Assembly (NCBI RefSeq): GCF_002019735.1
Contig: NZ_KV917378.1
Span: 1,886,869 to 1,950,868, forward strand
DNA length: 64,000 nt
Direction of reading: 5' to 3'
From: Salipaludibacillus agaradhaerens
GTDB lineage: Bacteria; Bacillota; Bacilli; Bacillales; Salisediminibacteriaceae
This document shows, in pieces, positions 1-64,000 of the stretch. Each line of letters starts with the position of its first letter. The first letter of the stretch is position 1. The translations under genes and the position numbers were made by a program. A model generated the notes under the pieces. It searched no databases. It was given only the letters and a program-made list of their open reading frames with translations, and was not told the DNA's origin.

Positions 1-1455
1 ATTGCTGAAATCTAATTTTTTCCGCCTCCGCCTTTACCCAAAGCTCACTTTCCTCTAATAAATACGCAAGTTGTAGTAACTGGTCTTCCCGTCCTTTTTG
101 CGCCATCATTTGAACACCGAGGGGAAGGCCGCTGGCAGTGACATGCAAAGGAAGAGACATAGCCGGCTGTCCCGTCAAATTAGCTAACTGTGTATACGGG
201 GAATATGTTAAGCTCGGTAAAAACATCTCATATATTAGCTTTTGTTTATCCTCAGTCATTAAACGGTCTTTAAACTGGGCTGCTTCTGCTTTCGAATATG
301 TTAACTCACCTACTTTTGGCGCTGGAAAAGCGGTTGTCGGGGTAACGTATATGTCATATTGTTGATGGAAATCAGCCATTACTGCAGCTGCCGTATCCCA
401 TGCCTGTAAACTTAGACTAAACTCTGCAGCACTTACGTGGCGTCCAGCTTCACTTAGCATCCATGATTCCAATTCAACATCATCGGAGGTAATGTTTTTT
501 CCTAATTTCATCATGACACCGGCCATTTCACCACTATTCATTAAATAATAATGTCTCATTAACTCCTCCCCATTAATTTTTGGAACAGCTTCTTCAACGT
601 GATACCCTTTTCTTGCAAGCCAGTTCACCGTCTTTTCTACCGCTTGAATAGCATCTTGAGACACTGGCGTTCCAACGGGGGAGGCCGTAGAGAATCCAAT
701 CGATAATGGCTCCTTTTGTTTCGTGAAGCAACTCTTGTCCAATAACGGGGTTTGAAAAGCTGCTTCTGGTTGAATGGTTTGGAGAAGCTTAAGCATAGCC
801 GCGCCATCTCTTACCGTGCGAGTTAAGACAAAATCAATGGCGGCCCCTTGCCATTGTCGTCCAACTCCAGGTCCTACTGGTGTCCGTCCCCTCGTTGGCT
901 TTAAGCCAAACAAGCTCGTAAAAGAAGCTGGAATGCGTATGGACCCGCCCCCATCACTAGCACCGGCCACTGGAACGATGCCCGCCGCCACAGCAGCAGC
1001 AGAACCGCCACTTGATCCTCCTGGAGAATAACTCGTGTTCCATGGATTTTTCGTCACCCCATGTAGAACAGGTTCTGTAATATTTTTCAGCCCAAATTCC
1101 GGGGTATTAGTGTGGCCTATCACGACCATCCCACTTTCACGAAGTTTCTTTACAAAATGAGAATCATAATGAGCCTTATAAGTTGACATGACGCTTGCCC
1201 CTGAAGTAAGTGGTTCTCCGGCAACTGCTTGCGAAATATTTTTAAGCAATAAAGGAACCCCTGTAAAAGCACCCGAAACCAGTTTTTCCTTCAAAGCTAT
1301 ATCATATCTAGAATTGACGACTGCATTAATGTGGGATTAACCCTCTCTAGCTGTTCAAAGCTAAGGGCCACCATTTCCTCTGCGGCCACTTCTTTTTTTC
1401 TAATTAATTCTGCTATATCAGTAGCATCCAGTTTTATATATGTTTCTCTCTTCAT
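1..1455 (-). pseudogene. Amidase-signature family hydrolase, frameshifted and cut by window edge
   Basis: Reading leftwards from an ATG at 1455, preceded by GGAG, the protein begins like an amidase-signature enzyme and stops early. The rest of the family continues in another frame from about 1328 to position 1. One missing base near 1325-1332 explains the shift, because 'ERVNPT' joins 'INAVVNSRYD' across it. The downstream frame holds all three catalytic elements of the Ser-Ser-Lys triad: Lys in 'VPLLLKN', the glycine/serine motif '[14 protein letters not shown]', and '[10 protein letters not shown]'. The substrate cannot be read from this; relatives hydrolyse diverse amides, including nylon-type cyclic dimers. 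The gene runs off the left end, so its C-terminus is unseen. It is either a recent pseudogene or a sequencing error, since the rest of the frame is undamaged. Confidence 0.8.
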
Positions 1456-1516
1456 CAATCATCACTCCATTTCATATCACCTTATTCATTAAATTATAAC
1501 AAAGCCACCATTACAT

Positions 1517-1542
1517 GTTTCAACAGGAATGACGTGTGGAAT
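1517..1542 (+). promoter_or_regulatory. Candidate sigma-B promoter of csbD
   Basis: GTTTCA (1517-1522) and TGGAAT (1537-1542) are separated by 14 bases and resemble the sigma-B consensus GTTTAA / GGGWAW. The site lies about 40 bases before csbD, a family that belongs to the sigma-B general stress regulon in Bacillus subtilis. The -10 matches imperfectly, so this is a proposal supported by context. Confidence 0.4.
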
Positions 1543-1584
1543 ATGAGACATAACACGTTAATAAAATAAAGGGAGTGATCCAAC

Positions 1585-1782
1585 ATGAATCAAGAACAGC
1601 TAAAAGGGAAATGGCAACAGCTTACTGGTGAAACCAAGAAAAAGTGGGCAAAGCTCACTGACGATGATTTAAAGCAAGTAGACGGTAGCAAAGATAAACT
1701 CATTGGGAAAATTCAGGAACGTTATGGAAAGTCAAAAGAAGAAGCAGAAAAAGAAGTGAACAATTGGAAAACAGAAAATTAA
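1585..1782 (+). CDS. csbD: CsbD-family general stress protein
   Basis: A 65-residue, highly charged, helical protein with the CsbD pattern: 'LKGKWQQLTGE' at the N-terminus, a central 'DGSKDKLIGKIQERYGKSKEEAEKEV' type helix and a tryptophan near the end. Length is typical. Members are abundant small proteins induced by general stress through sigma-B; their biochemical role is unknown. The start is set by GGGAGTG eight or nine bases before the ATG. The gene is monocistronic, with a candidate sigma-B promoter in front and a hairpin terminator behind. Confidence 0.9.
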   Translation: MNQEQLKGKWQQLTGETKKKWAKLTDDDLKQVDGSKDKLIGKIQERYGKSKEEAEKEVNNWKTEN

Positions 1783-1807
1783 ACAGTGACGTATCATGAG
1801 GAAGAAC

Positions 1808-1837
1808 GAGCTGGTGGTTGATGGCACCAGCTCATTT
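1808..1837 (+). terminator. Rho-independent terminator after csbD
   Basis: Perfect 9-bp inverted repeat GAGCTGGTG / CACCAGCTC (1808-1816 and 1825-1833) with an 8-base loop, 26 bases after the csbD stop. Only a short ATTT follows, so termination strength is uncertain. Confidence 0.6.
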
Positions 1838-1931
1838 CTCACGCTCTTATTTAATAACCATTTTGGGACATGCCATCTGTCCGTCCAGCCCTCTTTAGTC
1901 AGCGGCTTCTATGCCCCATTTTTATACTTAC

Positions 1932-2076
1932 AAACAAACTTGCATCAATGGGCTTGTCATCCTTCTACCGCTGATTGTTAGTTGCCTCAATCAGGACATT
2001 AACGTCCGTCAACTCACATTTAACTAGATTTAGCTCTTCACTTTATAGTGCTTTACGGACGGTTATCTGTGATAAA
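1932..2076 (+). repeat. Dispersed structured intergenic repeat, copy A (near full length)
   Basis: About 145 bp. It contains a degenerate first hairpin ending in GCTGATTG, the middle segment AATCAGGACATTAACGTCCG, and the terminal core CTTTACGGACGGTTATCTGT followed by GATAAA. The same order of blocks recurs at 10.95, 16.6, 28.0, 43.7, 54.9, 58.6 and 63.8 kb. The end of this copy lies about 40 bases before the next gene and may form part of its promoter region. Confidence 0.75.
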
Positions 2077-2115
2077 ATAATAGCTGTAAACATTCTATTT
2101 AGAGGGGCTTTTCTT

Positions 2116-2412
2116 ATGGGAATTTTAATCACCTTTTTAGTTATGATAGCAGGCGTTTTTGCTATTTATTTTATAAACATCGCTCTGATCCGGACACAAT
2201 TAGAAGAACTCACTCACCGTCATAAGCGTGGAGATAGTTTAAGTGGTGATGTGGAAGAATGGGAATATTACTTGAACAAACTATTTTGGAAACCTTTTGG
2301 CACTAAAAAAACACTCCTAACTTACGGACCTCATTTTGAAGACTACATGAAACAAAATTATCCTCACACAGATTCTGACGTATTGAAAAAAATCAAAAAG
2401 CTTCAACGATAA
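2116..2412 (+). CDS. Small membrane protein of unknown function
   Basis: 98 residues starting at the ATG preceded by AGAGGGG. Upstream in-frame codons run through the repeat and are unlikely to be coding. Residues 3-25 form one hydrophobic membrane segment, followed by a soluble, charged tail with 'EEWEYYLNKLFWKPFG' and a basic C-terminus 'LKKIKKLQR'. I do not recognise the family. The gene stands alone, with a repeat element in front and a good terminator behind. Confidence 0.65.
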   Translation: MGILITFLVMIAGVFAIYFINIALIRTQLEELTHRHKRGDSLSGDVEEWEYYLNKLFWKPFGTKKTLLTYGPHFEDYMKQNYPHTDSDVLKKIKKLQR

Positions 2413-2413
2413 C

Positions 2414-2450
2414 GGTTGCCACTTTATTATGGCAGCCTTACTTTTTATTT
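2414..2450 (+). terminator. Rho-independent terminator
   Basis: Stem GGTTGCCA / TGGCAGCC (7 of 8 pairs) starting 2 bases after the stop codon, followed by CTTTTTATTTT. Confidence 0.8.
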
Positions 2451-2508
2451 TCACAAAACCGACACTTCCTTAGCTTATAGAATATTTACAATGTTCCCCT
2501 AATACGTT

Positions 2509-2530
2509 ATTATACCCTTAAGGGTATAAT
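2509..2530. promoter_or_regulatory. CsoR/CstR-type operator overlapping a -10 box
   Basis: A perfect 22-bp palindrome whose 18-bp core is TATACCCTTAAGGGTATA. Its right edge is TATAAT (2525-2530), a consensus -10 hexamer, so a bound repressor would block initiation. The ATACCC...GGGTAT arrangement is that of CsoR-family operators. The gene behind it is a persulfide/CoA-disulfide enzyme, which suggests the per- and polysulfide-sensing member CstR rather than the copper sensor. No csoR/cstR gene is in this window. Confidence 0.65.
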
Positions 2531-2554
2531 CGACCAATTATGGAGGAGATAAAG

Positions 2555-4492
2555 ATGACGAAAAAAATCGTGATTGTAGGAGGCGTTGCAGGTGGAGCTA
2601 CTGCTGCTGCAAGGCTTCGACGACTAGATGAACGTTCTCACATCGTATTAGTTGAAAGAGGAGAACATATTTCGTTCGCTAACTGTGGATTACCTTATTA
2701 TATTGGCGGGACCATTAAAGACCGAGAAAAATTACTCGTACAAACAGTAGAAGGGATGTCCAAGCGGTTTAGGCTAGATATTCGTAATTTATCAGAAGTG
2801 ACTCGGATTAATCGGGATGAGAAAACAGTTACCATTCACAATTTATCAAATGATGACGTGTATACGGAATCTTATGACGAGCTCATTCTCTCACCTGGAG
2901 CTAAACCAATCGTACCACCTTTCGAGGGATTAGCTGATGCTCATAATATCTTTACATTACGCAATATTCCGGACATGGATAAGATTAAACAGTGGATTGA
3001 TAATCAGAAGCCCCAAAAAGCCACTGTGATTGGCGGTGGCTTCATCGGTTTGGAAATGGCAGAAAACCTTCACGCGCAAGGGCTTACAGTTACAATTGTA
3101 GAAAAATCTAATCAAGTGATGGCACCGCTTGATCCCGAAATGGCTGCTATTGTTCACGAACACATTAGAACAAAAGCATCACTTATTTTAAATAATGGCG
3201 TTAAACACTTTTCAGAAAAAGGTCAGATTATCACACTTGAAAATGGCGAGGAGCTAACAAGTGATATCACCATTTTAGCTATTGGTGTTCGCCCTGAAAA
3301 CGAGTTAGCGGTCCAAGCTAGACTATTAACTGGTGAAAGGGGAGGGATTATAGTGAATGACTATTTGCAAACTGACGACCCTCATATTTACGCAATAGGG
3401 GATGCCATCGAAGTCGTCGATTTTAATCACCAAACACCGACGATGGTTCCCCTTGCTTGGCCAGCTAATCGTCAAGGACGCCTTGTTGCCGATGCTATTT
3501 ATGGTCATAAAAGACCGTATACTGGTACACTCGGGACTGCCATTGCAAAAGTATTTGACCTTACGGTTGCTGTTACAGGAAACAACGAAAAAACGCTATC
3601 ATCATTAGATATCCCTTATCGATTCGTTCACCTTCATCCAGTATCACATGCTGGTTATTATCCAGGAGGATCACCGATCTCAATGAAAATGACCTTCGAT
3701 CCAAACACTGGTGTTATTTATGGGGTCCAAGGTGTTGGAAGAGATGGCGTTGACAAGCGCATCGATGTGATCGCCACGGCTATTAAAGGTGGGTTAACCG
3801 TTTATGACTTACCTGATTTGGAATTGGCTTATGCACCCCCTTACTCGTCAGCAAAAGATCCTGTCAATATGCTCGGATACGTAGCTTCACATATCGTTGA
3901 TGGCGAACTAGAGGTGGTCTCCGCCTATGACATTGACTCAATTGTCGCTGAGGGCGGTTTCCTCATTGATGTGAGACATCCACAGGAAATTAAACTAGGC
4001 GGTATTCCAGGTGCTGTCAACATTCCGTTAGATGAGCTGCGTGACCGTCTAGATACATTACCAAAGGACAAACCGATCTATGTAACATGTCAAGTAGGTT
4101 TACGCGGCTACCTTGCCACGCGTATCTTAAATGAAAATGGCTTCTCTAGCATCAATATAAGTGGTGGCTATAAAACGTATCGCTTTATCAAAAATGAAAA
4201 TATTCAAGATGATAGCGATAAAAAAAGCAACATCTCGATTCAATCACGAGAGAATGTACCGGTTCATGATACTTTCATTGACGCTGTAGGGCTTGCTTGC
4301 CCAGGACCGATTGTGAAGCTCCATAAAGCGATTAACGACCTCTCGTCTGAGCAAACGGTAAACATAACTGTCTCTGATCCTGGATTTACAAACGACGTTA
4401 CCGCATGGTGTAAAAATACCGGAAATGAGTTAGTGTCACTAAATGAGCACAAAGATAAGCGAACTTTTTCCGCTGTGATTAAAAAGAAGTAA
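2555..4492 (+). CDS. CoA-disulfide reductase fused to rhodanese and TusA domains
   Basis: 645 residues from the ATG preceded by GGAGGAGATAAAG; an ATG 15 bases upstream precedes this site and is not used. Domain 1 (about 1-450) is a flavin-dependent pyridine nucleotide-disulfide oxidoreductase: dinucleotide motif 'GGVAGGATAAAR' at 9-20, redox Cys44 in 'FANCGLPYYIGG', a second NAD(P)H motif 'VIGGGFIGLEMAENL', and 'YAIGDA'. Domain 2 (about 460-550) is a rhodanese with Cys512 in 'CQVGLRG'. Domain 3 (about 573-645) is a TusA/SirA sulfur carrier with Cys582 in 'ACPGP'. The family reduces CoA disulfides and persulfides, and the added domains can accept and pass sulfane sulfur. All catalytic cysteines are present. 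Regulation is probably by CstR through the palindrome just upstream. Monocistronic. Confidence 0.92.
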   Translation: MTKKIVIVGGVAGGATAAARLRRLDERSHIVLVERGEHISFANCGLPYYIGGTIKDREKLLVQTVEGMSKRFRLDIRNLSEVTRINRDEKTVTIHNLSNDDVYTESYDELILSPGAKPIVPPFEGLADAHNIFTLRNIPDMDKIKQWIDNQKPQKATVIGGGFIGLEMAENLHAQGLTVTIVEKSNQVMAPLDPEMAAIVHEHIRTKASLILNNGVKHFSEKGQIITLENGEELTSDITILAIGVRPENELAVQARLLTGERGGIIVNDYLQTDDPHIYAIGDAIEVVDFNHQTPTMVPLAWPANRQGRLVADAIYGHKRPYTGTLGTAIAKVFDLTVAVTGNNEKTLSSLDIPYRFVHLHPVSHAGYYPGGSPISMKMTFDPNTGVIYGVQGVGRDGVDKRIDVIATAIKGGLTVYDLPDLELAYAPPYSSAKDPVNMLGYVASHIVDGELEVVSAYDIDSIVAEGGFLIDVRHPQEIKLGGIPGAVNIPLDELRDRLDTLPKDKPIYVTCQVGLRGYLATRILNENGFSSINISGGYKTYRFIKNENIQDDSDKKSNISIQSRENVPVHDTFIDAVGLACPGPIVKLHKAINDLSSEQTVNITVSDPGFTNDVTAWCKNTGNELVSLNEHKDKRTFSAVIKKK

Positions 4493-4501
4493 CGGTAAAG
4501 A

Positions 4502-4547
4502 AAAGGCTGTCCTCACATCATCATGTGATCGACAGCCTTTGTTTGTT
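4502..4547. terminator. Strong terminator between convergent genes
   Basis: AAAGGCTGTC (4502-4511) pairs with GACAGCCTTT (4531-4540), with an inner CACAT/ATGTG extension, then GTTTGTT. It serves the plus-strand reductase; A-rich DNA on its left could make it bidirectional for cydC. Confidence 0.85.
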
Positions 4548-4647
4548 AGGTACCTTGAGTGCCAGATTTCCTTCGATTAAGTGACTTACACCTCTTTTTA
4601 CCACTATGTTTACATAGTACGATACTCAGGCATTCCCACTGAAACAT

Positions 4648-6372
4648 TCAAGCAGAAAACAACGTGTTTTCAATTTCTTTCATACCGTAAAAATAACCTT
4701 GCTTTTCTATCAACTCATCATATGTTCCTGCTTCTACAACCTGTGCTTCATTCATCACGATAATCTGATCCATCTTCTCTAACCCTGCCAGTCGATGGCT
4801 CACCAGTAGGACGGTATCTTCTTTGGCTTGAGCTAATAAATTATCATAAATGAGCCGTTCTGTAACAGCGTCTACTGACGATGTCGGTTCATCGAGCAAC
4901 CAAAGTTTACTTCCTTTTAGTAATGCTCTCGCAATGGCAAAACGCTGCCTTTCACCTCCAGACAGGTTTCCCCCTTTCTCAAGCACGCGATCCTCAAGTG
5001 AAAATGTGTCTAATCCTACGTTTTTTAAGGCGTTAAACATATCTGTATCTGATAAGTCATCTTTAGCAAGTTGTAAGTTATCTCGAACCGTACCGTAAAA
5101 TAAGTGGTGATCCTGCAATAACGTATTAGTTCCTTTCCAAATACTTTCTTTTTCTAAACGTGTAATGTCTTTTCCATTGAGATAGACGTCACCCTTTTCA
5201 GCCTGATAGATCTTTAAAATAAGCTGTAATAAGGTAGATTTACCTGAACCACTCGGGCCCACAATAGCTGTCTTTGACCCTGGTGGTATGTTAATAGACA
5301 CCTCTTTTAAGGCTTCTCTTTCTTCTTCTGGATAAGTGAAGGTCACGTTATCCATTGAAATACCCCACGTTTCTTTATGATTCAGTGTCTCTACCTCGTG
5401 CTCTTCCACCCTCTCCATATCTTCTTCATGAATGATCAGGTTTAATCGACTCGCCGCCCGTCGGTTATCTTCAAAGTGGTAAGGAAATGCCGCCATAGGA
5501 GAGACATTTTCAAATACTGTTAATGAAATCATCACTAACATCGCTAGGAAAACCCCTTCCAATATTCCCTCAGATACTAAATAAACTCCCACAATAAGAA
5601 CCGCCCAAGAGACAAGCATCGTCAACGCCTGATTCACAGATTGACTGATTAATGCTCGATCACTTTGATGTTCCTGCTCTTTAATATAAGTCGCTGAAGC
5701 CTCATTAAGTTCTCTTTCCTGAGCCGCCAGTTTTCTATGAATTTTTAAATCTTTAAAGCCATATAAAAATTCAGTCGCTTCAGTTGAGACACTGCCACGT
5801 TTTTCTCTCACATTATTTTCGATTTTCGTCTGCATAGAAGCGAATACTAACGGTACGATTAAACCGGTTAAGATCATCCCTGCCATTAACGTAAACGCCA
5901 CGTGAACAGAAAAGAAAAGGGTCAATGTCACCGTTGCTAAGAAGACGACAATCATAATGAGCGGCGGATAGAATACTCTTAGAAAATAATTTTGTAAACT
6001 TTCCACATCACCTACAATACGAGACAGTAAATCACCACTCCGATACTTATGAAAAATTCTCGGAGCAAGTGGTTCAATTTTTTCATAAAAATGAACACGT
6101 AAGTTGCTTAGTATCGTAAACGTCGCGCGATGAGAGTAATAGCGTTCTGCATACCGGCTGATCGCCCGAGTAACACTGAACAGTTTGAGCAACGCGATCG
6201 TCACGGTTAGGACATAGAAAGGCGGTAGCAGGGCAGCTCTGGAAATGAGATAACCACTGTTAGCGAATAGTAAAACACCACCCATACCAGCGAGAAAGCC
6301 AAACAGAACGGAAAGAAATATATCTTTCTTTTCACTGACCATAAATTTAAACATGATCGCTGTATCCTTCAT
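4648..6372 (-). CDS. cydC: CydC subunit of thiol exporter, ABC permease/ATPase
   Basis: 574 residues. Six predicted membrane helices fill about residues 15-300 and include the CydC-type stretch 'FSVTRAISRYAERYYSHRATF'. The ATPase domain (about 340-570) carries Walker A 'GPSGSGKSTLL', signature 'LSGGERQRFAIARA' and Walker B 'LWLLDEPTSS'. CydC pairs with CydD to export cysteine or glutathione, which is needed for assembly of cytochrome bd oxidase. The start ATG overlaps the cydD stop by 4 bases (ATGA), so the two are translationally coupled. Length is normal and all motifs are intact. Some Bacillus annotations swap the letters C and D. Confidence 0.93.
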   Translation of the reverse strand: MKDTAIMFKFMVSEKKDIFLSVLFGFLAGMGGVLLFANSGYLISRAALLPPFYVLTVTIALLKLFSVTRAISRYAERYYSHRATFTILSNLRVHFYEKIEPLAPRIFHKYRSGDLLSRIVGDVESLQNYFLRVFYPPLIMIVVFLATVTLTLFFSVHVAFTLMAGMILTGLIVPLVFASMQTKIENNVREKRGSVSTEATEFLYGFKDLKIHRKLAAQERELNEASATYIKEQEHQSDRALISQSVNQALTMLVSWAVLIVGVYLVSEGILEGVFLAMLVMISLTVFENVSPMAAFPYHFEDNRRAASRLNLIIHEEDMERVEEHEVETLNHKETWGISMDNVTFTYPEEEREALKEVSINIPPGSKTAIVGPSGSGKSTLLQLILKIYQAEKGDVYLNGKDITRLEKESIWKGTNTLLQDHHLFYGTVRDNLQLAKDDLSDTDMFNALKNVGLDTFSLEDRVLEKGGNLSGGERQRFAIARALLKGSKLWLLDEPTSSVDAVTERLIYDNLLAQAKEDTVLLVSHRLAGLEKMDQIIVMNEAQVVEAGTYDELIEKQGYFYGMKEIENTLFSA

Positions 6373-8102
6373 TCCGCTCTTCCCCCTTGCTGTGTCATCA
6401 CCATGTTTTGATAATCTACAGACTCTCTTAACAGCTGTTCATGAGTCCCTGATGCTTTCACCTGACCATGACTCAGTAATAAAATTGAATCGGCTTCTTT
6501 TATCGTATGAAGCCTGTGCGCCACTGTAATAACAGTTGCTTTCTGTCCGAGTTCTTTCATACTTTGTTGTAAGATTTGTTCGGTTTTCAAATCAAGGCCT
6601 ACGGTCGGCTCATCAAATAAAATAATCGTAGGCTTCTTAAGAAAGGCTCGTGCTAATGCAACGCGCTGTTTTTCCCCACCAGACAGTCCTCGACCACCTT
6701 CACCAACTGCAGTATCATACCCTTTTTCAAGACGCTCAATCATGTGAGAGATACCAGCTTTTTCTGCAGCCATTCTCACCTCTAAATCGGAGACATTCTC
6801 TGATACACCGAGAATAATATTATCTTTTATCGTACCGGAGAAAATATAAGGATTTTGTGAAATATAGCTTATCTGAGTAAACCAAGCCTCTTCGCTGTAT
6901 GTAGCCATTGATTTATGATCCAACAATACGTTTCCACTTTCAGGACGAATTAACCCAGAAAGAATGTTTAACAGTGTGGACTTCCCAGCCCCACTCGGCC
7001 CGATAATGGCTACATGGCTCATTGGTGGGATAACGGTGCTGACATTATCTAAGGCGGTCCGTTCTCCCCCGTATGAGAAGCTTAAATTTTGTAACTCAAT
7101 TGTCGGTGGCATTGAGGGGTTTTTAAACGTCTCCTTCCCCCAACCTACTGGTAATTCGTCTTCTTCAAGCTCCTCCTGCACTCGTTTTGCAGCAGCAACA
7201 CTTCCTCGTCCTGTATGAAAGGCAGAGCCCAACTCTTTTAAGGAAGCAAAAAATTCAGGAACGAGAATAAGGACGAAAAAGGCTGTGAAAAATGATAATT
7301 GCTGATACACCACTAATCGAAGACCCACTTCTAACGCCACTAGAGCCGTGCTGAGCATTGAAATGAATTCCAGCATCAACGACGATAAAAAAGCAATCTT
7401 AAGCACTTTCATTGTCGCTTCTCGGTAATCTAAACTACTTTGCCGCAAATCTTCTTTTTTTTCTTTTGCACGTCCAAAAAATTTCAACGTGGCCAACCCT
7501 TGCAGAAGGTCTAGAAAGCGCCCAGAGAAAATGGACAGTTTCTCCATTTGTTCTTCTGATTTCTGTTGCGTATTTTTCCCAACGATCGCCATCGTAATAG
7601 GAATAAAAGGTGCCGTAATAAGGAGAATAAGACCTGAAACCCAATTGTATGAAAATATCGCTATAAGCATCATTAACGGAATAATCGTCGCTTGAATTCT
7701 AATGGGGTAATAATGACTGAAATAACTGTCTACTTCATCCACAGAATCCATGAGGACACTGACTTTTTCACCTGACTGTCCTTTTAAAGAGGCTTGTAAT
7801 GGATTTCTCGAATATTTCTTTAATAACACTTGCCTTAACTGTTTTTTTACAGAGGCCGCCATATGAATACCAGTTCGCCCATTCACATAACTAAAGAGCG
7901 CCCTCATAATAAGTGCAAGGGCCAATAAACCAAATTGTGGTATAACATCTTGAAAGGACCCATTATTAAGAAATATATGGTCAACAATGGCCACAATAAG
8001 GTAAGCTTGAGCAATAATTGAGGCGCCGATAATAAGGGATCCTACCATTAGCACTAATGTGTGTCGACGCTTTGATTTGGCCATTTTTTTTAAATCTGCC
8101 AT
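6369..8102 (-). CDS. cydD: CydD subunit of thiol exporter, ABC permease/ATPase
   Basis: 577 residues from the ATG at 8102, chosen because AAGGAGAA lies in front of it; an earlier in-frame ATG precedes the ribosome-binding site. The N-terminal half holds the six transmembrane helices of a type-1 ABC exporter. The C-terminal ATPase has Walker A 'GPSGAGKSTLL', signature 'LSGGEKQRVALARA' and Walker B 'TIILFDEPT'. Together with CydC it forms a heterodimeric thiol exporter of the cytoplasmic membrane required for cytochrome bd maturation. In B. subtilis these genes follow cydAB; here no oxidase gene is adjacent on either side, so cydAB must lie elsewhere or be absent. Confidence 0.93.
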   Translation of the reverse strand: MADLKKMAKSKRRHTLVLMVGSLIIGASIIAQAYLIVAIVDHIFLNNGSFQDVIPQFGLLALALIMRALFSYVNGRTGIHMAASVKKQLRQVLLKKYSRNPLQASLKGQSGEKVSVLMDSVDEVDSYFSHYYPIRIQATIIPLMMLIAIFSYNWVSGLILLITAPFIPITMAIVGKNTQQKSEEQMEKLSIFSGRFLDLLQGLATLKFFGRAKEKKEDLRQSSLDYREATMKVLKIAFLSSLMLEFISMLSTALVALEVGLRLVVYQQLSFFTAFFVLILVPEFFASLKELGSAFHTGRGSVAAAKRVQEELEEDELPVGWGKETFKNPSMPPTIELQNLSFSYGGERTALDNVSTVIPPMSHVAIIGPSGAGKSTLLNILSGLIRPESGNVLLDHKSMATYSEEAWFTQISYISQNPYIFSGTIKDNIILGVSENVSDLEVRMAAEKAGISHMIERLEKGYDTAVGEGGRGLSGGEKQRVALARAFLKKPTIILFDEPTVGLDLKTEQILQQSMKELGQKATVITVAHRLHTIKEADSILLLSHGQVKASGTHEQLLRESVDYQNMVMTQQGGRAE

Positions 8103-8651
8103 ATGTGTCACGTTCTCCTTGTAAATATAATATATTTTCACTGCGGTTATAGTGTTTATGTCTTTATTCTAAATGATTACACGGTGATGTTCATCTTTCA
8201 ACCCTTAATATTATTATGACACTTTTGTGACAAAGCAATCGAATGAGAGTTAAACGTCCACTCGACGACTAAGTCATTGTTGTATTTAGAACTCGCCTCT
8301 CAGTAAACTATCCCGTCTCATCCCAAATCCCTTACTTTAATAAAGAAAGAACAATTTATGTATATCCCATCACGAAAGTGCTATTATGATCGTCAATCAT
8401 ATTTTTGCATAGAACCAGTTGTATCATACAAACTGTATCTGCAAAAATGACTCTTGCATGGTTCTTCCACTACAGGCGAACGACTTTCTTCCTCGCATAA
8501 CATAGGTCCACTGCGAGCCTACATAAGACAAGGTAGAGAGCCGATGTCAAGGGGGGGACCGATAGATGAAAGGGAGTAAATGGCTAACATAACAACAGCT
8601 ATTTTCGGATTTAGGTAGCATTAAAGTTCACTATAACTTGAATCAAATGAT
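8103..8651. other. 549-bp intergenic region without a recognised gene
   Basis: The part next to cydD should contain its promoter, reading leftwards. I see no convincing reading frame, RNA gene or repeat copy. A GTGACA-containing stretch near 8218-8232 (CACTTTTGTGACAAAG) might be a redox-regulator half-site, but it is not a full palindrome. Confidence 0.5.
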
Positions 8652-8697
8652 GGCAAAAAAAAGAGTAAACCCCGACATCACAGTCGGTGTTTCTCTT
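8652..8697 (-). terminator. Terminator of the holin/amidase unit
   Basis: On the minus strand a long stem with AAACACCGAC / GTCGGGGTTT at its centre and flanking AGAG/CTCT pairs is followed by an uninterrupted T-run (the A-run at 8656-8663 on the plus strand). It lies about 15 bases after the holin stop. Confidence 0.85.
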
Positions 8698-8711
8698 GAT
8701 GAAAGCTATCC

Positions 8712-9002
8712 CTATTCTGGCGACCGCTGTGGTGATTGCTGTTTCTTTATGAGCTTAACCTGACAATGACCTAATTCAAATAACCCAGTGGCTGCAAGTC
8801 CAGCAATCCCTCCAGCCCATAATCTTAAAGCCAGGTCTAATTCTGACAATGGATAAGTGACTCCTCCTATTAGAAGACCGATAATAACTGAGAGAATCGG
8901 AAAGAATTGCTTTGGAAAGGACGTCGTTTTTTTAACGAGTTCTATAATAGCAACGACAAGGGGGGAAATAAGTGAGGCTAAGACAAGAACTGTTTCCATC
9001 AC
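8712..9002 (-). CDS. A118-type phage holin
   Basis: 96 residues with a hydrophobic N-terminal helix, a short 'KKTTSFPKQFFP' linker, a second hydrophobic segment, and the diagnostic 'LWAGGIAGLAATGLFE' third segment, ending in a charged tail. Layout and length match the listerial phage A118 holin family. Holins open the membrane so that the endolysin reaches the wall. The gene lies directly after the wall amidase on the same strand and ends at a strong terminator, forming a two-gene lysis cassette. No phage structural genes are nearby, so it is a phage remnant or a domesticated lysis module. Confidence 0.75.
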   Translation of the reverse strand: MMETVLVLASLISPLVVAIIELVKKTTSFPKQFFPILSVIIGLLIGGVTYPLSELDLALRLWAGGIAGLAATGLFELGHCQVKLIKKQQSPQRSPE

Positions 9003-9088
9003 CCAACGCCTCCTTTTTAATAATGCCGAGAGTTTATCTTAACCATTTGGTTCCTTAGTCTAACAAATATAATAAGGTAGAGGACCGA

Positions 9089-10051
9089 TTATCTAAATAA
9101 CGCTGTAAAGGTTTGCCGCCCCGCAATGCCGTCGACACGTAGTCTAAGTCTGTGTTGGTACGTCCTCACTGCATTTTCCGTAAGCGGGCCAAAAATACCA
9201 TCCACTGGACCTGGAGAAACACCTGAACCGTATAACATTGCTTGCAAAATCCACGTTATATTACCTCTCGCTCCTCGACCAACATTGACAACTGCTTGAC
9301 GTGTTTCAGGTCCCCAAATGCCATCCACCTGAATATTTCTATTAAACTGAACATTTAACTCCGTTTGGAAGCCTCGTAATAGTGCCCCTTTTGTCTCTGG
9401 ACCGAAAATATTATCTACGGCAATGGCTAAACCGTAACGCTCATTTAATGTCGCTTGCACTGACGCAATCGTGTCATTTGTCGGTTGATCACCATCAGAT
9501 CCATCTGATCCGTTTTCTTCTATATTTAATGCGTTCACAATCCCGGTTGCATGACCTTGTGCAATACGGTCTAAAAAGGCATCATCTCGCAATTTCTCGG
9601 CATCACTTTCATTATCAACAAACAAGTTTTCCGTTAAAAGAGCCGACATTGTTGTTTCTCTCAGTACTGCATAGTTAGCGCTTAACATACCTCTGTCAAC
9701 TACATCAATTTCATTGATAATAGCTTCGTGAATAACCTGTTGATACCTTATCGTTTGATCAGGCACCTCACCGTTCCAAATGTACGATTCAAATCCTTCA
9801 CCACCACTTGCATTGGTATGAATAGAAACAAAAAAGTCAGCATTCCAGCTATTCGCCATATCGGCCCTTTCTGATAGTGAAACGAAGCTGTCATCCTCTC
9901 GACTCATATTAATTTGAACACCTTGATACATGTTCAGTAATTCTCTTAACCTCATCGCAATATCAAGCACAATTTCCTTTTCTACTAAGCCATTCCCTGT
10001 TGCTCCACTGTCAGAACCACCATGACCGGGATCGATAAATATCCTTACCAT
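9089..10051 (-). CDS. N-acetylmuramoyl-L-alanine amidase with peptidoglycan-binding repeats
   Basis: 320 residues from the ATG at 10051, which has AAGGAGG in front. Residues 1-175 form an Amidase_3 zinc hydrolase: zinc ligands His in 'IDPGHGGSDSG', Glu in 'GLVEKE' and His in 'VSIHTNA', with a glutamate in 'LLTENLFVDN' as the probable catalytic residue. After a Gly/Asp/Ser linker, the C-terminal half (about 190-320) holds repeated PG_binding_1 motifs ('DNIFGPETKGALLRGFQ', 'DGIWGPETRQAV', 'DGIFGPLTENAVRTYQ'). It cleaves the bond between muramic acid and the stem peptide. There is no signal peptide, as in phage lysins and in the mother-cell lysis amidase CwlC. It is followed by a holin. Confidence 0.9.
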   Translation of the reverse strand: MVRIFIDPGHGGSDSGATGNGLVEKEIVLDIAMRLRELLNMYQGVQINMSREDDSFVSLSERADMANSWNADFFVSIHTNASGGEGFESYIWNGEVPDQTIRYQQVIHEAIINEIDVVDRGMLSANYAVLRETTMSALLTENLFVDNESDAEKLRDDAFLDRIAQGHATGIVNALNIEENGSDGSDGDQPTNDTIASVQATLNERYGLAIAVDNIFGPETKGALLRGFQTELNVQFNRNIQVDGIWGPETRQAVVNVGRGARGNITWILQAMLYGSGVSPGPVDGIFGPLTENAVRTYQHRLRLRVDGIAGRQTFTALFR

Positions 10052-10245
10052 GTGGTGAGCCTCCTTAAATGTCATTTTGTCGCTCACTATAGTTAATGCA
10101 CCGTCATTAAAAATGACAGGACAAGTGTCTTTAAGTAGAAACAAATAGGCGTGATCAAGTTGTTAGCATATTAAAAAACGCTTATCATAACGATAAACGT
10201 TTAAAATAAAGCTTTAGATACAACTTCTAACTCTCATATAGTCTT

Positions 10246-10410
10246 TTACGAGTTACCACCACTCACTTGTTTAATATCATATACATTTTTTTCTCGCTGT
10301 TTCTCTGCTAAAAAACAACGGACATCATGAGGTGTTAATCCTCTTTGACGTGCTTCTCTTATTAGCCTCTCCCATTCTCTATCCAAGGTAGAGTGTAACT
10401 TCTTTTCCAT
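10246..10410 (-). CDS. SinI-like anti-repressor peptide
   Basis: 54 residues if translation starts at the ATG preceded, 12 bases away, by AAAGGAGG; a longer 72-codon frame would bury that site. 'LDREWERLIREARQRGLTPHDVRCFLAEKQ' is a SinI domain: in B. subtilis SinI the same region ('LDQEWVELMVEAKEA...SPEEIRKYL') forms the helical hairpin that binds and titrates SinR, controlling biofilm matrix genes. No sinR lies next to it, unlike the usual sinI-sinR pair, so it would act on a repressor encoded elsewhere. The spacing to the start codon is longer than ideal. Confidence 0.75.
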   Translation of the reverse strand: MEKKLHSTLDREWERLIREARQRGLTPHDVRCFLAEKQREKNVYDIKQVSGGNS

Positions 10411-10954
10411 CTCTTCCTTAGACCTCCTTTCCCACGTTTGCCTAATAGGCGGTCCGGCGATCATAGATCATACAAGCAAATGACCCTTAGACCCGTAACT
10501 TTGCGTCCCTATCTTTAAACAGGTTTGCCTTTAACTAGTAGGAAGGTTTAATTTTAAAATATTGTCACAGCATTTGAGAATCAGCATGATGTGTAACTGT
10601 AATTTGAAGTATACCTAGTCAAGGTTAAATACAAGTTAAAAAACAGAAAAAAAGTAGTTCTTTTATCTATTTTTTTAGTGTCTATTCCCTTTTATAGTAA
10701 TTTCGACAATAAAAGATAAAGTATTACATTGCGTTTTTTTTCCGGAAGCCATGGTAACATAATTTCTATTTGTATAAGTCCTGAATGAATTTCACAATTC
10801 AAAATTCGAATCATGAAAGTGACCTTCACTTCAAACGGACGCTTTCCCGAGGGCTTGTCTTCAGCTAACTTTTGCTCGGTAAATCCTCGCAAAAGTGGAT
10901 CTTTAGACTGCACTTAATCCTCTGGGAGTCGCCGTCTTACATTTCAGTCACTTT

Positions 10955-11099
10955 TACCGTCCGTGAAGCTCCCAGCTCAAAATAGAGAAGAGAGGTAAAT
11001 CAATTTAGGCGGGAACTAACGGAGGCTAATGTCCTGATTGATTCATTTACCAATCAGTGGGAGAAGAACAAAAAACCCACTGATTGAAGGTTCGTTTTA
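10955..11099 (-). repeat. Dispersed structured intergenic repeat, copy B (full length)
   Basis: Reading leftwards: AAAACGAACC, then a hairpin with arms CAATCAGTGGG and CCCACTGATTG, then AATCAGGACATTAGC, CCGTTAG, a second imperfect hairpin (TCCCGCC...TTTTGAGCTGGGA), and finally TTCACGGACGG. It is the best-preserved copy of the first hairpin and runs opposite to most other copies. Confidence 0.8.
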
Positions 11100-11243
11100 T
11101 CATCCGCATATTAAATATTCGTGTTATTGCTTTAAAAACATCATTATGAAATCGACTCCGCTAAAAAATCTTGTAATTAAACTTGTAAAAGTAACTGCTT
11201 AAATCCATTACTATCAGGCAGTCTATAAAAGAAGTTCATATGA

Positions 11244-11372
11244 CAGGAATATGGAAGAGTCCCTGTAGGAAAAGCAGTAGATGAATGGCATTTCAGTATC
11301 TACTATCACGGATTTAAATTTTTAGCGTATTCGGATAATCGTGTAGAAGACCTTAAAATATTTTCTTTTTAA
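11244..11372 (+). pseudogene. Remnant reading frame, unknown
   Basis: A 42-codon stretch open between two stops, without a start codon, reads 'YGRVPVGKAVDEWHFSIYYHG...LAYSDNRVEDLKIFSF'. Its residue composition looks like real protein rather than random AT-rich DNA, and a hairpin follows it directly. I do not recognise a family. It is probably the 3' end of a decayed gene. Confidence 0.3.
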
Positions 11373-11382
11373 ATTAAAATAT

Positions 11383-11415
11383 AGGAACCTGACTGTTCAT
11401 AATCAACAGGTTCCT
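11383..11415. terminator. Hairpin between the remnant and the LysR gene
   Basis: Perfect 9-bp inverted repeat AGGAACCTG / CAGGTTCCT with a 15-base loop, 25 bases after the LysR stop. T-tracts are weak on both strands (TATTTTAA on the minus strand). Confidence 0.5.
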
Positions 11416-11439
11416 TATGCCTCAGGCTGATAAAATTGC

Positions 11440-12342
11440 TTAAAGTGAAGGTTGATTGTTTAGTTTGCGAAATTCGCTAAAATAATGATACACAAAATCT
11501 TGAAATTTACGTGCCGCAATGGACAAGTAGCGATCTTCGAGCCATGCTATTTGGTAGGTACGCTGACAAAATGGCTTATCAATATGCAAAAGGCGAAAAG
11601 GTACATTTTTATCTTCTATTAAAGTTTCTGGCAAAAAAGCAACACCAATACCGGTGCGAACGAAATGACTTATTGCAGAAAGTTCGTCAACTTCACAAAC
11701 TACATTTGGAGTAAAACCTTCTTTTTTACAAAAATCATCCGTCATTGCCCGAAACGGATTCCCATCTTTTATACTTATAAAAGCATCGTCAGATAACTCG
11801 CTCAGGTCAACACTATTCCGGTTAGCGAATCGGTGCGTGAAAGGAACAGCTAGTAATATTTCTTCAGTGAGAAAGGATTGCCCGCTTATTCCCTCCACTT
11901 CAAGTGGTGGAAAAGTAATGCAAAAATCGATATCGCCATTTCTTAGTTGTTTCACCTTTTCGTATGTTGAAGCTTGGCTGATTTGGAGTTTAATATCAGG
12001 ATGCTCCGATATGAAAGAGCCTATGAGGTCAGAAAAGCATTTATGAGTGGTTGTTGATAAATAAACACGCCCTCGTTCCATCCCCGCAAGATCCTCGACT
12101 TCTTGTCTCCCTTCATCAAGTGCTGAAAGTGCAATCTCCACTTTTTTCAAAAATACCTTTCCAAACGAATTGAGTCGGATATTCCTTCCCTTACGGTCAA
12201 ATAATGGTACACCCAAATCCTCTTCCAATCGGGCAATGGTTTTACTAAGAGCGGGTTGCGCAATGTGAATTTCTTGCGCCGCTTTTGTCATATGTTCTAA
12301 CCTGGCAACAATTCGAAAATATTGTAGTTGCAACAGTTCCAT
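11440..12342 (-). CDS. LysR-family transcriptional regulator
   Basis: 300 residues from the ATG preceded by AGGAGG. The N-terminal winged helix (1-60) shows the LysR pattern 'FRIVARLEHMTKAAQEIHIAQPALSKTIARLEEDLG..LFDRKGR'. Residues about 90-290 form the periplasmic-binding-like effector domain. It is transcribed away from a VOC protein and a quinone-oxidoreductase-like gene, the usual arrangement in which a LysR protein controls its divergent neighbours and itself. The effector is unknown. Confidence 0.9.
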   Translation of the reverse strand: MELLQLQYFRIVARLEHMTKAAQEIHIAQPALSKTIARLEEDLGVPLFDRKGRNIRLNSFGKVFLKKVEIALSALDEGRQEVEDLAGMERGRVYLSTTTHKCFSDLIGSFISEHPDIKLQISQASTYEKVKQLRNGDIDFCITFPPLEVEGISGQSFLTEEILLAVPFTHRFANRNSVDLSELSDDAFISIKDGNPFRAMTDDFCKKEGFTPNVVCEVDELSAISHFVRTGIGVAFLPETLIEDKNVPFRLLHIDKPFCQRTYQIAWLEDRYLSIAARKFQDFVYHYFSEFRKLNNQPSL

Positions 12343-12414
12343 TTGTGCTCCTCCTATTAATATACTCAAGGTTATATATTTATATAAATATATATATTTT
12401 AATTTATTTATTGT

Positions 12415-12428
12415 TTATCATAAGATAA
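12415..12428. promoter_or_regulatory. Candidate LysR-type binding dyad
   Basis: TTATC-ATAA-GATAA, an interrupted dyad in the very AT-rich divergent promoter region between the LysR gene and the VOC gene, about 50 bases before the latter. LysR proteins often use such ATC/GAT dyads, but AT-rich DNA produces them by chance. Confidence 0.3.
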
Positions 12429-12477
12429 TTATTACAAGATAACAACAGATTTTACTTGCAAGAAGGAGGTGTAATCG

Positions 12478-12816
12478 ATGAAACTAAACCACATGAATCT
12501 TACTGTCACTGACGTTAATGCTACTCGTAAATTTTTCGAAAAATATTTTAACGTTCAGACCAAAGGTAATCATAGCGATTCATTCGCTATAATGGTCGAT
12601 GAAGATGGATTTTTGCTCGCCTTAATGAAAGGTTCCAATGACAACTACCCCAAGTCTTTTCATATAGGTTTTGAACAGGAGAGCCAAGAGCATGTAAATG
12701 AAATCAATCAACGGTTAAAGGATGATGGTTATAATGTAAAACCGCCAAGAAGGACTCATCGTTGGACTTTCTATGTTAAAGCACCTGGTGGATTTACTGT
12801 TGAGGTTTTCAGCTGA
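12478..12816 (+). CDS. VOC (glyoxalase/bleomycin-resistance) family protein
   Basis: 112 residues with a strong site AGGAGGTG in front. One vicinal-oxygen-chelate module: 'MKLNHMNLTVTDVNATRKFFEKYF' (first beta-alpha-beta unit, His5 a likely metal ligand), then 'HIGFEQES' and the C-terminal 'FYVKAPGGFTVEVFS', whose last glutamate is a typical ligand. Members isomerise, cleave or bind small electrophiles, often as dimers. It is 51 bases ahead of an oxidoreductase on the same strand, so the two are likely co-transcribed and controlled by the divergent LysR protein. The substrate is unknown. Confidence 0.85.
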   Translation: MKLNHMNLTVTDVNATRKFFEKYFNVQTKGNHSDSFAIMVDEDGFLLALMKGSNDNYPKSFHIGFEQESQEHVNEINQRLKDDGYNVKPPRRTHRWTFYVKAPGGFTVEVFS

Positions 12817-12867
12817 CACAACAAACATTCAATAACTTTTTATAAGTTTGAAAAGGAGAGATGTTAT

Positions 12868-13785
12868 ATGCGAGCAGCAGCATTTTCTAGTTATGGGCCT
12901 CCGGAAGTGTTGCGAGTAATGGAATTTGATGACCCACAAGTTGGAGCAGGTCAAGTTCGAGTTCGGGTCAAAACTGCTGGCGTCCAACCGTTTGATTGTG
13001 CTGTACGCAGTAGTGGTTGGACACCACCGGGACTAAAGATCATTTTCCCACAGATTCTTGGCAACGAGTTCTCTGGAATTATCGATCATGTCGGGGAAGA
13101 TGTCACAGGCTTTAATATCGGCGATGAGGTGTTAGGCTGGGCGTTAATGACTTGTTATGCCGAATATGTAGTCGTAAGTATCGATCAGATTGTACAAAAG
13201 CCACAGGGTATGTCTTGGGAGCATGCTGGTGTTATAACAGCCTCTGGCCAAACCGCTCACACGGCATTACGTGAGCTAGAGGTTGGCAAAGGGGACACCG
13301 TATTGATTCACGCTGCAGCTGGTGGAGTTGGTACCTTCGCAATACAACTGGCACAAGCATGGGGAGCAGCAACAGTCATCGGCACCGCCAGCGAACGCAA
13401 TCACGATTACCTTCGTTCACTAGGTGCAATCCCTGTTACCTATGGAGAAGGACTTGTCGACAGAGTACGTTCACTCTCCCCGAAAGGTGTAGACGTTGCC
13501 TTTGATGCCGCTGGGGGTGATGCTTTGGAAGCCTCAGTGAAGCTTGTCGAAAACAAGAAGCGTATTGGCACAATTGTTGCGTTCGATCTCGTAGAGGAAC
13601 TTGGTGTTCGCCCTATACGAAGCGAACGTTCAACTGAACGCCTTTCTGAACTCGTTAACCTTTACATTCAAGGGAAGATAAACATACACATTAGAAATAC
13701 ATTCCCACTTGATGACGTTGTAAAGGCACATCGAGAAGTCGAAACTGGTCACGGTTACGGAAAAATTGTACTGACAATCGACTAG
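12868..13785 (+). CDS. Quinone-oxidoreductase-like MDR family NADPH enzyme
   Basis: 305 residues. An N-terminal GroES-like domain ('MRAAAFSSYGPPEVLRV', 'GNEFSGIIDHVGEDVTGFNIGDEVLG') is followed by a Rossmann domain with nucleotide motif 'AAAGGVGTFAIQLAQ'. The cysteine/histidine set for catalytic and structural zinc in true alcohol dehydrogenases is missing, which places it with zinc-free quinone or enone reductases. Start: AAAAGGAGAG in front of the ATG. It probably reduces electrophilic carbonyls or quinones and forms a unit with the preceding VOC gene. A terminator follows. Confidence 0.88.
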   Translation: MRAAAFSSYGPPEVLRVMEFDDPQVGAGQVRVRVKTAGVQPFDCAVRSSGWTPPGLKIIFPQILGNEFSGIIDHVGEDVTGFNIGDEVLGWALMTCYAEYVVVSIDQIVQKPQGMSWEHAGVITASGQTAHTALRELEVGKGDTVLIHAAAGGVGTFAIQLAQAWGAATVIGTASERNHDYLRSLGAIPVTYGEGLVDRVRSLSPKGVDVAFDAAGGDALEASVKLVENKKRIGTIVAFDLVEELGVRPIRSERSTERLSELVNLYIQGKINIHIRNTFPLDDVVKAHREVETGHGYGKIVLTID

Positions 13786-13822
13786 ATATGTTGTTAAACC
13801 GTATTTTTAGAGACTGATAACT

Positions 13823-13867
13823 GGAGGCTGTCCCCAAAAATTTACTTTTGGTGACAACCTCTTTTTC
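13823..13867 (+). terminator. Rho-independent terminator
   Basis: GAGGCTGTCCCCAAAA pairs with TTTTGGTGACAACCTC (two mismatches), followed by TTTTTC. The left arm also resembles IS terminal inverted repeats, and an IS remnant starts 70 bases on, so it may be the old element's left end. Confidence 0.75.
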
Positions 13868-13937
13868 ATTTCTCTTTAATCCTTAACAACTAAAGGTAAG
13901 GCGGATTAATTCAACTATCATGAAAGGAAAAAAATAA

Positions 13938-14822
13938 ATGATAACCAATATGCTCCACCTGCCAAACTTTATTATTCTTGATATGACAGAGAGTGAGAGT
14001 GATTACCGATTCTTAGTAGAGCAAGTCCTACACCACCCTCACACTGTCTGAAATGCGGTACCATTCCTAACTTGTATAAGCATGGTAAGAAAGAACAGTT
14101 ATTCGTTGACTTACCAATGCACGCAAAACGTGTGGGTATTTATGTCAAACGACAACGTTATAAGTGTCGAGAGTGCAATGGGACGTTCTTTGAGGATTTG
14201 CCAATACGAAAGACTAATCGTCAAAATGTGTCAGCCAAAGAGCGCAGGCAACTCATGAGGGTCCTATATGTGCTTCTTACAAGGCGTAAAGACCTTAACG
14301 ACTTCGATGATCAAATAAAACTACAAATATGGACTGATGTTTCCATTGCTGGGTCAAGCATACGAGTTAAAAGAGCAATTCTTTGAAATTTATGAGGCTG
14401 AATCAATCAATGATGCCTATAAACTTTACCAAAACTGGCTTTCAAATGTACCTAAAGAATTAATGGCTTATTTTGAGGATCTGATTAAGGCAATGAATAA
14501 TTGGGAAGAGGAGATATTCAACTATTTCAATTCACCCATTACAAACGCCTATACAGAATCCCTGAATCGTTTAATTAAGACAATGAACCATGTTGGTCGT
14601 GGTTATTCTTTCGAAGCCCTTAGAGCAAAAATTTTATTTACACGAGGCTATCGTAAAGTAAAAAAGAAAAAGAAATTCAAAGAAGTTGAAGTTACTTTCG
14701 GAAAAATGTTACCTGATCAATTCCCTAATTGGGGACAAACTGGCTATGAATGGGTGTTTGAAGAAATTTATGGTGCTGATTTTTCCACATTGATCAAGGC
14801 TATGGAAGAGGGCATCTTTTAA
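13938..14822 (+). pseudogene. ISL3-family transposase, internally deleted and frameshifted
   Basis: Three reading frames give parts of one ISL3 transposase. Frame 1 starts at 13938 ('MITNMLHLPNFIILDMTESESDYRF'). A frameshift near 14020 leads into the zinc-ribbon part ('CLKCGTIPNLYKHG', 'CRECNGTFFEDLPI'). After 'RRQLMR' the sequence jumps to the distal part ('RRKDLNDFDDQIKLQIWTDVFPLLGQAYELKEQFFEIY'), itself broken by a shift near 14340. The last frame has the C-terminal region 'PITNAYTESLNRLIKTMNHVGRGYSFEALRAKIL'. The middle of the catalytic domain with the two first acidic residues is missing (about 150 residues by comparison with full-length members), so the element is dead. Right terminal repeats were not found. 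Confidence 0.85.
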
Positions 14823-14835
14823 CCCTCTTTCCACA

Positions 14836-15594
14836 CTATTTTCCGATTACCCAATTTTTATTAAATTTATACCCAAACCCTCTGACCGTTTGAATATAGT
14901 CTGGTTTAGCAGGATTAGCTTCTATTTTTTTTCTTAAATTTCTAATATGAACTGTTACCGTTTTTAGATCCCCATGGTGTTCAACTCCCCAAATGTGATT
15001 ATAAATTTGTTCCGTACTAAAAACTTGGTTAGGATGCTTCATAAAAAATATTAATAGTTGAATTTCCTTAGCATAGAGTGCTATTTTTTCACCTTCCAAA
15101 AAAACTTGAAAACTTTTCATATCAATAGTTATCCTGCCTGCCTTAAGATACGCAATTTCACTATTCTCTAAGGCCCTTCTTCGTAGGTTTGCATTTATTC
15201 GTGCCTCTAGCTCCTCAAGGTCGTATGGCATTGTCAAATAATCATCGGCACCAGCGTTTAAACCTTCAATTTTATTCACGGATGTCTTTAAATGGCTAAC
15301 CATTATGATCGATACGTCTGAGCTTTCCCTAATCTTTTTGCATAAGTGTATACCTTCATGATGTGGTGAACGATCTTCTAATATAATAAGATGTGGGCTC
15401 TCATTAGCTATATAGCTAATGACTTCCCCCACATTTTCCAGCATGTTAACATGGTATCCGTTATTTCGTAAATAAGTAAATGTTTCCTCTCTTATGTAAA
15501 TATCATTTTCCACGATCAATAGTTTCTCTCTCGTCACCTCTGCCACCCTTTCTATGAAAGTCACCGATCTATATAGTGAACATCCGTGCGTCAA
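14836..15594 (-). CDS. OmpR-type response regulator with degenerate receiver
   Basis: 252 residues from the first ATG; a GTG at codon 20 ('VTREKLLIVEND'), preceded by AGGGTGG, fits the family's usual N-terminus better. Receiver about 22-140, winged helix about 155-248 with 'TEQIYNHIWG', 'TVTVHIRNLRKKIE' and 'TVRGFGYKF'. Key receiver positions are altered: the phospho-acceptor aspartate is glutamate (Glu73 in 'LIILEDRSP'), the invariant lysine before the proline is methionine (Met122 in 'LTMPYD'), and the acidic pair is Glu29-Asn30. The switch Thr is Ser100. The DNA-binding domain is normal. No histidine kinase is adjacent. It probably works without phosphorylation; Glu73 may lock an active-like state. 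Confidence 0.88.
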   Translation of the reverse strand: MTHGCSLYRSVTFIERVAEVTREKLLIVENDIYIREETFTYLRNNGYHVNMLENVGEVISYIANESPHLIILEDRSPHHEGIHLCKKIRESSDVSIIMVSHLKTSVNKIEGLNAGADDYLTMPYDLEELEARINANLRRRALENSEIAYLKAGRITIDMKSFQVFLEGEKIALYAKEIQLLIFFMKHPNQVFSTEQIYNHIWGVEHHGDLKTVTVHIRNLRKKIEANPAKPDYIQTVRGFGYKFNKNWVIGK

Positions 15595-15732
15595 TTATCC
15601 CTATTCATGCACTAGCTAGACGTCATACTTTCCGGCCGATATTTCAGAATATCTAGCTCCTATTTATTTCGGTAAAATACTTAGAAAATTTGAAAAGAAG
15701 CTTCTTCCTCTAATATCTGTTTACCCAATATG

Positions 15733-15760
15733 AAAAAAACAAGTGACTGTCCCAGTCACT
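15733..15760 (-). terminator. Small hairpin with T-run upstream of the response regulator
   Basis: AGTGACT / AGTCACT (15742-15748, 15754-15760) with a 5-base loop. On the minus strand it is followed by TTGTTTTTTT. It may be a second terminator of the ypjP-like gene or a leader hairpin. Confidence 0.5.
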
Positions 15761-15800
15761 AAATAAAAAAGTGATTCTACCTATGGATAAATGAACCCCA

Positions 15801-15838
15801 TATATAAAAAGAATGTGCTCATCAAGAGGCACATTCTT
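15801..15838 (-). terminator. Terminator of the ypjP-like gene
   Basis: Perfect 10-bp stem AAGAATGTGC / GCACATTCTT, 10-base loop, then TTTATAT on the minus strand, 3 bases after the stop codon. Confidence 0.85.
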
Positions 15839-15841
15839 GTC

Positions 15842-16474
15842 TTACGTCATCCATTTTGGCGGTGTATTTTTGTCCCAATAGATGTCGCCTAGATTATGAT
15901 GTTTTTCAAAATTATCTTCTCTCAAATGGTAATGAAAGTTAAACCAGTAGCCGTCTTTAGGCCGTAAATCTCTTCTAACATGGAACCTGACTACGTCTTC
16001 TTTTGACTGATTATCGTATATATTAAAAATTTTTTCCCCGTAGTATGAGGAAGTTTGCTCATCTATTTCTAAATAAGGATATTCTTCATCATCCAACTCA
16101 TCTAATAGACTAGTAATCACTTCTTCCATAGATGGGAATACTTCTAGTAAAATATCGTCCTCCACTTTGTGACTAATACGTGGCCCTAATTTATGTAACG
16201 TTTGCTCTTTGGCCAGTTCGGTAAATAGATGAACATAATTGTCACTCTTTTCAAGCTCGGAGAAGTCCACGTCTGAAAGACTTTCCTCATGGTCATTCTC
16301 CTGACCAATATCCGTTAAGAGCGACTCTTCTTTTTCAGCCGAACTATTCGTAGAAGAAAGGAGATCATCTGTTTCCTTCTCAGCATCGTTGCTCAGGTCA
16401 ACTGGTGGGATATAAAATCCCAAGGTAAAAATAGTCACTAAAACGGCAAATATTTTTTTTAGTCCTAGTTTCAT
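15842..16474 (-). CDS. YpjP-like protein
   Basis: 210 residues from the ATG at 16474 (AAGGGG in front). A hydrophobic N-terminal segment (about 4-24, 'KKIFAVLVTIFTLGFYIPP') suggests export or a membrane anchor. Then comes a low-complexity acidic/serine stretch (about 28-65), a conserved-looking region 'DILLEVFPSMEEVITSLLDEL', and the C-terminal 'FHYHLREDNFEKHHNLGDIYWDKNTPPKWMT'. The C-terminal signature resembles B. subtilis YpjP, whose function is unknown. Transcribed alone and closed by a terminator. Confidence 0.65.
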   Translation of the reverse strand: MKLGLKKIFAVLVTIFTLGFYIPPVDLSNDAEKETDDLLSSTNSSAEKEESLLTDIGQENDHEESLSDVDFSELEKSDNYVHLFTELAKEQTLHKLGPRISHKVEDDILLEVFPSMEEVITSLLDELDDEEYPYLEIDEQTSSYYGEKIFNIYDNQSKEDVVRFHVRRDLRPKDGYWFNFHYHLREDNFEKHHNLGDIYWDKNTPPKWMT

Positions 16475-16583
16475 AGGATACCCCTTCTTTGACATCAGAC
16501 CTATGGGCATTTCTCATGATCATCACTACAATGCTATTAACTATTATTTTATCATGTTTGTTTAAAAAGTCTATAAAAGGAAC

Positions 16584-16700
16584 CATTAATTAGTGGGATT
16601 TTTTATTTTTTATCCCGATTATTGGTAGTTAAGTCGACCAGGAATTGACCGCCCGTTAGCTCCCACGTCCAAATGCATTTACCTCTCTGGTTATCTCACT
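16584..16700 (+). repeat. Dispersed structured intergenic repeat, copy C (diverged)
   Basis: AATTAGTGGGAT and ATCCCGATTATT form the first hairpin. They are followed by GGTAGTT, a changed middle segment (CCAGGAATTGACCGCCCGTT), GCTCCCAC and TGGTTATCTCACT. The order of blocks matches the other copies although identity is lower. Confidence 0.5.
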
Positions 16701-16710
16701 TAAACTACTT

Positions 16711-16764
16711 ACAAAAATAGAGATTGATGCTAGTGGCGTTCATCCACATAACTATCAATCTCTA
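16711..16764 (-). terminator. Terminator of the app operon
   Basis: Minus strand: TAGAGATTGAT pairs with ATCAATCTCTA around a 25-base loop and is followed by TTTTTGT, about 30 bases after the appC stop. Confidence 0.75.
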
Positions 16765-16792
16765 AACATCTGAAAAATTATCGTTATAGTGA

Positions 16793-17722
16793 TTAAGACC
16801 TTATTTTAGGATCAAACGCATCTCTTAGTCCATCCCCTACGAAATTAATCGATAATACAGTAATGAATATCATTAAACCAGGGAATACAGGGTACCACCA
16901 AGCATCCCTCATAATCGTATAGTTCTGGGCTGATTGCAACATGTTTCCCCAACTTGGTGTTGGCGGCTGTACCCCTAGCCCTAAAAAGCTAAGAACAGAC
17001 TCAACGATAATTAAGTTACCCACACTCAATGTTGAAGCAACGATAATCGGACCAAGTGCATTAGGCAAAATGTGGTTAAAAATAATACGATTCGTTCTCA
17101 TACCTAACGTTTTGGCAGCCAATACATACTCTCTTTCACGCAAACTTAGAAATTCGCCTCGGACGAGTCTAGCTGTACTCATCCACCCTAATGAAGCTAA
17201 AAATATGATTAATAAGCTTACACTTGGACTGAAAAAAGCAATTAATAAAATAAGAAGAAAAATATTAGGGAATGAAATAAGAATATCAACGAGTCGCATA
17301 ATCAAATTATCTATCCGACCACCGAAATAACCGGCTAATGATCCCATAACAGTACCAATTATAGCGCCGCCAAGCATCGCTAAAAATCCAACAAGTAAGG
17401 AAACTCTCGCTCCGTATAATACACGGCTGAAAATATCTCGACCGAAGTCATCCGTCCCCATAATAAATTCCGTACTAGGAGGTGCCAGTCTGTTCAGCAA
17501 GTCCATTTCTACGTTACGAGGGTCTTGCGGTGCAATTAAAGGAGCGAAAACGGCCATCGTTACAATAATCAACAGCACGATCCCACCTACAACGGCTAAT
17601 TTATTCTTAAAGAACTTTTTCAAAATAATACGTGTCATTGTTTCTGGTTTTTTCTTTAATTTATGTTCTGCCGGGCCTTCCGGTGGTGTCATTGATGGCA
17701 TTTTAACTGGTTCTTGTTGCAT
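16793..17722 (-). CDS. appC: Oligopeptide ABC transporter permease
   Basis: 309 residues with AAGGAGG before the ATG. A cytoplasmic N-terminus of about 35 residues precedes a membrane helix, a periplasmic loop ('[29 protein letters not shown]', typical of the OppC/DppC family) and five further helices with the ATPase-contact (EAA) loop '[25 protein letters not shown]'. It forms the membrane channel with AppB. It is last in an app-like operon whose gene order D-F-A-B-C equals that of B. subtilis appDFABC. The gap to appB is 14 bases. Confidence 0.9.
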
Positions 17723-17736
17723 ATGACCGTTCCTCC

Positions 17737-18687
17737 TTAATACTCAATTCTCGGGTCAAAAATGGCATAAGCAATGTCTGCCAACAGATTCCCAACCACC
17801 ACTAACACTGCGGAAATCATAGTGATCCCCATAATGACAGGATAGTCACGTTGAAAAACTGATCCGATAAGTAAGTCTCCTATCCCCGGCCAAGAAAAAA
17901 TTCTTTCCACTACAACAGACCCCGCAAAGAAGGACGGCAACATTAACCCGAAAATTGTAATAATCGGAATTAAACCGTTTCGCAGCCCATGTTTGTAAAT
18001 GACTGTGTTCTCTTTAAACCCTTTCGCTCTAGCGGTCCGCATGTAATCCTGTTGAATGACCTCAAGCATACTGGACCGACTGTAACGAGTGAGTCCGGCC
18101 ATATCAGCTGTAGCCAATACTAGGGCAGGCATCAATAAATGATGAAGCCTGTCTAAAATACTAAACGGCTCATTAAGCGTAGCTATTCCCCCGGATGGCA
18201 TCCAGCCTAAATTAACAGAGAAAAACATAATTAATAATAGCCCTATCCAAAAGTTAGGTGTCGCCACTCCTACAAATGCCGCAACAGTCACCGAGTAATC
18301 AGTTAATGAATACTGTCTACGAGCAGATACGATCCCTAATGGAATTGAAATAAGGATGGCTAGAATCGTAGAAGCTCCCATGAGAATCAGTGTGTTTGGC
18401 AATCGGTTCATAATCATTTCACTCACAGGCATCCCAACTCTAACGAGTGAATACCCCATATCACCTTGAAGCATCGCTCCCATCCACTTCACATATTGAA
18501 CTGGAATCGGATCATTTAACCCATACCTCTCTTCAAATGCTTCCCTCACTTCAGGGCTAATGTCAGGTGACATCATCATAGACGAGGGACTTCCTGGAGC
18601 CAAATGCATCACCGAAAACGTAAGAATTGAAATACCAATTAATATAGGGATAGCCATAATAACACGTCGTATAATATACGAAAGCAT
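17737..18687 (-). CDS. appB: Oligopeptide ABC transporter permease
   Basis: 316 residues starting '[24 protein letters not shown]', the standard first helix of OppB/DppB permeases. The EAA loop is '[27 protein letters not shown]'. AGGAGG precedes the start. It partners AppC in the cytoplasmic membrane. It is separated from the binding-protein gene appA by 322 bases that contain a hairpin, so permease expression is probably lower than that of the binding protein. Confidence 0.92.
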
Positions 18688-19009
18688 GATCTGCCTCCTT
18701 TTCTTGTTTAAAATGAGTTTATGTAGCTACATGTCCCGTTCTAAAAGAAGGGCGTTGATGGCGTAACTTTACTTATACTATCACTTATTAAGACTTCTAT
18801 TTTTTTTGATAGGATAAAGAAAATCTGCCAACAACACATTTATCCCCTGCATGTTCACTTATCTTATAGACCCTATACACATTCTTAAATAAGAACAGGA
18901 AGGCTCTAAAGTAGTCAGCATTCCAAATACAATAGAAGCCCTTCCCGTCTTAAAATCATGTCACACAACTCACTTTTTCAAATGACTGGAACGTTATAAA
19001 TTGATTTAT
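18688..19009. other. Intra-operon spacer between appA and appB
   Basis: The minus-strand hairpin GGAAGGGCTTCTA / TAGAGCCTTCC (18898-18945, one bulge and one mismatch) lies about 65 bases after the appA stop, without a T-run. This fits a stabilising or partially terminating stem-loop that keeps binding-protein mRNA above permease mRNA. No other gene or repeat was seen. Confidence 0.5.
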
Positions 19010-20689
19010 TTACTCTGAATAATACCAATCTTGTGGTCGATAAAAATTCAGACGTGGGTGATGAACGAACCCTTCAAGGTTTGGCGGAATGGCTTTTAAA
19101 TCATTCGGATAGTAAAGGAACGTGTATGGTTGATCCTCTGCAATCGTTTCAAAGATCTCATGAAGCGCTTCCGCACGCTCATCCCGATCTACGATTGAGA
19201 CGTTTTGATCGATCAACTCATCCACATCATCACGAGCGTATGCAATGTTATTTAATCCCGCTTCAATTTCTTTTGAATGCCAGATCGCTCCTGGGTCAGG
19301 GTCAGTTCCTAAAGCCCAACCTAGGATAACTGCATCAAAGTCAAAGTTCGGTGGATTGATTTGGTCAAGGAATGCTCCCCACTCTACGTACTCCACTTCT
19401 ACTTCAACACCAACCTCATTTAACATCGACTGGATGACAACAGAGATGTCTTCCCGAATTTGGTTACCTGAATTAGTTTTTAGCGTGAAAGAGAAGCGTT
19501 CGCCGTCACGCTCAAGAATACCATCTGCGCCTTCTTCCCAACCGGCTTCTGCTAGTAACTCGCGCGCTTTTTCTGGATCATATTCAAATTCTGGCATCTC
19601 ATCTGGATAAGCCCAGCTAAGTGGACTCACAGGACCATGAGCCACCTCACCTTGCCCTTGTCCCACTTGTTCGATAATTGTTTGCCGATCAATCGCATGG
19701 GTTAACGCTTGACGTGTTTCTTTATCAGAGAACATATCTAAACGAAGGTTGTAACCCATGTAGTTATAGCTGTAACCTAACGTCGACTGTAAATTAATTA
19801 ATCCTTGCTCCTCCCAGCCTTCTGCCGTTGAATAATCAGTAGCTGGAATAATTCCTAAGTCCACATCGCCGCCTTCAATTTGGGCCATTAGGGCGTTTTG
19901 ATCACCGACGATACTTATCGTTATGCGATCTAAATTAGGAGCACCTTCCCAATAATCTTCATAGGCTGTCAGCTGAACGTATTGACCATCCTCCCAAGAA
20001 TCAAATTGGTAGGGACCAGAGCCGATTGGATTGCGCCCAAACTCGTGTTCTTCAAGGTCTGCCGCACTGACACCTTCTAGGATATGCTTAGGTAAAATAC
20101 CAAATCCAATATTGGAAATAAATCGAGCATCTGGTTCACTTAAACGGAACTCAACAGTTGTCTCGTCAAGTGCTTCGACCTCTTCAAGTGCACTGAAATA
20201 ACCGGCACGTGGACCAGTATAATCTTCATCAATGAAAATATTAAACGTAAATTCTACATCTTCAGCAGTTAACGGTTCCCCGTCATGGAACGTCACATCT
20301 TCATGAATATCAAAGGTATAGGTTAAACCATCATCTGATTCTTCCCAATCAATGGCTAATTCAGGCTGCATTTCAATATTTTCATCAACACGGACGAGTT
20401 GACTGTAAATCATATCTTCAATATCTCCACTAGACGTATCTTGCGAGTGGGTCGTCATGAACGATACCGGATCACTGATAACACCAATCGTAATATCACC
20501 GCCTTCTTGCGGTTCTCCTTCAGTGGCGTCATTATTAGCATTGTCTTCTGCATTGTTAGCCTCTTCATTGTTTCGCTCGTCTTGCATCGCATCTTCTAAA
20601 TTGTTGTCTCCACCACATGCAGCTAGAATAGCCGACATAGCAAGCGTGGTTGCCGCTAAACTCCAAATATGTTTCTTTCTTTTCAACAT
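19010..20689 (-). CDS. appA: Oligopeptide-binding lipoprotein
   Basis: 559 residues from the ATG with CAAGGAGGGG in front. A lipoprotein signal ends in 'SAILAAC' with lipidated Cys25. An acidic, Asn/Glu-rich linker to about residue 60 is followed by the SBP_bac_5 fold ('GDITIGVISDPVSFM', 'DVTFHDGEPLTAEDVEFTF', 'NPIGSGPYQFDSW'). The mature protein is strongly acidic, as in alkaliphiles and halophiles. It sits on the outer face of the membrane, captures peptides and delivers them to AppBC. In laboratory B. subtilis 168 appA is frameshifted; here it is intact. Confidence 0.92.
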   Translation of the reverse strand: MLKRKKHIWSLAATTLAMSAILAACGGDNNLEDAMQDERNNEEANNAEDNANNDATEGEPQEGGDITIGVISDPVSFMTTHSQDTSSGDIEDMIYSQLVRVDENIEMQPELAIDWEESDDGLTYTFDIHEDVTFHDGEPLTAEDVEFTFNIFIDEDYTGPRAGYFSALEEVEALDETTVEFRLSEPDARFISNIGFGILPKHILEGVSAADLEEHEFGRNPIGSGPYQFDSWEDGQYVQLTAYEDYWEGAPNLDRITISIVGDQNALMAQIEGGDVDLGIIPATDYSTAEGWEEQGLINLQSTLGYSYNYMGYNLRLDMFSDKETRQALTHAIDRQTIIEQVGQGQGEVAHGPVSPLSWAYPDEMPEFEYDPEKARELLAEAGWEEGADGILERDGERFSFTLKTNSGNQIREDISVVIQSMLNEVGVEVEVEYVEWGAFLDQINPPNFDFDAVILGWALGTDPDPGAIWHSKEIEAGLNNIAYARDDVDELIDQNVSIVDRDERAEALHEIFETIAEDQPYTFLYYPNDLKAIPPNLEGFVHHPRLNFYRPQDWYYSE

Positions 20690-20774
20690 AACCCCTCCTT
20701 GTTTTTTAAAAAATAAGTAAGAATTCGCAAAATATTGGACCATTCAAAGGTGCTGGGACACCTCCTTTCAATAG

Positions 20775-21818
20775 TTAAGCTTTCTTATATAAATGGCACG
20801 CAACAAAATGGTCTTGTCGCTTTTCTTCAAAAGCTGGTACTACTTTTTTACACTCTTCCATCGCCTCTGGACATCTCGTATGAAACACACATCCTGTTGG
20901 TGGGTTTGAAGGGCTTGGCAAATCACCTTGTAACACAATCTTTTCTCGCTTCTCTGCCCCTTTTCTTTTCGGTACTGGCACAGCTGATAATAAAGCTCTC
21001 GTATAAGGGTGAAGAGGCTCAGCATAAAGGTCTTCCTTTGAAGCAAGTTCCATCATATTCCCTAAATACATTACGCCAACTCTGTCTGCAATATGACGAA
21101 CTACACTTAAATCGTGCGAAATAAAAACATACGTCAGTCCTAAATCATCTTGTAAATCTTCAAGTAAATTAATGATTTGCGCCTGAATTGACACATCAAG
21201 AGCAGAAACTGGCTCATCGGCAATAATTAAATCCGGCTGAGTAGTTAAAGCTCTTGCAATCCCGATTCTTTGCCGCTGTCCTCCTGAAAATTCATGAGGA
21301 TATCTACTTTTAAAGGAAGCATCTAAGCCCACCGTTTCAAGAAGATCCCCTATTCGTTCTTCTCGTTCTTTGTGGCTATACATCTTATGTACTTTAAATG
21401 GCTCATATAAAATACTTCCTAGTGTTTTCCGAGGATTTAAAGAAGCAAACGGATCTTGAAAAATCATTTGGATATCTCGCCGTATCGTGCTTCGCATTTC
21501 TTTTTCTTTTAGATGAGCAATATCTTGTCCTTTGTATATGATCTGGCCTTCCGTAGGCTCGTACAGTCTGATAATCGTTCGACCTGTTGTGGACTTGCCA
21601 CAACCTGATTCGCCAACAATCCCGATTGTTTCACCTTTTTTAACTGAAAAATGGGCACCATCAACAGCTTTCACAACTCCTGTTTCACGTTGAAGGACCC
21701 CTGTTTTAATTGGGAAGTGCTTTTTTAAGTCGTTTACTTCTAAAATGGTCTCTGAATGAGTCACGTTGCGGTTCTCTTGTGGGTGAGTGTCTATGATGTG
21801 ATTATGATTTTGAGTCAT
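20775..21818 (-). CDS. appF: Oligopeptide ABC transporter ATPase
   Basis: 347 residues from the ATG at 21818 (AAAGGAGAGG in front), overlapping the appD stop by 4 bases. Walker A 'GESGCGKSTTGRTI', signature 'FSGGQRQRIGIARAL', Walker B 'LIIADEPVSALD', and the C-terminal oligopeptide-transporter extension with the cysteine motif 'PTGCVFHTRCPEAMEEC', which in this family can bind an iron-sulfur cluster. It forms the nucleotide-binding heterodimer with AppD. Confidence 0.93.
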   Translation of the reverse strand: MTQNHNHIIDTHPQENRNVTHSETILEVNDLKKHFPIKTGVLQRETGVVKAVDGAHFSVKKGETIGIVGESGCGKSTTGRTIIRLYEPTEGQIIYKGQDIAHLKEKEMRSTIRRDIQMIFQDPFASLNPRKTLGSILYEPFKVHKMYSHKEREERIGDLLETVGLDASFKSRYPHEFSGGQRQRIGIARALTTQPDLIIADEPVSALDVSIQAQIINLLEDLQDDLGLTYVFISHDLSVVRHIADRVGVMYLGNMMELASKEDLYAEPLHPYTRALLSAVPVPKRKGAEKREKIVLQGDLPSPSNPPTGCVFHTRCPEAMEECKKVVPAFEEKRQDHFVACHLYKKA

Positions 21819-22801
21819 GTGGATTCCTCTCCTTTTTGATCGTACAAAAAGCATCGTACCTTTTGTCCAGGCGCCGCTTTTAGCAGCTCAGGATTGGCCG
21901 TCAAGCATTTGTCAAATACCTTAGGACATCTCGGGGCAAAACGGCATCCCTTAGGCATCTCATCTGGAAGAGGAACATTTCCTTTTATTGATTTAAGTCG
22001 TTCAATCTTGCCTTCTATAGCTGGTATGGAATCTAGTAATCCTTGCGTATAGGGATGTAGTGGTTCATCAAACAATTTGTCTACAGGCGCATTCTCAACA
22101 ACTTGACCTGCGTACATCACGACGACATGGTCTGCGATTTCTGACACTACGCCTAAATCATGAGTAATCAGTAAAATAGACGTATCAAATTGCTTTGTTA
22201 AATCTTTCATTAATTCAAGGATTTGAGCCTGGATAGTCACATCGAGGGCTGTAGTCGGCTCGTCAGCGATCAGAAGCTTCGGATCACAACTCATGGCCAT
22301 GGCAATCATGACACGCTGTCTCATACCACCTGAAAGTCGATGAGGATAATCTTTTATTATGTCTTCGGCACGGGAAAACCCAACGATCTTTAACAATTCT
22401 ACTGCTTTTTTTCTCGCTTGCCCTTTAGTCATCTTTTTATGGTAGAGAAGCACTTCCATCACTTGCTCACCAATCGTTAAAACAGGGTTAAGGGAAGTCA
22501 TCGGTTCCTGAAAGATCATGGATATATCATTTCCGCGAACCTTTCTCATCTCTTTTTCTTTTAAAGCGAGTAAATTTTTACCATTGAAATTCACCTCACC
22601 GCCAACTATCTTTCCACCCGGAGAGGGCACAAGTTGCATAAGCGAAAGAGAGGTCATACTTTTACCGGAACCAGATTCACCTACCAAGGCTACTGTTTCG
22701 CCGCGATTTATTGTAATATCAATGCCATCCACTGCTTTAACGACTTGCTTTTTACTAATAAAGTGAGTTTGTAAGTCTTTCACCTCTAATAATACGGACA
22801 T
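21815..22801 (-). CDS. appD: Oligopeptide ABC transporter ATPase
   Basis: 328 residues, first gene of the app operon. Walker A '[14 protein letters not shown]', signature '[15 protein letters not shown]', Walker B '[12 protein letters not shown]', and the C-terminal cysteine motif '[18 protein letters not shown]'. Start ATG at 22801 preceded by AAAGGTGG. The 580-base upstream region is AT-rich and carries a CodY-like box, consistent with peptide uptake being repressed in rich medium. Confidence 0.93.
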
Positions 22802-23384
22802 GATATCACCACCTTTTATGTTAAATTACACCAGGGAGTGTTTTCGCTTACATATCAATATTATCCATGTATATGTATAGAAGCTCGCCAATCCCAAAAC
22901 TTTTTGAGTTTTTGTAAAATATTATGTGTAATTGTTGCTAATCTTTAGATAATTTATCATATAAATTACGAGAAGTAAATATTTTTTCTGAATATTTCAG
23001 ATTTTAGAATACTACGTAAAACTAATAAAAAAACTTCTTGTCACGATAATTTTATTATGTCAATATATTGATACTTTTTCAGATTAACGTGTTAATTTGG
23101 TTAAATCACTATATTGAAGGTCTTATGTATAATTAATAAATTATACTAGTAGTTTAAAATTTTTTAATTAAATTTGTATTTTTCTTACATACCCTCATTA
23201 CCTTTACTATTCTATAAAACTATCAATCTCGTTTACACCTGTTTTATGCTTAGAAATAAAGTATGTTAAATTTTCTACCCACAAATGATTATTTTGTTTA
23301 TTATGGAATAATTAAGGAAAAATAACATTGTGACGGAATAAGTTAGTCGGCTTCATCAAATTTAGCAAGAAATGAGGAATGACA
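22802..23384. other. Divergent AT-rich promoter region between appD and the SDR gene
   Basis: 583 bases, very AT-rich, with no credible reading frame. It must hold the promoters of appDFABC (leftward) and the SDR gene (rightward). A CodY-like box lies at 22982-22996; no repeat copy or RNA gene was seen. Confidence 0.5.
22982..22996. promoter_or_regulatory. Candidate CodY box upstream of app operon
   Basis: TTTTTTCTGAATATT matches the CodY consensus AATTTTCWGAAAATT at 12 of 15 positions. It lies 180 bases before appD. CodY represses peptide and amino-acid uptake genes in Bacillus; the AT-rich surroundings make chance matches likely. Confidence 0.35.
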
Positions 23385-24176
23385 ATGGGTACCTATTCAT
23401 CTTTAGAAAAGAAAGTGGCTGTTATTACAGGGGGCGGTTCAGGTATTGGGAAAGCATCTGCCTTAGGATTGGCAAAACAGGGGGCAGCGGTCTGTCTCAT
23501 TGACTTAAATAAAACGGATGCTCAAGAGACACAAAAAGAAATTGAAATGTTAGGTGGTAAAGCACTATTATGTGAAGCAGATGTTTCCCAGCCTGAGGAA
23601 GTGAAACAATCTCTCGATAACGCGGTTAACACCTTTGGAAAAATAGATATTGTCTTAGCTAATGCAGGCGTTAACGGTGTCATAACACCTATTGAAGATA
23701 TGCCTCATGAAGAATGGGATCATACCTTATCAACTAATTTAAAAAGTACGTTCCTGACTGTTAAATATGCTGTCCCATTTTTGAAGGAGAGAGGTGGCAG
23801 TATCATTATTACAAGTTCGATAAATGGAAATAGGGTATTTTCTGGATTCGGTATGTCGGCTTACAGTAGTTCAAAGGCTGGCCAAGTTGCTTTTGCAAAA
23901 ATGGCTGCCCTTGAACTAGCTGGTTATCACATTAGAGTGAATGTGATCTGCCCCGGAGCTACCAAAACCAATATTGGTGAAAATACCCACCATGAACGTC
24001 AAAAATTATCTAAAGTAAAAATACCTGTGGAATATCCTGAAGGTAATTTGCCCCTTGAGCATAAACCAGGCTCCTCCCAGCAAATTGCTGATCTCGTCAC
24101 TTTTCTTGCTTCCGACGCATCCAGCCATATTACCGGAACGGAAGTGTATATTGATGGGGCTCAATCTCTTTTATAA
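23385..24176 (+). CDS. Short-chain dehydrogenase/reductase
   Basis: 263 residues if started at the second ATG, which has GAGG seven bases ahead; the first ATG is too close to it. Classical SDR: cofactor motif 'ITGGGSGIGKA', 'LANAG', and catalytic Ser, Tyr and Lys in 'SSINGN...YSSSKAG'. 'CPGATKTNI' follows and the C-terminus is 'ITGTEVYIDGAQSLL'. Asp after the second strand ('LIDLNK') favours NAD(H). The substrate is unknown. It is convergent with a BASS transporter, with only 11 bases between the two stops. Confidence 0.9.
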   Translation: MGTYSSLEKKVAVITGGGSGIGKASALGLAKQGAAVCLIDLNKTDAQETQKEIEMLGGKALLCEADVSQPEEVKQSLDNAVNTFGKIDIVLANAGVNGVITPIEDMPHEEWDHTLSTNLKSTFLTVKYAVPFLKERGGSIIITSSINGNRVFSGFGMSAYSSSKAGQVAFAKMAALELAGYHIRVNVICPGATKTNIGENTHHERQKLSKVKIPVEYPEGNLPLEHKPGSSQQIADLVTFLASDASSHITGTEVYIDGAQSLL

Positions 24177-24187
24177 CGACCGTACTG

Positions 24188-25120
24188 CTATTGGTTCCGG
24201 TCCTTACGCCAAAATGACACGAGTAAAGGACCGGATATATTATGCCAAACGGAAAATAAGGCACTTGGTAGCGCTGCTAATGGGCTAAAGTGGGCTGTAG
24301 CTAGAGCTGCCCCTAAGCCGGAGTTTTGCATACCTACTTCTATGGAAATAGCCCGTCGCTTCGTTTCATCCAACTTCGCCCACTTGGCTATCACATAGCC
24401 AAAGATTAAACCGAAACCATTATGTAATATGACAGCCGTTAAAACCATAAAACCTGAGGTTAAAATATTATGTGCATTAGCTGCTACAACAGCCGTCACA
24501 ATAAGCATAATCGCTATAACAGAAACAAGTGGCAAAACCTTTTGCCCATTTTCAACTGCTCTAGGCACTAACTTTCGCACGATAATCCCCAAACTGATAG
24601 GAATCATAATGACTTGTACAATCGACATCAACATATCTCCAAAACCGACTGGGAGCCATTGACCTGCTAACACAAGGACGATAAGAGGTGTCAATAATGG
24701 CGATAACATCGTTGAGACAGAAGTCATTGCTACTGATGTTGGTACATCTCCCCTTGATAAATATACCATAACATTAGACGCGGTCCCTCCAGGACAAGCT
24801 CCTACTAGGACGAGGCCCGCTGCCAGCTCAGGTGGCAAATTCAACACATATGCAAGGGTAAAGGCCGTTAGCGGCATCACGAGAAACTGAGCTAATAACC
24901 CAATGATGACGGGCGCAGGCTTTTGCGCGATCACTTTAAAATCAGCTAATGTCATCGTCGTTCCCATGCCGAACATAATGACACCTAACAAAATTGGAAT
25001 ATACCTTCCGATCCATACGAATGTATCAGGGGTGAAAAAGGCGATAATAGCCACTAGTATAACGATAAAAGCAAAGTACTTACTCACGGTGAGACTTATT
25101 TGTTCTAATAACTTCAACAT
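24188..25120 (-). CDS. BASS-family (bile acid:Na+ symporter-like) transporter
   Basis: 310 residues from the ATG at 25120 with AAGGAG nine bases ahead; the upstream in-frame extension lacks such a site. Nine or ten hydrophobic helices, with 'FGMGTTMTLADFKVIAQKP', 'VGACPGGTASNVMVYLSRGD' and 'GMQNSGLGAALA', the crossover motifs of SBF/BASS carriers. Such proteins import organic acids (pyruvate, pantoate, ketopantoate and others) with sodium. It follows pucG on the same strand after 172 bases without a clear terminator, so it might belong to the ureide operon and move an organic acid such as glyoxylate or oxalurate; that is a guess from position. Confidence 0.85.
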   Translation of the reverse strand: MLKLLEQISLTVSKYFAFIVILVAIIAFFTPDTFVWIGRYIPILLGVIMFGMGTTMTLADFKVIAQKPAPVIIGLLAQFLVMPLTAFTLAYVLNLPPELAAGLVLVGACPGGTASNVMVYLSRGDVPTSVAMTSVSTMLSPLLTPLIVLVLAGQWLPVGFGDMLMSIVQVIMIPISLGIIVRKLVPRAVENGQKVLPLVSVIAIMLIVTAVVAANAHNILTSGFMVLTAVILHNGFGLIFGYVIAKWAKLDETKRRAISIEVGMQNSGLGAALATAHFSPLAALPSALFSVWHNISGPLLVSFWRKDRNQ

Positions 25121-25292
25121 AGATGCAAGCTCCTTCGTTAAATTATCTGACATTTTTATGTATTTAGTCATTTTATCGTTAACGTTGGTGCTTTGCAATA
25201 GTAACGTAGAATACCACCGCACATACGAAAAATAATCGTTTAATGGTCACGAAAGAGGAGGGTTGATCCGTCACTTTTCTAGTCAGTACATG

Positions 25293-26543
25293 TCACGTTC
25301 GACCGACAGGCTTTGTCATCTCCATTTCTTTGTAGACATCCATCGCAGCTTGAACAGCTTCACCTTTTGAAATATGAGCCTCTTGCCGGATTAATACCGC
25401 TTCTAACGCCGCTAATGTCATTAATACATTTCTTTTTTGACAACTGTAGCCCATTGTGCCAATACGCCAAATTTTACCGTGCAATACGCCAAAGGAACTG
25501 GCAATTTCGATACCAAACTCTTCTAATAACATGGCGCGGACATGCTCACCATTTACATTCGACGGTATGACGACACAGGTCACCATCGGTAGTTTACAAG
25601 ACATATCACCAAACAATTCAAGTTTCATCGCTTGTAAACCTGCTACTAAAGCCATCTCGTTAAGTTTATGCCGCTTAAAACGTGCATTAAGTCCTTCAGT
25701 TAAAATCATCCGCAATCCTTCATATAAACCATATAACATAGATGTCGCTTCAGTATGGTGGTTTAACCTCGCTGGGCTCCAGTAATCTTGTAACTGGCTT
25801 AAGTCTAAATAATTACTTCTGATTCGACGATTGGAAACCACAGCATTGGCTGTTGAGAGGCCTTTTTCAATCGATTTTCGTTGGCGTAAGACAGCTTCAA
25901 TGCGATCGTTATAGGTTAAGGGAGCCATACCAGGTGGAACAGACAGACACTTTTGTGTCCCAGTAATTAAGCCATCAATCATCCATTCATCTGTTTTCAC
26001 CTCTGTACCAGCCACTGTAGCAACAGCATCAACGATAAGCAAAACACCTCGTTCACGACATGCTTCACCAATTTTTTTTAATGGTTGCATGCGTCCGGTT
26101 GACGTATCCCCATGCACGATGGCAATCACTTTCGGTTCCAACTCATCAATTTTAGCAACGATATGGTCTGGATCAAATACTGTGCCCCATTCACATTCCA
26201 TAATATGGACGTCACCCCCGCACCGTTCAGCAATTTCAGTGAGTAAATATCCAAATCTACCGAAACAAGGTACTAATACAGTATCCCCTTCTTCAATCAC
26301 ACTACAAAGCATGGCCTCAATTCCCGCTCTTGAAGTGGCATCAACGGGAAAGGCCCAATGGTTATCTGTTTGCAACACGTGTCTAAGCAAGGCCATCGTC
26401 TCATTCATAATGGAAGTGAAATTAGGGTCAAATTGCCCTAATATTGTAGATGACATGGCACGCAATACACTTGGCTCTGCTTCCACTGGCCCTGGTGTCA
26501 TGATCGTCCGTGGTGGAACCATTAATTCATGCGTCTGTTTCAT
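25293..26543 (-). CDS. pucG: (S)-ureidoglycine-glyoxylate aminotransferase
   Basis: 416 residues, fold-type I PLP enzyme. 'MTPGPVEAEPSVLRAM' at the N-terminus, 'DATSRAGIEAML', 'VDAVATVAGTE' with the PLP aspartate, and Lys198 in 'GTQKCLSVPPG' as Schiff-base lysine. Gln37, which in the B. subtilis enzyme helps recognise ureidoglycine, is present. The reaction transfers the amino group of ureidoglycine to glyoxylate, giving oxalurate and glycine. It is 13 bases downstream of the pucF-like gene, which supplies ureidoglycine, so the two form one unit. Confidence 0.9.
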   Translation of the reverse strand: MKQTHELMVPPRTIMTPGPVEAEPSVLRAMSSTILGQFDPNFTSIMNETMALLRHVLQTDNHWAFPVDATSRAGIEAMLCSVIEEGDTVLVPCFGRFGYLLTEIAERCGGDVHIMECEWGTVFDPDHIVAKIDELEPKVIAIVHGDTSTGRMQPLKKIGEACRERGVLLIVDAVATVAGTEVKTDEWMIDGLITGTQKCLSVPPGMAPLTYNDRIEAVLRQRKSIEKGLSTANAVVSNRRIRSNYLDLSQLQDYWSPARLNHHTEATSMLYGLYEGLRMILTEGLNARFKRHKLNEMALVAGLQAMKLELFGDMSCKLPMVTCVVIPSNVNGEHVRAMLLEEFGIEIASSFGVLHGKIWRIGTMGYSCQKRNVLMTLAALEAVLIRQEAHISKGEAVQAAMDVYKEMEMTKPVGRT

Positions 26544-26556
26544 CTTCTTTCCCTCC

Positions 26557-27798
26557 TTATTGTGCTAGCTTAACTAATGTATGAAATAAGAGTTCTGTCC
26601 CAATAGCACAATCTGATTGACTGCTCCATTCCTTGGGATTGTGACTAATGCCGCCCTTTGAACGCACAAAAATCATCCCTATGTCTGTCACTTTAGACAT
26701 AATTAACGAATCATGTCCTGCACCACACGGAAGCTTTTTAACAGGATAACGTAATGCGTGACACGTTTCCTCTAAAAGAGTAACGATCTTTGGGGAACAG
26801 ACAGCAGGATCAACCTTTTTTTTCACATCTATTCGTGACGTTAAACGGCGTTTTTTGCAAACAACTTCTATTTTTTTATAAATGTCATTAACCATCTGTT
26901 GACGAATCCCTTTATCGCTATGGCGTACATCAATAGAGAAGAGCGTTCTCCCAGGAATAACATTCACGGCCCCTGGTTCAAGCTTGATAATACCTACGGT
27001 CCCTACACCATGATAGGTCAATGCAATATTCTCAATAGCAAGGACGATTTCTGCTACTCCTACAGCCACATCCTTTCTCATCATCATGGGTGTGGCACCA
27101 GCATGATCTGTTGCCCCTTCTAACGTTACATCTAGCCATACTGGCCCTTGAATCTCGGTTACAATCCCTATTGGCAAATCTAATTCTTCTAGTACTTTCC
27201 CTTGCTCAATATGCATTTCAATATAAGCTTTAATATCCCCAGGCTGACGGATCACGTCTTTATAATTTTCTGGATTAAACTCCGCATCAATAAAGGCTTG
27301 ACGATAACTCAGACCATCTTTATCTTTTAAGTCAAAGATCGTTTCTTTTAACATTCCTGCCATAGCCTTACTCCCTATATAACCAGTTCCAAATCGACAC
27401 CCTTCTTCATCTGTAAAGGAGACAATTTCAATGGCATGAGTAAGAGGGATATTGGCTTCTTTTATTGTCCTAACGGCTTCAATTGCCCCTAATACACCTA
27501 ATGCGCCATCAAATCGTCCACCATGGAAGACTGTATCCGTGTGGGATCCTACCATCACAACAGGAGCTTGAGGTTCAGACCCTTGTAATGTGCCTATGAC
27601 ATTTCCTACTGCGTCCATGTGAGCATCCAATCCAATCTCTTTCATGAGCTGATAAATGTAGTGCTTAGCCTCTAGCTCTTCCCGACTTAATGAGAGACGA
27701 GTTACCCCTTCTCCTTCATCACAACTTGCCCCGATTTTCCCTAATTCCATTAAAGTCCGCCATAATCGATCGCTATTTATATTAGAAGTGATCACCAT
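26557..27798 (-). CDS. pucF: Allantoate amidohydrolase
   Basis: 413 residues from the ATG with GAAGGAGGTAAGG in front. M20-family dinuclear metal hydrolase: 'VGSHTDTVFHGGRFDGALG' (His and bridging Asp), 'SFTDEEGCRFG' (Glu pair), 'EMHIEQGKVLE', and 'PCGAGHDSLIMS' near the C-terminus, with the dimerisation domain at about 215-330. It hydrolyses allantoate to ureidoglycine, carbon dioxide and ammonia. Alternative members act on N-carbamoyl-amino acids, but the pucG neighbour decides for allantoate. TTGGTTA at 27905-27911 upstream resembles the core of the PucR box. Confidence 0.88.
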   Translation of the reverse strand: MVITSNINSDRLWRTLMELGKIGASCDEGEGVTRLSLSREELEAKHYIYQLMKEIGLDAHMDAVGNVIGTLQGSEPQAPVVMVGSHTDTVFHGGRFDGALGVLGAIEAVRTIKEANIPLTHAIEIVSFTDEEGCRFGTGYIGSKAMAGMLKETIFDLKDKDGLSYRQAFIDAEFNPENYKDVIRQPGDIKAYIEMHIEQGKVLEELDLPIGIVTEIQGPVWLDVTLEGATDHAGATPMMMRKDVAVGVAEIVLAIENIALTYHGVGTVGIIKLEPGAVNVIPGRTLFSIDVRHSDKGIRQQMVNDIYKKIEVVCKKRRLTSRIDVKKKVDPAVCSPKIVTLLEETCHALRYPVKKLPCGAGHDSLIMSKVTDIGMIFVRSKGGISHNPKEWSSQSDCAIGTELLFHTLVKLAQ

Positions 27799-28029
27799 CC
27801 ACCTTACCTCCTTCATATATCACTACTCTGTTGTTATATAAAAAAATTGTATGTAAAAAGCGGCATAATAGCATTAGACATGTCAACTGAAAAATGGATG
27901 CCTATTGGTTATAGTCACTAAATTCAGAAAGAACTGTGTCAGTAAGACATGTGAACGGTTGTTGTTTAAGAGGCAACTATTTTAATGAAAGAAGTGAGAT
28001 TATAAGACATGACCTATGAGGGATGACAC

Positions 28030-28104
28030 TTAACTTTCAATCAGTGGGTGTTTTCGTTCTTCTCTCACTGATTAGTAGTTGCGTTAATCAAGACTTTAGC
28101 TGTA
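28030..28104 (+). repeat. Dispersed structured intergenic repeat, copy D (5' half only)
   Basis: TTTCAATCAGTGGGTGTTTT and CTCACTGATTAGTAGTTGCG form hairpin 1, followed by TTAATCAAGACTTTAGC. The copy stops there, directly before the terminator of the uricase operon. The region 27799-28029 to its left holds the pucF promoter and nothing else I recognise. Confidence 0.7.
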
Positions 28105-28106
28105 AT

Positions 28107-28147
28107 AAAAAGCATCAGTGGCTGTATGAAGCGAGCCACTGATGCTT
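28107..28147 (-). terminator. Terminator of the deaminase-uricase operon
   Basis: Minus strand: AAGCATCAGTGGCT pairs with AGCCACTGATGCTT, followed by TTTATTAC, 3 bases after the hydroxyisourate hydrolase stop. Confidence 0.9.
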
Positions 28148-28149
28148 TC

Positions 28150-28512
28150 TTAACTACCACGGTAGGTACTATAACCGCCAGGGGCAATGAGCAGTGGCAC
28201 ATGATAATCGTCATGATTATTCGATATTCCAAAGCTCACTGGTATGACATTTAAAAAAGGGGGATCGTCTGTCACGACCTCCATTGTTGCAAAATAAGCT
28301 CCTACATGGAAAAGTAGCTCATAACGTCCAGCCGTGAGTGCCTCCCCTTCGAGAAGTGGTTGTTCAAGCCTTCCATCATTCATTGTCACTGCTTCTTGAA
28401 GCTTTTCATAGTCTCCTAGATTGTCATTGTACTTCCAAAGTTCAATAGTGAGACCGGCTGCTGGCCTACCAATACTCGTATCAAGAACATGGGTAGTAAG
28501 TTTCCCAGACAT
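28150..28512 (-). CDS. pucM: 5-hydroxyisourate hydrolase
   Basis: 120 residues from the ATG at 28512. AGGTGA of the uricase tail acts as its ribosome-binding site and the uricase stop is one base upstream. Transthyretin-like enzyme: 'LTTHVLDTSIGRPAAGL' with the catalytic His and Arg, 'DYHVPLLIAPGGYSTYRGS' ending in the diagnostic YRGS tetrapeptide. It opens the ring of 5-hydroxyisourate, the product of uricase, to give the OHCU intermediate. Normal family length. Confidence 0.95.
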   Translation of the reverse strand: MSGKLTTHVLDTSIGRPAAGLTIELWKYNDNLGDYEKLQEAVTMNDGRLEQPLLEGEALTAGRYELLFHVGAYFATMEVVTDDPPFLNVIPVSFGISNNHDDYHVPLLIAPGGYSTYRGS

Positions 28513-28513
28513 A

Positions 28514-29470
28514 TTATTCTTCACCTACTATATCTTCGTGATACATTGTGAACCCTTGAAACCCATAAGGGGGACGAGGGTCAGTAAAGACTTTCCCATT
28601 AGTGGGTGATGGGATTTCTTCTCGAACCGTTTCCCATGTACGGTTGTTTGACTCAAACGACACTTCAGCTAGTTGTGGAAATCGCTGAAGGATTCGCTTT
28701 CCAATATCAAAAATTAACTTTTGAATAGACGGTGAATCAACACTGTGAAAGACTGTTTGAGCGATATGTTTCACATGTTCAGCTGCCACATAGTTTTGCG
28801 GATCTTCCCCTTCTCCGTCAACCGAGTTTTTATAGCGCCAATAAATATTTAAATAAATAAACAATGGCCGATCATATGTTTCTGGCAGTGTTGTAAATTC
28901 ATCCTTTATATAGCCTGCAAAGGAACTACCTTTCACTTTAATCAGATGGAGACCGAAGACACCGCTTTGGTGATCCTTCACGCCATATCCCTTTTCTTTT
29001 CGTTCTATTTCTATGGATGCCAAAGGCTTTTCAAGTGTCCCTTCGCGGAACACGATCTCACTAGCTGTTATTTCTCCATTTACTAGAACTGTAGCTTCTG
29101 TAAATGGGAATTGCTTGCCTTTTATATCTACAGCGCTTATATGTGGATACGTATCAAGAAACTTCCTACCTACAAATGTAAGAAATCCTTCCATCGTATT
29201 GCCTTGATACTCCCCTGCATAGTGAAGAATAAAATTCTTCATTGAATCTGTAGCCACGACGAATGAATTATCTCCTTCAGTAAAAGAAGTGAGAAACGCA
29301 TCTCCTTTTAGGGCCACTTGAACGTCCATCCCTAAAATAATATTACTGCGTCCGCTAAACGAAGACTCTGGGATTTTGGTCACATCTGTTAACGGTTTAG
29401 CATAAGTACGATATACGAACACATCCCCTTTACCATAATACATCATGCGTGTCGTCGTTTTTGATTCCAT
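28514..29470 (-). CDS. pucL: Urate oxidase (uricase), stand-alone
   Basis: 318 residues. 'MMYYGKGDVFVYRTY' with the catalytic lysine region, 'VVATDSMKNFI' with the Thr-Asp pair, 'GSSFAGYIKDEFTTLPE' and 'EVSFESNNRTWE' are conserved uricase sequences. It is cofactor-free and oxidises urate to 5-hydroxyisourate. In B. subtilis the same sequence is the C-terminal half of the bifunctional PucL; here the decarboxylase half is a separate gene 28 bases upstream. Its own ribosome-binding site is GAGGGAG. Confidence 0.95.
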   Translation of the reverse strand: MESKTTTRMMYYGKGDVFVYRTYAKPLTDVTKIPESSFSGRSNIILGMDVQVALKGDAFLTSFTEGDNSFVVATDSMKNFILHYAGEYQGNTMEGFLTFVGRKFLDTYPHISAVDIKGKQFPFTEATVLVNGEITASEIVFREGTLEKPLASIEIERKEKGYGVKDHQSGVFGLHLIKVKGSSFAGYIKDEFTTLPETYDRPLFIYLNIYWRYKNSVDGEGEDPQNYVAAEHVKHIAQTVFHSVDSPSIQKLIFDIGKRILQRFPQLAEVSFESNNRTWETVREEIPSPTNGKVFTDPRPPYGFQGFTMYHEDIVGEE

Positions 29471-29498
29471 CCTGTCACTCCCTCAACTCAGTTTCAAC

Positions 29499-30008
29499 TT
29501 ACACATCATTCTCTTTATGGATAAGCTCATTTAGTCTAAAACCAGCAATTTTGCTCACTTCCTCCAAAGCTGTTTCCATCTCCTTTTCATAAGAATGATG
29601 GCGTCGTTTTTTCATTTTGTGAAGGATTTGCTCTTTCTTTTTCCCTTTTACAGCTACAATGAATGGAAAGCCAAATTGTTTAACATACGCATCGTTAAGG
29701 TCAGCAAACTGATTATATTCTTTCTCTGTGAGCCTATTTAAGCCGGCCTCCCGCTGTTCTTTTCCAGACGTTTCAGAGATTGTAAGCTTTGTCCCAAGGT
29801 CTGGATGAGCACGCAACAAGGATAACTTTAACGCAGTATTCGCTTGATACATTTCCTTTGTCATCCTGTTATGAAGCTGAGTAACACATGTAAATGGACG
29901 ATGTGGCCACGTTTTCTCTGCTACCCATGGAGAATGTTCAAAGACAGGCCCTATGGTCGTTATAAATTCAGACGCCTGCATTGAATTGACTTCCGTTATC
30001 GTATACAT
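29499..30008 (-). CDS. OHCU decarboxylase, stand-alone
   Basis: 169 residues from the ATG at 30008, whose N-terminus 'MYTITEVNSM' aligns with that of B. subtilis PucL; a GTG six codons upstream is an alternative. 'HSPWVAEKTWPHRPF', 'LLRAHPDLGTKL' with the catalytic histidine, 'EQREAGLNRLTEKEYNQFADLNDAYVKQFGFPFIVAVKGK'. It decarboxylates 2-oxo-4-hydroxy-4-carboxy-5-ureidoimidazoline to S-allantoin. It corresponds to the N-terminal half of B. subtilis PucL, split off as a separate gene. The gap to the preceding deaminase gene is 164 bases. Confidence 0.93.
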   Translation of the reverse strand: MYTITEVNSMQASEFITTIGPVFEHSPWVAEKTWPHRPFTCVTQLHNRMTKEMYQANTALKLSLLRAHPDLGTKLTISETSGKEQREAGLNRLTEKEYNQFADLNDAYVKQFGFPFIVAVKGKKKEQILHKMKKRRHHSYEKEMETALEEVSKIAGFRLNELIHKENDV

Positions 30009-30172
30009 CCTACGTTCAACACCCACCTTTCAAAAAATTGTCGCATGCACACCTTAAGTCAGTACCACCTTTTCTTCTGTATGTGTCTACATTAGGCCAG
30101 TGACGTGTACGCGTCATTAGTTACATTAACTAAACTTTTCCGCCATCATTGTAAATCATGCCTAAACAGCCG

Positions 30173-31507
30173 TTAAGAAATATGAGGTAGTCGTTGAATA
30201 AGTCGCTTAATTGAATGGTTTGCCTCTTTTAGGGTCACGTCTTTATCTATCGTTTTCATACAACGTTCTTCCATCACCACATCACCATGAATAATGGTCG
30301 TCTCCACATCAGCACGCGTTGTGGAGTAGACGATACGTGAAATGGTATCAACATCATATGACGGGTACATATGAAAATCATGTAAGTTCAAAATAATGAG
30401 ATCCGCTTTCTTTCCTATTTCTAGGCTCCCAATCTCATGATCCAAGCCCATTGCTTTCGCCCCGTCAATCGTAGCCATTTTAAAGACTGTTTTAGCATCC
30501 ATAGCAGTAGGCCCATGGGCAGGCTTTTGAATAAGAGCTGCTAATCTCATTTCATTAAACATATCTAAGTTATTGTTACATGGAGCGCCGTCTGCTCCTA
30601 AACTGACACATATATGGGCATCAAGTAAACTTGGGATATTTGCTACTCCCGATGCTAATTTTAAATTAGATCCTGGACAATGGCTGACATTTACCTTTCT
30701 TTGTTGAATAATTCGCTTTTCAGTCTCATTTAGCCACACACAATGAGCCAAAATAAGGCGTTCATTTGCAAGACCAAGATAATCAAGATATTCGATATTA
30801 CGCATGCCAGTTTCCGCTTCAACAATTTCTATCTCACCTTTGTTTTCGGAAGCATGAGTATGCACATAGGTGTCATGTTTACGCGAAAGGTTCGCCACTT
30901 CTTTTAATAAAGTTTCTGTACATGAAACGACGAATCGAGGTGAGAAAGCATAATGAATACGTCCGTTCTTTTTGTGCCATTTCTCCATTAAGTCCACACT
31001 TTGCTGTATGGCTTCTGCCGTATTTTCTTGAAGGCGCTTTGGTACTTCGTCACCTTTATCCATCATCACTTTTCCTGACAAAGCTCTTATACCAGATTTT
31101 TCAATCGCTTGAAAGGCATAATCGGTGTGATGAACGGTTTCCATGTCCACAATTGACGTTGTACCACTTTGTATAAGCTCCCCAGTACCTAGCAGCGCAG
31201 AATAATAGATCGATTCCTCATCATGAGCAGCTTCCAGTGGCCATATACGCTTTTTTAACCAATCCATCAGTTCTAAGTCGTCACCTTTCCCTCTGAATAT
31301 CGTTTGACAAAGATGTATATGTGTCTGGATAAACCCCGGTGTCACAACGCGATCCGTAGCATCAATCACCTTATCAGCTTCAGGATAGTCTAAACTTTTG
31401 CCAATATCCTTAATGGTGTCGTGTTCAATATAAATATCACCAATAAATTGGTCATCTTGCTGATTCATTGTAATAAGTTCTGCATTTTTTATTAACAATG
31501 TACTCAT
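30173..31507 (-). CDS. Amidohydrolase-superfamily purine-type deaminase
   Basis: 444 residues with GGAGGTAATGA before the ATG. Zinc-dependent deaminase of the TrzA/MtaD/DadD group: His63 and His65 in 'QTHIHLCQ', His218 and Glu221 in 'VHTHASE', His255 in 'LILAHCVW', Asp306 in 'SLGADGAPC'. Characterised relatives deaminate guanine, 8-oxoguanine, S-adenosylhomocysteine, 5'-deoxyadenosine or triazines. It is the first gene behind the purine riboswitch and heads the decarboxylase-uricase-hydrolase genes, so a purine base such as guanine (giving xanthine for PucCDE) is the likeliest substrate. Overall similarity looks closest to deoxyadenosine/SAH deaminases, so the substrate stays open. Confidence 0.85.
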   Translation of the reverse strand: MSTLLIKNAELITMNQQDDQFIGDIYIEHDTIKDIGKSLDYPEADKVIDATDRVVTPGFIQTHIHLCQTIFRGKGDDLELMDWLKKRIWPLEAAHDEESIYYSALLGTGELIQSGTTSIVDMETVHHTDYAFQAIEKSGIRALSGKVMMDKGDEVPKRLQENTAEAIQQSVDLMEKWHKKNGRIHYAFSPRFVVSCTETLLKEVANLSRKHDTYVHTHASENKGEIEIVEAETGMRNIEYLDYLGLANERLILAHCVWLNETEKRIIQQRKVNVSHCPGSNLKLASGVANIPSLLDAHICVSLGADGAPCNNNLDMFNEMRLAALIQKPAHGPTAMDAKTVFKMATIDGAKAMGLDHEIGSLEIGKKADLIILNLHDFHMYPSYDVDTISRIVYSTTRADVETTIIHGDVVMEERCMKTIDKDVTLKEANHSIKRLIQRLPHIS

Positions 31508-31611
31508 TCATTACCTCCAGCTCATTTGACTTTTGTAATCTGGTAGGAGATGTGAATCCTGAAACACTGACATTTCAAGAGAAGACCCATCCCCCTTTTG
31601 TGTAAAGCTAA

Positions 31612-31648
31612 ACTTCAACCAGTGGACGTTTTCCTTCATCTCCCACTT
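31612..31648 (+). repeat. Partial copy E of the dispersed repeat fused to another hairpin
   Basis: ACTTCAACCAGTGGACGTTT followed by CTCCCACTT matches only the first hairpin of the family. It is directly joined to the three-way structure on its right, with which it shares the CCCACTT strand. Confidence 0.4.
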
Positions 31649-31700
31649 AAACTTTTCGATCTTCTTAAAGATCGGGGTTTTACTGCCCCTTAAAAGTGGG
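31642..31700. other. Potential three-way-junction structure in the deaminase leader
   Basis: Outer stem CCCACTT (31642-31648) / AAGTGGG (31694-31700) encloses two perfect hairpins: GATCTT-CTTA-AAGATC (31658-31673) and GGGG-TTTTACTG-CCCC (31674-31689). It lies between the riboswitch terminator and the deaminase start. Function unknown; it could be a repeat or part of the leader RNA. Confidence 0.5.
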
Positions 31701-31732
31701 ATAAAACACTGCCATAGGTAATCACTTTAATA

Positions 31733-31781
31733 TAAATAAAAAAACTACGAAAAAAGGCATGTTTCACCTTTATTCGTAGTT
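31733..31781 (-). terminator. Intrinsic terminator of the purine riboswitch
   Basis: Minus strand: AACTACGAATAAAGG pairs with CCTTTTTTCGTAGTT (one mismatch in 15 pairs), 9-base loop, then TTTTTTTATTTAT. Its 5' arm contains the whole 3' strand of aptamer stem P1, so P1 and terminator cannot coexist. Confidence 0.88.
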
Positions 31782-31838
31782 AGGAATTTACGGTTCCTAA
31801 TAGAGACCCTCAAACCTTATTTTTGAGGTTATACGAAT
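31733..31838 (-). promoter_or_regulatory. Purine riboswitch (guanine-class C74), predicted ON switch
   Basis: Aptamer at 31838-31772 on the minus strand. P1 ATTCGTA/TACGAAT; J1/2 TAA; P2 CCTCAAA/TTTGAGG with loop AATAAGG; J2/3 GTCTCTA; P3 TTAGGAA/TTCCTAA with loop CCGTAAA; then the single J3/1 base C that corresponds to C74 of the B. subtilis xpt aptamer. All stems are perfect, and the loop GG and CC needed for loop-loop pairing are present. C74 specifies guanine, hypoxanthine or xanthine rather than adenine. The terminator uses the P1 3' strand, the arrangement of the adenine-activated pbuE switch, so ligand should prevent termination. It sits 86 bases after pucB and 226 before the deaminase, controlling the deaminase-uricase part. 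Confidence 0.92.
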
Positions 31839-31923
31839 TCTCCCATCATATGGTGCCATTATCGTTAACACGTTCAAATGTAATTTTGTTATGCTACTAG
31901 TTTAGCAAATACATCGATTTTGT

Positions 31924-32562
31924 TTATGTTGATGTCAGATCATATGCCCCTTTTTTTGCTTGTTTATAGTCTGCAGGCGTATCGATATCAATAACTACGA
32001 ATGGATCGGTCACTTGTATACAATACTGCTCGATATGCTGCATCATTCTTAGACCTCCTTTATCTCCTTTACATGCTGCATGGTATGGCATATCAGGTGA
32101 GTGTATATGCCCCCAATAGACTGGATGACCTGGCATTCCTCGATAGTATGGTCGCATTGTAAAAGGGGACGTGAGCTCCATTCCTTTGATTTCTCCTTCA
32201 TCAATCACCGTTTTTATTGTCTCTGACTTAATAAATGGTTGATCCGCTAGAAATATCATGACTGAATCCACATCTTCAGGGATGACACTAAAACCTTTCA
32301 TCAACGATGATGTCTGTCCTTCTTCATATCGTGTGTGACGCAACCACTCTAACCTCGGTGTCTCAATTGTAATGGCCGTTCTAATCGCAGCTTCTTCATG
32401 ACCTAAAATGACGATAACTTTTTCAAAAGGTTCTTTCAATCGTTGTTGGACCACATGTTCCAACATTGGGACACCTTGTAGTGTGAGCAATTGCTTCGCT
32501 GTTCCCATCCTTGAAGACAAACCAGCTGCCAAAATAACCGCATATATTCTAGACGCTGTCAT
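31924..32562 (-). CDS. pucB: Molybdenum cofactor nucleotidyltransferase for xanthine dehydrogenase
   Basis: 212 residues, NTP_transf_3 fold of the MocA type: 'VILAAGLSSRMGTAKQLLTLQG' binds the nucleotide, 'FLADQPFI' holds the metal-binding aspartate, 'GMPGHPVYWG' and 'VVIDIDTPADY' are family hallmarks. It transfers CMP to molybdopterin to give the cytosine dinucleotide form used by xanthine dehydrogenases. It is the last gene of the xanthine dehydrogenase operon. Its ATG follows the pucA stop TAA directly, with little of its own ribosome-binding site, so it is translationally coupled. Confidence 0.88.
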   Translation of the reverse strand: MTASRIYAVILAAGLSSRMGTAKQLLTLQGVPMLEHVVQQRLKEPFEKVIVILGHEEAAIRTAITIETPRLEWLRHTRYEEGQTSSLMKGFSVIPEDVDSVMIFLADQPFIKSETIKTVIDEGEIKGMELTSPFTMRPYYRGMPGHPVYWGHIHSPDMPYHAACKGDKGGLRMMQHIEQYCIQVTDPFVVIDIDTPADYKQAKKGAYDLTST

Positions 32563-33606
32563 TTAAATAGCCGCCAATGTGGCGTTAGATTGTTTTGACG
32601 TTCCATTTCTTACTTTAATCAACTCAGCAATGATACTAACACTAATCTCTTCTGCTCCTTCAGCATGAATGTCTACGCCAACAGGTGAATGGAGCCATTC
32701 TGGGATTTCTTTCGATCCTAATAAACGACGGGTTCGTCTTCTAGGACCAAGGATCCCTGCATACCTTAACAAATTTTTACAGTCCAAGACATGTTGGAGA
32801 AATATCTGGTCCCATTCAAAACGATGAGTCATGATAAGAACATAGCTATTTTTTTTAAAAGAGTGGGTAGTGATAAATTCCTCTGCATGCATGCACAAAT
32901 AGTCACTAGCTTGTGGAAAGTTAATTGAGTTACACCTTTCCTCTCTCGGATCAATCAGTGTCACATTAAAATGAAATTCCACCGCTTTTTTGACAACCGG
33001 CTCAACGTCCCGCCCACCACCGAAAATATATAAGTTATCTTTCGGCTCGAACCGTTCTACAAAATAGTCATCATCCAGAGGCAAAAAAACGGTTCCTTTT
33101 TCACTACTTATGAGGTCGTTACAAGCTAATTGAACTTCTTTAGGTAATGCCATATCTCTTTCAGATAACTGCTCCCCTTCTTCAGTAAAAAAACTTGTTT
33201 TCACTCTATTGTCCAACAAACATTTAACAGAGATAACGTTCCTCCCTTCTTCTAAATACTGTAATGCTTTTGCTTTTGATGTATCCCACTGGATAATCTC
33301 CAAATAAATGTACACAGTGCCGTTACAACCTGCTCCTTGTCCCCATCCTGTGTCATCTTCACTTTGCAAATTGTACGTTATCCACTGATTTTGATTGGAA
33401 ATAAGCGCTTCTTTAGCACGATAGGCTAAATCGTCTTCTAAACACCCGCCACTAATTAAGCCATACTGCTCTCCATTCGGGGAAAACAACATTTTAGCAC
33501 CTTCGTGACGATAGGCTGATCCTTCAATATGCGTAATCGTGGCTAATACAAAAGATTGTCTTGGTGTCTGTTTCATTATATGAAGGAACTTGTGATCATC
33601 TTTCAT
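32563..33606 (-). CDS. pucA: XdhC-type maturation factor
   Basis: 347 residues from the ATG with GAAGGAGG in front. N-terminal XdhC_CoxI motif 'ISGGCLEDDL', conserved cysteine in 'GAGCNGTVYIYLE', then a Rossmann domain 'LYIFGGGRDVEPVVKKAVE' and 'GILGPRRRTRRLL'. XdhC proteins bind the molybdenum cofactor, mediate its sulfuration and insert it into xanthine dehydrogenase. All conserved elements are present. Confidence 0.9.
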   Translation of the reverse strand: MKDDHKFLHIMKQTPRQSFVLATITHIEGSAYRHEGAKMLFSPNGEQYGLISGGCLEDDLAYRAKEALISNQNQWITYNLQSEDDTGWGQGAGCNGTVYIYLEIIQWDTSKAKALQYLEEGRNVISVKCLLDNRVKTSFFTEEGEQLSERDMALPKEVQLACNDLISSEKGTVFLPLDDDYFVERFEPKDNLYIFGGGRDVEPVVKKAVEFHFNVTLIDPREERCNSINFPQASDYLCMHAEEFITTHSFKKNSYVLIMTHRFEWDQIFLQHVLDCKNLLRYAGILGPRRRTRRLLGSKEIPEWLHSPVGVDIHAEGAEEISVSIIAELIKVRNGTSKQSNATLAAI

Positions 33607-33634
33607 TTCAAAACCTCCTTCTAAAATGAAGACA

Positions 33635-34141
33635 TTAGTCGATGTCATCTGAACTGAGTTTTCTTAGCACACGGAGGATTCCCCCATACCCTGTACAGCG
33701 ACATAAGTTCCCTGCAAGAGCTTCTTTCATCTCATTATAGGTCGGATTTTCTTTGTTATTTAACATACCTTTTAATGCCATCACCATCCCCGGTGTACAA
33801 TAGCCACACTGTAATGCGCCTTCTTCTAGAAAAGCTTGTTGAACACGGTTCGGTTTCTCATGTTGCAGGCTTTCAATTGTCTCAACTGATTTACCTTCAC
33901 ATTGGTAAATCATAAGTAAACATGAATTATGAGGCACACCGTCTACAAGAACGATACACGCACCACACCGCCCTATTTCGCAGGAGATTTTCGTACCTGT
34001 CATAGCTAAATCAGTGCGTAATACGTCTACAAGCCGACGCGATGGTGCCACGTAAAGGGTGGTCTCGTTTCCATTCAAATGAAAGGTCACATTAAGAGCT
34101 TCAGGCTTGTCTGTTACTGTAAATTGGGGTTGTTTCGTCAT
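33635..34141 (-). CDS. pucE: Xanthine dehydrogenase, 2Fe-2S subunit
   Basis: 168 residues. Plant-ferredoxin-type cluster 'CEIGRCGACIVLVDGVPHNSC' and the helical-domain cluster 'CGYCTPGMVM'...'CRCTGYGGI'. All eight cysteines are present. It carries electrons from the molybdenum subunit to the FAD subunit. The ATG overlaps the pucD stop by 4 bases. Confidence 0.95.
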   Translation of the reverse strand: MTKQPQFTVTDKPEALNVTFHLNGNETTLYVAPSRRLVDVLRTDLAMTGTKISCEIGRCGACIVLVDGVPHNSCLLMIYQCEGKSVETIESLQHEKPNRVQQAFLEEGALQCGYCTPGMVMALKGMLNNKENPTYNEMKEALAGNLCRCTGYGGILRVLRKLSSDDID

Positions 34142-36453
34142 CCTGTTTCCTTCCCTTCTCTTGCCGACGAGTCTTTGAAACAGTGAGAAAAGAAGCCTTC
34201 CCCTCCATCAAGAACCTCTTCTGGACTAATTGGGAGTTTCGTTATCCATTTACCTGTTGCCTGTTTAACAGCCGAAACGATAGCCGGTGCTAGAGCAACT
34301 GATCCTACTTCTCCTACCCCTCTTGGACCAAATGTATCTCCTTCTGGTAGTTCCTCGATTGCGTCCACATTTTGAATGTCTGGGACATCGAAAATAGTTG
34401 GTACTAGATACGTATCAAGATTTCTTGTCATATACTGACTGTTACACATAATGGCATCTTCTGTCATGGTGAAACCGAGAGCCATTATGCTACCACCTTC
34501 TATTTGACCGAGGTAACCTAAAGGATTTACAACTTCTCCCGCGGCTACAGCATGATCAGCTCTAGTTACTCTAACCCTCCCTGTGAGCATGTTAACTTCT
34601 ACTTCCACAATGACAGCCGTAGAGCTATAAAGAAAATGCCCGCCAAGAACGGGATCAGGGGTCACAGGATAATGAAACTCTGTCGTACACACAATCGGGT
34701 CTGCACAGGCTCCTGCCAGTTTTTTATAGCTCATAAGAAAGCGGTGGCTTTTGTCCCTTTCCCGCTTCCACACCCCTTTTTTCCCAGTCATCAACTGAGA
34801 TCGGTCCTCTCCCGTTAGTTCATGAACTTTTGAAAACAGTTCAGTTAAAAACGGCTTTTTCATATTTTGCAACGCTCGCCATACCATATTTGTTGTTCTA
34901 GATGCTGTGGATGAACCGCTTTCTGGCACATTGTCCGTGTCACCAATCATTATGTGAAGATCATCTGTATCACAATTGAAGTGATCGAGTAACATTAATT
35001 CTAACGTGCTTAACAAGCCTTGCCCGAACTCTTCATGTCCAAAAGCAACTTCAATTTTCCCTTCATCATTCAATCTAATTTTTCCACCAGCAGGATCTGG
35101 AATACCATAGCCAAGACCTGAACCATGCATAGCTAAAGCCATACCTTTTCCTCTACGCATCCATGGCAGATTATCGCTGAGTGTTTCTTTTTCTGATTGA
35201 TATAAAGGGGACTCTTTAATAGATTTCCAAACGTGTAATGGTCCGTCATTTGCCGCTATTTGTTGTCCTAATGGTCCAGGATCATGAAGCTCTCTTAAGT
35301 TTCGCCGTCTTAATTCCCACGGATCAAGTGCTATTTTCTCTGCCAGTCGATCGAGCTGCCCTTCCAATGCAAATGTAACCTGATTCCCGCCAAATCCTCG
35401 AAATTCTCCTGACACACCATTATTTGTATACACGGCTTTGCCAGAAATCTCAACGTTCGGAATAACATAGCCACCAACAGAATGCTCTACAGCAAAATTT
35501 AAAACCGGTCCACCAAGTGTGGCATAAGCGCCTGTATCTGACATAATTGAGACTCGGTGAGCTAATAGTTTTCCTTCATGATCTATCCCCGTTTTCATCG
35601 TTATTTTCATAGGGTGACGCTTCAAGCCTGCTATAACGGATTCCATTCTAGAATAATGCATTTTAATAGGTTTCCCACATCGGAGAGCAAGCAATGCCCC
35701 ATATGGTTGAACATTTAACTCGTCTTTTCCACCAAAGGATCCACCAATTGGGCTTGAAACGACTCTTATATGATCAACAGGCATATTTAGAATACGTGCT
35801 AATTGCATCCGATCTTTATATCCGTGCTGTGTGGGAGCATAAACCGTTAACCGCCCGTTTTTTTCTGGAATAAACAAGCCCCCTTCAGTCTCCATATACA
35901 CGTGCATTTGACGGGGAGTTTCATAGGTTTCTTCCACAGTGTGAGCACATCTATTAAAAGCACCTTCTACATTGCCTCTTTTATAATCTCTTTCGTGTAA
36001 AATGTTGCCTTCTTTATGCAATGATGGCGCATCTGGCTCTAATGCTTTTTCCGGTGAATCTAAAATGGGGAGTTCATTATAATCCACGTGAATAAGAGCC
36101 AATGCTTCTTCGGCAATTTCAAGGGTTTCTGCTGCCACTACAGCAATAGCATCACCTTCATACCTAATCAGGCGATCACAGAAAACAGGTTGATTCGGCT
36201 CAGCGATTCCAAAGCCATTAAGACCTGGGACATCTTTGTGCGTGAGAATCGCTTTGACACCCGGAAGCTTTTCCGCTTCACCTGTTTTAACATCGACTAA
36301 CTTAGCATGAGCCACCCCGCTTCTAAGTACTTTGCCGTAGAGCATGTTCTCTCGCGTCATATCAGTCAAATAATGAAGCTCACCGCTTACTTTAGCTTTT
36401 CCATCAGGCCTTATCTTCCATGGATATTGCTCCGTGGGCTTATTTAACCTCAT
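34138..36453 (-). CDS. pucD: Xanthine dehydrogenase, molybdopterin subunit
   Basis: 771 residues from the ATG with AGGAGGTG in front. N-terminal aldehyde oxidase/xanthine dehydrogenase a/b hammerhead ('RPDGKAKVSGELHYLTDM'), then the cofactor-binding domains with 'GGSFGGKDE', 'RGFGGNQVTFALE' and, near the C-terminus, 'PRGVGEVGSVALAPA' whose glutamate is the catalytic base of the family. It hydroxylates hypoxanthine to xanthine and xanthine to urate. It overlaps the end of pucC by 14 bases. Confidence 0.95.
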   Translation of the reverse strand: MRLNKPTEQYPWKIRPDGKAKVSGELHYLTDMTRENMLYGKVLRSGVAHAKLVDVKTGEAEKLPGVKAILTHKDVPGLNGFGIAEPNQPVFCDRLIRYEGDAIAVVAAETLEIAEEALALIHVDYNELPILDSPEKALEPDAPSLHKEGNILHERDYKRGNVEGAFNRCAHTVEETYETPRQMHVYMETEGGLFIPEKNGRLTVYAPTQHGYKDRMQLARILNMPVDHIRVVSSPIGGSFGGKDELNVQPYGALLALRCGKPIKMHYSRMESVIAGLKRHPMKITMKTGIDHEGKLLAHRVSIMSDTGAYATLGGPVLNFAVEHSVGGYVIPNVEISGKAVYTNNGVSGEFRGFGGNQVTFALEGQLDRLAEKIALDPWELRRRNLRELHDPGPLGQQIAANDGPLHVWKSIKESPLYQSEKETLSDNLPWMRRGKGMALAMHGSGLGYGIPDPAGGKIRLNDEGKIEVAFGHEEFGQGLLSTLELMLLDHFNCDTDDLHIMIGDTDNVPESGSSTASRTTNMVWRALQNMKKPFLTELFSKVHELTGEDRSQLMTGKKGVWKRERDKSHRFLMSYKKLAGACADPIVCTTEFHYPVTPDPVLGGHFLYSSTAVIVEVEVNMLTGRVRVTRADHAVAAGEVVNPLGYLGQIEGGSIMALGFTMTEDAIMCNSQYMTRNLDTYLVPTIFDVPDIQNVDAIEELPEGDTFGPRGVGEVGSVALAPAIVSAVKQATGKWITKLPISPEEVLDGGEGFFSHCFKDSSAREGKETG

Positions 36454-37306
36454 TATAAACACCTCCTAAGCGATACAACTCGCTTACAATCAAATTGGCA
36501 ACTACCTGACGTTTATAATAAGCTGATGCAAATGGATCTCCACTAGGCTTAAAATCGTCTTGAATGACTGTTAACACATCTAATAAAATTGAGTTAGAAC
36601 AACGTTTTTCCGTCAGGAATTTTTCTGTCTCTATTAATCTCATAGCAGATGTGTTGCCACCACCAGCTGCCAAAGAAACGGTGGTTATCTCACATGTTTC
36701 TTCACTATAGTTCCCCCTCCCAGCAACCGTCACCAACGACGGGATAAACGTCTCACGCCGTCCCATTTTCATAAAAAATGAAAAGTCGTCCTCTCTCTTC
36801 AATGGCACTCTCACACAAACAAGAATGCCCCACGCATCAACTGATGTTTCCATCCACTTCTGAACAGACACATTGACCATTTCGTCTCCCCTGCACCATG
36901 TTAATGTGGCTTCCAGCACGAGTAATACCGGTAAGGTGTCACCAACACGCGAGATAACGTTACCACCTAAAGTGGCTTGATTCCTTACAGAAGGTGACGC
37001 AATATTCTGACACGCTTTCGCTAGTAAAGGCGCCCTCTCTTCTATTAACGTATTACCAATGATATCAGCCAGTACTGTCATCGCCCCAATAACGAGTTCA
37101 TCCTTTTCTATATGAATACAGGTAGTCACCTCTGGCACGCTATCAAGACTTATTAAATGTGGTGCAATAGGGAGTGCTCCTCCCTCCCATTGCGTTCGCA
37201 ACCATGTGCCTCCTGATACAATTTGAGTTGGTTCCATAAGTTGTTGAGAAAGAGCCCACGCATCGTTTAAGTTATTCGGTCTCCAAACCTTTCCTTCTGT
37301 TACCAT
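36440..37306 (-). CDS. pucC: Xanthine dehydrogenase, FAD subunit
   Basis: 288 residues, first gene of the pucCDEAB-like operon, with GAGAGGAG before the ATG. FAD motif 'IVSGGTWLRTQWEGG', then 'SVRNQATLGGNVISRVGDTLPVLLVLEA', the standard FAD_binding_5 sequence, and a C-terminal CO-dehydrogenase flavoprotein domain. It passes electrons from the iron-sulfur subunit to NAD+. The B. subtilis order is pucABCDE; here it is C-D-E-A-B. Confidence 0.93.
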   Translation of the reverse strand: MVTEGKVWRPNNLNDAWALSQQLMEPTQIVSGGTWLRTQWEGGALPIAPHLISLDSVPEVTTCIHIEKDELVIGAMTVLADIIGNTLIEERAPLLAKACQNIASPSVRNQATLGGNVISRVGDTLPVLLVLEATLTWCRGDEMVNVSVQKWMETSVDAWGILVCVRVPLKREDDFSFFMKMGRRETFIPSLVTVAGRGNYSEETCEITTVSLAAGGGNTSAMRLIETEKFLTEKRCSNSILLDVLTVIQDDFKPSGDPFASAYYKRQVVANLIVSELYRLGGVYNEVK

Positions 37307-37360
37307 GCTCGTTCTCCTCTCTGACTTATTTTTGTCAGTCTAATGGAAAGCAGAACATTT

Positions 37361-37373
37361 TGTCATTGGCTAG
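37361..37373 (+). promoter_or_regulatory. Candidate PucR box between pucR and pucC
   Basis: TGTCATTGGCTAG matches the published B. subtilis PucR box WWWCNTTGGTTAA at 10 of 13 positions. It lies about 55 bases upstream of the pucC start, where a PucR activator or repressor would act. A single weak match. Confidence 0.25.
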
Positions 37374-37441
37374 GTTGACTAAAAAAGCTAAAACTTCTTG
37401 TGTATGTCACCTAACTAGCAGAGCAGGGCCTCGATGTAAAA

Positions 37442-39088
37442 TCAAATAATAGAGCGAATCATGAGCGCCGTACGTATTTTGTGAATATCATCCGCATTTT
37501 TTAAATCAATGTTTAACCGCTCTTCGCATTTTTTTATCCGATAAATGACAGTATTACGGTGAATGTATAATGCCTTTGCTGTTTCAGCAATTTGACCGTT
37601 CTTTTCAATATACACCCTTAACGTCTCAATTAAGTCCTGTTCATCTTTCCGAGTCGATCCTGCCAATGTTTTTAAGGATGACTGGTAAAATTCCTTAAGC
37701 TTTTGTGGCGCCACAGCTCGAAGTAATTCTGCCACTCCTTTTGCATCACAGTTTTGTACGAAGCGTCGCTTTTCTGAACGATAACCCGAACGTAAAGCAT
37801 CAAGCGCCTCTCGATAAGACTCTGGTACGTGCAATAACGTGTCAGCGATGTGCCCGATACCGAAAGACATAGATAAATATAGATGCTCAAATACCTCCGC
37901 CTGAATGTGCGTAATATTTTTCATAACCTCTTGTTCTGGATCATTTGAAAATTCTTCTGTCCCAATTAAAAAAAGGTAAATATCCCCTTTCGTAAAAATA
38001 ATATAATCATTGAAATAATAACGAAGCCATAAGCTAAGTTGCTCATAAATAGCATCTTTGTACATCTGCATATGGGTCTCTTTATCAATAGATAAACTAC
38101 CATTAAGGTCTTCTTCGTCATCTAATTTGCTTGCTACACATATATAATGTTGATCTCGTTTTAAATTATAAATATTTCCTCGTTTGGCTATATCTTTTTC
38201 CGAAGAGTAATGGCCTTCAACAAAATCTGTTAAAAACTCATTTTTAAGCATACGTCCTTGCTGTTCAACCGCATGCCTTTTCATTAGCTCAAATGAAGCG
38301 ACATTAGCTGCCTGCTCAATAGCTAACAGCGTTGTCGGCGGCTCATTGACGATTTCTTTAAAAACAATTAAAAAGCCTTTTTGATAAACATTTGTATGAA
38401 CTGAGAAAAGTGAAGCCACTTGTTTTCTATTTAAATAGGGATATGTGATGTGTAAGGTCAGCATGTCTTTGGAGGAGATATCGCGCTTAGCTAATTCGTC
38501 GTTGATTTGGCTTGCGATTTCAAAATAGAATTCGTCACTGTACTTTTTCGATGCCGCTAATGTTTCAAGTCGGTGATTCATAAGTAAAACAGGTGAATGA
38601 ATCATGTTAGCCAGTCGATCTATAACGTCATATAAGCCTTTACCAGAAATAATGATATCTGAAAATTGGCGGTGGACTTTTAACGCATAATCAAGTTCTT
38701 CTGTCCGTTCTTGTAAAATAAGCTTCAAAACATGCGTCATAATGTCACCTAATGATCGTTGCCGTGGTAGTTTTATAATCGGAAAATGGAGTCGGTTAGC
38801 CGTATCTATTACCTCCTCAGGAATATCCTTTAAAAACCGTTCAACTTTCAGACCTAATCCAGCACATCCTTGGGCAGCCATTTGCTCAACAAGTTGTAAT
38901 AACGCCCCAGCCTTATTTTTAATGGAATAGCCGGTAGTTAGTAACAACTGCTCTTTTTCTAAATAATCAATAATATCTGGGGCATCCATCATATTGACAG
39001 AATGTACTTCTTTAGTGAGTCCTTCTTGTCCCGCCAAAACGACGGTTTCTTTAAAAAAAGGAGTGTTAAGAAGGTTTTCCATCTTCAC
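37442..39088 (-). CDS. pucR: PucR-family purine catabolism regulator
   Basis: 548 residues from a GTG eight bases after GGAGG; an ATG two codons later is the alternative. N-terminal PucR domain (about 10-125, 'LTKEVHSVNMMDAPDIIDYL', 'LLTTGYSIKNK'), a central GAF-like/GGDEF-like region, and the C-terminal helix-turn-helix 'NGQIAETAKALYIHRNTVIYRIKKCEERLNIDL'. In B. subtilis PucR senses ureide intermediates such as allantoin and activates the puc genes. It lies between the xanthine dehydrogenase operon and divergent allantoinase, as expected for the local regulator. Confidence 0.92.
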   Translation of the reverse strand: MKMENLLNTPFFKETVVLAGQEGLTKEVHSVNMMDAPDIIDYLEKEQLLLTTGYSIKNKAGALLQLVEQMAAQGCAGLGLKVERFLKDIPEEVIDTANRLHFPIIKLPRQRSLGDIMTHVLKLILQERTEELDYALKVHRQFSDIIISGKGLYDVIDRLANMIHSPVLLMNHRLETLAASKKYSDEFYFEIASQINDELAKRDISSKDMLTLHITYPYLNRKQVASLFSVHTNVYQKGFLIVFKEIVNEPPTTLLAIEQAANVASFELMKRHAVEQQGRMLKNEFLTDFVEGHYSSEKDIAKRGNIYNLKRDQHYICVASKLDDEEDLNGSLSIDKETHMQMYKDAIYEQLSLWLRYYFNDYIIFTKGDIYLFLIGTEEFSNDPEQEVMKNITHIQAEVFEHLYLSMSFGIGHIADTLLHVPESYREALDALRSGYRSEKRRFVQNCDAKGVAELLRAVAPQKLKEFYQSSLKTLAGSTRKDEQDLIETLRVYIEKNGQIAETAKALYIHRNTVIYRIKKCEERLNIDLKNADDIHKIRTALMIRSII

Positions 39089-39345
39089 GCCGCCCACCTC
39101 CACTCTGGACTGTTTATCATACAATATAATGAATGTCTTAGAAGATAAAGATTTCCGTTATAAAACCTAACATTAAAAACACATTATTTAGTATTTGCGT
39201 CCAAAATAAGAAAGCAAGGGAAGTGGGAATACATACACCCTCTTACAACATGATCATCACGGGGATAGGGTATAGCTTAACCACGAAAAAACAAGCATCA
39301 TATATTATATGGAACTTACATTTAAAGAAGGAGGAGAAACTTTTT

Positions 39346-40710
39346 ATGTTGCAAGCTATTATTAACGGAAGAGTGTTTGACGGGGATGATTTTACCTATA
39401 AAGCACTCCTTGTTAAAAACGATACTATTCATGCCATCGTAACACCAGATAATCCTGAAGTAGCGGAAGCAGCCGTCCTTTATGATGCAAAAGGGGCTTT
39501 TGTTTTGCCTGGCTTTATTGATGTTCATGTTCATTTTAATGAACCAGGCCGAACAACGTGGGAAGGGTTTAGAACAGGAAGTGCTGGTGCGGCAGCAGGA
39601 GGGATCACAACCGTTTGTGATATGCCCCTAAATAGTCATCCATCTGCCAATAATGCTGGCACTTTACAACTAAAAGAGCAATCGCTACAGAATCAATCTT
39701 TCATAGATTTTGCTCTTTGGGGTGGCATGACTGCTGATATGTCTCATAATGATAAGGCCTTACAGGCCATGCAAGATATCGGAATAATCGGCTTTAAAGG
39801 ATTTTTATCAGAAAGTGGCATTACTGATTTTAAACGATTAGATCATGATTCCCTTCCAAAAGCGATGAAATTTTGTGGGGAAACGGATACGATTCTTGGT
39901 TTACATGCCGAGTGGGGGGACACATTAACTTATTATGGACTGAAACAAACCAGCCAAAAAGATGCAGCGGCTTTTCTTGAGAGCAGACCAGTAGAAGCTG
40001 AATTAGAAGCGGTTGATATTGCCCTAGATTACGCTGCAAAATATAATACACCGCTTCACATTGTCCACGTCAGTCACCCAGAGGTCGCAGAACGCCTATA
40101 CAGCGCCAAAAATACAGGGGTCAATGTTTCCAGTGAAACGTGTCCCCATTACCTCTTATTTACTGACAAAGACTTCCTTCGTGAGGGCCCAATTCTCAAA
40201 TGTGCGCCACCATTACGCGATAAAGAAAGTGTCGAAGGTCTTTGGGAAAAAATTCACGAAGGAAAGATCGACATCATCAGTTCAGATCATTCGCCTTGTC
40301 CACCAGCTATGAAACAGCGTGGAACAAATAATATATGGCAAGCATGGGGCGGTATTCAAAGTATTCAATTTGGCATACCTGCTTTTATAAGTCACGCATT
40401 AACACGAGGATTTTCATTGGCAGATATTTTACCTCTTCTGACCCATCATGCTGCAGACCGTTTCCCATATCTTCACGAGCAAGGTAGAATTCAGCCAGGG
40501 AATAAAGCTAATTTGACCATCTATGACCCTGCTGTTGACACTCACATCACTGCCGATGACATCCTTTTTCGCCATAAATACTCTCCTTATGTAGGTAGAG
40601 ACATTAAAGGGGCTATCAAAGCGACTATTGTCAGTGGTCGTTGTGTTTACAAAGCTGAAGAGGGAATCGTTGTCAACCAACCTTTTGGTCAAAACTTAGC
40701 TACCCTCTAA
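39346..40710 (+). CDS. allB: Allantoinase
   Basis: 454 residues from the ATG preceded by GGAGGAG; upstream in-frame codons lack a site. Cyclic amidohydrolase: 'GFIDVHVHFNEPGRTTWEG' (two metal histidines), Lys in 'IGFKGFLSESGI' (carboxylated bridging lysine), 'LGLHAEWGD', 'HIVHVSHPE', 'ISSDHSPCPP' with the catalytic Asp, and 'SETCPHYL'. It hydrolyses S-allantoin to allantoate. B. subtilis calls it PucH. It is divergent from pucR and followed by the amidase and FAH genes on the same strand. Confidence 0.95.
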   Translation: MLQAIINGRVFDGDDFTYKALLVKNDTIHAIVTPDNPEVAEAAVLYDAKGAFVLPGFIDVHVHFNEPGRTTWEGFRTGSAGAAAGGITTVCDMPLNSHPSANNAGTLQLKEQSLQNQSFIDFALWGGMTADMSHNDKALQAMQDIGIIGFKGFLSESGITDFKRLDHDSLPKAMKFCGETDTILGLHAEWGDTLTYYGLKQTSQKDAAAFLESRPVEAELEAVDIALDYAAKYNTPLHIVHVSHPEVAERLYSAKNTGVNVSSETCPHYLLFTDKDFLREGPILKCAPPLRDKESVEGLWEKIHEGKIDIISSDHSPCPPAMKQRGTNNIWQAWGGIQSIQFGIPAFISHALTRGFSLADILPLLTHHAADRFPYLHEQGRIQPGNKANLTIYDPAVDTHITADDILFRHKYSPYVGRDIKGAIKATIVSGRCVYKAEEGIVVNQPFGQNLATL

Positions 40711-40773
40711 CTATCTGATAAAATAGTCATATACACTAACAGGAACGCCACATTCTAGTTATCATTAACAAAG

Positions 40774-40815
40774 ACACCTATGATGGCTATAGGTAAAATA
40801 AAAGCACATAGGTGT
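40774..40815. other. Inverted repeat between allantoinase and amidase genes
   Basis: ACACCTATG (40774-40782) and CATAGGTGT (40807-40815) are perfectly complementary across 24 bases that include CTATAGGTAAAATAAAAG. There is no T-run. It ends 25 bases before the amidase start and could be an operator, a leader hairpin or a processing site. Confidence 0.4.
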
Positions 40816-40839
40816 TAAATGGTTTTTAGGAGGGATCAT

Positions 40840-42030
40840 ATGACCGATGCTGTTCACGCATTTATCAATGACACATTCACCAAATATCCGTTATCCTCAG
40901 GTCCCCTTTCAGGTCTGACATTTGCAGTCAAGGATGTATTTCATATTGAAGGAGTGAGAAACACAGCTGGGAATCCTCAATGGCATGAGACACATCCAGC
41001 TTCTGAAATAACTGCCCCCACCATCATCCACTTACTAGAATCAGGTGCAACACTGAGAGGTCTGACAATGACGGATGAATTAATGTATAGTTTAAATGGT
41101 GAAAATTATTATTATGGAACACCACTAAACCCACGAGACCCAGCACGTATCCCCGGTGGTTCTTCTAGTGGCTCTGCATCGGCTGTGGCTAGTCACAGTG
41201 TCGATTTCGCATTAGGAACAGATACAGGCGGTTCCATCAGAGTTCCTGCATCTTACTGCGGTCTTTTTGGCTATCGTCCCACTCATGGCAGGATTTTAAT
41301 GGATGGTGTCATCCCACTAGCCCCTTCGTTTGATACAGTAGGTGTGTTGAGTCGAGATGCCTACACGTTGAAAAATGTAGCGCAAGCTTTATTGAACAAA
41401 ACCGAGACAACAACAAGCTTTACAAACTGTTTTATCCCAGAAGATGCATGGACTATTTCAGACACAGCAACCCGGGCAATCCTTGAACCCCTTGTTACAC
41501 AATTAAAAGACAAAACATCCCTTTATTTTGACACTTTAACTCTAGCAGAAGCCGGTCTTTCTGAATGGGCAACAACTTTTCGTATTTTACAAGGGAAAGA
41601 AATTTGGCAGACGCATAGAAAATGGATTGAAGACGTAAATCCAACGTTTGGACCAGGGGTGAAAGAACGCTTTCTGATGGCAAAAAACATAACAGAAGCC
41701 AAAGCCCAGCCTGAAACTGTTAAACGTCAGCATATCCGATCACAGCTGAGAACGCTCTTAATGGGAAATGGGCTGTTGATTCTTCCCACAGTGCCTGGCG
41801 CTGCACCATTACGTGGACTTCAAGATGAAGCAGTGGAAAACACACGACAACAAACATTACAATTAGCTTGTATCGCCGGACTATCTGGCTGCCCACAAGT
41901 GACTATTCCAGTCATCCCCAATACCGGTATTCCTGTGGGATTGTCCATAATTGCAGGAATCGGCCATGATCTCGCTTTATTACAATGGGTTTGCGACTTT
42001 ACACATATGTGGAAGAAGTATCAAACTTAA
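40840..42030 (+). CDS. Amidase-signature hydrolase in the ureide cluster
   Basis: 396 residues from the ATG with AGGAGGG in front. Catalytic Lys in 'FAVKDVFHIEG', 'IPGGSSSGSASAVAS' with the cis-serine, and nucleophilic Ser in 'TDTGGSIRVPAS'; 'GLFGYRPTHGR' follows. At under 400 residues it is short for the family and resembles AMI1 or the amidase half of AtzF. It lies between allantoinase and an FAH enzyme. PucG produces oxalurate, whose further breakdown in Bacillus is not established; an amide or ureide hydrolase would fit that step. That assignment is inference. Confidence 0.88.
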   Translation: MTDAVHAFINDTFTKYPLSSGPLSGLTFAVKDVFHIEGVRNTAGNPQWHETHPASEITAPTIIHLLESGATLRGLTMTDELMYSLNGENYYYGTPLNPRDPARIPGGSSSGSASAVASHSVDFALGTDTGGSIRVPASYCGLFGYRPTHGRILMDGVIPLAPSFDTVGVLSRDAYTLKNVAQALLNKTETTTSFTNCFIPEDAWTISDTATRAILEPLVTQLKDKTSLYFDTLTLAEAGLSEWATTFRILQGKEIWQTHRKWIEDVNPTFGPGVKERFLMAKNITEAKAQPETVKRQHIRSQLRTLLMGNGLLILPTVPGAAPLRGLQDEAVENTRQQTLQLACIAGLSGCPQVTIPVIPNTGIPVGLSIIAGIGHDLALLQWVCDFTHMWKKYQT

Positions 42031-42055
42031 ATGTTATGTTAAGGGAAGTGCTACG

Positions 42056-42919
42056 ATGAAACTGGCTATGATCTATACGGAAAATAATGCAGAAGCCGCT
42101 ATTGCCTCATGCAACGGCTACGTCCTCCTTGAAACATTAAATCATTTCGAAAAAAGCCAGTGGCAAACGACTGTCATAGACCTTGTTACTGGAAATAATC
42201 TTGACGAATTAAGAACTTGGTATAGAAATGGCGGAGTTGATAAATTAGAAACGATGCCTTTCCTGTTAGAACAAGAAACAGACTTTGCCCCCGTCATTGA
42301 AAAGCCAAACAGCATTTGGGGAATTGGCTTAAATTATGCGGAAAATAAATGTGCCATAACAGCCCCTTCCCACCCCGTCACCTTTTTAAAGCCTGCTTCA
42401 GCCTTAATCGGTCCAAAAGACACGATTGAGCTACCACCTCTTTCTACACGCACGACTGGAGAAAGTGAACTGGCTCTTATCATCGGGAAAACATGTAAAA
42501 ATGTACCCGTGCATGAGGTCCCCCATGTCATTGCAGGTATTACCACAAGTTTAGATATGACCGAATCTGACATTCACGCAGCGAATCCTAGGTTTCTTAC
42601 CCGCGCAAAAAGTTTCGATACATATATTAGTATAGGGTCTGATCTCATAACTTTTGATGACATTCATGACATCAACAACATAAAGGTCTCAACAATTTTA
42701 AATGGTGAGACGGTACATGAAATGGCGACAGATCATATGCTGTATACACCATGGGAGATCGTATCCTACCTGTCGCAAAGCACAACCCTATTCCCCGGTG
42801 ATATCATATTAACTGGCACACCCGGTCCTGTCGTGATTACCCACGGTGACCTACTCGAATGCCGTCTCAGTATCAAAGGGTTAAACCCGCTTCGCAACCG
42901 TGTTGTAAGACTGAGGTAG
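42056..42919 (+). CDS. Fumarylacetoacetate hydrolase (FAH)-family enzyme
   Basis: 287 residues from the ATG with AAGGGAAG in front, 25 bases after the amidase stop, so co-transcribed. N-terminal domain about 1-85, then the FAH fold: 'IWGIGLNYAENK', 'KPASALIGPKDTIELPP', metal ligands in 'GESELALIIGK', 'DMTESDIHAANPRFLTRAKSFDTYISIG' and 'LFPGDIILTGTPGP'. Members cleave carbon-carbon bonds or decarboxylate and hydrolyse 2-oxo acids, always with magnesium. Some ureide clusters carry FAH proteins annotated as ureidoglycolate lyase. The exact substrate is open. Confidence 0.88.
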   Translation: MKLAMIYTENNAEAAIASCNGYVLLETLNHFEKSQWQTTVIDLVTGNNLDELRTWYRNGGVDKLETMPFLLEQETDFAPVIEKPNSIWGIGLNYAENKCAITAPSHPVTFLKPASALIGPKDTIELPPLSTRTTGESELALIIGKTCKNVPVHEVPHVIAGITTSLDMTESDIHAANPRFLTRAKSFDTYISIGSDLITFDDIHDINNIKVSTILNGETVHEMATDHMLYTPWEIVSYLSQSTTLFPGDIILTGTPGPVVITHGDLLECRLSIKGLNPLRNRVVRLR

Positions 42920-43240
42920 TTACTAACACAGTCAAACCATTTGCTTTATAGCTGAAGAATTCATCAGACATCTGTAGCTTTCAATAACCAACAAATAAGG
43001 GAACAGGATGTCCCATAAGTGATGAGATAAAACGCAGATATATTGAAGTTGAGTGACCAATATTTGTCACTATATCTGTCTTATGTCATTATTCAAATAA
43101 CTCAATATTGGCTAGAGAAGGCGTCCTGTATAGATAGAAACTTAAATGTTGTTTAAGTAGACACACGCCAAAATCTTTATTACTAAAATCTTATCGGCTC
43201 TCTTAAAATAGCTTCAACTGTTCGACTACACAAGAAATGA
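42920..43240. other. Convergent intergenic region with one stem-loop
   Basis: 321 bases between the FAH gene (rightward) and a leftward small membrane protein. CAGATATA (43035-43042) pairs with TATATCTG (43071-43078) around an inner AGTGAC/GTCACT hairpin; on the minus strand GCGTTTTATC follows, so it may terminate the leftward gene. No other feature was recognised. Confidence 0.45.
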
Positions 43241-43582
43241 TTAGTCACTTGTTTCACTAGCAAGAGCTGGTGAACCCTTTCGTACTTCATGCGAGTAGCA
43301 ACCATCTGCAAACAGTATGGCAATGACAAAGAGGTGGAGATGAAAGATTAATTCAACCGGTCCTATGAAAACTGCTAACACCGCAACAATTAACCCTACA
43401 ACACTTCCGAAATATACCTTTTTATCTCTTAATGCCGCCAATAATGTTAATAGATGAAAAATAGCTAAAATAACGAATGGGAATTTAAACTGCCCTACCC
43501 CTATTATAAAAACAAACACAGGATAACAGATTGCTAATGACACACAAAATGATAGAAACTTTAGGACCGTTGTTATTGTCAT
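43241..43582 (-). CDS. Small membrane protein, paralogue 1
   Basis: 113 residues from the ATG with AAAGGTG seven bases ahead. Three or four hydrophobic segments, with a central 'ILAIFHLLTLLAALRDKKVYFGSVVGLIVA' and 'FADGCYSHEVRKG' near the end. It aligns along its length with the next leftward gene (43882-44193): HLLTL/HLVTF, the DKK/DKR turn, GSVVG and ADG/VDG. I do not recognise the family. The two genes are tandem paralogues separated by a copy of the dispersed repeat. Confidence 0.7.
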   Translation of the reverse strand: MTITTVLKFLSFCVSLAICYPVFVFIIGVGQFKFPFVILAIFHLLTLLAALRDKKVYFGSVVGLIVAVLAVFIGPVELIFHLHLFVIAILFADGCYSHEVRKGSPALASETSD

Positions 43583-43677
43583 GTGTAAACACCTTTCTCG
43601 CAACTGATAAACTTATCCATTTTATAGCCCCTCTACTCGTTATGATGAGAAGCAAAGCTATTTAGAATTAAAATATA

Positions 43678-43782
43678 AAACGAACCCCCAATCAGTAGAT
43701 GTTTTCATTCCTCTCCCACTGATTGGCGGTTGCGTGAATCATGACATTCGCGGGCGTTTTACGGACGGTTATCTGTGATAAA
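43678..43782 (+). repeat. Dispersed structured intergenic repeat, copy F (second hairpin deleted)
   Basis: AAACGAACCCCCAATCAGTA, CTCCCACTGATTGGCGGTTG, GTGAATCATGACATTCGCG, then directly TTTTACGGACGGTTATCTGT and GATAAA. The region between CGTCCGTTA and the terminal core that forms hairpin 2 in copies A, B and G is missing, as in copy I. Confidence 0.8.
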
Positions 43783-43881
43783 CTCTTTGTGGATAGTGAT
43801 TCGTTACACGTCAATCAAACAATATTAGCTTATAGTTCTACCAAACAGCCCCACAAAGTGAAAAAATGAGTTTGTTGTCGA

Positions 43882-44193
43882 TTAAATTTCAACTTCCTTA
43901 TCATCTTTACGTGACTTAAATCCATCTACAATAAGTAATGTAGTAGCTATCACATGCATAAAGAACCCTAGCACAGGAATCCACCCCATAAATGCAGCTG
44001 TCATCCCCACAACACTTCCGTGGAACCTTCTTTTATCTATTAATGAAAAAATGAATGTCACTAAGTGCAATATAAATAATAGAAATAATGGCATAGCAGA
44101 CAGTCCAACAACAAATACCCAACTTATCACTGGAATACAAAAGAAAAGATTAAATCCACCTGATACAAACTTCATCACCGTTGAATTAGACAT
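43882..44193 (-). CDS. Small membrane protein, paralogue 2
   Basis: 103 residues with GGAGAAGGGAG before the ATG. Hydrophobic segments at about 10-30, 32-50 and 62-92, with 'ILHLVTFIFSLIDKRRFHGSVVGMTAAFMGWIPVLGFFMHVIATTLLIVDGFKSRK' matching the pattern of the neighbouring paralogue at 43241-43582. The charged turn between helices is conserved (DKRRFHGSVVG versus DKKVYFGSVVG). Function unknown. Confidence 0.75.
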   Translation of the reverse strand: MSNSTVMKFVSGGFNLFFCIPVISWVFVVGLSAMPLFLLFILHLVTFIFSLIDKRRFHGSVVGMTAAFMGWIPVLGFFMHVIATTLLIVDGFKSRKDDKEVEI

Positions 44194-44562
44194 ATGTAGC
44201 TCCCTTCTCCTTATAAAACCACTATCAGCTTATAGAAGTATTGATTAGATCTTTTACATTTTATCACTTTATATGACGTTCGTTAATCATAGCTCAAAAA
44301 CTCACTCTTCTTACCTAATATCAGCACCATCCCCCCATGTAAAAGACAGGAGAAAAATAGCTTAATTGTTATATATAACCATAAAAAACTGCCTCTCCTA
44401 TTGTAAAATGGTGTCTAACAATTGGAGGCAGTTTAGCCTTAGTTCGTTTATTGTCACTTAATGAAAGAAGCTCAAAGCTTTGACCAGGCGTTTACAAGGA
44501 ACTGTCCTTGTAGGTAGTAACACAAAAAACAAACGAAGTAAGCTCGTGAATTGTATCCTCAT
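44194..44562. other. Intergenic region with the yesL terminator
   Basis: 369 bases. Apart from the terminator at 44383-44434 and the promoter region of the small membrane gene on the left, I see no gene or repeat. Confidence 0.5.
44383..44434 (-). terminator. Terminator of the xyloglucan operon
   Basis: Minus strand: AAACTGCCTC pairs with GAGGCAGTTT, with further pairing inside (CAATTG region), followed by TTTATGG after the stem's own TTT. It lies about 130 bases after the yesL stop. Confidence 0.75.
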
Positions 44563-45201
44563 TTAGGCCGTTTTTTCTAATCCTTGTTTCTTCTTTTCCA
44601 TCCTCTTGAACGCCAGTAGTGCACACCACATGATGATGCTTGCCATTGCGCTTGCAAAAAAGAAGAGTATAAGTCCAGGTATGATTGTGAATAATCTATA
44701 AGTAACGGCAATTAACAAGCCCATAAAAATCACAATATGTGGATTGATTAACGAAATAATAAAGGCATAGTTAAAGTATTTAAAAAATGGCAAGTCATAA
44801 TGAACATAGACAGGAATAATGAACATGGTCATCGCTGTAAACCAGAGCGTTACCAATACGAGAGCTGAGGCTAGAAATGTATGCACATATCCATGAACAA
44901 CGCTTAAATATAGAAAATCTATATATAACACATAACCTGCAACGGCAAGAATGACGCCTATGAGATTTGCTTTGAAAAACTCTCGCTTGAACACTGAGAA
45001 AAAGGTTTTAAACAGTGGAAGCTCTCCTTCCTTCTCCAGCCACTGTCTTACAACTGTAAAAAGAGCAACCGTAGCAGGCATTATTCCAAAGACAACAATA
45101 CCGATAAATGTGAATAGTAGCCATAATAAGTTTATATAGGCCAGTTTCATGATCCAATCGGTCACAGTATATAACCGCGTATCGGTCCAGCTTCTTTCCA
45201 T
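44563..45201 (-). CDS. YesL (DUF624) family membrane protein
   Basis: 212 residues from the ATG at 45201. Five or six membrane helices starting 'VTDWIMKLAYINLLWLLFTFIGIVVFGIMPATVALFTVVRQWL', the characteristic start of YesL/DUF624 proteins, and the later 'FFKYFNYAFIISLINPHIVI'. YesL genes accompany YesM/YesN systems and LplABC-type sugar importers in Bacillus; the protein may be an accessory membrane component. Last gene of the GH31-GH3 unit, before a terminator. Confidence 0.85.
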   Translation of the reverse strand: MERSWTDTRLYTVTDWIMKLAYINLLWLLFTFIGIVVFGIMPATVALFTVVRQWLEKEGELPLFKTFFSVFKREFFKANLIGVILAVAGYVLYIDFLYLSVVHGYVHTFLASALVLVTLWFTAMTMFIIPVYVHYDLPFFKYFNYAFIISLINPHIVIFMGLLIAVTYRLFTIIPGLILFFFASAMASIIMWCALLAFKRMEKKKQGLEKTA

Positions 45202-45440
45202 GTTCATCCCCCATTTTAAAGCTAACGTCACATCTTATTCCTGATTTATTTCATACAATTGACTAACTAATTGTAATCCTCCCTCTTCGTCGGAGCGCTC
45301 TTTCATTAAAGCTATCAGCTAGTGATCGGTGGTTATTCAGAAAAGACGTTTTCCCTAAGTGGTAAAGCATAAATATGGGTCTCCCCTGTCATTTCATTTA
45401 TCTGTTATGTTAGAGTGGTACCCATCGTACACAACCTCTT

Positions 45441-45590
45441 CTAGTCAGTCATCATCGTGTAATGAAAATCATGGGGGAGACTTGAAAACATCGTAATGGT
45501 TAACGCACCGTCGTTTTTATCGCCACAAGCGGCAATCACCCCTATTCCGGATAAAGCGGTAAATAGCAACCCCCATTTGCTACTTTCCAT
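45441..45590 (-). pseudogene. Truncated N-terminus of a sugar-binding lipoprotein
   Basis: 49 codons with GGGGGAG before the ATG encode a lipoprotein signal 'LLFTALSGIGVIAACGDKND' (lipobox before Cys22) and 'GALTITMFSSLPHDF', then TAG. This is the start of an extracellular solute-binding protein whose body is missing. The intact ribosome-binding site and signal suggest a deletion of the remaining about 450 codons or a relic of a second binding protein in the operon. The flanking 45232-45440 holds nothing else recognisable. Confidence 0.65.
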
Positions 45591-45627
45591 GCCGTACTCC
45601 CCCTGTTCTTTTATTTAGTAACGTATC

Positions 45628-48441
45628 TTAAACGAGCTGTATCGTACTAAGAGAGAGATCACCTTGAAGCTCAATAACAAGTGTGTAGAGACCAGGTTTA
45701 AGATTTACTGGGATAGTGATTGTTTGCCAATTAGGTAACGGGGACACGTTAGCTTCCCCGATGTGTTCATCCTCTGCCTTCAGTAGCAATTTTCCTGTGA
45801 ACCCATGGCTAAAAACCGTTATGTTCAGTAACGCGTTTTCCGACGGGACGTCTGTCTCTTTAAAGGCAATCCAGCCTTTATCACCTTGCGTTCTTACACA
45901 GTAATGTCCAATGCCATCTCCCTCTGTTAAATACATATTTTCATAATCATCATAATGATAAGCGTGCACACGTGTGATGAACTGCCGGGATGGCATCACT
46001 TCACCGACTACATTTAGTGTGGCAATCAATGGCATCTCCGCAGATGATGGGCCTATCATAATGGCGTATGTGCCAGTTTCTACACAATATCTTTCTCTCG
46101 TCACATCCCAGATAGCTAAATCATCCACTTTCACTTCGAAGGTAATCTGTTCCTTTTCACCTGGTTTCACATGTACACGCTTGAAGTGTTTAAGGGTTTT
46201 TAATGGACGAACGACACGGGATTCATCTGCTTTTCTCACATATAATTGAATCACTTCATCGCCATCCACATCCCCTATATTTCCTATCGTCGCTTTAATC
46301 GTCACACGCTCATCACTTTCAACATGAACATAGGATTTATCAAGCTTTATGTCATCATAACTAAACTTGCTATAACTTAAACCGTGGCCGAAAGGATAGA
46401 GTACATCTCCATCAAAATATTGGTACGTGCGTTTTCCTTTAATGATATCGTAATTCATCATGTCTGGTAGTTGATGAATTGAGCGATACCATGTCATGCT
46501 TAATCTTCCTGCTGGGTTATAGTCACCGGATAACACATCTCCCAAAGCGTCACCTAAATCGGGACCAGCGTGAGAAGTATGAACGATGGCAGGAAGATGG
46601 TCTTGTGCCCAAATGATGGCGTAAGGATAACTGCTTACAAGGACCAGCACTGTTCTTGAATTAACCTCACTCACTGCTTGAAGGAGTTTCTCTTGAGCCG
46701 GTGGGAGACAAATATCTTGACGGTCAATGCATTCTTTTCCATTAATATATGGATTATTTCCGAGGATGACCACAGCCGTATCTGCATGTTTGGCAGCCTC
46801 CACAGCAACAGTGATCCCATCCTCAACCACTTCCAATTGGAATTCCTCCATACCTTTAGGTACTGTCGTCGTAGGAACAGTCAAACTATCGTTATGGGCG
46901 AGTGCGATGATCTGTCCATCCCATGCTTTCATTTTCCATACGTCTTCACGATCGCTAGTTTCAAATGTCACCTGTTCTTTCACAAACCATCCTTTTGCTT
47001 CATTCGCAGTAGCCGTAAGTCCCTTTTCTCCTACTGTGACATACTTTCCAGTAGATGTGGATTTTAATGTATAGTTCCCCCAACCCCAGTCCATTAATTC
47101 AAACACTTCCGCTTTATGAGGCTGATCCTCACTAGCAGTCAGCATGTAGTTGTCTTCCTGATTGAGGTAAATATAACGATTGGTTTCACTTGCTTTTAAA
47201 CGAATAAGGGAGTGTCCATGATGGTACGTCACGTCATTTTTTTTAAACGTCTTCTTCAATCCTTCTAGCGGTGTCGTTTTATAAGCTGGTGTCCCACTGT
47301 ACCAATCGATATGATTATCGTTTGCAAGCGGTCCAATCACTGCCAATGTCTCAGACACCTTTTTATCTAAAGGTAAAATGCCATCATTTTTTAATAAGAC
47401 AATTTGTTTTTGTGCTGCCTGATATGCCAACTGCTTATGTTCAGGAGCAAGTAGTTTAGATGCTGGAATAGTGGTATAAGGATGATAATCATCAAATTCG
47501 CCTAATCGAAAACGAATGCGAAACGCATTTTTTAACGCATGGTCCATATCTGCTTCATTAAGAAGACCTAATCTAATCGCTTCATGAATTGCTTCTTTTG
47601 TTTGTTCGGTATCGTCTGTGATACTATCAATGCCGCTTTTAATCGATGCTGCCACTGCCTCAGCATATGTGGCAAAATAACCATGATCATGTACAAGACC
47701 TAAAACATCTCCTGCATCACTGACAATAAAACCATCGAGCCCCCACTTTCCTTTTACAACTTCTTTTAATAATGGATGGAGCGGAGCAGGTGACCCATTA
47801 ATAGCGTTATAGGCTGTCATAAGCGATCCTGCTTTCCCCTCTACAAATGCCGGTTTAAATGCTTGCAAGTAATATTCGAACAAATTACGTGGATCTATAC
47901 TTGCCGAACATCTTTCACGATCTTTTTCATTGTTATTGGCTAGAAAATGTTTAAGGGTCGCCACTGTTTTCAAATAAACTGGGTGATCACCTTGCATGCC
48001 TTTAACGAGTGCAGTCGTTAGTTGGCCTGTCAACATCGGATCTTCTCCATATGCTTCTTCCGTCCTTCCCCATCTCGGGTCTCTTGCCATATCTACGGTA
48101 GGGGCCCACAATGTTAGACCATGTAGCTCGGGGTTTTTCTCATAGTAAACCCTTGCTTCATCACTAATGACTTCCCCTATTTGCTTTAACAAGCGACAAT
48201 CCCACGTATGAGACAAACCAATACTTTGTGGAAAAACGGTTGCTTCACCAAGCCATGCCACCCCATGAGCAGCTTCTGTCCCTTGTTTCCATGCTCTAAT
48301 ACCAAGGCGGGGAATTGCCGGCTGATATTGGATCATAGAAGCTACTTTTTCGTCTATCGTTAATCGCTGGACGAGATCCTCAACCCGTTCTACAAGTGAC
48401 AACTCTGTTTGCTGAAACGGATACGTTACACGGTTCGTCAT
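45628..48441 (-). CDS. GH3 beta-glucosidase/xylosidase-like enzyme with inserted and C-terminal modules
   Basis: 937 residues with GAGGAGG before the ATG and no signal peptide, so cytosolic. The GH3 TIM barrel (about 15-315) has substrate motif 'KHFLANNNEKDRE' and nucleophile Asp242 in 'GFIVSDAGD'. The second GH3 domain is split by about 130 residues (about 415-545) with 'YIYLNQEDNYMLTASED' and 'YTLKSTSTGKYVTVGEKG', which look like beta-trefoil repeats. It resumes at 'AAKHADTAVVILGNNPYINGKECIDRQD'. A fibronectin-III-like domain and a C-terminal CBM6-like module ('NWQTITIPVNLKPGLYTLVIEL') follow. It probably removes beta-glucose (or xylose) from oligosaccharides after the alpha-xylosidase, whose gene lies 6 bases upstream. 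Confidence 0.88.
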   Translation of the reverse strand: MTNRVTYPFQQTELSLVERVEDLVQRLTIDEKVASMIQYQPAIPRLGIRAWKQGTEAAHGVAWLGEATVFPQSIGLSHTWDCRLLKQIGEVISDEARVYYEKNPELHGLTLWAPTVDMARDPRWGRTEEAYGEDPMLTGQLTTALVKGMQGDHPVYLKTVATLKHFLANNNEKDRERCSASIDPRNLFEYYLQAFKPAFVEGKAGSLMTAYNAINGSPAPLHPLLKEVVKGKWGLDGFIVSDAGDVLGLVHDHGYFATYAEAVAASIKSGIDSITDDTEQTKEAIHEAIRLGLLNEADMDHALKNAFRIRFRLGEFDDYHPYTTIPASKLLAPEHKQLAYQAAQKQIVLLKNDGILPLDKKVSETLAVIGPLANDNHIDWYSGTPAYKTTPLEGLKKTFKKNDVTYHHGHSLIRLKASETNRYIYLNQEDNYMLTASEDQPHKAEVFELMDWGWGNYTLKSTSTGKYVTVGEKGLTATANEAKGWFVKEQVTFETSDREDVWKMKAWDGQIIALAHNDSLTVPTTTVPKGMEEFQLEVVEDGITVAVEAAKHADTAVVILGNNPYINGKECIDRQDICLPPAQEKLLQAVSEVNSRTVLVLVSSYPYAIIWAQDHLPAIVHTSHAGPDLGDALGDVLSGDYNPAGRLSMTWYRSIHQLPDMMNYDIIKGKRTYQYFDGDVLYPFGHGLSYSKFSYDDIKLDKSYVHVESDERVTIKATIGNIGDVDGDEVIQLYVRKADESRVVRPLKTLKHFKRVHVKPGEKEQITFEVKVDDLAIWDVTRERYCVETGTYAIMIGPSSAEMPLIATLNVVGEVMPSRQFITRVHAYHYDDYENMYLTEGDGIGHYCVRTQGDKGWIAFKETDVPSENALLNITVFSHGFTGKLLLKAEDEHIGEANVSPLPNWQTITIPVNLKPGLYTLVIELQGDLSLSTIQLV

Positions 48442-48447
48442 ATTGAG

Positions 48448-50790
48448 TTACCTCCTCTTATCGCACTCAAATGTAATGTTTACGGCTGTACTAGTATCTT
48501 CTGGAACGATAGAAACACCGTTTTCAACCAAGTCAACTTCCCCATTTTCTACAGAAGGGAGAGTGGTCATGCCTCTTAAAACGAGCTGCCATTGTTTATT
48601 CATAGGGTTATCAGGGATAACGTCATAAGAGCCATCTATATTGACATTAACAGCTAACGTGAGTGCTATCTTTCCATGAGTATCTCTGATAGTAACCTTT
48701 TTATTTGTTTGCAGCCCGAATACATGGCATGTCACACTATCAGCGTAGTCATAATCTGGTTTAGCAATGTTGTCTCCGATCGGTATGATAGAGTCAGGTC
48801 TTACGAAAAGTGGCAGACTAAAATAATCATAGTGCCCTTCCTTCCACGTTCCTCCTTCCACTTTTTCATTTGTGAGGAGATGTGTCCACGCCCCTTTCGG
48901 TAAATAGTAGCTAATGCGGCCTTCTTCATTAAAAATAGGTGCCACGAGTAGAGCATCACCGAGCATATATTGACGGTCTACATAATCACATGCTGGATCT
49001 TCAGGAAATTCCAACATCATCGCCCTCATCATCGGTACGCCTGTTTTCGTCGTTTCATAAGCCTGTTGATACAAGTACGGCATAAGCGAATGTTTTAAGG
49101 ACGTGAAAAATCTTAAAACATCAACCGCTTCTTCATCATATATCCACGGGACACGGTATGACTTACTCCCATGTAGTCTGCTATGGCTGGACAACAAACC
49201 AAACGCAATCCATCGTTTGTAAAGATCGGATGGAGCTGTACTTTCAAACCCACCGATATCATGACTCCAAAAACCGAATCCAGACAAGCCTAATGACAAG
49301 CCTCCCCGAAGACTTTCGGCCATGGAAACGTAACTAGCATCACAGTCACCCCCCCAATGAACTGGAAACTTTTGTCCTCCTGCTGTTGATGAACGCGCAA
49401 AAAGGACTGCGTCATTTTTACCTCGTGCCTTTTCCAACCATTGAAACACCACTTGATTGTATAAGTACGCATAATAATTATGCATTTTCATAGGGTCTGA
49501 CCCATCATAGAAGACGACATCGGTAGGAATTCTTTCACCAAAGTCTGTTTTAAAGCTATCTACTCCCATGTTGAGCAAATTATCTAAATGACCTGTGTAC
49601 CATCGACATGCCTGGTCATTTGTAAAATCAACGATGCCCATTCCTGGTTGCCATTTATCCCATTGCCAGACGTCGCCATTTTTCTTTTTTATTAAATAGC
49701 CTTTTTCTACTGCTTCATCGAATAACGGAGAAGCTTGTGCAATATAAGGATTAATCCAAATAGATATTTTTAATCCTTTATCTTTCAAGCGTCTCAGCAT
49801 GCCTCTCGGATCAGGGAAAACGTCCTTATCCCATTGAAAATCGCACCACTGAAGGGCTTTCATCCAAAAACAATCAAAGTGAAACACGCGTAATGGGAGG
49901 TGTCGTTCAGCCATCCCATCCACAAAGGTATTAACCGTTTGCTCATCATAATCTGTCGTAAAAGAGGTCGTTAACCATAATCCGAAAGACCAAGCTGGCG
50001 GTAACGCAGGTTTACCTGTCAAAGTGGTATAGTTTTCGAGCACTTTTTTAGGTGCTCCGCCACCGATGATGTAGTACTCAAGCGTCTCTCCTGTTACGCT
50101 AAATTGCATTTTGGACACTTTTTCTGAGCCGGCTTCAAAGGAGACGTTTTCTGGATGATTCACGAACACACCATATCCTTTATTCGATAAGTAGAAAGGG
50201 ACATTCTTGTAAGATTGCTCCGAACTCGTGCCACCGTCTTTATTCCACGTGTCCACAACTTGCCCATTTCTTACTAACGGTGTAAATCGTTCACCTAGCC
50301 CATAAATTGTTTCACCGACAGATAAATCCAACTCTTCTCTCATAAACGTCTCTTTTGTGGCTGTTCTCGTTACATGCGCTTTACCTTTAAACCCACTGCT
50401 CGTTATATGCTGACCATTATAGACGTATTCACTCGTCCATCTGGGGCCTTTTATTGCTTTTACTTGTAACGAACCACTCGTTAGTGTGACATCTGTTTTC
50501 GTATTTTTTATCACGGTTGCCTCATCTTCTTGTTCGGCAACCGTAAATTCTGGTCCTCGTTTAACCCCACCTTTATGTCTGACACAAGTTACTTTAATGA
50601 CATCTGGGAGTGGCGCTGAATACGTAACAGTCAGCATCGACACGTCTAGCTGATTAGCACGTTCAGATAAATCGATAGGTGCTAATAAAAGCGTCAGTTG
50701 CTTCTCGTTAACAGTTTCCCGAAAAAGTTGAACAGGTGTGATGAGCTCTAATCCCTCTCTAATCAGCCAGTTACCATCTGTAAATTTCAT
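48448..50790 (-). CDS. GH31 alpha-xylosidase, YicI type
   Basis: 780 residues from the ATG at 50790 (AAAAGGGGAA in front). Counting from that start, nucleophile Asp416 in 'FKTDFGER' and acid/base Asp482 in 'GGDCD' fall at the same numbers as in E. coli YicI. The residues that make YicI specific for alpha-xylosides also coincide: Phe277, Cys307, Phe308, Trp315 and Lys414. That is strong evidence for alpha-xylosidase rather than alpha-glucosidase. No signal peptide. It would release the non-reducing-end xylose from imported isoprimeverose-type units. Start of the GH31-GH3 pair behind the transporter genes. Confidence 0.95.
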   Translation of the reverse strand: MKFTDGNWLIREGLELITPVQLFRETVNEKQLTLLLAPIDLSERANQLDVSMLTVTYSAPLPDVIKVTCVRHKGGVKRGPEFTVAEQEDEATVIKNTKTDVTLTSGSLQVKAIKGPRWTSEYVYNGQHITSSGFKGKAHVTRTATKETFMREELDLSVGETIYGLGERFTPLVRNGQVVDTWNKDGGTSSEQSYKNVPFYLSNKGYGVFVNHPENVSFEAGSEKVSKMQFSVTGETLEYYIIGGGAPKKVLENYTTLTGKPALPPAWSFGLWLTTSFTTDYDEQTVNTFVDGMAERHLPLRVFHFDCFWMKALQWCDFQWDKDVFPDPRGMLRRLKDKGLKISIWINPYIAQASPLFDEAVEKGYLIKKKNGDVWQWDKWQPGMGIVDFTNDQACRWYTGHLDNLLNMGVDSFKTDFGERIPTDVVFYDGSDPMKMHNYYAYLYNQVVFQWLEKARGKNDAVLFARSSTAGGQKFPVHWGGDCDASYVSMAESLRGGLSLGLSGFGFWSHDIGGFESTAPSDLYKRWIAFGLLSSHSRLHGSKSYRVPWIYDEEAVDVLRFFTSLKHSLMPYLYQQAYETTKTGVPMMRAMMLEFPEDPACDYVDRQYMLGDALLVAPIFNEEGRISYYLPKGAWTHLLTNEKVEGGTWKEGHYDYFSLPLFVRPDSIIPIGDNIAKPDYDYADSVTCHVFGLQTNKKVTIRDTHGKIALTLAVNVNIDGSYDVIPDNPMNKQWQLVLRGMTTLPSVENGEVDLVENGVSIVPEDTSTAVNITFECDKRR

Positions 50791-50920
50791 ATTATTTCCC
50801 CTTTTCATCAACAAGTTGAGACCTATTAATCTCATTCTACCGATTTGTTTCTATGAGTCTCTTCAGTTAGAAGTTTGGTTAAAGGTGGCTTGAACGTTAA
50901 ATGATGATGAGACCATCCAA

Positions 50921-50954
50921 GCTTCCGAATCAGCTTTTTTATTGATCCGGAAGC
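50921..50954 (-). other. Stem-loop after the sugar-binding protein gene
   Basis: Minus strand GCTTCCGGATCA pairs with TGATTCGGAAGC (11 pairs and one wobble) without a T-run. It sits 45 bases after the stop of the binding-protein gene and before the GH31 gene, probably protecting the binding-protein mRNA or lowering downstream expression. Confidence 0.55.
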
Positions 50955-50999
50955 TAGCTAATGGAAAAGAAATTAGAAAGTGTTTATTAATATTGGTAA

Positions 51000-52679
51000 T
51001 TAATCTTCTCCCCACAGTTCAACACGTTGTCGAACAAGCTCTGTGAACTCAGCCTCCATATCTTCAACCCCGATGTCATCCAATTCATCCATAAACCGGT
51101 CATACACGTGGTCGAAATCTTCCGGATCAGCTAATATGGCTTCTGGAATTCTTGTCATCATAATATCTTGCGCCCGTTGAAACGGTATCGCAATTGGAGA
51201 ATCTGAAGGCCAATTAATTTCCCAACCAGCGCCCCATGGTTTTACAGGAAATTCGTCAGCCGCTGGATACAAATCAGCCCATATATTCGCACCATAGGCT
51301 TCTAACACTTCCTTCTCTTTTTCGGTATAATCCTCAATTAACGTTTCTTGTGTATTAATGGTAAATGGCTGGCCAGTAGAATCTAACACACCGTCCCCAT
51401 AATGCGGACCGTAAGCAAGATATACACCAATACCTGTGCGTTCATTAAAAGAGCTGTCACTCAGCCGTTCTTCACGTTGATCATCAGTAAGATATCTGTT
51501 GCCATCCTCATCTACTTCATAATGCTCCCCTTCAATCCCCCAGTTGTTTAAAATTTGAGCTTCCTCTGACGCCATCCAATCGAGAAATTTAATGGCTCTT
51601 ACTGGGTCAGGATTATCAATCGTGATACCGATTCCCCACTCGGATAAATAACCTGTACTCTGAAAATTACGGTGTTCGTATGAGTAATCTAATGTCACTG
51701 GATAAACACCATGCATACGTTCATATTTTCCGTCTTCACGTAATGCCGTTTGCGCATCTGCGATCGACCAATCAGCGTCAATCATCCCTAACACGCGACC
51801 AGATGAAATTTTCGACATGTATTGATCCTCTTGTTGAACAAACGTTTCTGGATCAAGTAGTCCTTCTGCATTCATGTGATTTAGCCAGCGAAAATACTCT
51901 CGCTCTTCTGGCCGACGATAATGAAGGATTGCTTCCCGTGTTTCATCATCAATATACCACTCGCCATCATCTGAGGCCCCGGTTGCCCAAAAAGCAGGAT
52001 TTGTCACAGAAATCAGCATTCGCCAATCATCAGCTAGTAACGACAGTGGAATGGTCGGTTGGCCGTCGATCTCTGGATACATCTCGTAGTATTCTTTGAT
52101 AGCGTTCTCAAAATCTTCTACTGTATTGATTTCTGGATACCCTAATTCTTCTACTACTGCATGTTGAAGCCAAAAGCCGCTACCAGGTGTCCAATGCTGC
52201 TGATCGACTGGATTAGTCCCAATAAAGTAAATCGCATCATCTTCATCGCTCCACGTCATTCTGTCTAAGTAATCGCCATAAACCTCTTGTATATTCGGAG
52301 CATGCTCTTCAATTAATGGTCTTAAATCTATCATTGCCCCAGCATCTACTAAAATCCCGCTATCTCCTTTTGGGAGAATAAAGTCTGGATACTCACCACC
52401 AGCTGCAAAGAGTGCAATCCGTTCAGCCGGGTCATTAATCGCAAAACTTGCATTTAATGAGACGCCTGTTTCTTCTAAAATCACTTGCCCCACATCGCTA
52501 TCCATGCCATTCCAGCTTGGATTGTTGTCTGCTGCAAACAACGTGAATTCGATGTCACCCTCGCTTTCACCGTCTATATTATTCGTATTGATGACTTCTT
52601 CGTCATTGCTGCAGGCTGATAATACAGCTAATACACCAACCGTCCCTAAAACAACACTTGTCATTTTCCTCTTGTTCAT
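51000..52679 (-). CDS. LplA-like oligosaccharide-binding lipoprotein
   Basis: 559 residues with AAGGGGGA before the ATG. Lipoprotein signal with lipobox 'LSAC' (Cys23), then an acidic linker and the large SBP_bac_1-type fold of LplA/YtcQ proteins ('FTLFAADNNPSWNGMDSDVGQVILEETG', 'ALFAAGGEYPDFILPKG', 'DWMASEEAQILNNWGIEG'). Extracellular, membrane-anchored; it captures oligosaccharides for the two permeases encoded just upstream. No ATPase gene is present, as usual for this family, which borrows a shared ATPase such as MsmX. Confidence 0.9.
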   Translation of the reverse strand: MNKRKMTSVVLGTVGVLAVLSACSNDEEVINTNNIDGESEGDIEFTLFAADNNPSWNGMDSDVGQVILEETGVSLNASFAINDPAERIALFAAGGEYPDFILPKGDSGILVDAGAMIDLRPLIEEHAPNIQEVYGDYLDRMTWSDEDDAIYFIGTNPVDQQHWTPGSGFWLQHAVVEELGYPEINTVEDFENAIKEYYEMYPEIDGQPTIPLSLLADDWRMLISVTNPAFWATGASDDGEWYIDDETREAILHYRRPEEREYFRWLNHMNAEGLLDPETFVQQEDQYMSKISSGRVLGMIDADWSIADAQTALREDGKYERMHGVYPVTLDYSYEHRNFQSTGYLSEWGIGITIDNPDPVRAIKFLDWMASEEAQILNNWGIEGEHYEVDEDGNRYLTDDQREERLSDSSFNERTGIGVYLAYGPHYGDGVLDSTGQPFTINTQETLIEDYTEKEKEVLEAYGANIWADLYPAADEFPVKPWGAGWEINWPSDSPIAIPFQRAQDIMMTRIPEAILADPEDFDHVYDRFMDELDDIGVEDMEAEFTELVRQRVELWGED

Positions 52680-52754
52680 AGATAAATCCCCCTTGTCTTT
52701 TTATACAAGTAAGATATGACTTATCACCTTACCTATTGCTTTATTGACTCTATT

Positions 52755-53678
52755 CTACTTGATGGCACCAAGCGTCATTCCTTTGACAAAATACCGTTGT
52801 AGAAATGGATAAACGAGCAGAATTGGTACGATCGTGACAATCGTAATGGCCATTCTAATAGATTCCGGTGACACGCGTGTAGCCGCCTCAGCCCCAGAAC
52901 CACGAACTGAATCAATCCCTGCTCCTGTAGAGGCAGTTGTATTCTGTAAAATTTTCATCAACTCATACTGAAGCGTCGTTAATGCTGGATTAGCACTATT
53001 GTAAATATACGTATCAAACCACATGTTCCATTGCATAACTGCGATAAACAACGCGATTGTAGCTAAAACGGGCTTACAAATTGGCAATATGATTTTCCAA
53101 TAAATTGTAAAGTCATTCGCTCCATCTACTTTCGCTGACTCTTGTAAAGCAAGGGGCAAGCCATCCATAAAAGAACGGATAATGATTATATTCCAGGCAC
53201 TTGCTAGAAGTGGTAAAATATAGATTGCAAATGTATTAATCAAGCCTAAATCACGCATTAACATATAGGTTGGTACGAGGCCACCGCTGAAAAACATCGT
53301 TAAAACGATAATCACAGATATGACATTTCTAGCTTGAAAATCTTGTCGACTTAACGTATAAGCTACCATTGAGCAAACAAATAAACCGAGGACTGTCCCT
53401 ATCACTGTTCTTAAGACAGAGTTGCGAAAGCCGATAAGCAAGCTGTCATATTCCATAATCACCCGATAATTTTCTAGTGTGAACTCACGAGGAAAGATAT
53501 AAATTCCTCCTCTTACAGTGTCCGTAGAATCATTTAATGAGATGGCCAGCACATTTAAAAACGGATAAAGCATAATCACAATGATAAAAGCCATAAGAAC
53601 GTAATTAGTGATATCAAACAGCTTCTCTGTGGTGGACGTCTGAAATAACGTGGATTTCTTTCTATTTAATTTAAACAT
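52755..53678 (-). CDS. LplC-like sugar ABC transporter permease
   Basis: 307 residues from the ATG at 53678 with AGGAGGAAG in front, 10 bases after the partner permease. Six membrane helices; the permease loop 'LPLALQESAKVDGANDFTIYWKIILPICKPVLATIA' is the EAA motif. C-terminal 'YPFLQRYFVKGMTLGAIK' is typical of the LplC/YtcP group of the CUT1 family. Confidence 0.92.
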   Translation of the reverse strand: MFKLNRKKSTLFQTSTTEKLFDITNYVLMAFIIVIMLYPFLNVLAISLNDSTDTVRGGIYIFPREFTLENYRVIMEYDSLLIGFRNSVLRTVIGTVLGLFVCSMVAYTLSRQDFQARNVISVIIVLTMFFSGGLVPTYMLMRDLGLINTFAIYILPLLASAWNIIIIRSFMDGLPLALQESAKVDGANDFTIYWKIILPICKPVLATIALFIAVMQWNMWFDTYIYNSANPALTTLQYELMKILQNTTASTGAGIDSVRGSGAEAATRVSPESIRMAITIVTIVPILLVYPFLQRYFVKGMTLGAIK

Positions 53679-53688
53679 CGCTTCCTCC

Positions 53689-54651
53689 TTACATAACACT
53701 TGTTTTCGTCAGACGTTTAAACAGACCATTGGCAAGTAAAAGGAGGATAATGCTCACGATCGAATTAAAGATGCTGATAGCTGTCCCATACGAATATCGC
53801 CCCATGCCAATCCCATAATTTAACGCATAGAGTTCCAGTACCTCAGAATATTCCCTGACTAAGGAATTGCCTAAAAGTAACTGTCTTTCAAATCCAATGC
53901 TTATCATATTTCCGATAGACAATATGAGAATAACCATGATTGTTGGCCTAATACCAGGTAACGTCACATGCCAAATTCTCCGCCATCTGCCTGCGCCATC
54001 AACTCTTGCTGCTTCATATAACTGAGGATCAATGCCAGCCATAGCTGCTAAAAAGATAATTGAATTCCATCCCATCTCCTTCCATACATCTGCTACAGTG
54101 ACAATCAGCCAAAATAAATGCCCTTGTGCCATAAATTGAACAGGTTTATCAAGGATATTCAATGAGACAAGTACCTCATTGACGATTCCACCATCCGTGG
54201 AAAGCATTTTAGTGACGATACTCGCCACCACTACCCATGAAACAAAGTGAGGTAAATATGAAATGGTTTGTACCGATCTTTTAAACAATGAATCTTTCAA
54301 TTCATTTAATAAAACAGCAAAAATAATTGGAATAATAAAGCCCGCAATCAGTAGCATGACACTCATAACTAACGTGTTCCTTAACACGAGATAGAAATGA
54401 TTATCTTGAAACAACGCAATGAAATGCTCAAATCCCACCCATTCCTGTTCAGAAAAGCTTCTCCCTGGACGATAATTTTGAAAAGCCATCGTCCACCCCC
54501 ACACAGGTAAATAGTTAAAAATAAAGACGTAAATAACGACAGGAACAGACATCAAGTAGAGGATTTTTTGATTTTTCATCGTTCTCCAGAAATTCCTCTT
54601 CGGTTTATAATGGTCTATTTTTGTATACGCTTTCTTTTTTGCTATTTCCAC
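53689..54651 (-). CDS. LplB-like sugar ABC transporter permease
   Basis: 320 residues from a GTG start directly behind GGAGGGGATCAC. Six helices with 'ILYLMSVPVVIYVFIFNYLPVWGWTMAFQNYRPG' at the N-terminus and EAA loop 'DPQLYEAARVDGAGRWRRIWHVTLPGIRPTIMVI', characteristic of LplB/YtcP partners. First gene of the transporter-GH31-GH3-YesL unit. A poor 11-of-14 cre-like sequence lies at 54682-54695, close to its start. Confidence 0.92.
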   Translation of the reverse strand: MEIAKKKAYTKIDHYKPKRNFWRTMKNQKILYLMSVPVVIYVFIFNYLPVWGWTMAFQNYRPGRSFSEQEWVGFEHFIALFQDNHFYLVLRNTLVMSVMLLIAGFIIPIIFAVLLNELKDSLFKRSVQTISYLPHFVSWVVVASIVTKMLSTDGGIVNEVLVSLNILDKPVQFMAQGHLFWLIVTVADVWKEMGWNSIIFLAAMAGIDPQLYEAARVDGAGRWRRIWHVTLPGIRPTIMVILILSIGNMISIGFERQLLLGNSLVREYSEVLELYALNYGIGMGRYSYGTAISIFNSIVSIILLLLANGLFKRLTKTSVM

Positions 54652-54937
54652 GTGATCCCCTCCTGTTCACATCTCTATCATAGCGCACGTTTTCGCAAGG
54701 AAATACCTCAATAATTACGGAGAAAATCATATGAAAAATGGATCTGAATGTGGAATAACATTGTGAAGCTTGACATCCCAATAAGGTCACAAGTAACTAT
54801 CAATAGCAGGAGGAAAAAATACCTCTCTTCTAAGGGAAAATCACGCATTTCCTCTCGCTCACTTAGAATAATCGACTATATCAATCAGTCTGCAGTTAGG
54901 TTTAGCCATTTTGACGCCTGACTAAGCGTAGGGCAAA

Positions 54938-55081
54938 TAAAACGAATCTTTAATCAGTGAGCGTTTTCGCTCTGTTTCTACTGATTGGTAGTTGAGGTAA
55001 TCAGGATTTTACAAGCCATTGCCGTTAGTTATCCACTCTATTTTGAGGCGGGAGCTAGCGCTTTACAGACGGTTATCTGTG
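54938..55081 (+). repeat. Dispersed structured intergenic repeat, copy G (near full length)
   Basis: AAACGAATCTTTAATCAGTG, CTACTGATTGGTAGTTG, TAATCAGGATTTT, GCCGTTAG, the second hairpin (ATCCACTCTATTTTGAGGCG region with GGGAGC), then CTTTACAGACGGTTATCTGT. Same block order as copies A and B. It directly abuts the yesN terminator. Confidence 0.8.
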
Positions 55082-55084
55082 TTT

Positions 55085-55116
55085 AAAAAAGCTGACTGAA
55101 ATAACATTCAGCCAGC
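55085..55116 (-). terminator. Terminator of yesMN
   Basis: Minus strand GCTGGCTGAA pairs with TTCAGTCAGC (one wobble), then TTTTTTAAAC, 37 bases after the yesN stop. Confidence 0.88.
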
Positions 55117-55152
55117 AGGTCATCATAGATTGTGATGCTATAAGACATTCTT

Positions 55153-56688
55153 TTAAGTATTGTTTTTCCGATATTTTGACGGGGAAATACCAACGTATTT
55201 CTTAAACTTACTATGAAAATAATCAACATGAGAATAGCCTACCATTTCAGCTACTTGATACACTTTATAGCCCTGTAATAAATATTCCTTTGCGTGACGA
55301 ATACGGACGTGATCTAAATAAGTATTAAAATAGTCACCAGTATAACGTTTAAATAATTTACCTAAATAGGCACTATTATAATTAAAAACCTCCGCTAACT
55401 TTTCAAGCTTTAAATTTTCATTGTAGTGTGTTTCCATCATGAATAGTAGCTTCTTTAACTGGCCATCAGCCTGTGAATAATCCAGCTGATTAAACAAACA
55501 TGAAATAAGTTCTTCGGTAAATTGTAAGAGATCCTCTATATGAGCGATACTGTGAATTCGTGTCACTTTATCTAGAGCGTGTTTGATCGGTTTGGACCTG
55601 TCAGATTTGGATGCTAGCAACTTGTTTAGAACCGTTGTAAGAACCGTTATATATCGCTGCTTTACTATTCGTTCACATGTGTTAAAGTCCCCTGCAAAGC
55701 GAATATTCTCAACGAGTGAAGGGATGGACTGATAAACGCCTACCTCTAACGCAGCATATAATTGATGTACTAGCGTGTCACAATCACATGTCACTTCAGG
55801 TGTTAAACGGCCTTCCTTTTCTGCATACAGGAGCTCCCCCCGTGGATAGAAGAACTTTTTCCGAATAAGATTACGAGCTGTTTCAAACGATGTATGCAAG
55901 GTTTCTAACCGCTCAACACTTCCCCCGAGTGCTGCGGTGATATCATAATGCTCTTCTGCCATAGCCGATTTAATTTTCTTATACAAGTCATGCTTTTCCT
56001 TAAATCCCATGGCACCATTTAGCAAGATGCCTACATAAGGCTCATGAAAAAAAACGATCTTGTCCGATGAATGTTGTACTAAAGCTTTCACCCTTTCTTT
56101 TGCTGTACGTAATACTACCTCTCCTGTTTGTTGGTGTTCAACAGACATAACGAGCAGGTCATACATCTCCCAATCTAATTCAGACGCCACTGCATGCTGG
56201 ATGAGTTGTTCTTTCTCTCGTTTTAACATTGGAGGTGTCATGATGACAGAGGTTAAAACGTCCTCTTGTCTTTTCTCCTGTCCATGCTTTGTTAGTAGTA
56301 GTCGCTCTTCTTCTTTTATAAGCTCGGATTTAATACGAGCTAAATAGCCTATCAATTCTTCTTCATCAACAGGCTTTAATAAATAGCCGGCTACATCGTG
56401 TTGGATAGCCTGTCTCGCATAATCAAAGTCAGCATAGCCACTTAACAATAGACATCTTACTCGTTGATCATTCTCCCTAATTGTTTCAATAAACTTTAGA
56501 CCATTCATCCCTGTCATACGAATGTCAGAAATAATCAAATCAGGTGATACATCTTCATATTTTTCTAAGGCAGCTTCTCCATCTTCCGCTGTCCCAGTTA
56601 CATGAAATCCATAATGTTCCCACGAAATGATCGTTTTAAGGCCTTCGCGTACGATCGGCTCATCATCTACAATTAAAACATTGTACAT
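55153..56688 (-). CDS. YesN-type AraC response regulator
   Basis: 511 residues from the ATG preceded by GGGGTG. Receiver about 1-120: 'VLIVDDEPIVREGL' acid pair, phospho-acceptor Asp in 'DLIISDIRMTGMNG', Lys in 'LLKPVDEEEL', all intact. The middle has no clear domain. C-terminal AraC double helix-turn-helix about 410-510: 'FNYNSAYLGKLFKRYTGDYFNTYLDHVRI' and 'VAEMVGYSHVDYFHSKFKKYVGISPSKYRK'. Pairs with the sensor kinase encoded 36 bases upstream and probably activates the divergent-function transporter and glycosidase genes around it. Confidence 0.92.
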   Translation of the reverse strand: MYNVLIVDDEPIVREGLKTIISWEHYGFHVTGTAEDGEAALEKYEDVSPDLIISDIRMTGMNGLKFIETIRENDQRVRCLLLSGYADFDYARQAIQHDVAGYLLKPVDEEELIGYLARIKSELIKEEERLLLTKHGQEKRQEDVLTSVIMTPPMLKREKEQLIQHAVASELDWEMYDLLVMSVEHQQTGEVVLRTAKERVKALVQHSSDKIVFFHEPYVGILLNGAMGFKEKHDLYKKIKSAMAEEHYDITAALGGSVERLETLHTSFETARNLIRKKFFYPRGELLYAEKEGRLTPEVTCDCDTLVHQLYAALEVGVYQSIPSLVENIRFAGDFNTCERIVKQRYITVLTTVLNKLLASKSDRSKPIKHALDKVTRIHSIAHIEDLLQFTEELISCLFNQLDYSQADGQLKKLLFMMETHYNENLKLEKLAEVFNYNSAYLGKLFKRYTGDYFNTYLDHVRIRHAKEYLLQGYKVYQVAEMVGYSHVDYFHSKFKKYVGISPSKYRKNNT

Positions 56689-56724
56689 TCTTTTCACCCC
56701 GCTTAATTGATGTCACCAGTGACC

Positions 56725-58521
56725 CTAGCGATCGCTGTCCGTTATAACTGGTATTGAAAACGATACAGACATTCCTTCATCAAGTAGACTATCAATTTGC
56801 AAACCTGGCGATTGTTTATACACGAGCCGTAGTCTTTCGTGAACATTTTTTAACCCGATGCGCTGTCCCGGCTCCTCTTCCTCCTTAGTGATAAAGGAGC
56901 TTATTTTTCTCAGCTGTTCATCTGTCATCCCTGGACCATTATCTCGAATTTCCACGTTAATCTCTTCCTGAAAAAGATGAACGTTAACGAAAACTTGTCC
57001 TCCTTCTCGACGATGCTGAATCCCATGAATAACAGCATTTTCTACAAGCGGCTGTATAACTAACGGCGGGATCTCTACCATTGCCACTCGCTCATCTAAA
57101 GTCACGTTATACGTTAAGCGATCTTTAAAACGGAACTTTTGAATGTCTAAATAGGCCTTAACCATTTCAATTTCTTGTTTAATAGGAATGAGTTCACCCG
57201 TCATTTCAATGCTATGCCTCAATAACTTTCCTAGCTTTTTCACCACATGAGCCAGATCCTTTTCTCCTTTTATACTCGCCTCCATGCGAATTGTCTCTAA
57301 TGTGTTAAATAGAAAATGAGGGTGAATTTGGCTTGCTAACATTTTAAATTTCATCGTACTTTGTTTTGTTTCCAGCTCTCGCTTTTCATGATTGTGCTGT
57401 TCAATTTCTTCTAGTAAAGCTTGTATACTCAGTGTCATGAGGTTAAATTGGTGCGAAAGCTCACCGATTTCATCCTGCCCTTGAATCTCATGATTGACGG
57501 TTAAGTTGCCTTCGGTGACTTGATGAATATGTTTACTGAGTTCAGCAATTCGTGTTGAAATAAGGTGGGCAAAGCCATAGATTAAGACGAGCGCGACACT
57601 CATACTAATCAGCATAATGACAAAGCCCGTTCTGCTAAGCCTGTCAGCATCCTCTACAATGTCGGAATCTGATATGACTGCAACGAGCCTAAGATCATTT
57701 GCACTATTTTCAAGCAGAATTGGGTCTACGATCACATGAGATGGTTCATCAAAAACAGTCTCTCTCAATGTGCCTTCTTTCTCTTCTACTAACACCGGTA
57801 TGATCATCGTTTCGGATAACTGTGTACCGATAAGTTCTTGTTGGTTGCCGGCAACGACATGATGATCAGCATCAATAATCATTAATGGCACGACCTCTTG
57901 AGCTAATATCCAATTTAAGTAATTCGTATTTAGCTCAACATCAATAATCCCATAGGTGTCATCATTCGGATAATGAACGATACGTGTCAATGTTAACTGG
58001 TTCCCTTCCCCCTTTTCCATTGCGGCCTCTTTATAATGCCACAACAGCAGTCCTCTACTATTATGGGCGGCTTTATACCAAGCTGATCTTCTCATTTCCT
58101 CAGACAAAGGGATGAATTGCCAATTATTTAACATCGTTTCATTTTCTACAAAAAAGCGAATAGTCGAGATGCCTGTGTATAACCGTTCACTATTATCAAA
58201 TGTATTATAATGGCTATACGCTTGCACCACCTCATAAATAGATGTATATTCTGTCGTGACTAAATCCTTCAACCTTTGATCAACTAACGCATAATTTACC
58301 ACATTAATCGCTGGCGTAATCACTTCACTTACACGTGTCTTAATCCTAGCCATATCAGCAGTCGTTTGCTCAATCGTATTATTTAAAGCTGTTTTTCTAA
58401 GCTCTGCCGTTAACACCCCTCCTACAATTAAGAGGGGAACGAAGACGACAACAAAAAAGGATATTATTAACTTCTGTCTTATTTTAATATGATTAAATTG
58501 TCTCCATATCGCCTTTATCAT
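56725..58521 (-). CDS. YesM-type sensor histidine kinase
   Basis: 598 residues from the ATG with GAGG in front; a GTG six codons earlier is possible. Two membrane helices (about 16-38 and 295-318) flank an extracellular sensor domain of about 250 residues. Then HAMP (about 320-370), the phosphorylated His in 'ASQIHPHFLFNTLETIRM', and an ATPase domain with N-box 'QPLVENAVIHGI' and 'IRDNGPGM'. It probably senses an extracellular oligosaccharide or the loaded binding protein and phosphorylates the YesN partner. A perfect cre site lies 212 bases upstream. Confidence 0.92.
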   Translation of the reverse strand: MIKAIWRQFNHIKIRQKLIISFFVVVFVPLLIVGGVLTAELRKTALNNTIEQTTADMARIKTRVSEVITPAINVVNYALVDQRLKDLVTTEYTSIYEVVQAYSHYNTFDNSERLYTGISTIRFFVENETMLNNWQFIPLSEEMRRSAWYKAAHNSRGLLLWHYKEAAMEKGEGNQLTLTRIVHYPNDDTYGIIDVELNTNYLNWILAQEVVPLMIIDADHHVVAGNQQELIGTQLSETMIIPVLVEEKEGTLRETVFDEPSHVIVDPILLENSANDLRLVAVISDSDIVEDADRLSRTGFVIMLISMSVALVLIYGFAHLISTRIAELSKHIHQVTEGNLTVNHEIQGQDEIGELSHQFNLMTLSIQALLEEIEQHNHEKRELETKQSTMKFKMLASQIHPHFLFNTLETIRMEASIKGEKDLAHVVKKLGKLLRHSIEMTGELIPIKQEIEMVKAYLDIQKFRFKDRLTYNVTLDERVAMVEIPPLVIQPLVENAVIHGIQHRREGGQVFVNVHLFQEEINVEIRDNGPGMTDEQLRKISSFITKEEEEPGQRIGLKNVHERLRLVYKQSPGLQIDSLLDEGMSVSFSIPVITDSDR

Positions 58522-58610
58522 CTCGCAAGCCTCGTTCACTAAATTAGCAAAAGTTAGTCTTCTTCACTCTTTCTATAAACCGTATGCAGACACGTCACTA
58601 AACCATTCAT

Positions 58611-58718
58611 AAAACGAACCTTCAATCAGTTGGTGTTTTTACTGATTGGTCAGACATAAGCATCCGTTGTCTCCCACCTAAATAGCTTTTTGAGGAGGGC
58701 CTTTTACGGACGGTTCTC
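58611..58718 (+). repeat. Dispersed structured intergenic repeat, copy H
   Basis: AAAACGAACCTTCAATCAGT, a shortened hairpin closing with ACTGATTGGT, CATCCGTTGTCTCCCACCTA, TTTTTGAGGAGGG and CTTTTACGGACGGTTCTC. The TAATCAGGACATT block is shortened to GACATAAG. It lies 15 bases from a perfect cre site in the yesM promoter region. Confidence 0.75.
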
Positions 58719-58732
58719 TCGCAAACAAATTA

Positions 58733-58746
58733 AGATAGCGCTTTCA
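58733..58746 (-). promoter_or_regulatory. Perfect cre (CcpA) site upstream of yesM
   Basis: On the minus strand TGAAAGCGCTATCT fits the cre consensus TGWAARCGYTWNCW at all 14 positions. It lies between GH95 and yesM and would impose carbon catabolite repression on yesMN when glucose is available. It could also affect read-through from GH95. Confidence 0.8.
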
Positions 58747-58822
58747 TTTTACAATGAACCTACAGACAATTATACAGGGATTTTTTCGCATGAAATCATG
58801 CACTTTTTAGAGGTTTGCTCAG

Positions 58823-61189
58823 TCACTTAACAGTTAACATTAATTCCTTACGTTCATTCGCTTTAAAAAATAAGGGGACCTCTGTTTGATCAGGGTGAAT
58901 CGTTTCCTCTTTTCCGTTAATGGCGATTTGTTCAATACCATGTCTATATACGAGCTGAACATGCTGTACTTTGTGAGAGGTGATGGTGACGTTGATGGTT
59001 TTACTTTCTAAATGCCACGTTATTTTGTTAAGCGTTAGCTGACCTTTACAGAGCATACCAGTTAGGGAGCCGCTCGATAATGCTTTTGGTAAAGCCGGTA
59101 GTAATTCCAGAAACCCATGACGGCTACAGACTAGCATCTCCATTATTAACGAAGGGAGACTGCAATTTGCGTCCACATTATAAATTCTTCTCCCTGGATT
59201 ATGAGCAGTCACAAGACTAGTGTATATATAATCACTTGAAAGGAACCAACGAAGATTTTCTTCAACTAAATCTACCCTCTTTAGTCGTGCTGCCACGAGT
59301 CCAGAGTGCATCACACCATGAGCAGAACCATTGCCCCGTTCCTTTTTCTCTAATGCTATCGCAGCCGCCCGAAACCATTCTGGTGTCTCTTCAGGTGTCA
59401 CTTCATCACCTGGCCATACTGGATACAAATGAGATAGATGCCGATGATCATAACGGTCGTGTAACGCCTCATGGATCCACTCTTTAAGTGCCCCATCTTC
59501 GTTGGTCATATAGTCAGGAAGTTGTGCCAAAAGAGCTTCCCACACAGGAATTTCCTCTTCTTCTATTTGAAGCTCTTTACATGTTTTAATGAGGTGTGTC
59601 ATGATTTCTTTCGTCACAGCAATATCCATCGTGGCATTAATCGTTGCCTGATGTTCCTGCCAGCCTGCTGCTATTTTCTCTGCGGAAATAATCGGTGTGT
59701 TTTCTGGTGAATAAGAAGGAATGAACAGCCATTTCCCGTTCTCATCAGTTTCAGTTAAAAAATCTTCATAGAAAAGAGCAATTTTTTTCATTAGCGGTAG
59801 CACACGATTTTTAAAAAAGGTAGTGTCTTCTGTAATTTCATACCATTCATAAAATGGAAGAGCAAGCCATCCAGCTGCTGCGGTCCAGAAACCTAATGGC
59901 CAATCCTCATTAAAATGGGTATGAATATTATGATTGCCATCTGTCCGACTTCCTGCTAAATAGCCACGGCACCCGTACAAAGTTTTAGCATTGTCTTCCC
60001 AATCAGGGGCAATTTTTTCAATTAAGTAGAAATAACTCTCCAATGCTTCGCTCATATTACCGATAGCCGCCCCCGAAATTGCCAAGTTAAGGTTAGCATC
60101 CACCGTAAAATCACCGCTCCATGGTGGCCGCCAATCCCCTGTCCACAAGCCGACCAAATTCGGTGGATAATCCCCTGACGAACATAACAAAACATATCGC
60201 CCCATCTCAAACATTTTCTGTAACAGATGCGGATCAAGCTCACCTGTTTGCTCAGCTAATAACTGTTCTGTCATAACACGTCGTTCTGTGTTTTCACCCA
60301 GTGTGAGAGTCATTCTATTGTAGATCTCTTCATGTACTAGGCGATGGGCGTTCATGAGTTCCTCATAGGAAATAGAAGCAAGAGTCTTAAGTTCCATCTT
60401 CATTCTTGATAATGTGGCATCTTTTTGTTTCGCATAATCGGTAAGGGGGACAATTCGCGTCACAATGGTGATTTCCTTCGTTCCTTTTATATGAAGACTC
60501 TCTTTTTCTGCCGTGATTGTTCCCTCACCCGTGGAGACAATAGACATCCCAGCATACCCTTTTTTCGTTTTTTCATAGGAACAAGTAAAAGATAGATCAT
60601 GCCCTGATGCGCTTATTTCTGTCAATTCCACCCCTTCTTCAGGCATTAAATCATCAATGGAAAGCTCTGCATGAATGAAAGCACCATCAGCGGAAGAAAG
60701 ACGTATAATGATGGCATTGTGAGTACGGGAGCTAAAATGTTGCTTAAAGAACCTTCCTCTTATATCCTGCCAATGGACTGAAACCTCACCTGACGTAAAG
60801 TCAACCGTACGAAAATAATGTGATACCTCTCCTACTTGATTCGTTTGGAGATTTAACGCATATGCAGGGTGATAAGCGTCCGTAAAATAAAGAGGATGGC
60901 CCGATTTTTTTGAAAATAATGCAGCCGCGTCTTTAAATTTCCCTCGCTTCATTAATGCTTTAACTTCATTGACATATGGAAACAAGTCATTGTTGTGAAT
61001 AATGCTGTCATGAAAAGGCTCGTACAGCTTTTCATGATTTAAAATGATCGTCTCATTTAAAGGATCTCCATAAATAAGGGCACCTATCGTGCCATTACCT
61101 GTGACAAGTGCTTCCTCCCAACGTTGTGCCGGCTTACCGCTTGTCAGTCCCTTCTTAGGAAATTTAGTTATGGCGTATTCCTCACGCAT
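58823..61189 (-). CDS. GH95 alpha-L-fucosidase-like glycoside hydrolase
   Basis: 788 residues with AGGAGGGG before the ATG and no signal peptide. N-terminal beta-sandwich about 5-270 ('GNGTIGALIYGDPLNETIILNHEKLY'), then an (alpha/alpha)6 barrel with 'NLVGLWTGDWRPPWSGDFTVDANLNL', the general acid Glu496 in 'PSYSPEN', and 'HRHLSHLYPVWPGDEV' holding the base-assisting residues. GH95 enzymes cleave alpha-1,2-fucose or alpha-L-galactose. The usual 'MNYWPAE' stretch after the Asn-x-Asn pair is replaced by 'LNLAISGAAIGN', so specificity may deviate. In this locus it would strip the fucose of fucogalacto-xyloglucan fragments. Confidence 0.88.
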   Translation of the reverse strand: MREEYAITKFPKKGLTSGKPAQRWEEALVTGNGTIGALIYGDPLNETIILNHEKLYEPFHDSIIHNNDLFPYVNEVKALMKRGKFKDAAALFSKKSGHPLYFTDAYHPAYALNLQTNQVGEVSHYFRTVDFTSGEVSVHWQDIRGRFFKQHFSSRTHNAIIIRLSSADGAFIHAELSIDDLMPEEGVELTEISASGHDLSFTCSYEKTKKGYAGMSIVSTGEGTITAEKESLHIKGTKEITIVTRIVPLTDYAKQKDATLSRMKMELKTLASISYEELMNAHRLVHEEIYNRMTLTLGENTERRVMTEQLLAEQTGELDPHLLQKMFEMGRYVLLCSSGDYPPNLVGLWTGDWRPPWSGDFTVDANLNLAISGAAIGNMSEALESYFYLIEKIAPDWEDNAKTLYGCRGYLAGSRTDGNHNIHTHFNEDWPLGFWTAAAGWLALPFYEWYEITEDTTFFKNRVLPLMKKIALFYEDFLTETDENGKWLFIPSYSPENTPIISAEKIAAGWQEHQATINATMDIAVTKEIMTHLIKTCKELQIEEEEIPVWEALLAQLPDYMTNEDGALKEWIHEALHDRYDHRHLSHLYPVWPGDEVTPEETPEWFRAAAIALEKKERGNGSAHGVMHSGLVAARLKRVDLVEENLRWFLSSDYIYTSLVTAHNPGRRIYNVDANCSLPSLIMEMLVCSRHGFLELLPALPKALSSGSLTGMLCKGQLTLNKITWHLESKTINVTITSHKVQHVQLVYRHGIEQIAINGKEETIHPDQTEVPLFFKANERKELMLTVK

Positions 61190-61233
61190 GCTATCCCCTC
61201 CTGGATAAATGATTAGTTAGTGGGCATTTATCA

Positions 61234-61247
61234 TGAAAGCACTTACA
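61234..61247. promoter_or_regulatory. cre (CcpA) site upstream of the GH95 gene
   Basis: TGAAAGCACTTACA matches the cre consensus TGWAARCGYTWNCW at 13 of 14 positions (A instead of the central G). It lies 45 bases before the GH95 start, a suitable position to block transcription. Confidence 0.6.
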
Positions 61248-61326
61248 TAATATCATATGTTTTTCTGAAAAGAACTAGAGGAATCATTGATTTTAACCAT
61301 GACTAATTAGTGTTAGGTGGCTGGAT

Positions 61327-61520
61327 TTCAGCAACAGGATTCCAAGTTTCAGCACTAACCTCTGGTTTTTCAGCATTAAAGCCTCTTATTTGCGCAACTC
61401 TATCCTGATTTTCAGCAACCCCTATTGAGTTCAGCATTAACCTCTAGTTTTTCAGCAACAAATCTTCTTTTTTACGCAGCTACTCCTGGGTTTTCAGCAA
61501 CCCCATCCTAATTTTCAGCA
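61327..61520. repeat. Tandem array of 21-bp degenerate units (TTCAGCA)
   Basis: Ten units start at 61327, 61348, 61369, 61390, 61411, 61430, 61451, 61472, 61493 and 61514. Eight carry TTCAGCA exactly; those at 61390 (TTGCGCA) and 61472 (TTACGCA) are degenerate. Every spacing is 21 bases except one of 19. The remainder of each unit is variable but often has CCTC or CCTA. The array fills the gap between GH95 and GH42 genes. It is not coding on either strand. Confidence 0.9.
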
Positions 61521-61547
61521 ACTCTCCGCCTTTTCCGAGACAATGTA

Positions 61548-61582
61548 ACCCCCCTGTACCATTTCGATACAAGGGGGGGCTT
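61548..61582 (-). terminator. Terminator of the GH42 gene
   Basis: Minus strand CCCCCCTTGTA pairs with TACAGGGGGG around the loop TCGAAATGG, then TTACATTGT. GC-rich stem, weak T-tract, 6 bases after the stop. Confidence 0.75.
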
Positions 61583-61588
61583 ACGATC

Positions 61589-63607
61589 CTATTTCAAAAT
61601 CATCACATCACGGGGGGCTATGGTCACCTCGCCCTTCACTATCTGGCCTGTTAGTAAATTAAGCTTTTCTTTTCCTATTTGAAAGTTAGCTGGAGAGCTA
61701 TTATGGTTCAGAATAAATAAATAAGTTTGGTCGCCTTTCACGCGTTCGGTCACTTCCACACCATCAGGAGTGTTTAGTAGAGGGTTAATCTGTTTTTGGT
61801 CACATAGAGAAGCTACCAAATCTGTCACAAAGCGTTGTTCTGCACTTGATCCTACATAGATTGCTTGGCCGTTCCCAAATGAATTGGATGTAACCACTGG
61901 GGTGTTGGCATAAAAGTCCGTTCCATAATGGGCGAGAACCTCCGCCCCTTCGCTGTGAATAATGTCAAACAATAATCGACACTCATAGCGGCCTGATAAG
62001 CGGCCCCAGTCATCCGCTACTACAATCTCATTCGCATGCTTTGGATCGAGGGCATCAATCTCTTCCACCCAGATTCCCAGTAAGTCACGTAATTCACCAG
62101 GGTAGCCTCCAACTGTTACGAGATCATGTTCATTGACTATACCGCTAAAATAAGTGGTAATGAACGTACCACCATTTTTGACAAACGCTTTCAATTTATC
62201 AGCATAGCCGCTTTTAACCATATATAAGACAGGGGCAATGACGATGTCGTATTGGTTTAAATCCTCATCAACACCGATTAGGTCAATAGGAATATTTCTG
62301 TCATACAAGGCTTTATAATATTTATGAACTTCATCTACATAATCAAGGGAGACAGATGGGCCACTTGATAAATTGATAGCCCAGCGATTTTCCCAATCAA
62401 ACACGATAGCTACTTTCGCATTCACTCTTGCATCTAACAATCTATCAGATAAGTTCTCCAACTCCTTACCTAATTCTGCCGTTTCACGGAAAACACGTGT
62501 ATGCTCATGGCCGACATGCTCGATCACGGCCCCATGATATTTCTCACAAGCACCGATAGACCGACGTAGTTGGAAAAACATAATTGTATCCGCGCCATGG
62601 GCGATAGCTTGATAACTCCATAACCGCATAACACCTGGTCGTTTAAGGGCATTATAAGGCTGCCAATTTTGTTGACTCGGTGTCTGCTCCATGAGCATAA
62701 ACGGCTGTCCACTTCTTAACCCACGCATTAAATCATGATTCATGGCCGTCAAGCTTACGGGGGTGTCGATTCCAGGGTAACTATCCCAAGACACAACGTC
62801 CATTTCTTTCCCCCATTTAAAATAGTCTAGTTCTGGGTATGTCCCCATTAGGTTTGTTGTAATAGGGACGTCTGGTGTATGCTTTTTAAGCGCATTATAC
62901 TCGATTTTATAACATTCTAATAAACTTTCAGATTGAAAAATACGATAGTCCAGTGAAATACCTTGAAAAGCAGAGACATTTCCTTCTCCCTCTTCACTTA
63001 GCGCATTCGGAGGAACAATTTCTTCCCAATCGTAGAATGTATGGCCCCAAAACCTTGTATTCCATGTCTTGTTAAGCCGGGTAAGGGATCCATATTTCTT
63101 TTTTAACCATTCTCTAAAAGCAGAAGCACAATTTTCACAATAACAATACCCACCATATTCATTCGACACGTGCCATATTAAAACACCTGGGTGATTTTTA
63201 TATCTTTCTCCAAGCTTATCAGCCATTCGTTCTGAATACTTACGATAGGTTGGGCTGTTCGGACATGAATTATGCCGCCCGCCAAAAGCCCGTTTTCTCC
63301 CTTGAAAATCAACTCTTAAGACATCAGGATACTTGCGGGCCATCCATGCTGGATGAGCGCCTGTACTTGTTGCCAAACATGTGTATATCCCATTGTCATA
63401 AAGCCTGTTAATATGCGCATCAAGGCCACTGAAGTCATACGTTGTTTCGTCGGGCTGGTTAAGTGCCCAAGAAAACACATTCAACGTAGCTACATCGATG
63501 CCAGCTAATTTAAACATGCGCACATCGTCATCCCATACATCCTTATCCCACTGTTCAGGATTGTAATCACCACCATACCAAATTTTAGGTAGTTGTTTAC
63601 TAATCAT
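61589..63607 (-). CDS. GH42 beta-galactosidase
   Basis: 672 residues with AAGGAGG before the ATG and no signal peptide. 'KIWYGGDYNPEQWDKDVWDDD' is the family start. Acid/base Glu150 in 'WHVSNEYGG', nucleophile Glu307 in 'FMLMEQTPSQQNW', and four cysteines (115, 155, 157, 160) that form the zinc site of many GH42 enzymes. The trimerisation (about 390-600) and C-terminal beta domains are complete. It would remove beta-galactose from side chains of xyloglucan oligosaccharides once GH95 has taken off fucose. It is divergent from an AraC-type regulator. Confidence 0.93.
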   Translation of the reverse strand: MISKQLPKIWYGGDYNPEQWDKDVWDDDVRMFKLAGIDVATLNVFSWALNQPDETTYDFSGLDAHINRLYDNGIYTCLATSTGAHPAWMARKYPDVLRVDFQGRKRAFGGRHNSCPNSPTYRKYSERMADKLGERYKNHPGVLIWHVSNEYGGYCYCENCASAFREWLKKKYGSLTRLNKTWNTRFWGHTFYDWEEIVPPNALSEEGEGNVSAFQGISLDYRIFQSESLLECYKIEYNALKKHTPDVPITTNLMGTYPELDYFKWGKEMDVVSWDSYPGIDTPVSLTAMNHDLMRGLRSGQPFMLMEQTPSQQNWQPYNALKRPGVMRLWSYQAIAHGADTIMFFQLRRSIGACEKYHGAVIEHVGHEHTRVFRETAELGKELENLSDRLLDARVNAKVAIVFDWENRWAINLSSGPSVSLDYVDEVHKYYKALYDRNIPIDLIGVDEDLNQYDIVIAPVLYMVKSGYADKLKAFVKNGGTFITTYFSGIVNEHDLVTVGGYPGELRDLLGIWVEEIDALDPKHANEIVVADDWGRLSGRYECRLLFDIIHSEGAEVLAHYGTDFYANTPVVTSNSFGNGQAIYVGSSAEQRFVTDLVASLCDQKQINPLLNTPDGVEVTERVKGDQTYLFILNHNSSPANFQIGKEKLNLLTGQIVKGEVTIAPRDVMILK

Positions 63608-63775
63608 ATGATTTCCTCCTTTTTTGACCGAATACCTGTTTAAAAAAGTCCCGATCTACTAGTGGCAACAGGGATTAGATCAGTATCATTATAAATAGAT
63701 TGTAACCCCTTACAAATATGGGTGAAATATAATATTATAGATATGGATATAAGAATAAGGAAATATTTATCCCAG

Positions 63776-63850
63776 ATAACGGACGCTCATGTCCTAATTT
63801 ACGCAACGACCAACCAGTGGGAGCATTCCACTGATTGAAGGTTCGTTTTA
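63776..63850 (-). repeat. Dispersed structured intergenic repeat, copy I (short form)
   Basis: Reading leftwards: AAAACGAACCTTCAATCAGT, hairpin 1 closing with CCCACTGGTTGG, GTTGCGTAAATTAGGACATG, AGCGTCCGTTATCTGGG. As in copy F, the second hairpin is missing. It lies in the divergent promoter region between GH42 and the AraC-type gene. Confidence 0.75.
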
Positions 63851-63883
63851 TTCGAATGATTTCTTTAGAGGGGCCACTTTCAT

Positions 63884-64000
63884 ATGGAACTGAGAAAAGA
63901 GTTTGTCATCCCATTAAATGAGAAAAAATTGCCGCTGTTTGCTGAAACAATTGGCTATAACCCAGATCAAGAGGCGATTACACGTCATAATGGCTACCCG
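63884..64000 (+). CDS. AraC-family regulator, N-terminal fragment
   Basis: 39 codons to the window end, with GAGGGG before the ATG. 'LPLFAETIGYNPDQEAITRHNGYP' resembles the start of the cupin-type effector domain of AraC regulators ('...SIGYN..QE...R..GYP'). Divergent from GH42, so a likely local regulator. The DNA-binding part lies outside the window. Confidence 0.6.
   Translation, partial: MELRKEFVIPLNEKKLPLFAETIGYNPDQEAITRHNGYP

Follow-up and report, generated by a model that had tools for sequence, protein, structure and literature searches.

A C74 purine riboswitch with a probable ON arrangement before purine-degradation genes in Salipaludibacillus agaradhaerens

Results

Purine-degradation genes flank the switch

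The window (the whole stretch of Salipaludibacillus agaradhaerens DNA that was analyzed, 64,000 nucleotides of contig NZ_KV917378.1) carries purine-degradation genes on its minus strand, both 3′ and 5′ of the element described here:

28150..28524, minus strand: hydroxyisourate hydrolase (TIGR02962, 122.4 bits, above cut-off)
28514..29470, minus strand: uricase (TIGR03383, 269.5 bits, above cut-off)
29499..30026, minus strand: OHCU decarboxylase (TIGR03164, 194.1 bits, above cut-off)
30173..31507, minus strand: amidohydrolase-family deaminase, the first gene 3′ of the switch (NCBIfam PRK07228, 706.7 bits)
31924..32562, minus strand: MocA/PucB-like gene directly upstream of the switch (Pfam NTP_transf_3)

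The initial annotation, made from the sequence alone, had named the four downstream products in the same way, and the family models agree, placing the deaminase in the amidohydrolase family. That deaminase passes PRK07228, a model named for 5′-deoxyadenosine deaminase (706.7 bits against a cut-off of 522), and falls below the cut-offs of the guanine deaminase model (266.5 of 375.4) and the 8-oxoguanine deaminase model (291.3 of 532). Its best PDB match over the full length is an MTA/SAH deaminase; for the central 121 residues, which include the PRFxxSC motif, the best matches are three guanine deaminases (6oh9, 6ohb, 2uz9). Based on this central match and on the neighboring genes, we take the first gene after the switch to be, probably, a guanine deaminase.

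Upstream of the switch, the same strand carries the mocA-like gene, an xdhC-like gene, genes for three xanthine dehydrogenase subunits, and pucR. Since the mocA-like stop codon lies about 85 nt before P1 of the aptamer, the switch sits between genes of one strand. The corresponding gap is 30 nt in the close relative G007 and 16 nt in the relative L033, distances that leave little space for a promoter, whereas in 19 of the 36 linked loci considered below the nearest ORF of at least 100 residues is on the opposite strand, so that elsewhere the switch would have its own start; these gap and strand figures are rough, as any open frame was counted.

A complete aptamer with C74

The Rfam purine riboswitch model, RF00167, matches the minus strand of the window at 31856-31757 with 75.3 bits, against a gathering threshold of 37 (E 1.4e-11 over the whole window). 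The parts of the aptamer are as follows:

31757..31856, minus strand: purine riboswitch aptamer (RF00167 model positions 1-102 of 102, 75.3 bits)
31832..31838, minus strand: P1 5′ strand, ATTCGTA (computed pairing and sequence)
31808..31828, minus strand: P2 stem and loop L2 (7 standard pairs; Rfam alignment)
31780..31800, minus strand: P3 stem and loop L3, CCGTAAA (7 standard pairs; Rfam alignment)
31779..31779, minus strand: C74 (Rfam alignment)
31772..31778, minus strand: P1 3′ strand, TACGAAT, common to the 5′ arm of the terminator (computed pairing)

P1 comprises 7 bp, 31838-31832 with 31778-31772, with standard pairs throughout. Our residue numbers come from a hand alignment and are presumably those of the B. 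subtilis xpt aptamer. In this numbering the pocket has U22, U47, U51 and C74, with C at position 48, U at 53 and A at 73, and both J2/3 and J3/1 have their canonical lengths. In characterized purine riboswitches, C74 is the pairing partner of guanine, hypoxanthine or xanthine. The full-length match and the C at 31779 bear out the initial annotation's description of a complete C74 aptamer, and the span that it had given, 31733-31838, agrees with the aptamer and terminator found here.

The aptamer and a terminator share bases

An intrinsic terminator overlaps the 3′ end of the aptamer:

31743..31781, minus strand: terminator hairpin AACTACGAATAAAGG/CCTTTTTTCGTAGTT (15 pairs, one internal U·U mismatch, −16.4 kcal/mol)
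31738..31744, minus strand: terminator T-run, seven T, the first two paired (sequence)

The 3′ strand of P1 had been described as lying within the 5′ arm of a 15-bp terminator; recomputation gives the same 15 pairs, with six of the seven P1 3′ bases (residues 75-81) paired in the hairpin. Both the P1 5′ strand and the 3′ arm of the terminator contain the motif TTCGTA and so compete for the P1 3′ strand; having bases in common makes the aptamer and the terminator mutually exclusive. A generic terminator scan does not list the hairpin, which falls outside the limits set there on loop size and mismatches. The fold of aptamer plus terminator has a z score of −3.7, with 1 of 200 shuffles equally good.

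In step-wise folding of the window leader, the aptamer remains the minimum-energy structure as far as 30 nt past C74. The terminator is then ahead by 4.9 kcal/mol at 33 nt, 9.2 at 36 nt and 9.6 at 39-60 nt past C74, and its lead drops to 5.9-6.4 kcal/mol with a leader of 63-72 nt; in these models, that is, it displaces P1 once its 3′ arm emerges. The energies omit the ligand and the loop–loop contacts, so ligand binding could plausibly tip the balance. Folding also shows a 6-bp hairpin that can form alongside the intact aptamer and that might cause weak termination.

Could this be an ordinary OFF switch with an overlooked antiterminator? OFF control is the published rule for guanine-I riboswitches (in the available part of PMC9295807), and in this genome the remaining four purine switches stand before the usual OFF targets xpt, a permease, purE and guaA. 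However, neither free nor aptamer-forced folds of the window leader contain an antiterminator, which in a separate pairing would have reversed the logic, and the longest stretch of an alternative arm complementary to the P1 3′ strand is 3 nt in the window, compared with 9-11 nt in the guaA leaders of the genus. Together with the mutual exclusion of aptamer and terminator through their common bases, these folds make an OFF switch extremely improbable.

Near the leader, no second known RNA was found at a permissive Rfam threshold. A three-way-junction-like sequence 3′ of the terminator and ahead of the deaminase gene proved to be a dispersed repeat, about 104 bases long (window 31603-31706, minus strand). 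It gives 53 match rows in its own genome, itself included, with some copies split into two halves; of 9 copies inspected, 8 overlap no ORF of at least 120 residues, and the repeat is not present in the leaders of the relatives L017-L020.

Conservation of the arrangement in relatives

Within the genus, 4 of 8 genomes encode the deaminase (E ≤ 1e-100), and in the same four a fifth RF00167 match lies immediately 5′ of its gene. In an evenly drawn sample of the order, the deaminase was found in 73 of 397 genomes (E ≤ 1e-150). We compared 72 loci besides the window: 29 from order genomes with ready loci, 40 from the 43 others (all except G264, G279 and G285), and 3 from the genus. RF00167 matched above threshold at 35 of these deaminase loci and gave no match at the other 37. 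The aptamer lies upstream of the deaminase gene in 33 cases; in the other two (L083, L094) it follows that gene and precedes the gene for the [2Fe-2S] subunit of xanthine dehydrogenase. All 36 linked aptamers, the window's included, have C74.

An aptamer was classified as ON under a strict rule when at least 5 of residues 75-81, with 75 or 76 among them, were paired in a hairpin with a T-rich tail, and when the energy of that hairpin was at most −12 kcal/mol and 4 kcal/mol below that of any later hairpin; the rule was adjusted after the data had been seen, and shuffles were run once it was fixed. By this rule, 31 of the 36 deaminase- or xanthine dehydrogenase-linked aptamers, including that of the window, have the ON geometry, versus 0 of 216 when the sequence 3′ of P1 was shuffled. 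The exceptions, L021, L023, L041, L082 and L084, have no P1-overlapping terminator by the strict classifier, so the ON wiring is not universal. Among the other purine switches of the genus (loci were available for 30 of 32), none was ON; 22 had a later T-tailed hairpin, which defines our class “OFF/other” and does not in itself imply OFF control, and 8 had none. Our first classifier had called 28 of the 36 linked aptamers and 0 of the 30 genus controls ON, missing L027, L037 and L101 through its limits on start and tail. A looser version made ON calls at 10 of the 60 C74 sites of the order sample, at 15 of the 36 in six named genomes and at 1 of the 30 genus controls; guaA-type antiterminators were among these calls, and the rule was therefore tightened.

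The terminator pairs 9-14 nt past C74 vary across relatives, with A-T, T-A, G-C and C-G all occurring, although reading them from each sequence's own best hairpin biases the comparison towards pairing. The overlap of P1 and terminator in 31 of 36 linked aptamers, the variation of the outer pairs and the C74 pocket common to all 31 ON members support the ON reading put forward in the initial annotation.

A different account would be decay, with an aptamer that no longer binds and a hairpin that acts as a fixed attenuator. The five linked relatives without the terminator, one of which (L041) scores only 37 bits, would fit this idea, as would the insertion of a dispersed repeat into the window leader 3′ of the terminator. 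However, the window aptamer retains every contact base as well as its high score, and both aptamer and terminator are kept in G007, and we regard decay as very unlikely.

A scan of the genome collection, which required the ON layout and so shows spread rather than frequency, returned 33 stretches, 19 of which contain an aptamer by eye: 17 before the same deaminase, 1 before xanthine dehydrogenase and 1 ending at a contig end. The hosts of the ON layout include Niallia, Halalkalibacter, Evansella, Domibacillus, Sporolactobacillus, Paenibacillus and Virgibacillus. One of the 19, in Alkalihalobacillus deserti (L140), has an ON-layout leader before the deaminase and an aptamer without part of J2/3.

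ON geometry among purine riboswitches of the order

In 14 unselected genomes of the order, which hold 62 sites, the strict rule gave 5 ON among 60 C74 sites (52 others have a later T-tailed hairpin and 3 have neither), and both U74 sites were ON. The five C74 ON sites precede the deaminase (L212), GMP reductases of two further genera (L223, identified by TIGR01306, and L228, recognized by a start nearly identical to it), an AzgA-like permease (L237, where the first ORF found begins about 470 nt downstream) and an MFS transporter (L239), for which the best family model is Cmx/CmrA, far below cut-off. The L239 transporter may resemble PbuE. The two U74 ON sites precede an adenosine deaminase and an MFS transporter similar to that of L239. 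The six named genomes were picked because the ON pattern occurs in them; of their 36 C74 sites 11 are ON, as is their single U74 site, which is followed by a gene that reads as an adenine deaminase.

The ON logic had been proposed to be uncommon for a C74 aptamer. As a minority mode, 5 of 60 unselected sites, this holds, but close variants wired as ON switches have been published (PMC9295807, available part), so the logic is not without precedent.

In Paenibacillus, two C74 aptamers (L169, L170) stand before an FAD-dependent oxidoreductase-like gene; L170 is ON by the strict rule, and L169 is not, though it looks ON by eye.

Discussion

Ligand and pocket

U22, U47, U51 and C74 are present in all 31 ON members of the deaminase/xanthine dehydrogenase group, and two other positions vary. 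At position 73, 22 members have G and 9 have A; at position 53, 22 have C, 4 have U, 3 have G and 2 have A. The 55 non-ON C74 sites of the order sample, in contrast, have A73 in 53 cases and C53 in 54, and the genus controls have A73 in 29 of 30 and C53 in 30 of 30. Judging from the sequences, this second-shell difference could shift the ligand range.

The same ON mechanics might thus serve another natural ligand (xanthine, hypoxanthine or 8-oxoguanine), tuned by positions 53 and 73. Besides the G73 in 22 of 31 ON members and the base other than C53 in 9 of 31, such a reading draws on the two linked switches that precede xanthine dehydrogenase rather than the deaminase, and on published scaffold variants tied to degradation genes, which sense xanthine (available part of PMC9295807) or, reportedly, 8-oxoguanine. 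Against it, the contact bases U22, U51 and C74 given there are kept in 31 of 31, J2/3 and J3/1 in the window have canonical lengths, the window deaminase, at 291 bits, is far under the cut-off of 532 for 8-oxoguanine deaminases, and the likely 8-oxoguanine member L178, from Paenibacillus sinensis, has a different J2/3. We consider another ligand unlikely, and continue with a guanine-type switch as the preferred reading.

Relation to known riboswitches

The pbuE adenine riboswitch is an ON switch that acts through a ligand-stabilized P1. The element in the window differs from it in having C74 (31779) instead of U74 and, we infer, a guanine-type ligand instead of adenine. The two would be alike in that the ligand-held P1 withholds bases from the terminator. 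The general logic, turning ON by burying pieces of the terminator, is described for adenine, glycine and lysine switches in the available part of PMC2258182.

Guanine riboswitches commonly lower expression, and the common guanine-I class (RF00167; B. subtilis xpt and pbuG) is called OFF in the available part of PMC9295807. The window element has the same architecture, with U22, U47, U51 and C74 and no junction insertions, but the published guanine-I platform is OFF via an antiterminator, whereas in the window P1 and the terminator overlap directly; moreover, guanine-I targets are genes of synthesis, salvage or uptake, whereas the target here is degradation. A search of open-licence literature, which leaves absence unproven, turned up no account of guanine deaminase, uricase or xanthine dehydrogenase genes preceded by a guanine-I switch of the ON type.

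The nearest published likenesses are variants of the scaffold. According to the available part of PMC9295807, which also mentions an 8-oxoguanine variant, guanine-II, xanthine-II and 2′-dG-III share with the window the three-stem scaffold, a predicted ON mode and an association with purine genes. Xanthine-II has U51G and insertions in J2-3 and J3-1, whereas the window has U51 and no insertions; 2′-dG-III has C73 as the proposed ligand partner, altered joining regions and a nucleoside hydrolase gene, whereas the window has A73 and a deaminase gene (same source). Guanine-II, which we compared by description, keeps U51 and has a one-nucleotide J2-3 insertion that the window does not (same source). 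Some linked relatives (e.g., L109 and L033) have an extra base near J2-3/P3, which blurs the boundary with guanine-II.

Hamal Dhakal et al. reportedly described, in PNAS in 2023, an 8-oxoguanine riboswitch that is ON, stands before a purine deaminase, and has an altered pocket and a deaminase of another family. The ON mode and the purine deaminase would be likenesses to the window, and the pocket and the deaminase family would be differences. L178 is an ON-type aptamer with J2/3 one base shorter, located before an 8-oxoguanine-deaminase-like gene, and probably belongs to that published class. A further aptamer, L179, has a J3/1 insertion, and the gene that follows it resembles that of a Rieske dioxygenase.

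Proposed mechanism and implications

Given the aptamer, its pocket bases, the terminator overlap and their conservation across relatives, we think it very probable that the element in the window is a transcriptional guanine-type (C74) riboswitch wired ON before purine-degradation genes, with ligand and direction deduced from these features. The nascent RNA would fold the aptamer first; without ligand, the 3′ arm of the terminator (CGTAG), on emerging, would capture the P1 3′ strand, complete the 15-pair terminator and stop transcription before the deaminase gene. A bound purine base, most likely guanine, would hold P1 and block the full terminator, and polymerase would then read into the genes for the deaminase, OHCU decarboxylase, uricase and hydroxyisourate hydrolase. 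In this way, an excess of guanine would turn on its own breakdown. As the switch stands on the same strand as the xanthine dehydrogenase cluster, 3′ of that cluster's mocA-like gene, it may in addition gate transcription reading through from there.

A broader proposal, which we offer tentatively and with more doubt than conviction, is that the deaminase- and xanthine dehydrogenase-linked switches of Bacillales and Paenibacillus make up an ON class of their own, as yet unnamed, within the guanine scaffold. Such a class would have P1 shared with the terminator, relaxed positions 53 and 73 (mostly C53 with G73) and a ligand range that may be unlike that of guanine-I, and in some genomes would gate the second half of a purine-degradation operon from within.

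If the ON reading is right, the common guanine aptamer works both ways in one cell, OFF for synthesis and uptake and ON for disposal, which would provide a natural pair in which to study how direction is determined by the expression platform alone, as well as a guanine-responsive ON part for engineering. It would also suggest that in these bacteria the enzyme widely annotated as 5′-deoxyadenosine deaminase acts as a guanine deaminase.

A second riboswitch in the window

Elsewhere in the window, a c-di-GMP-I riboswitch (RF01051, 68 bits) lies at 10445-10539 on the minus strand, upstream of a gene at 9089-10144 whose product, by eye, resembles an N-acetylmuramoyl-L-alanine amidase with peptidoglycan-binding repeats.
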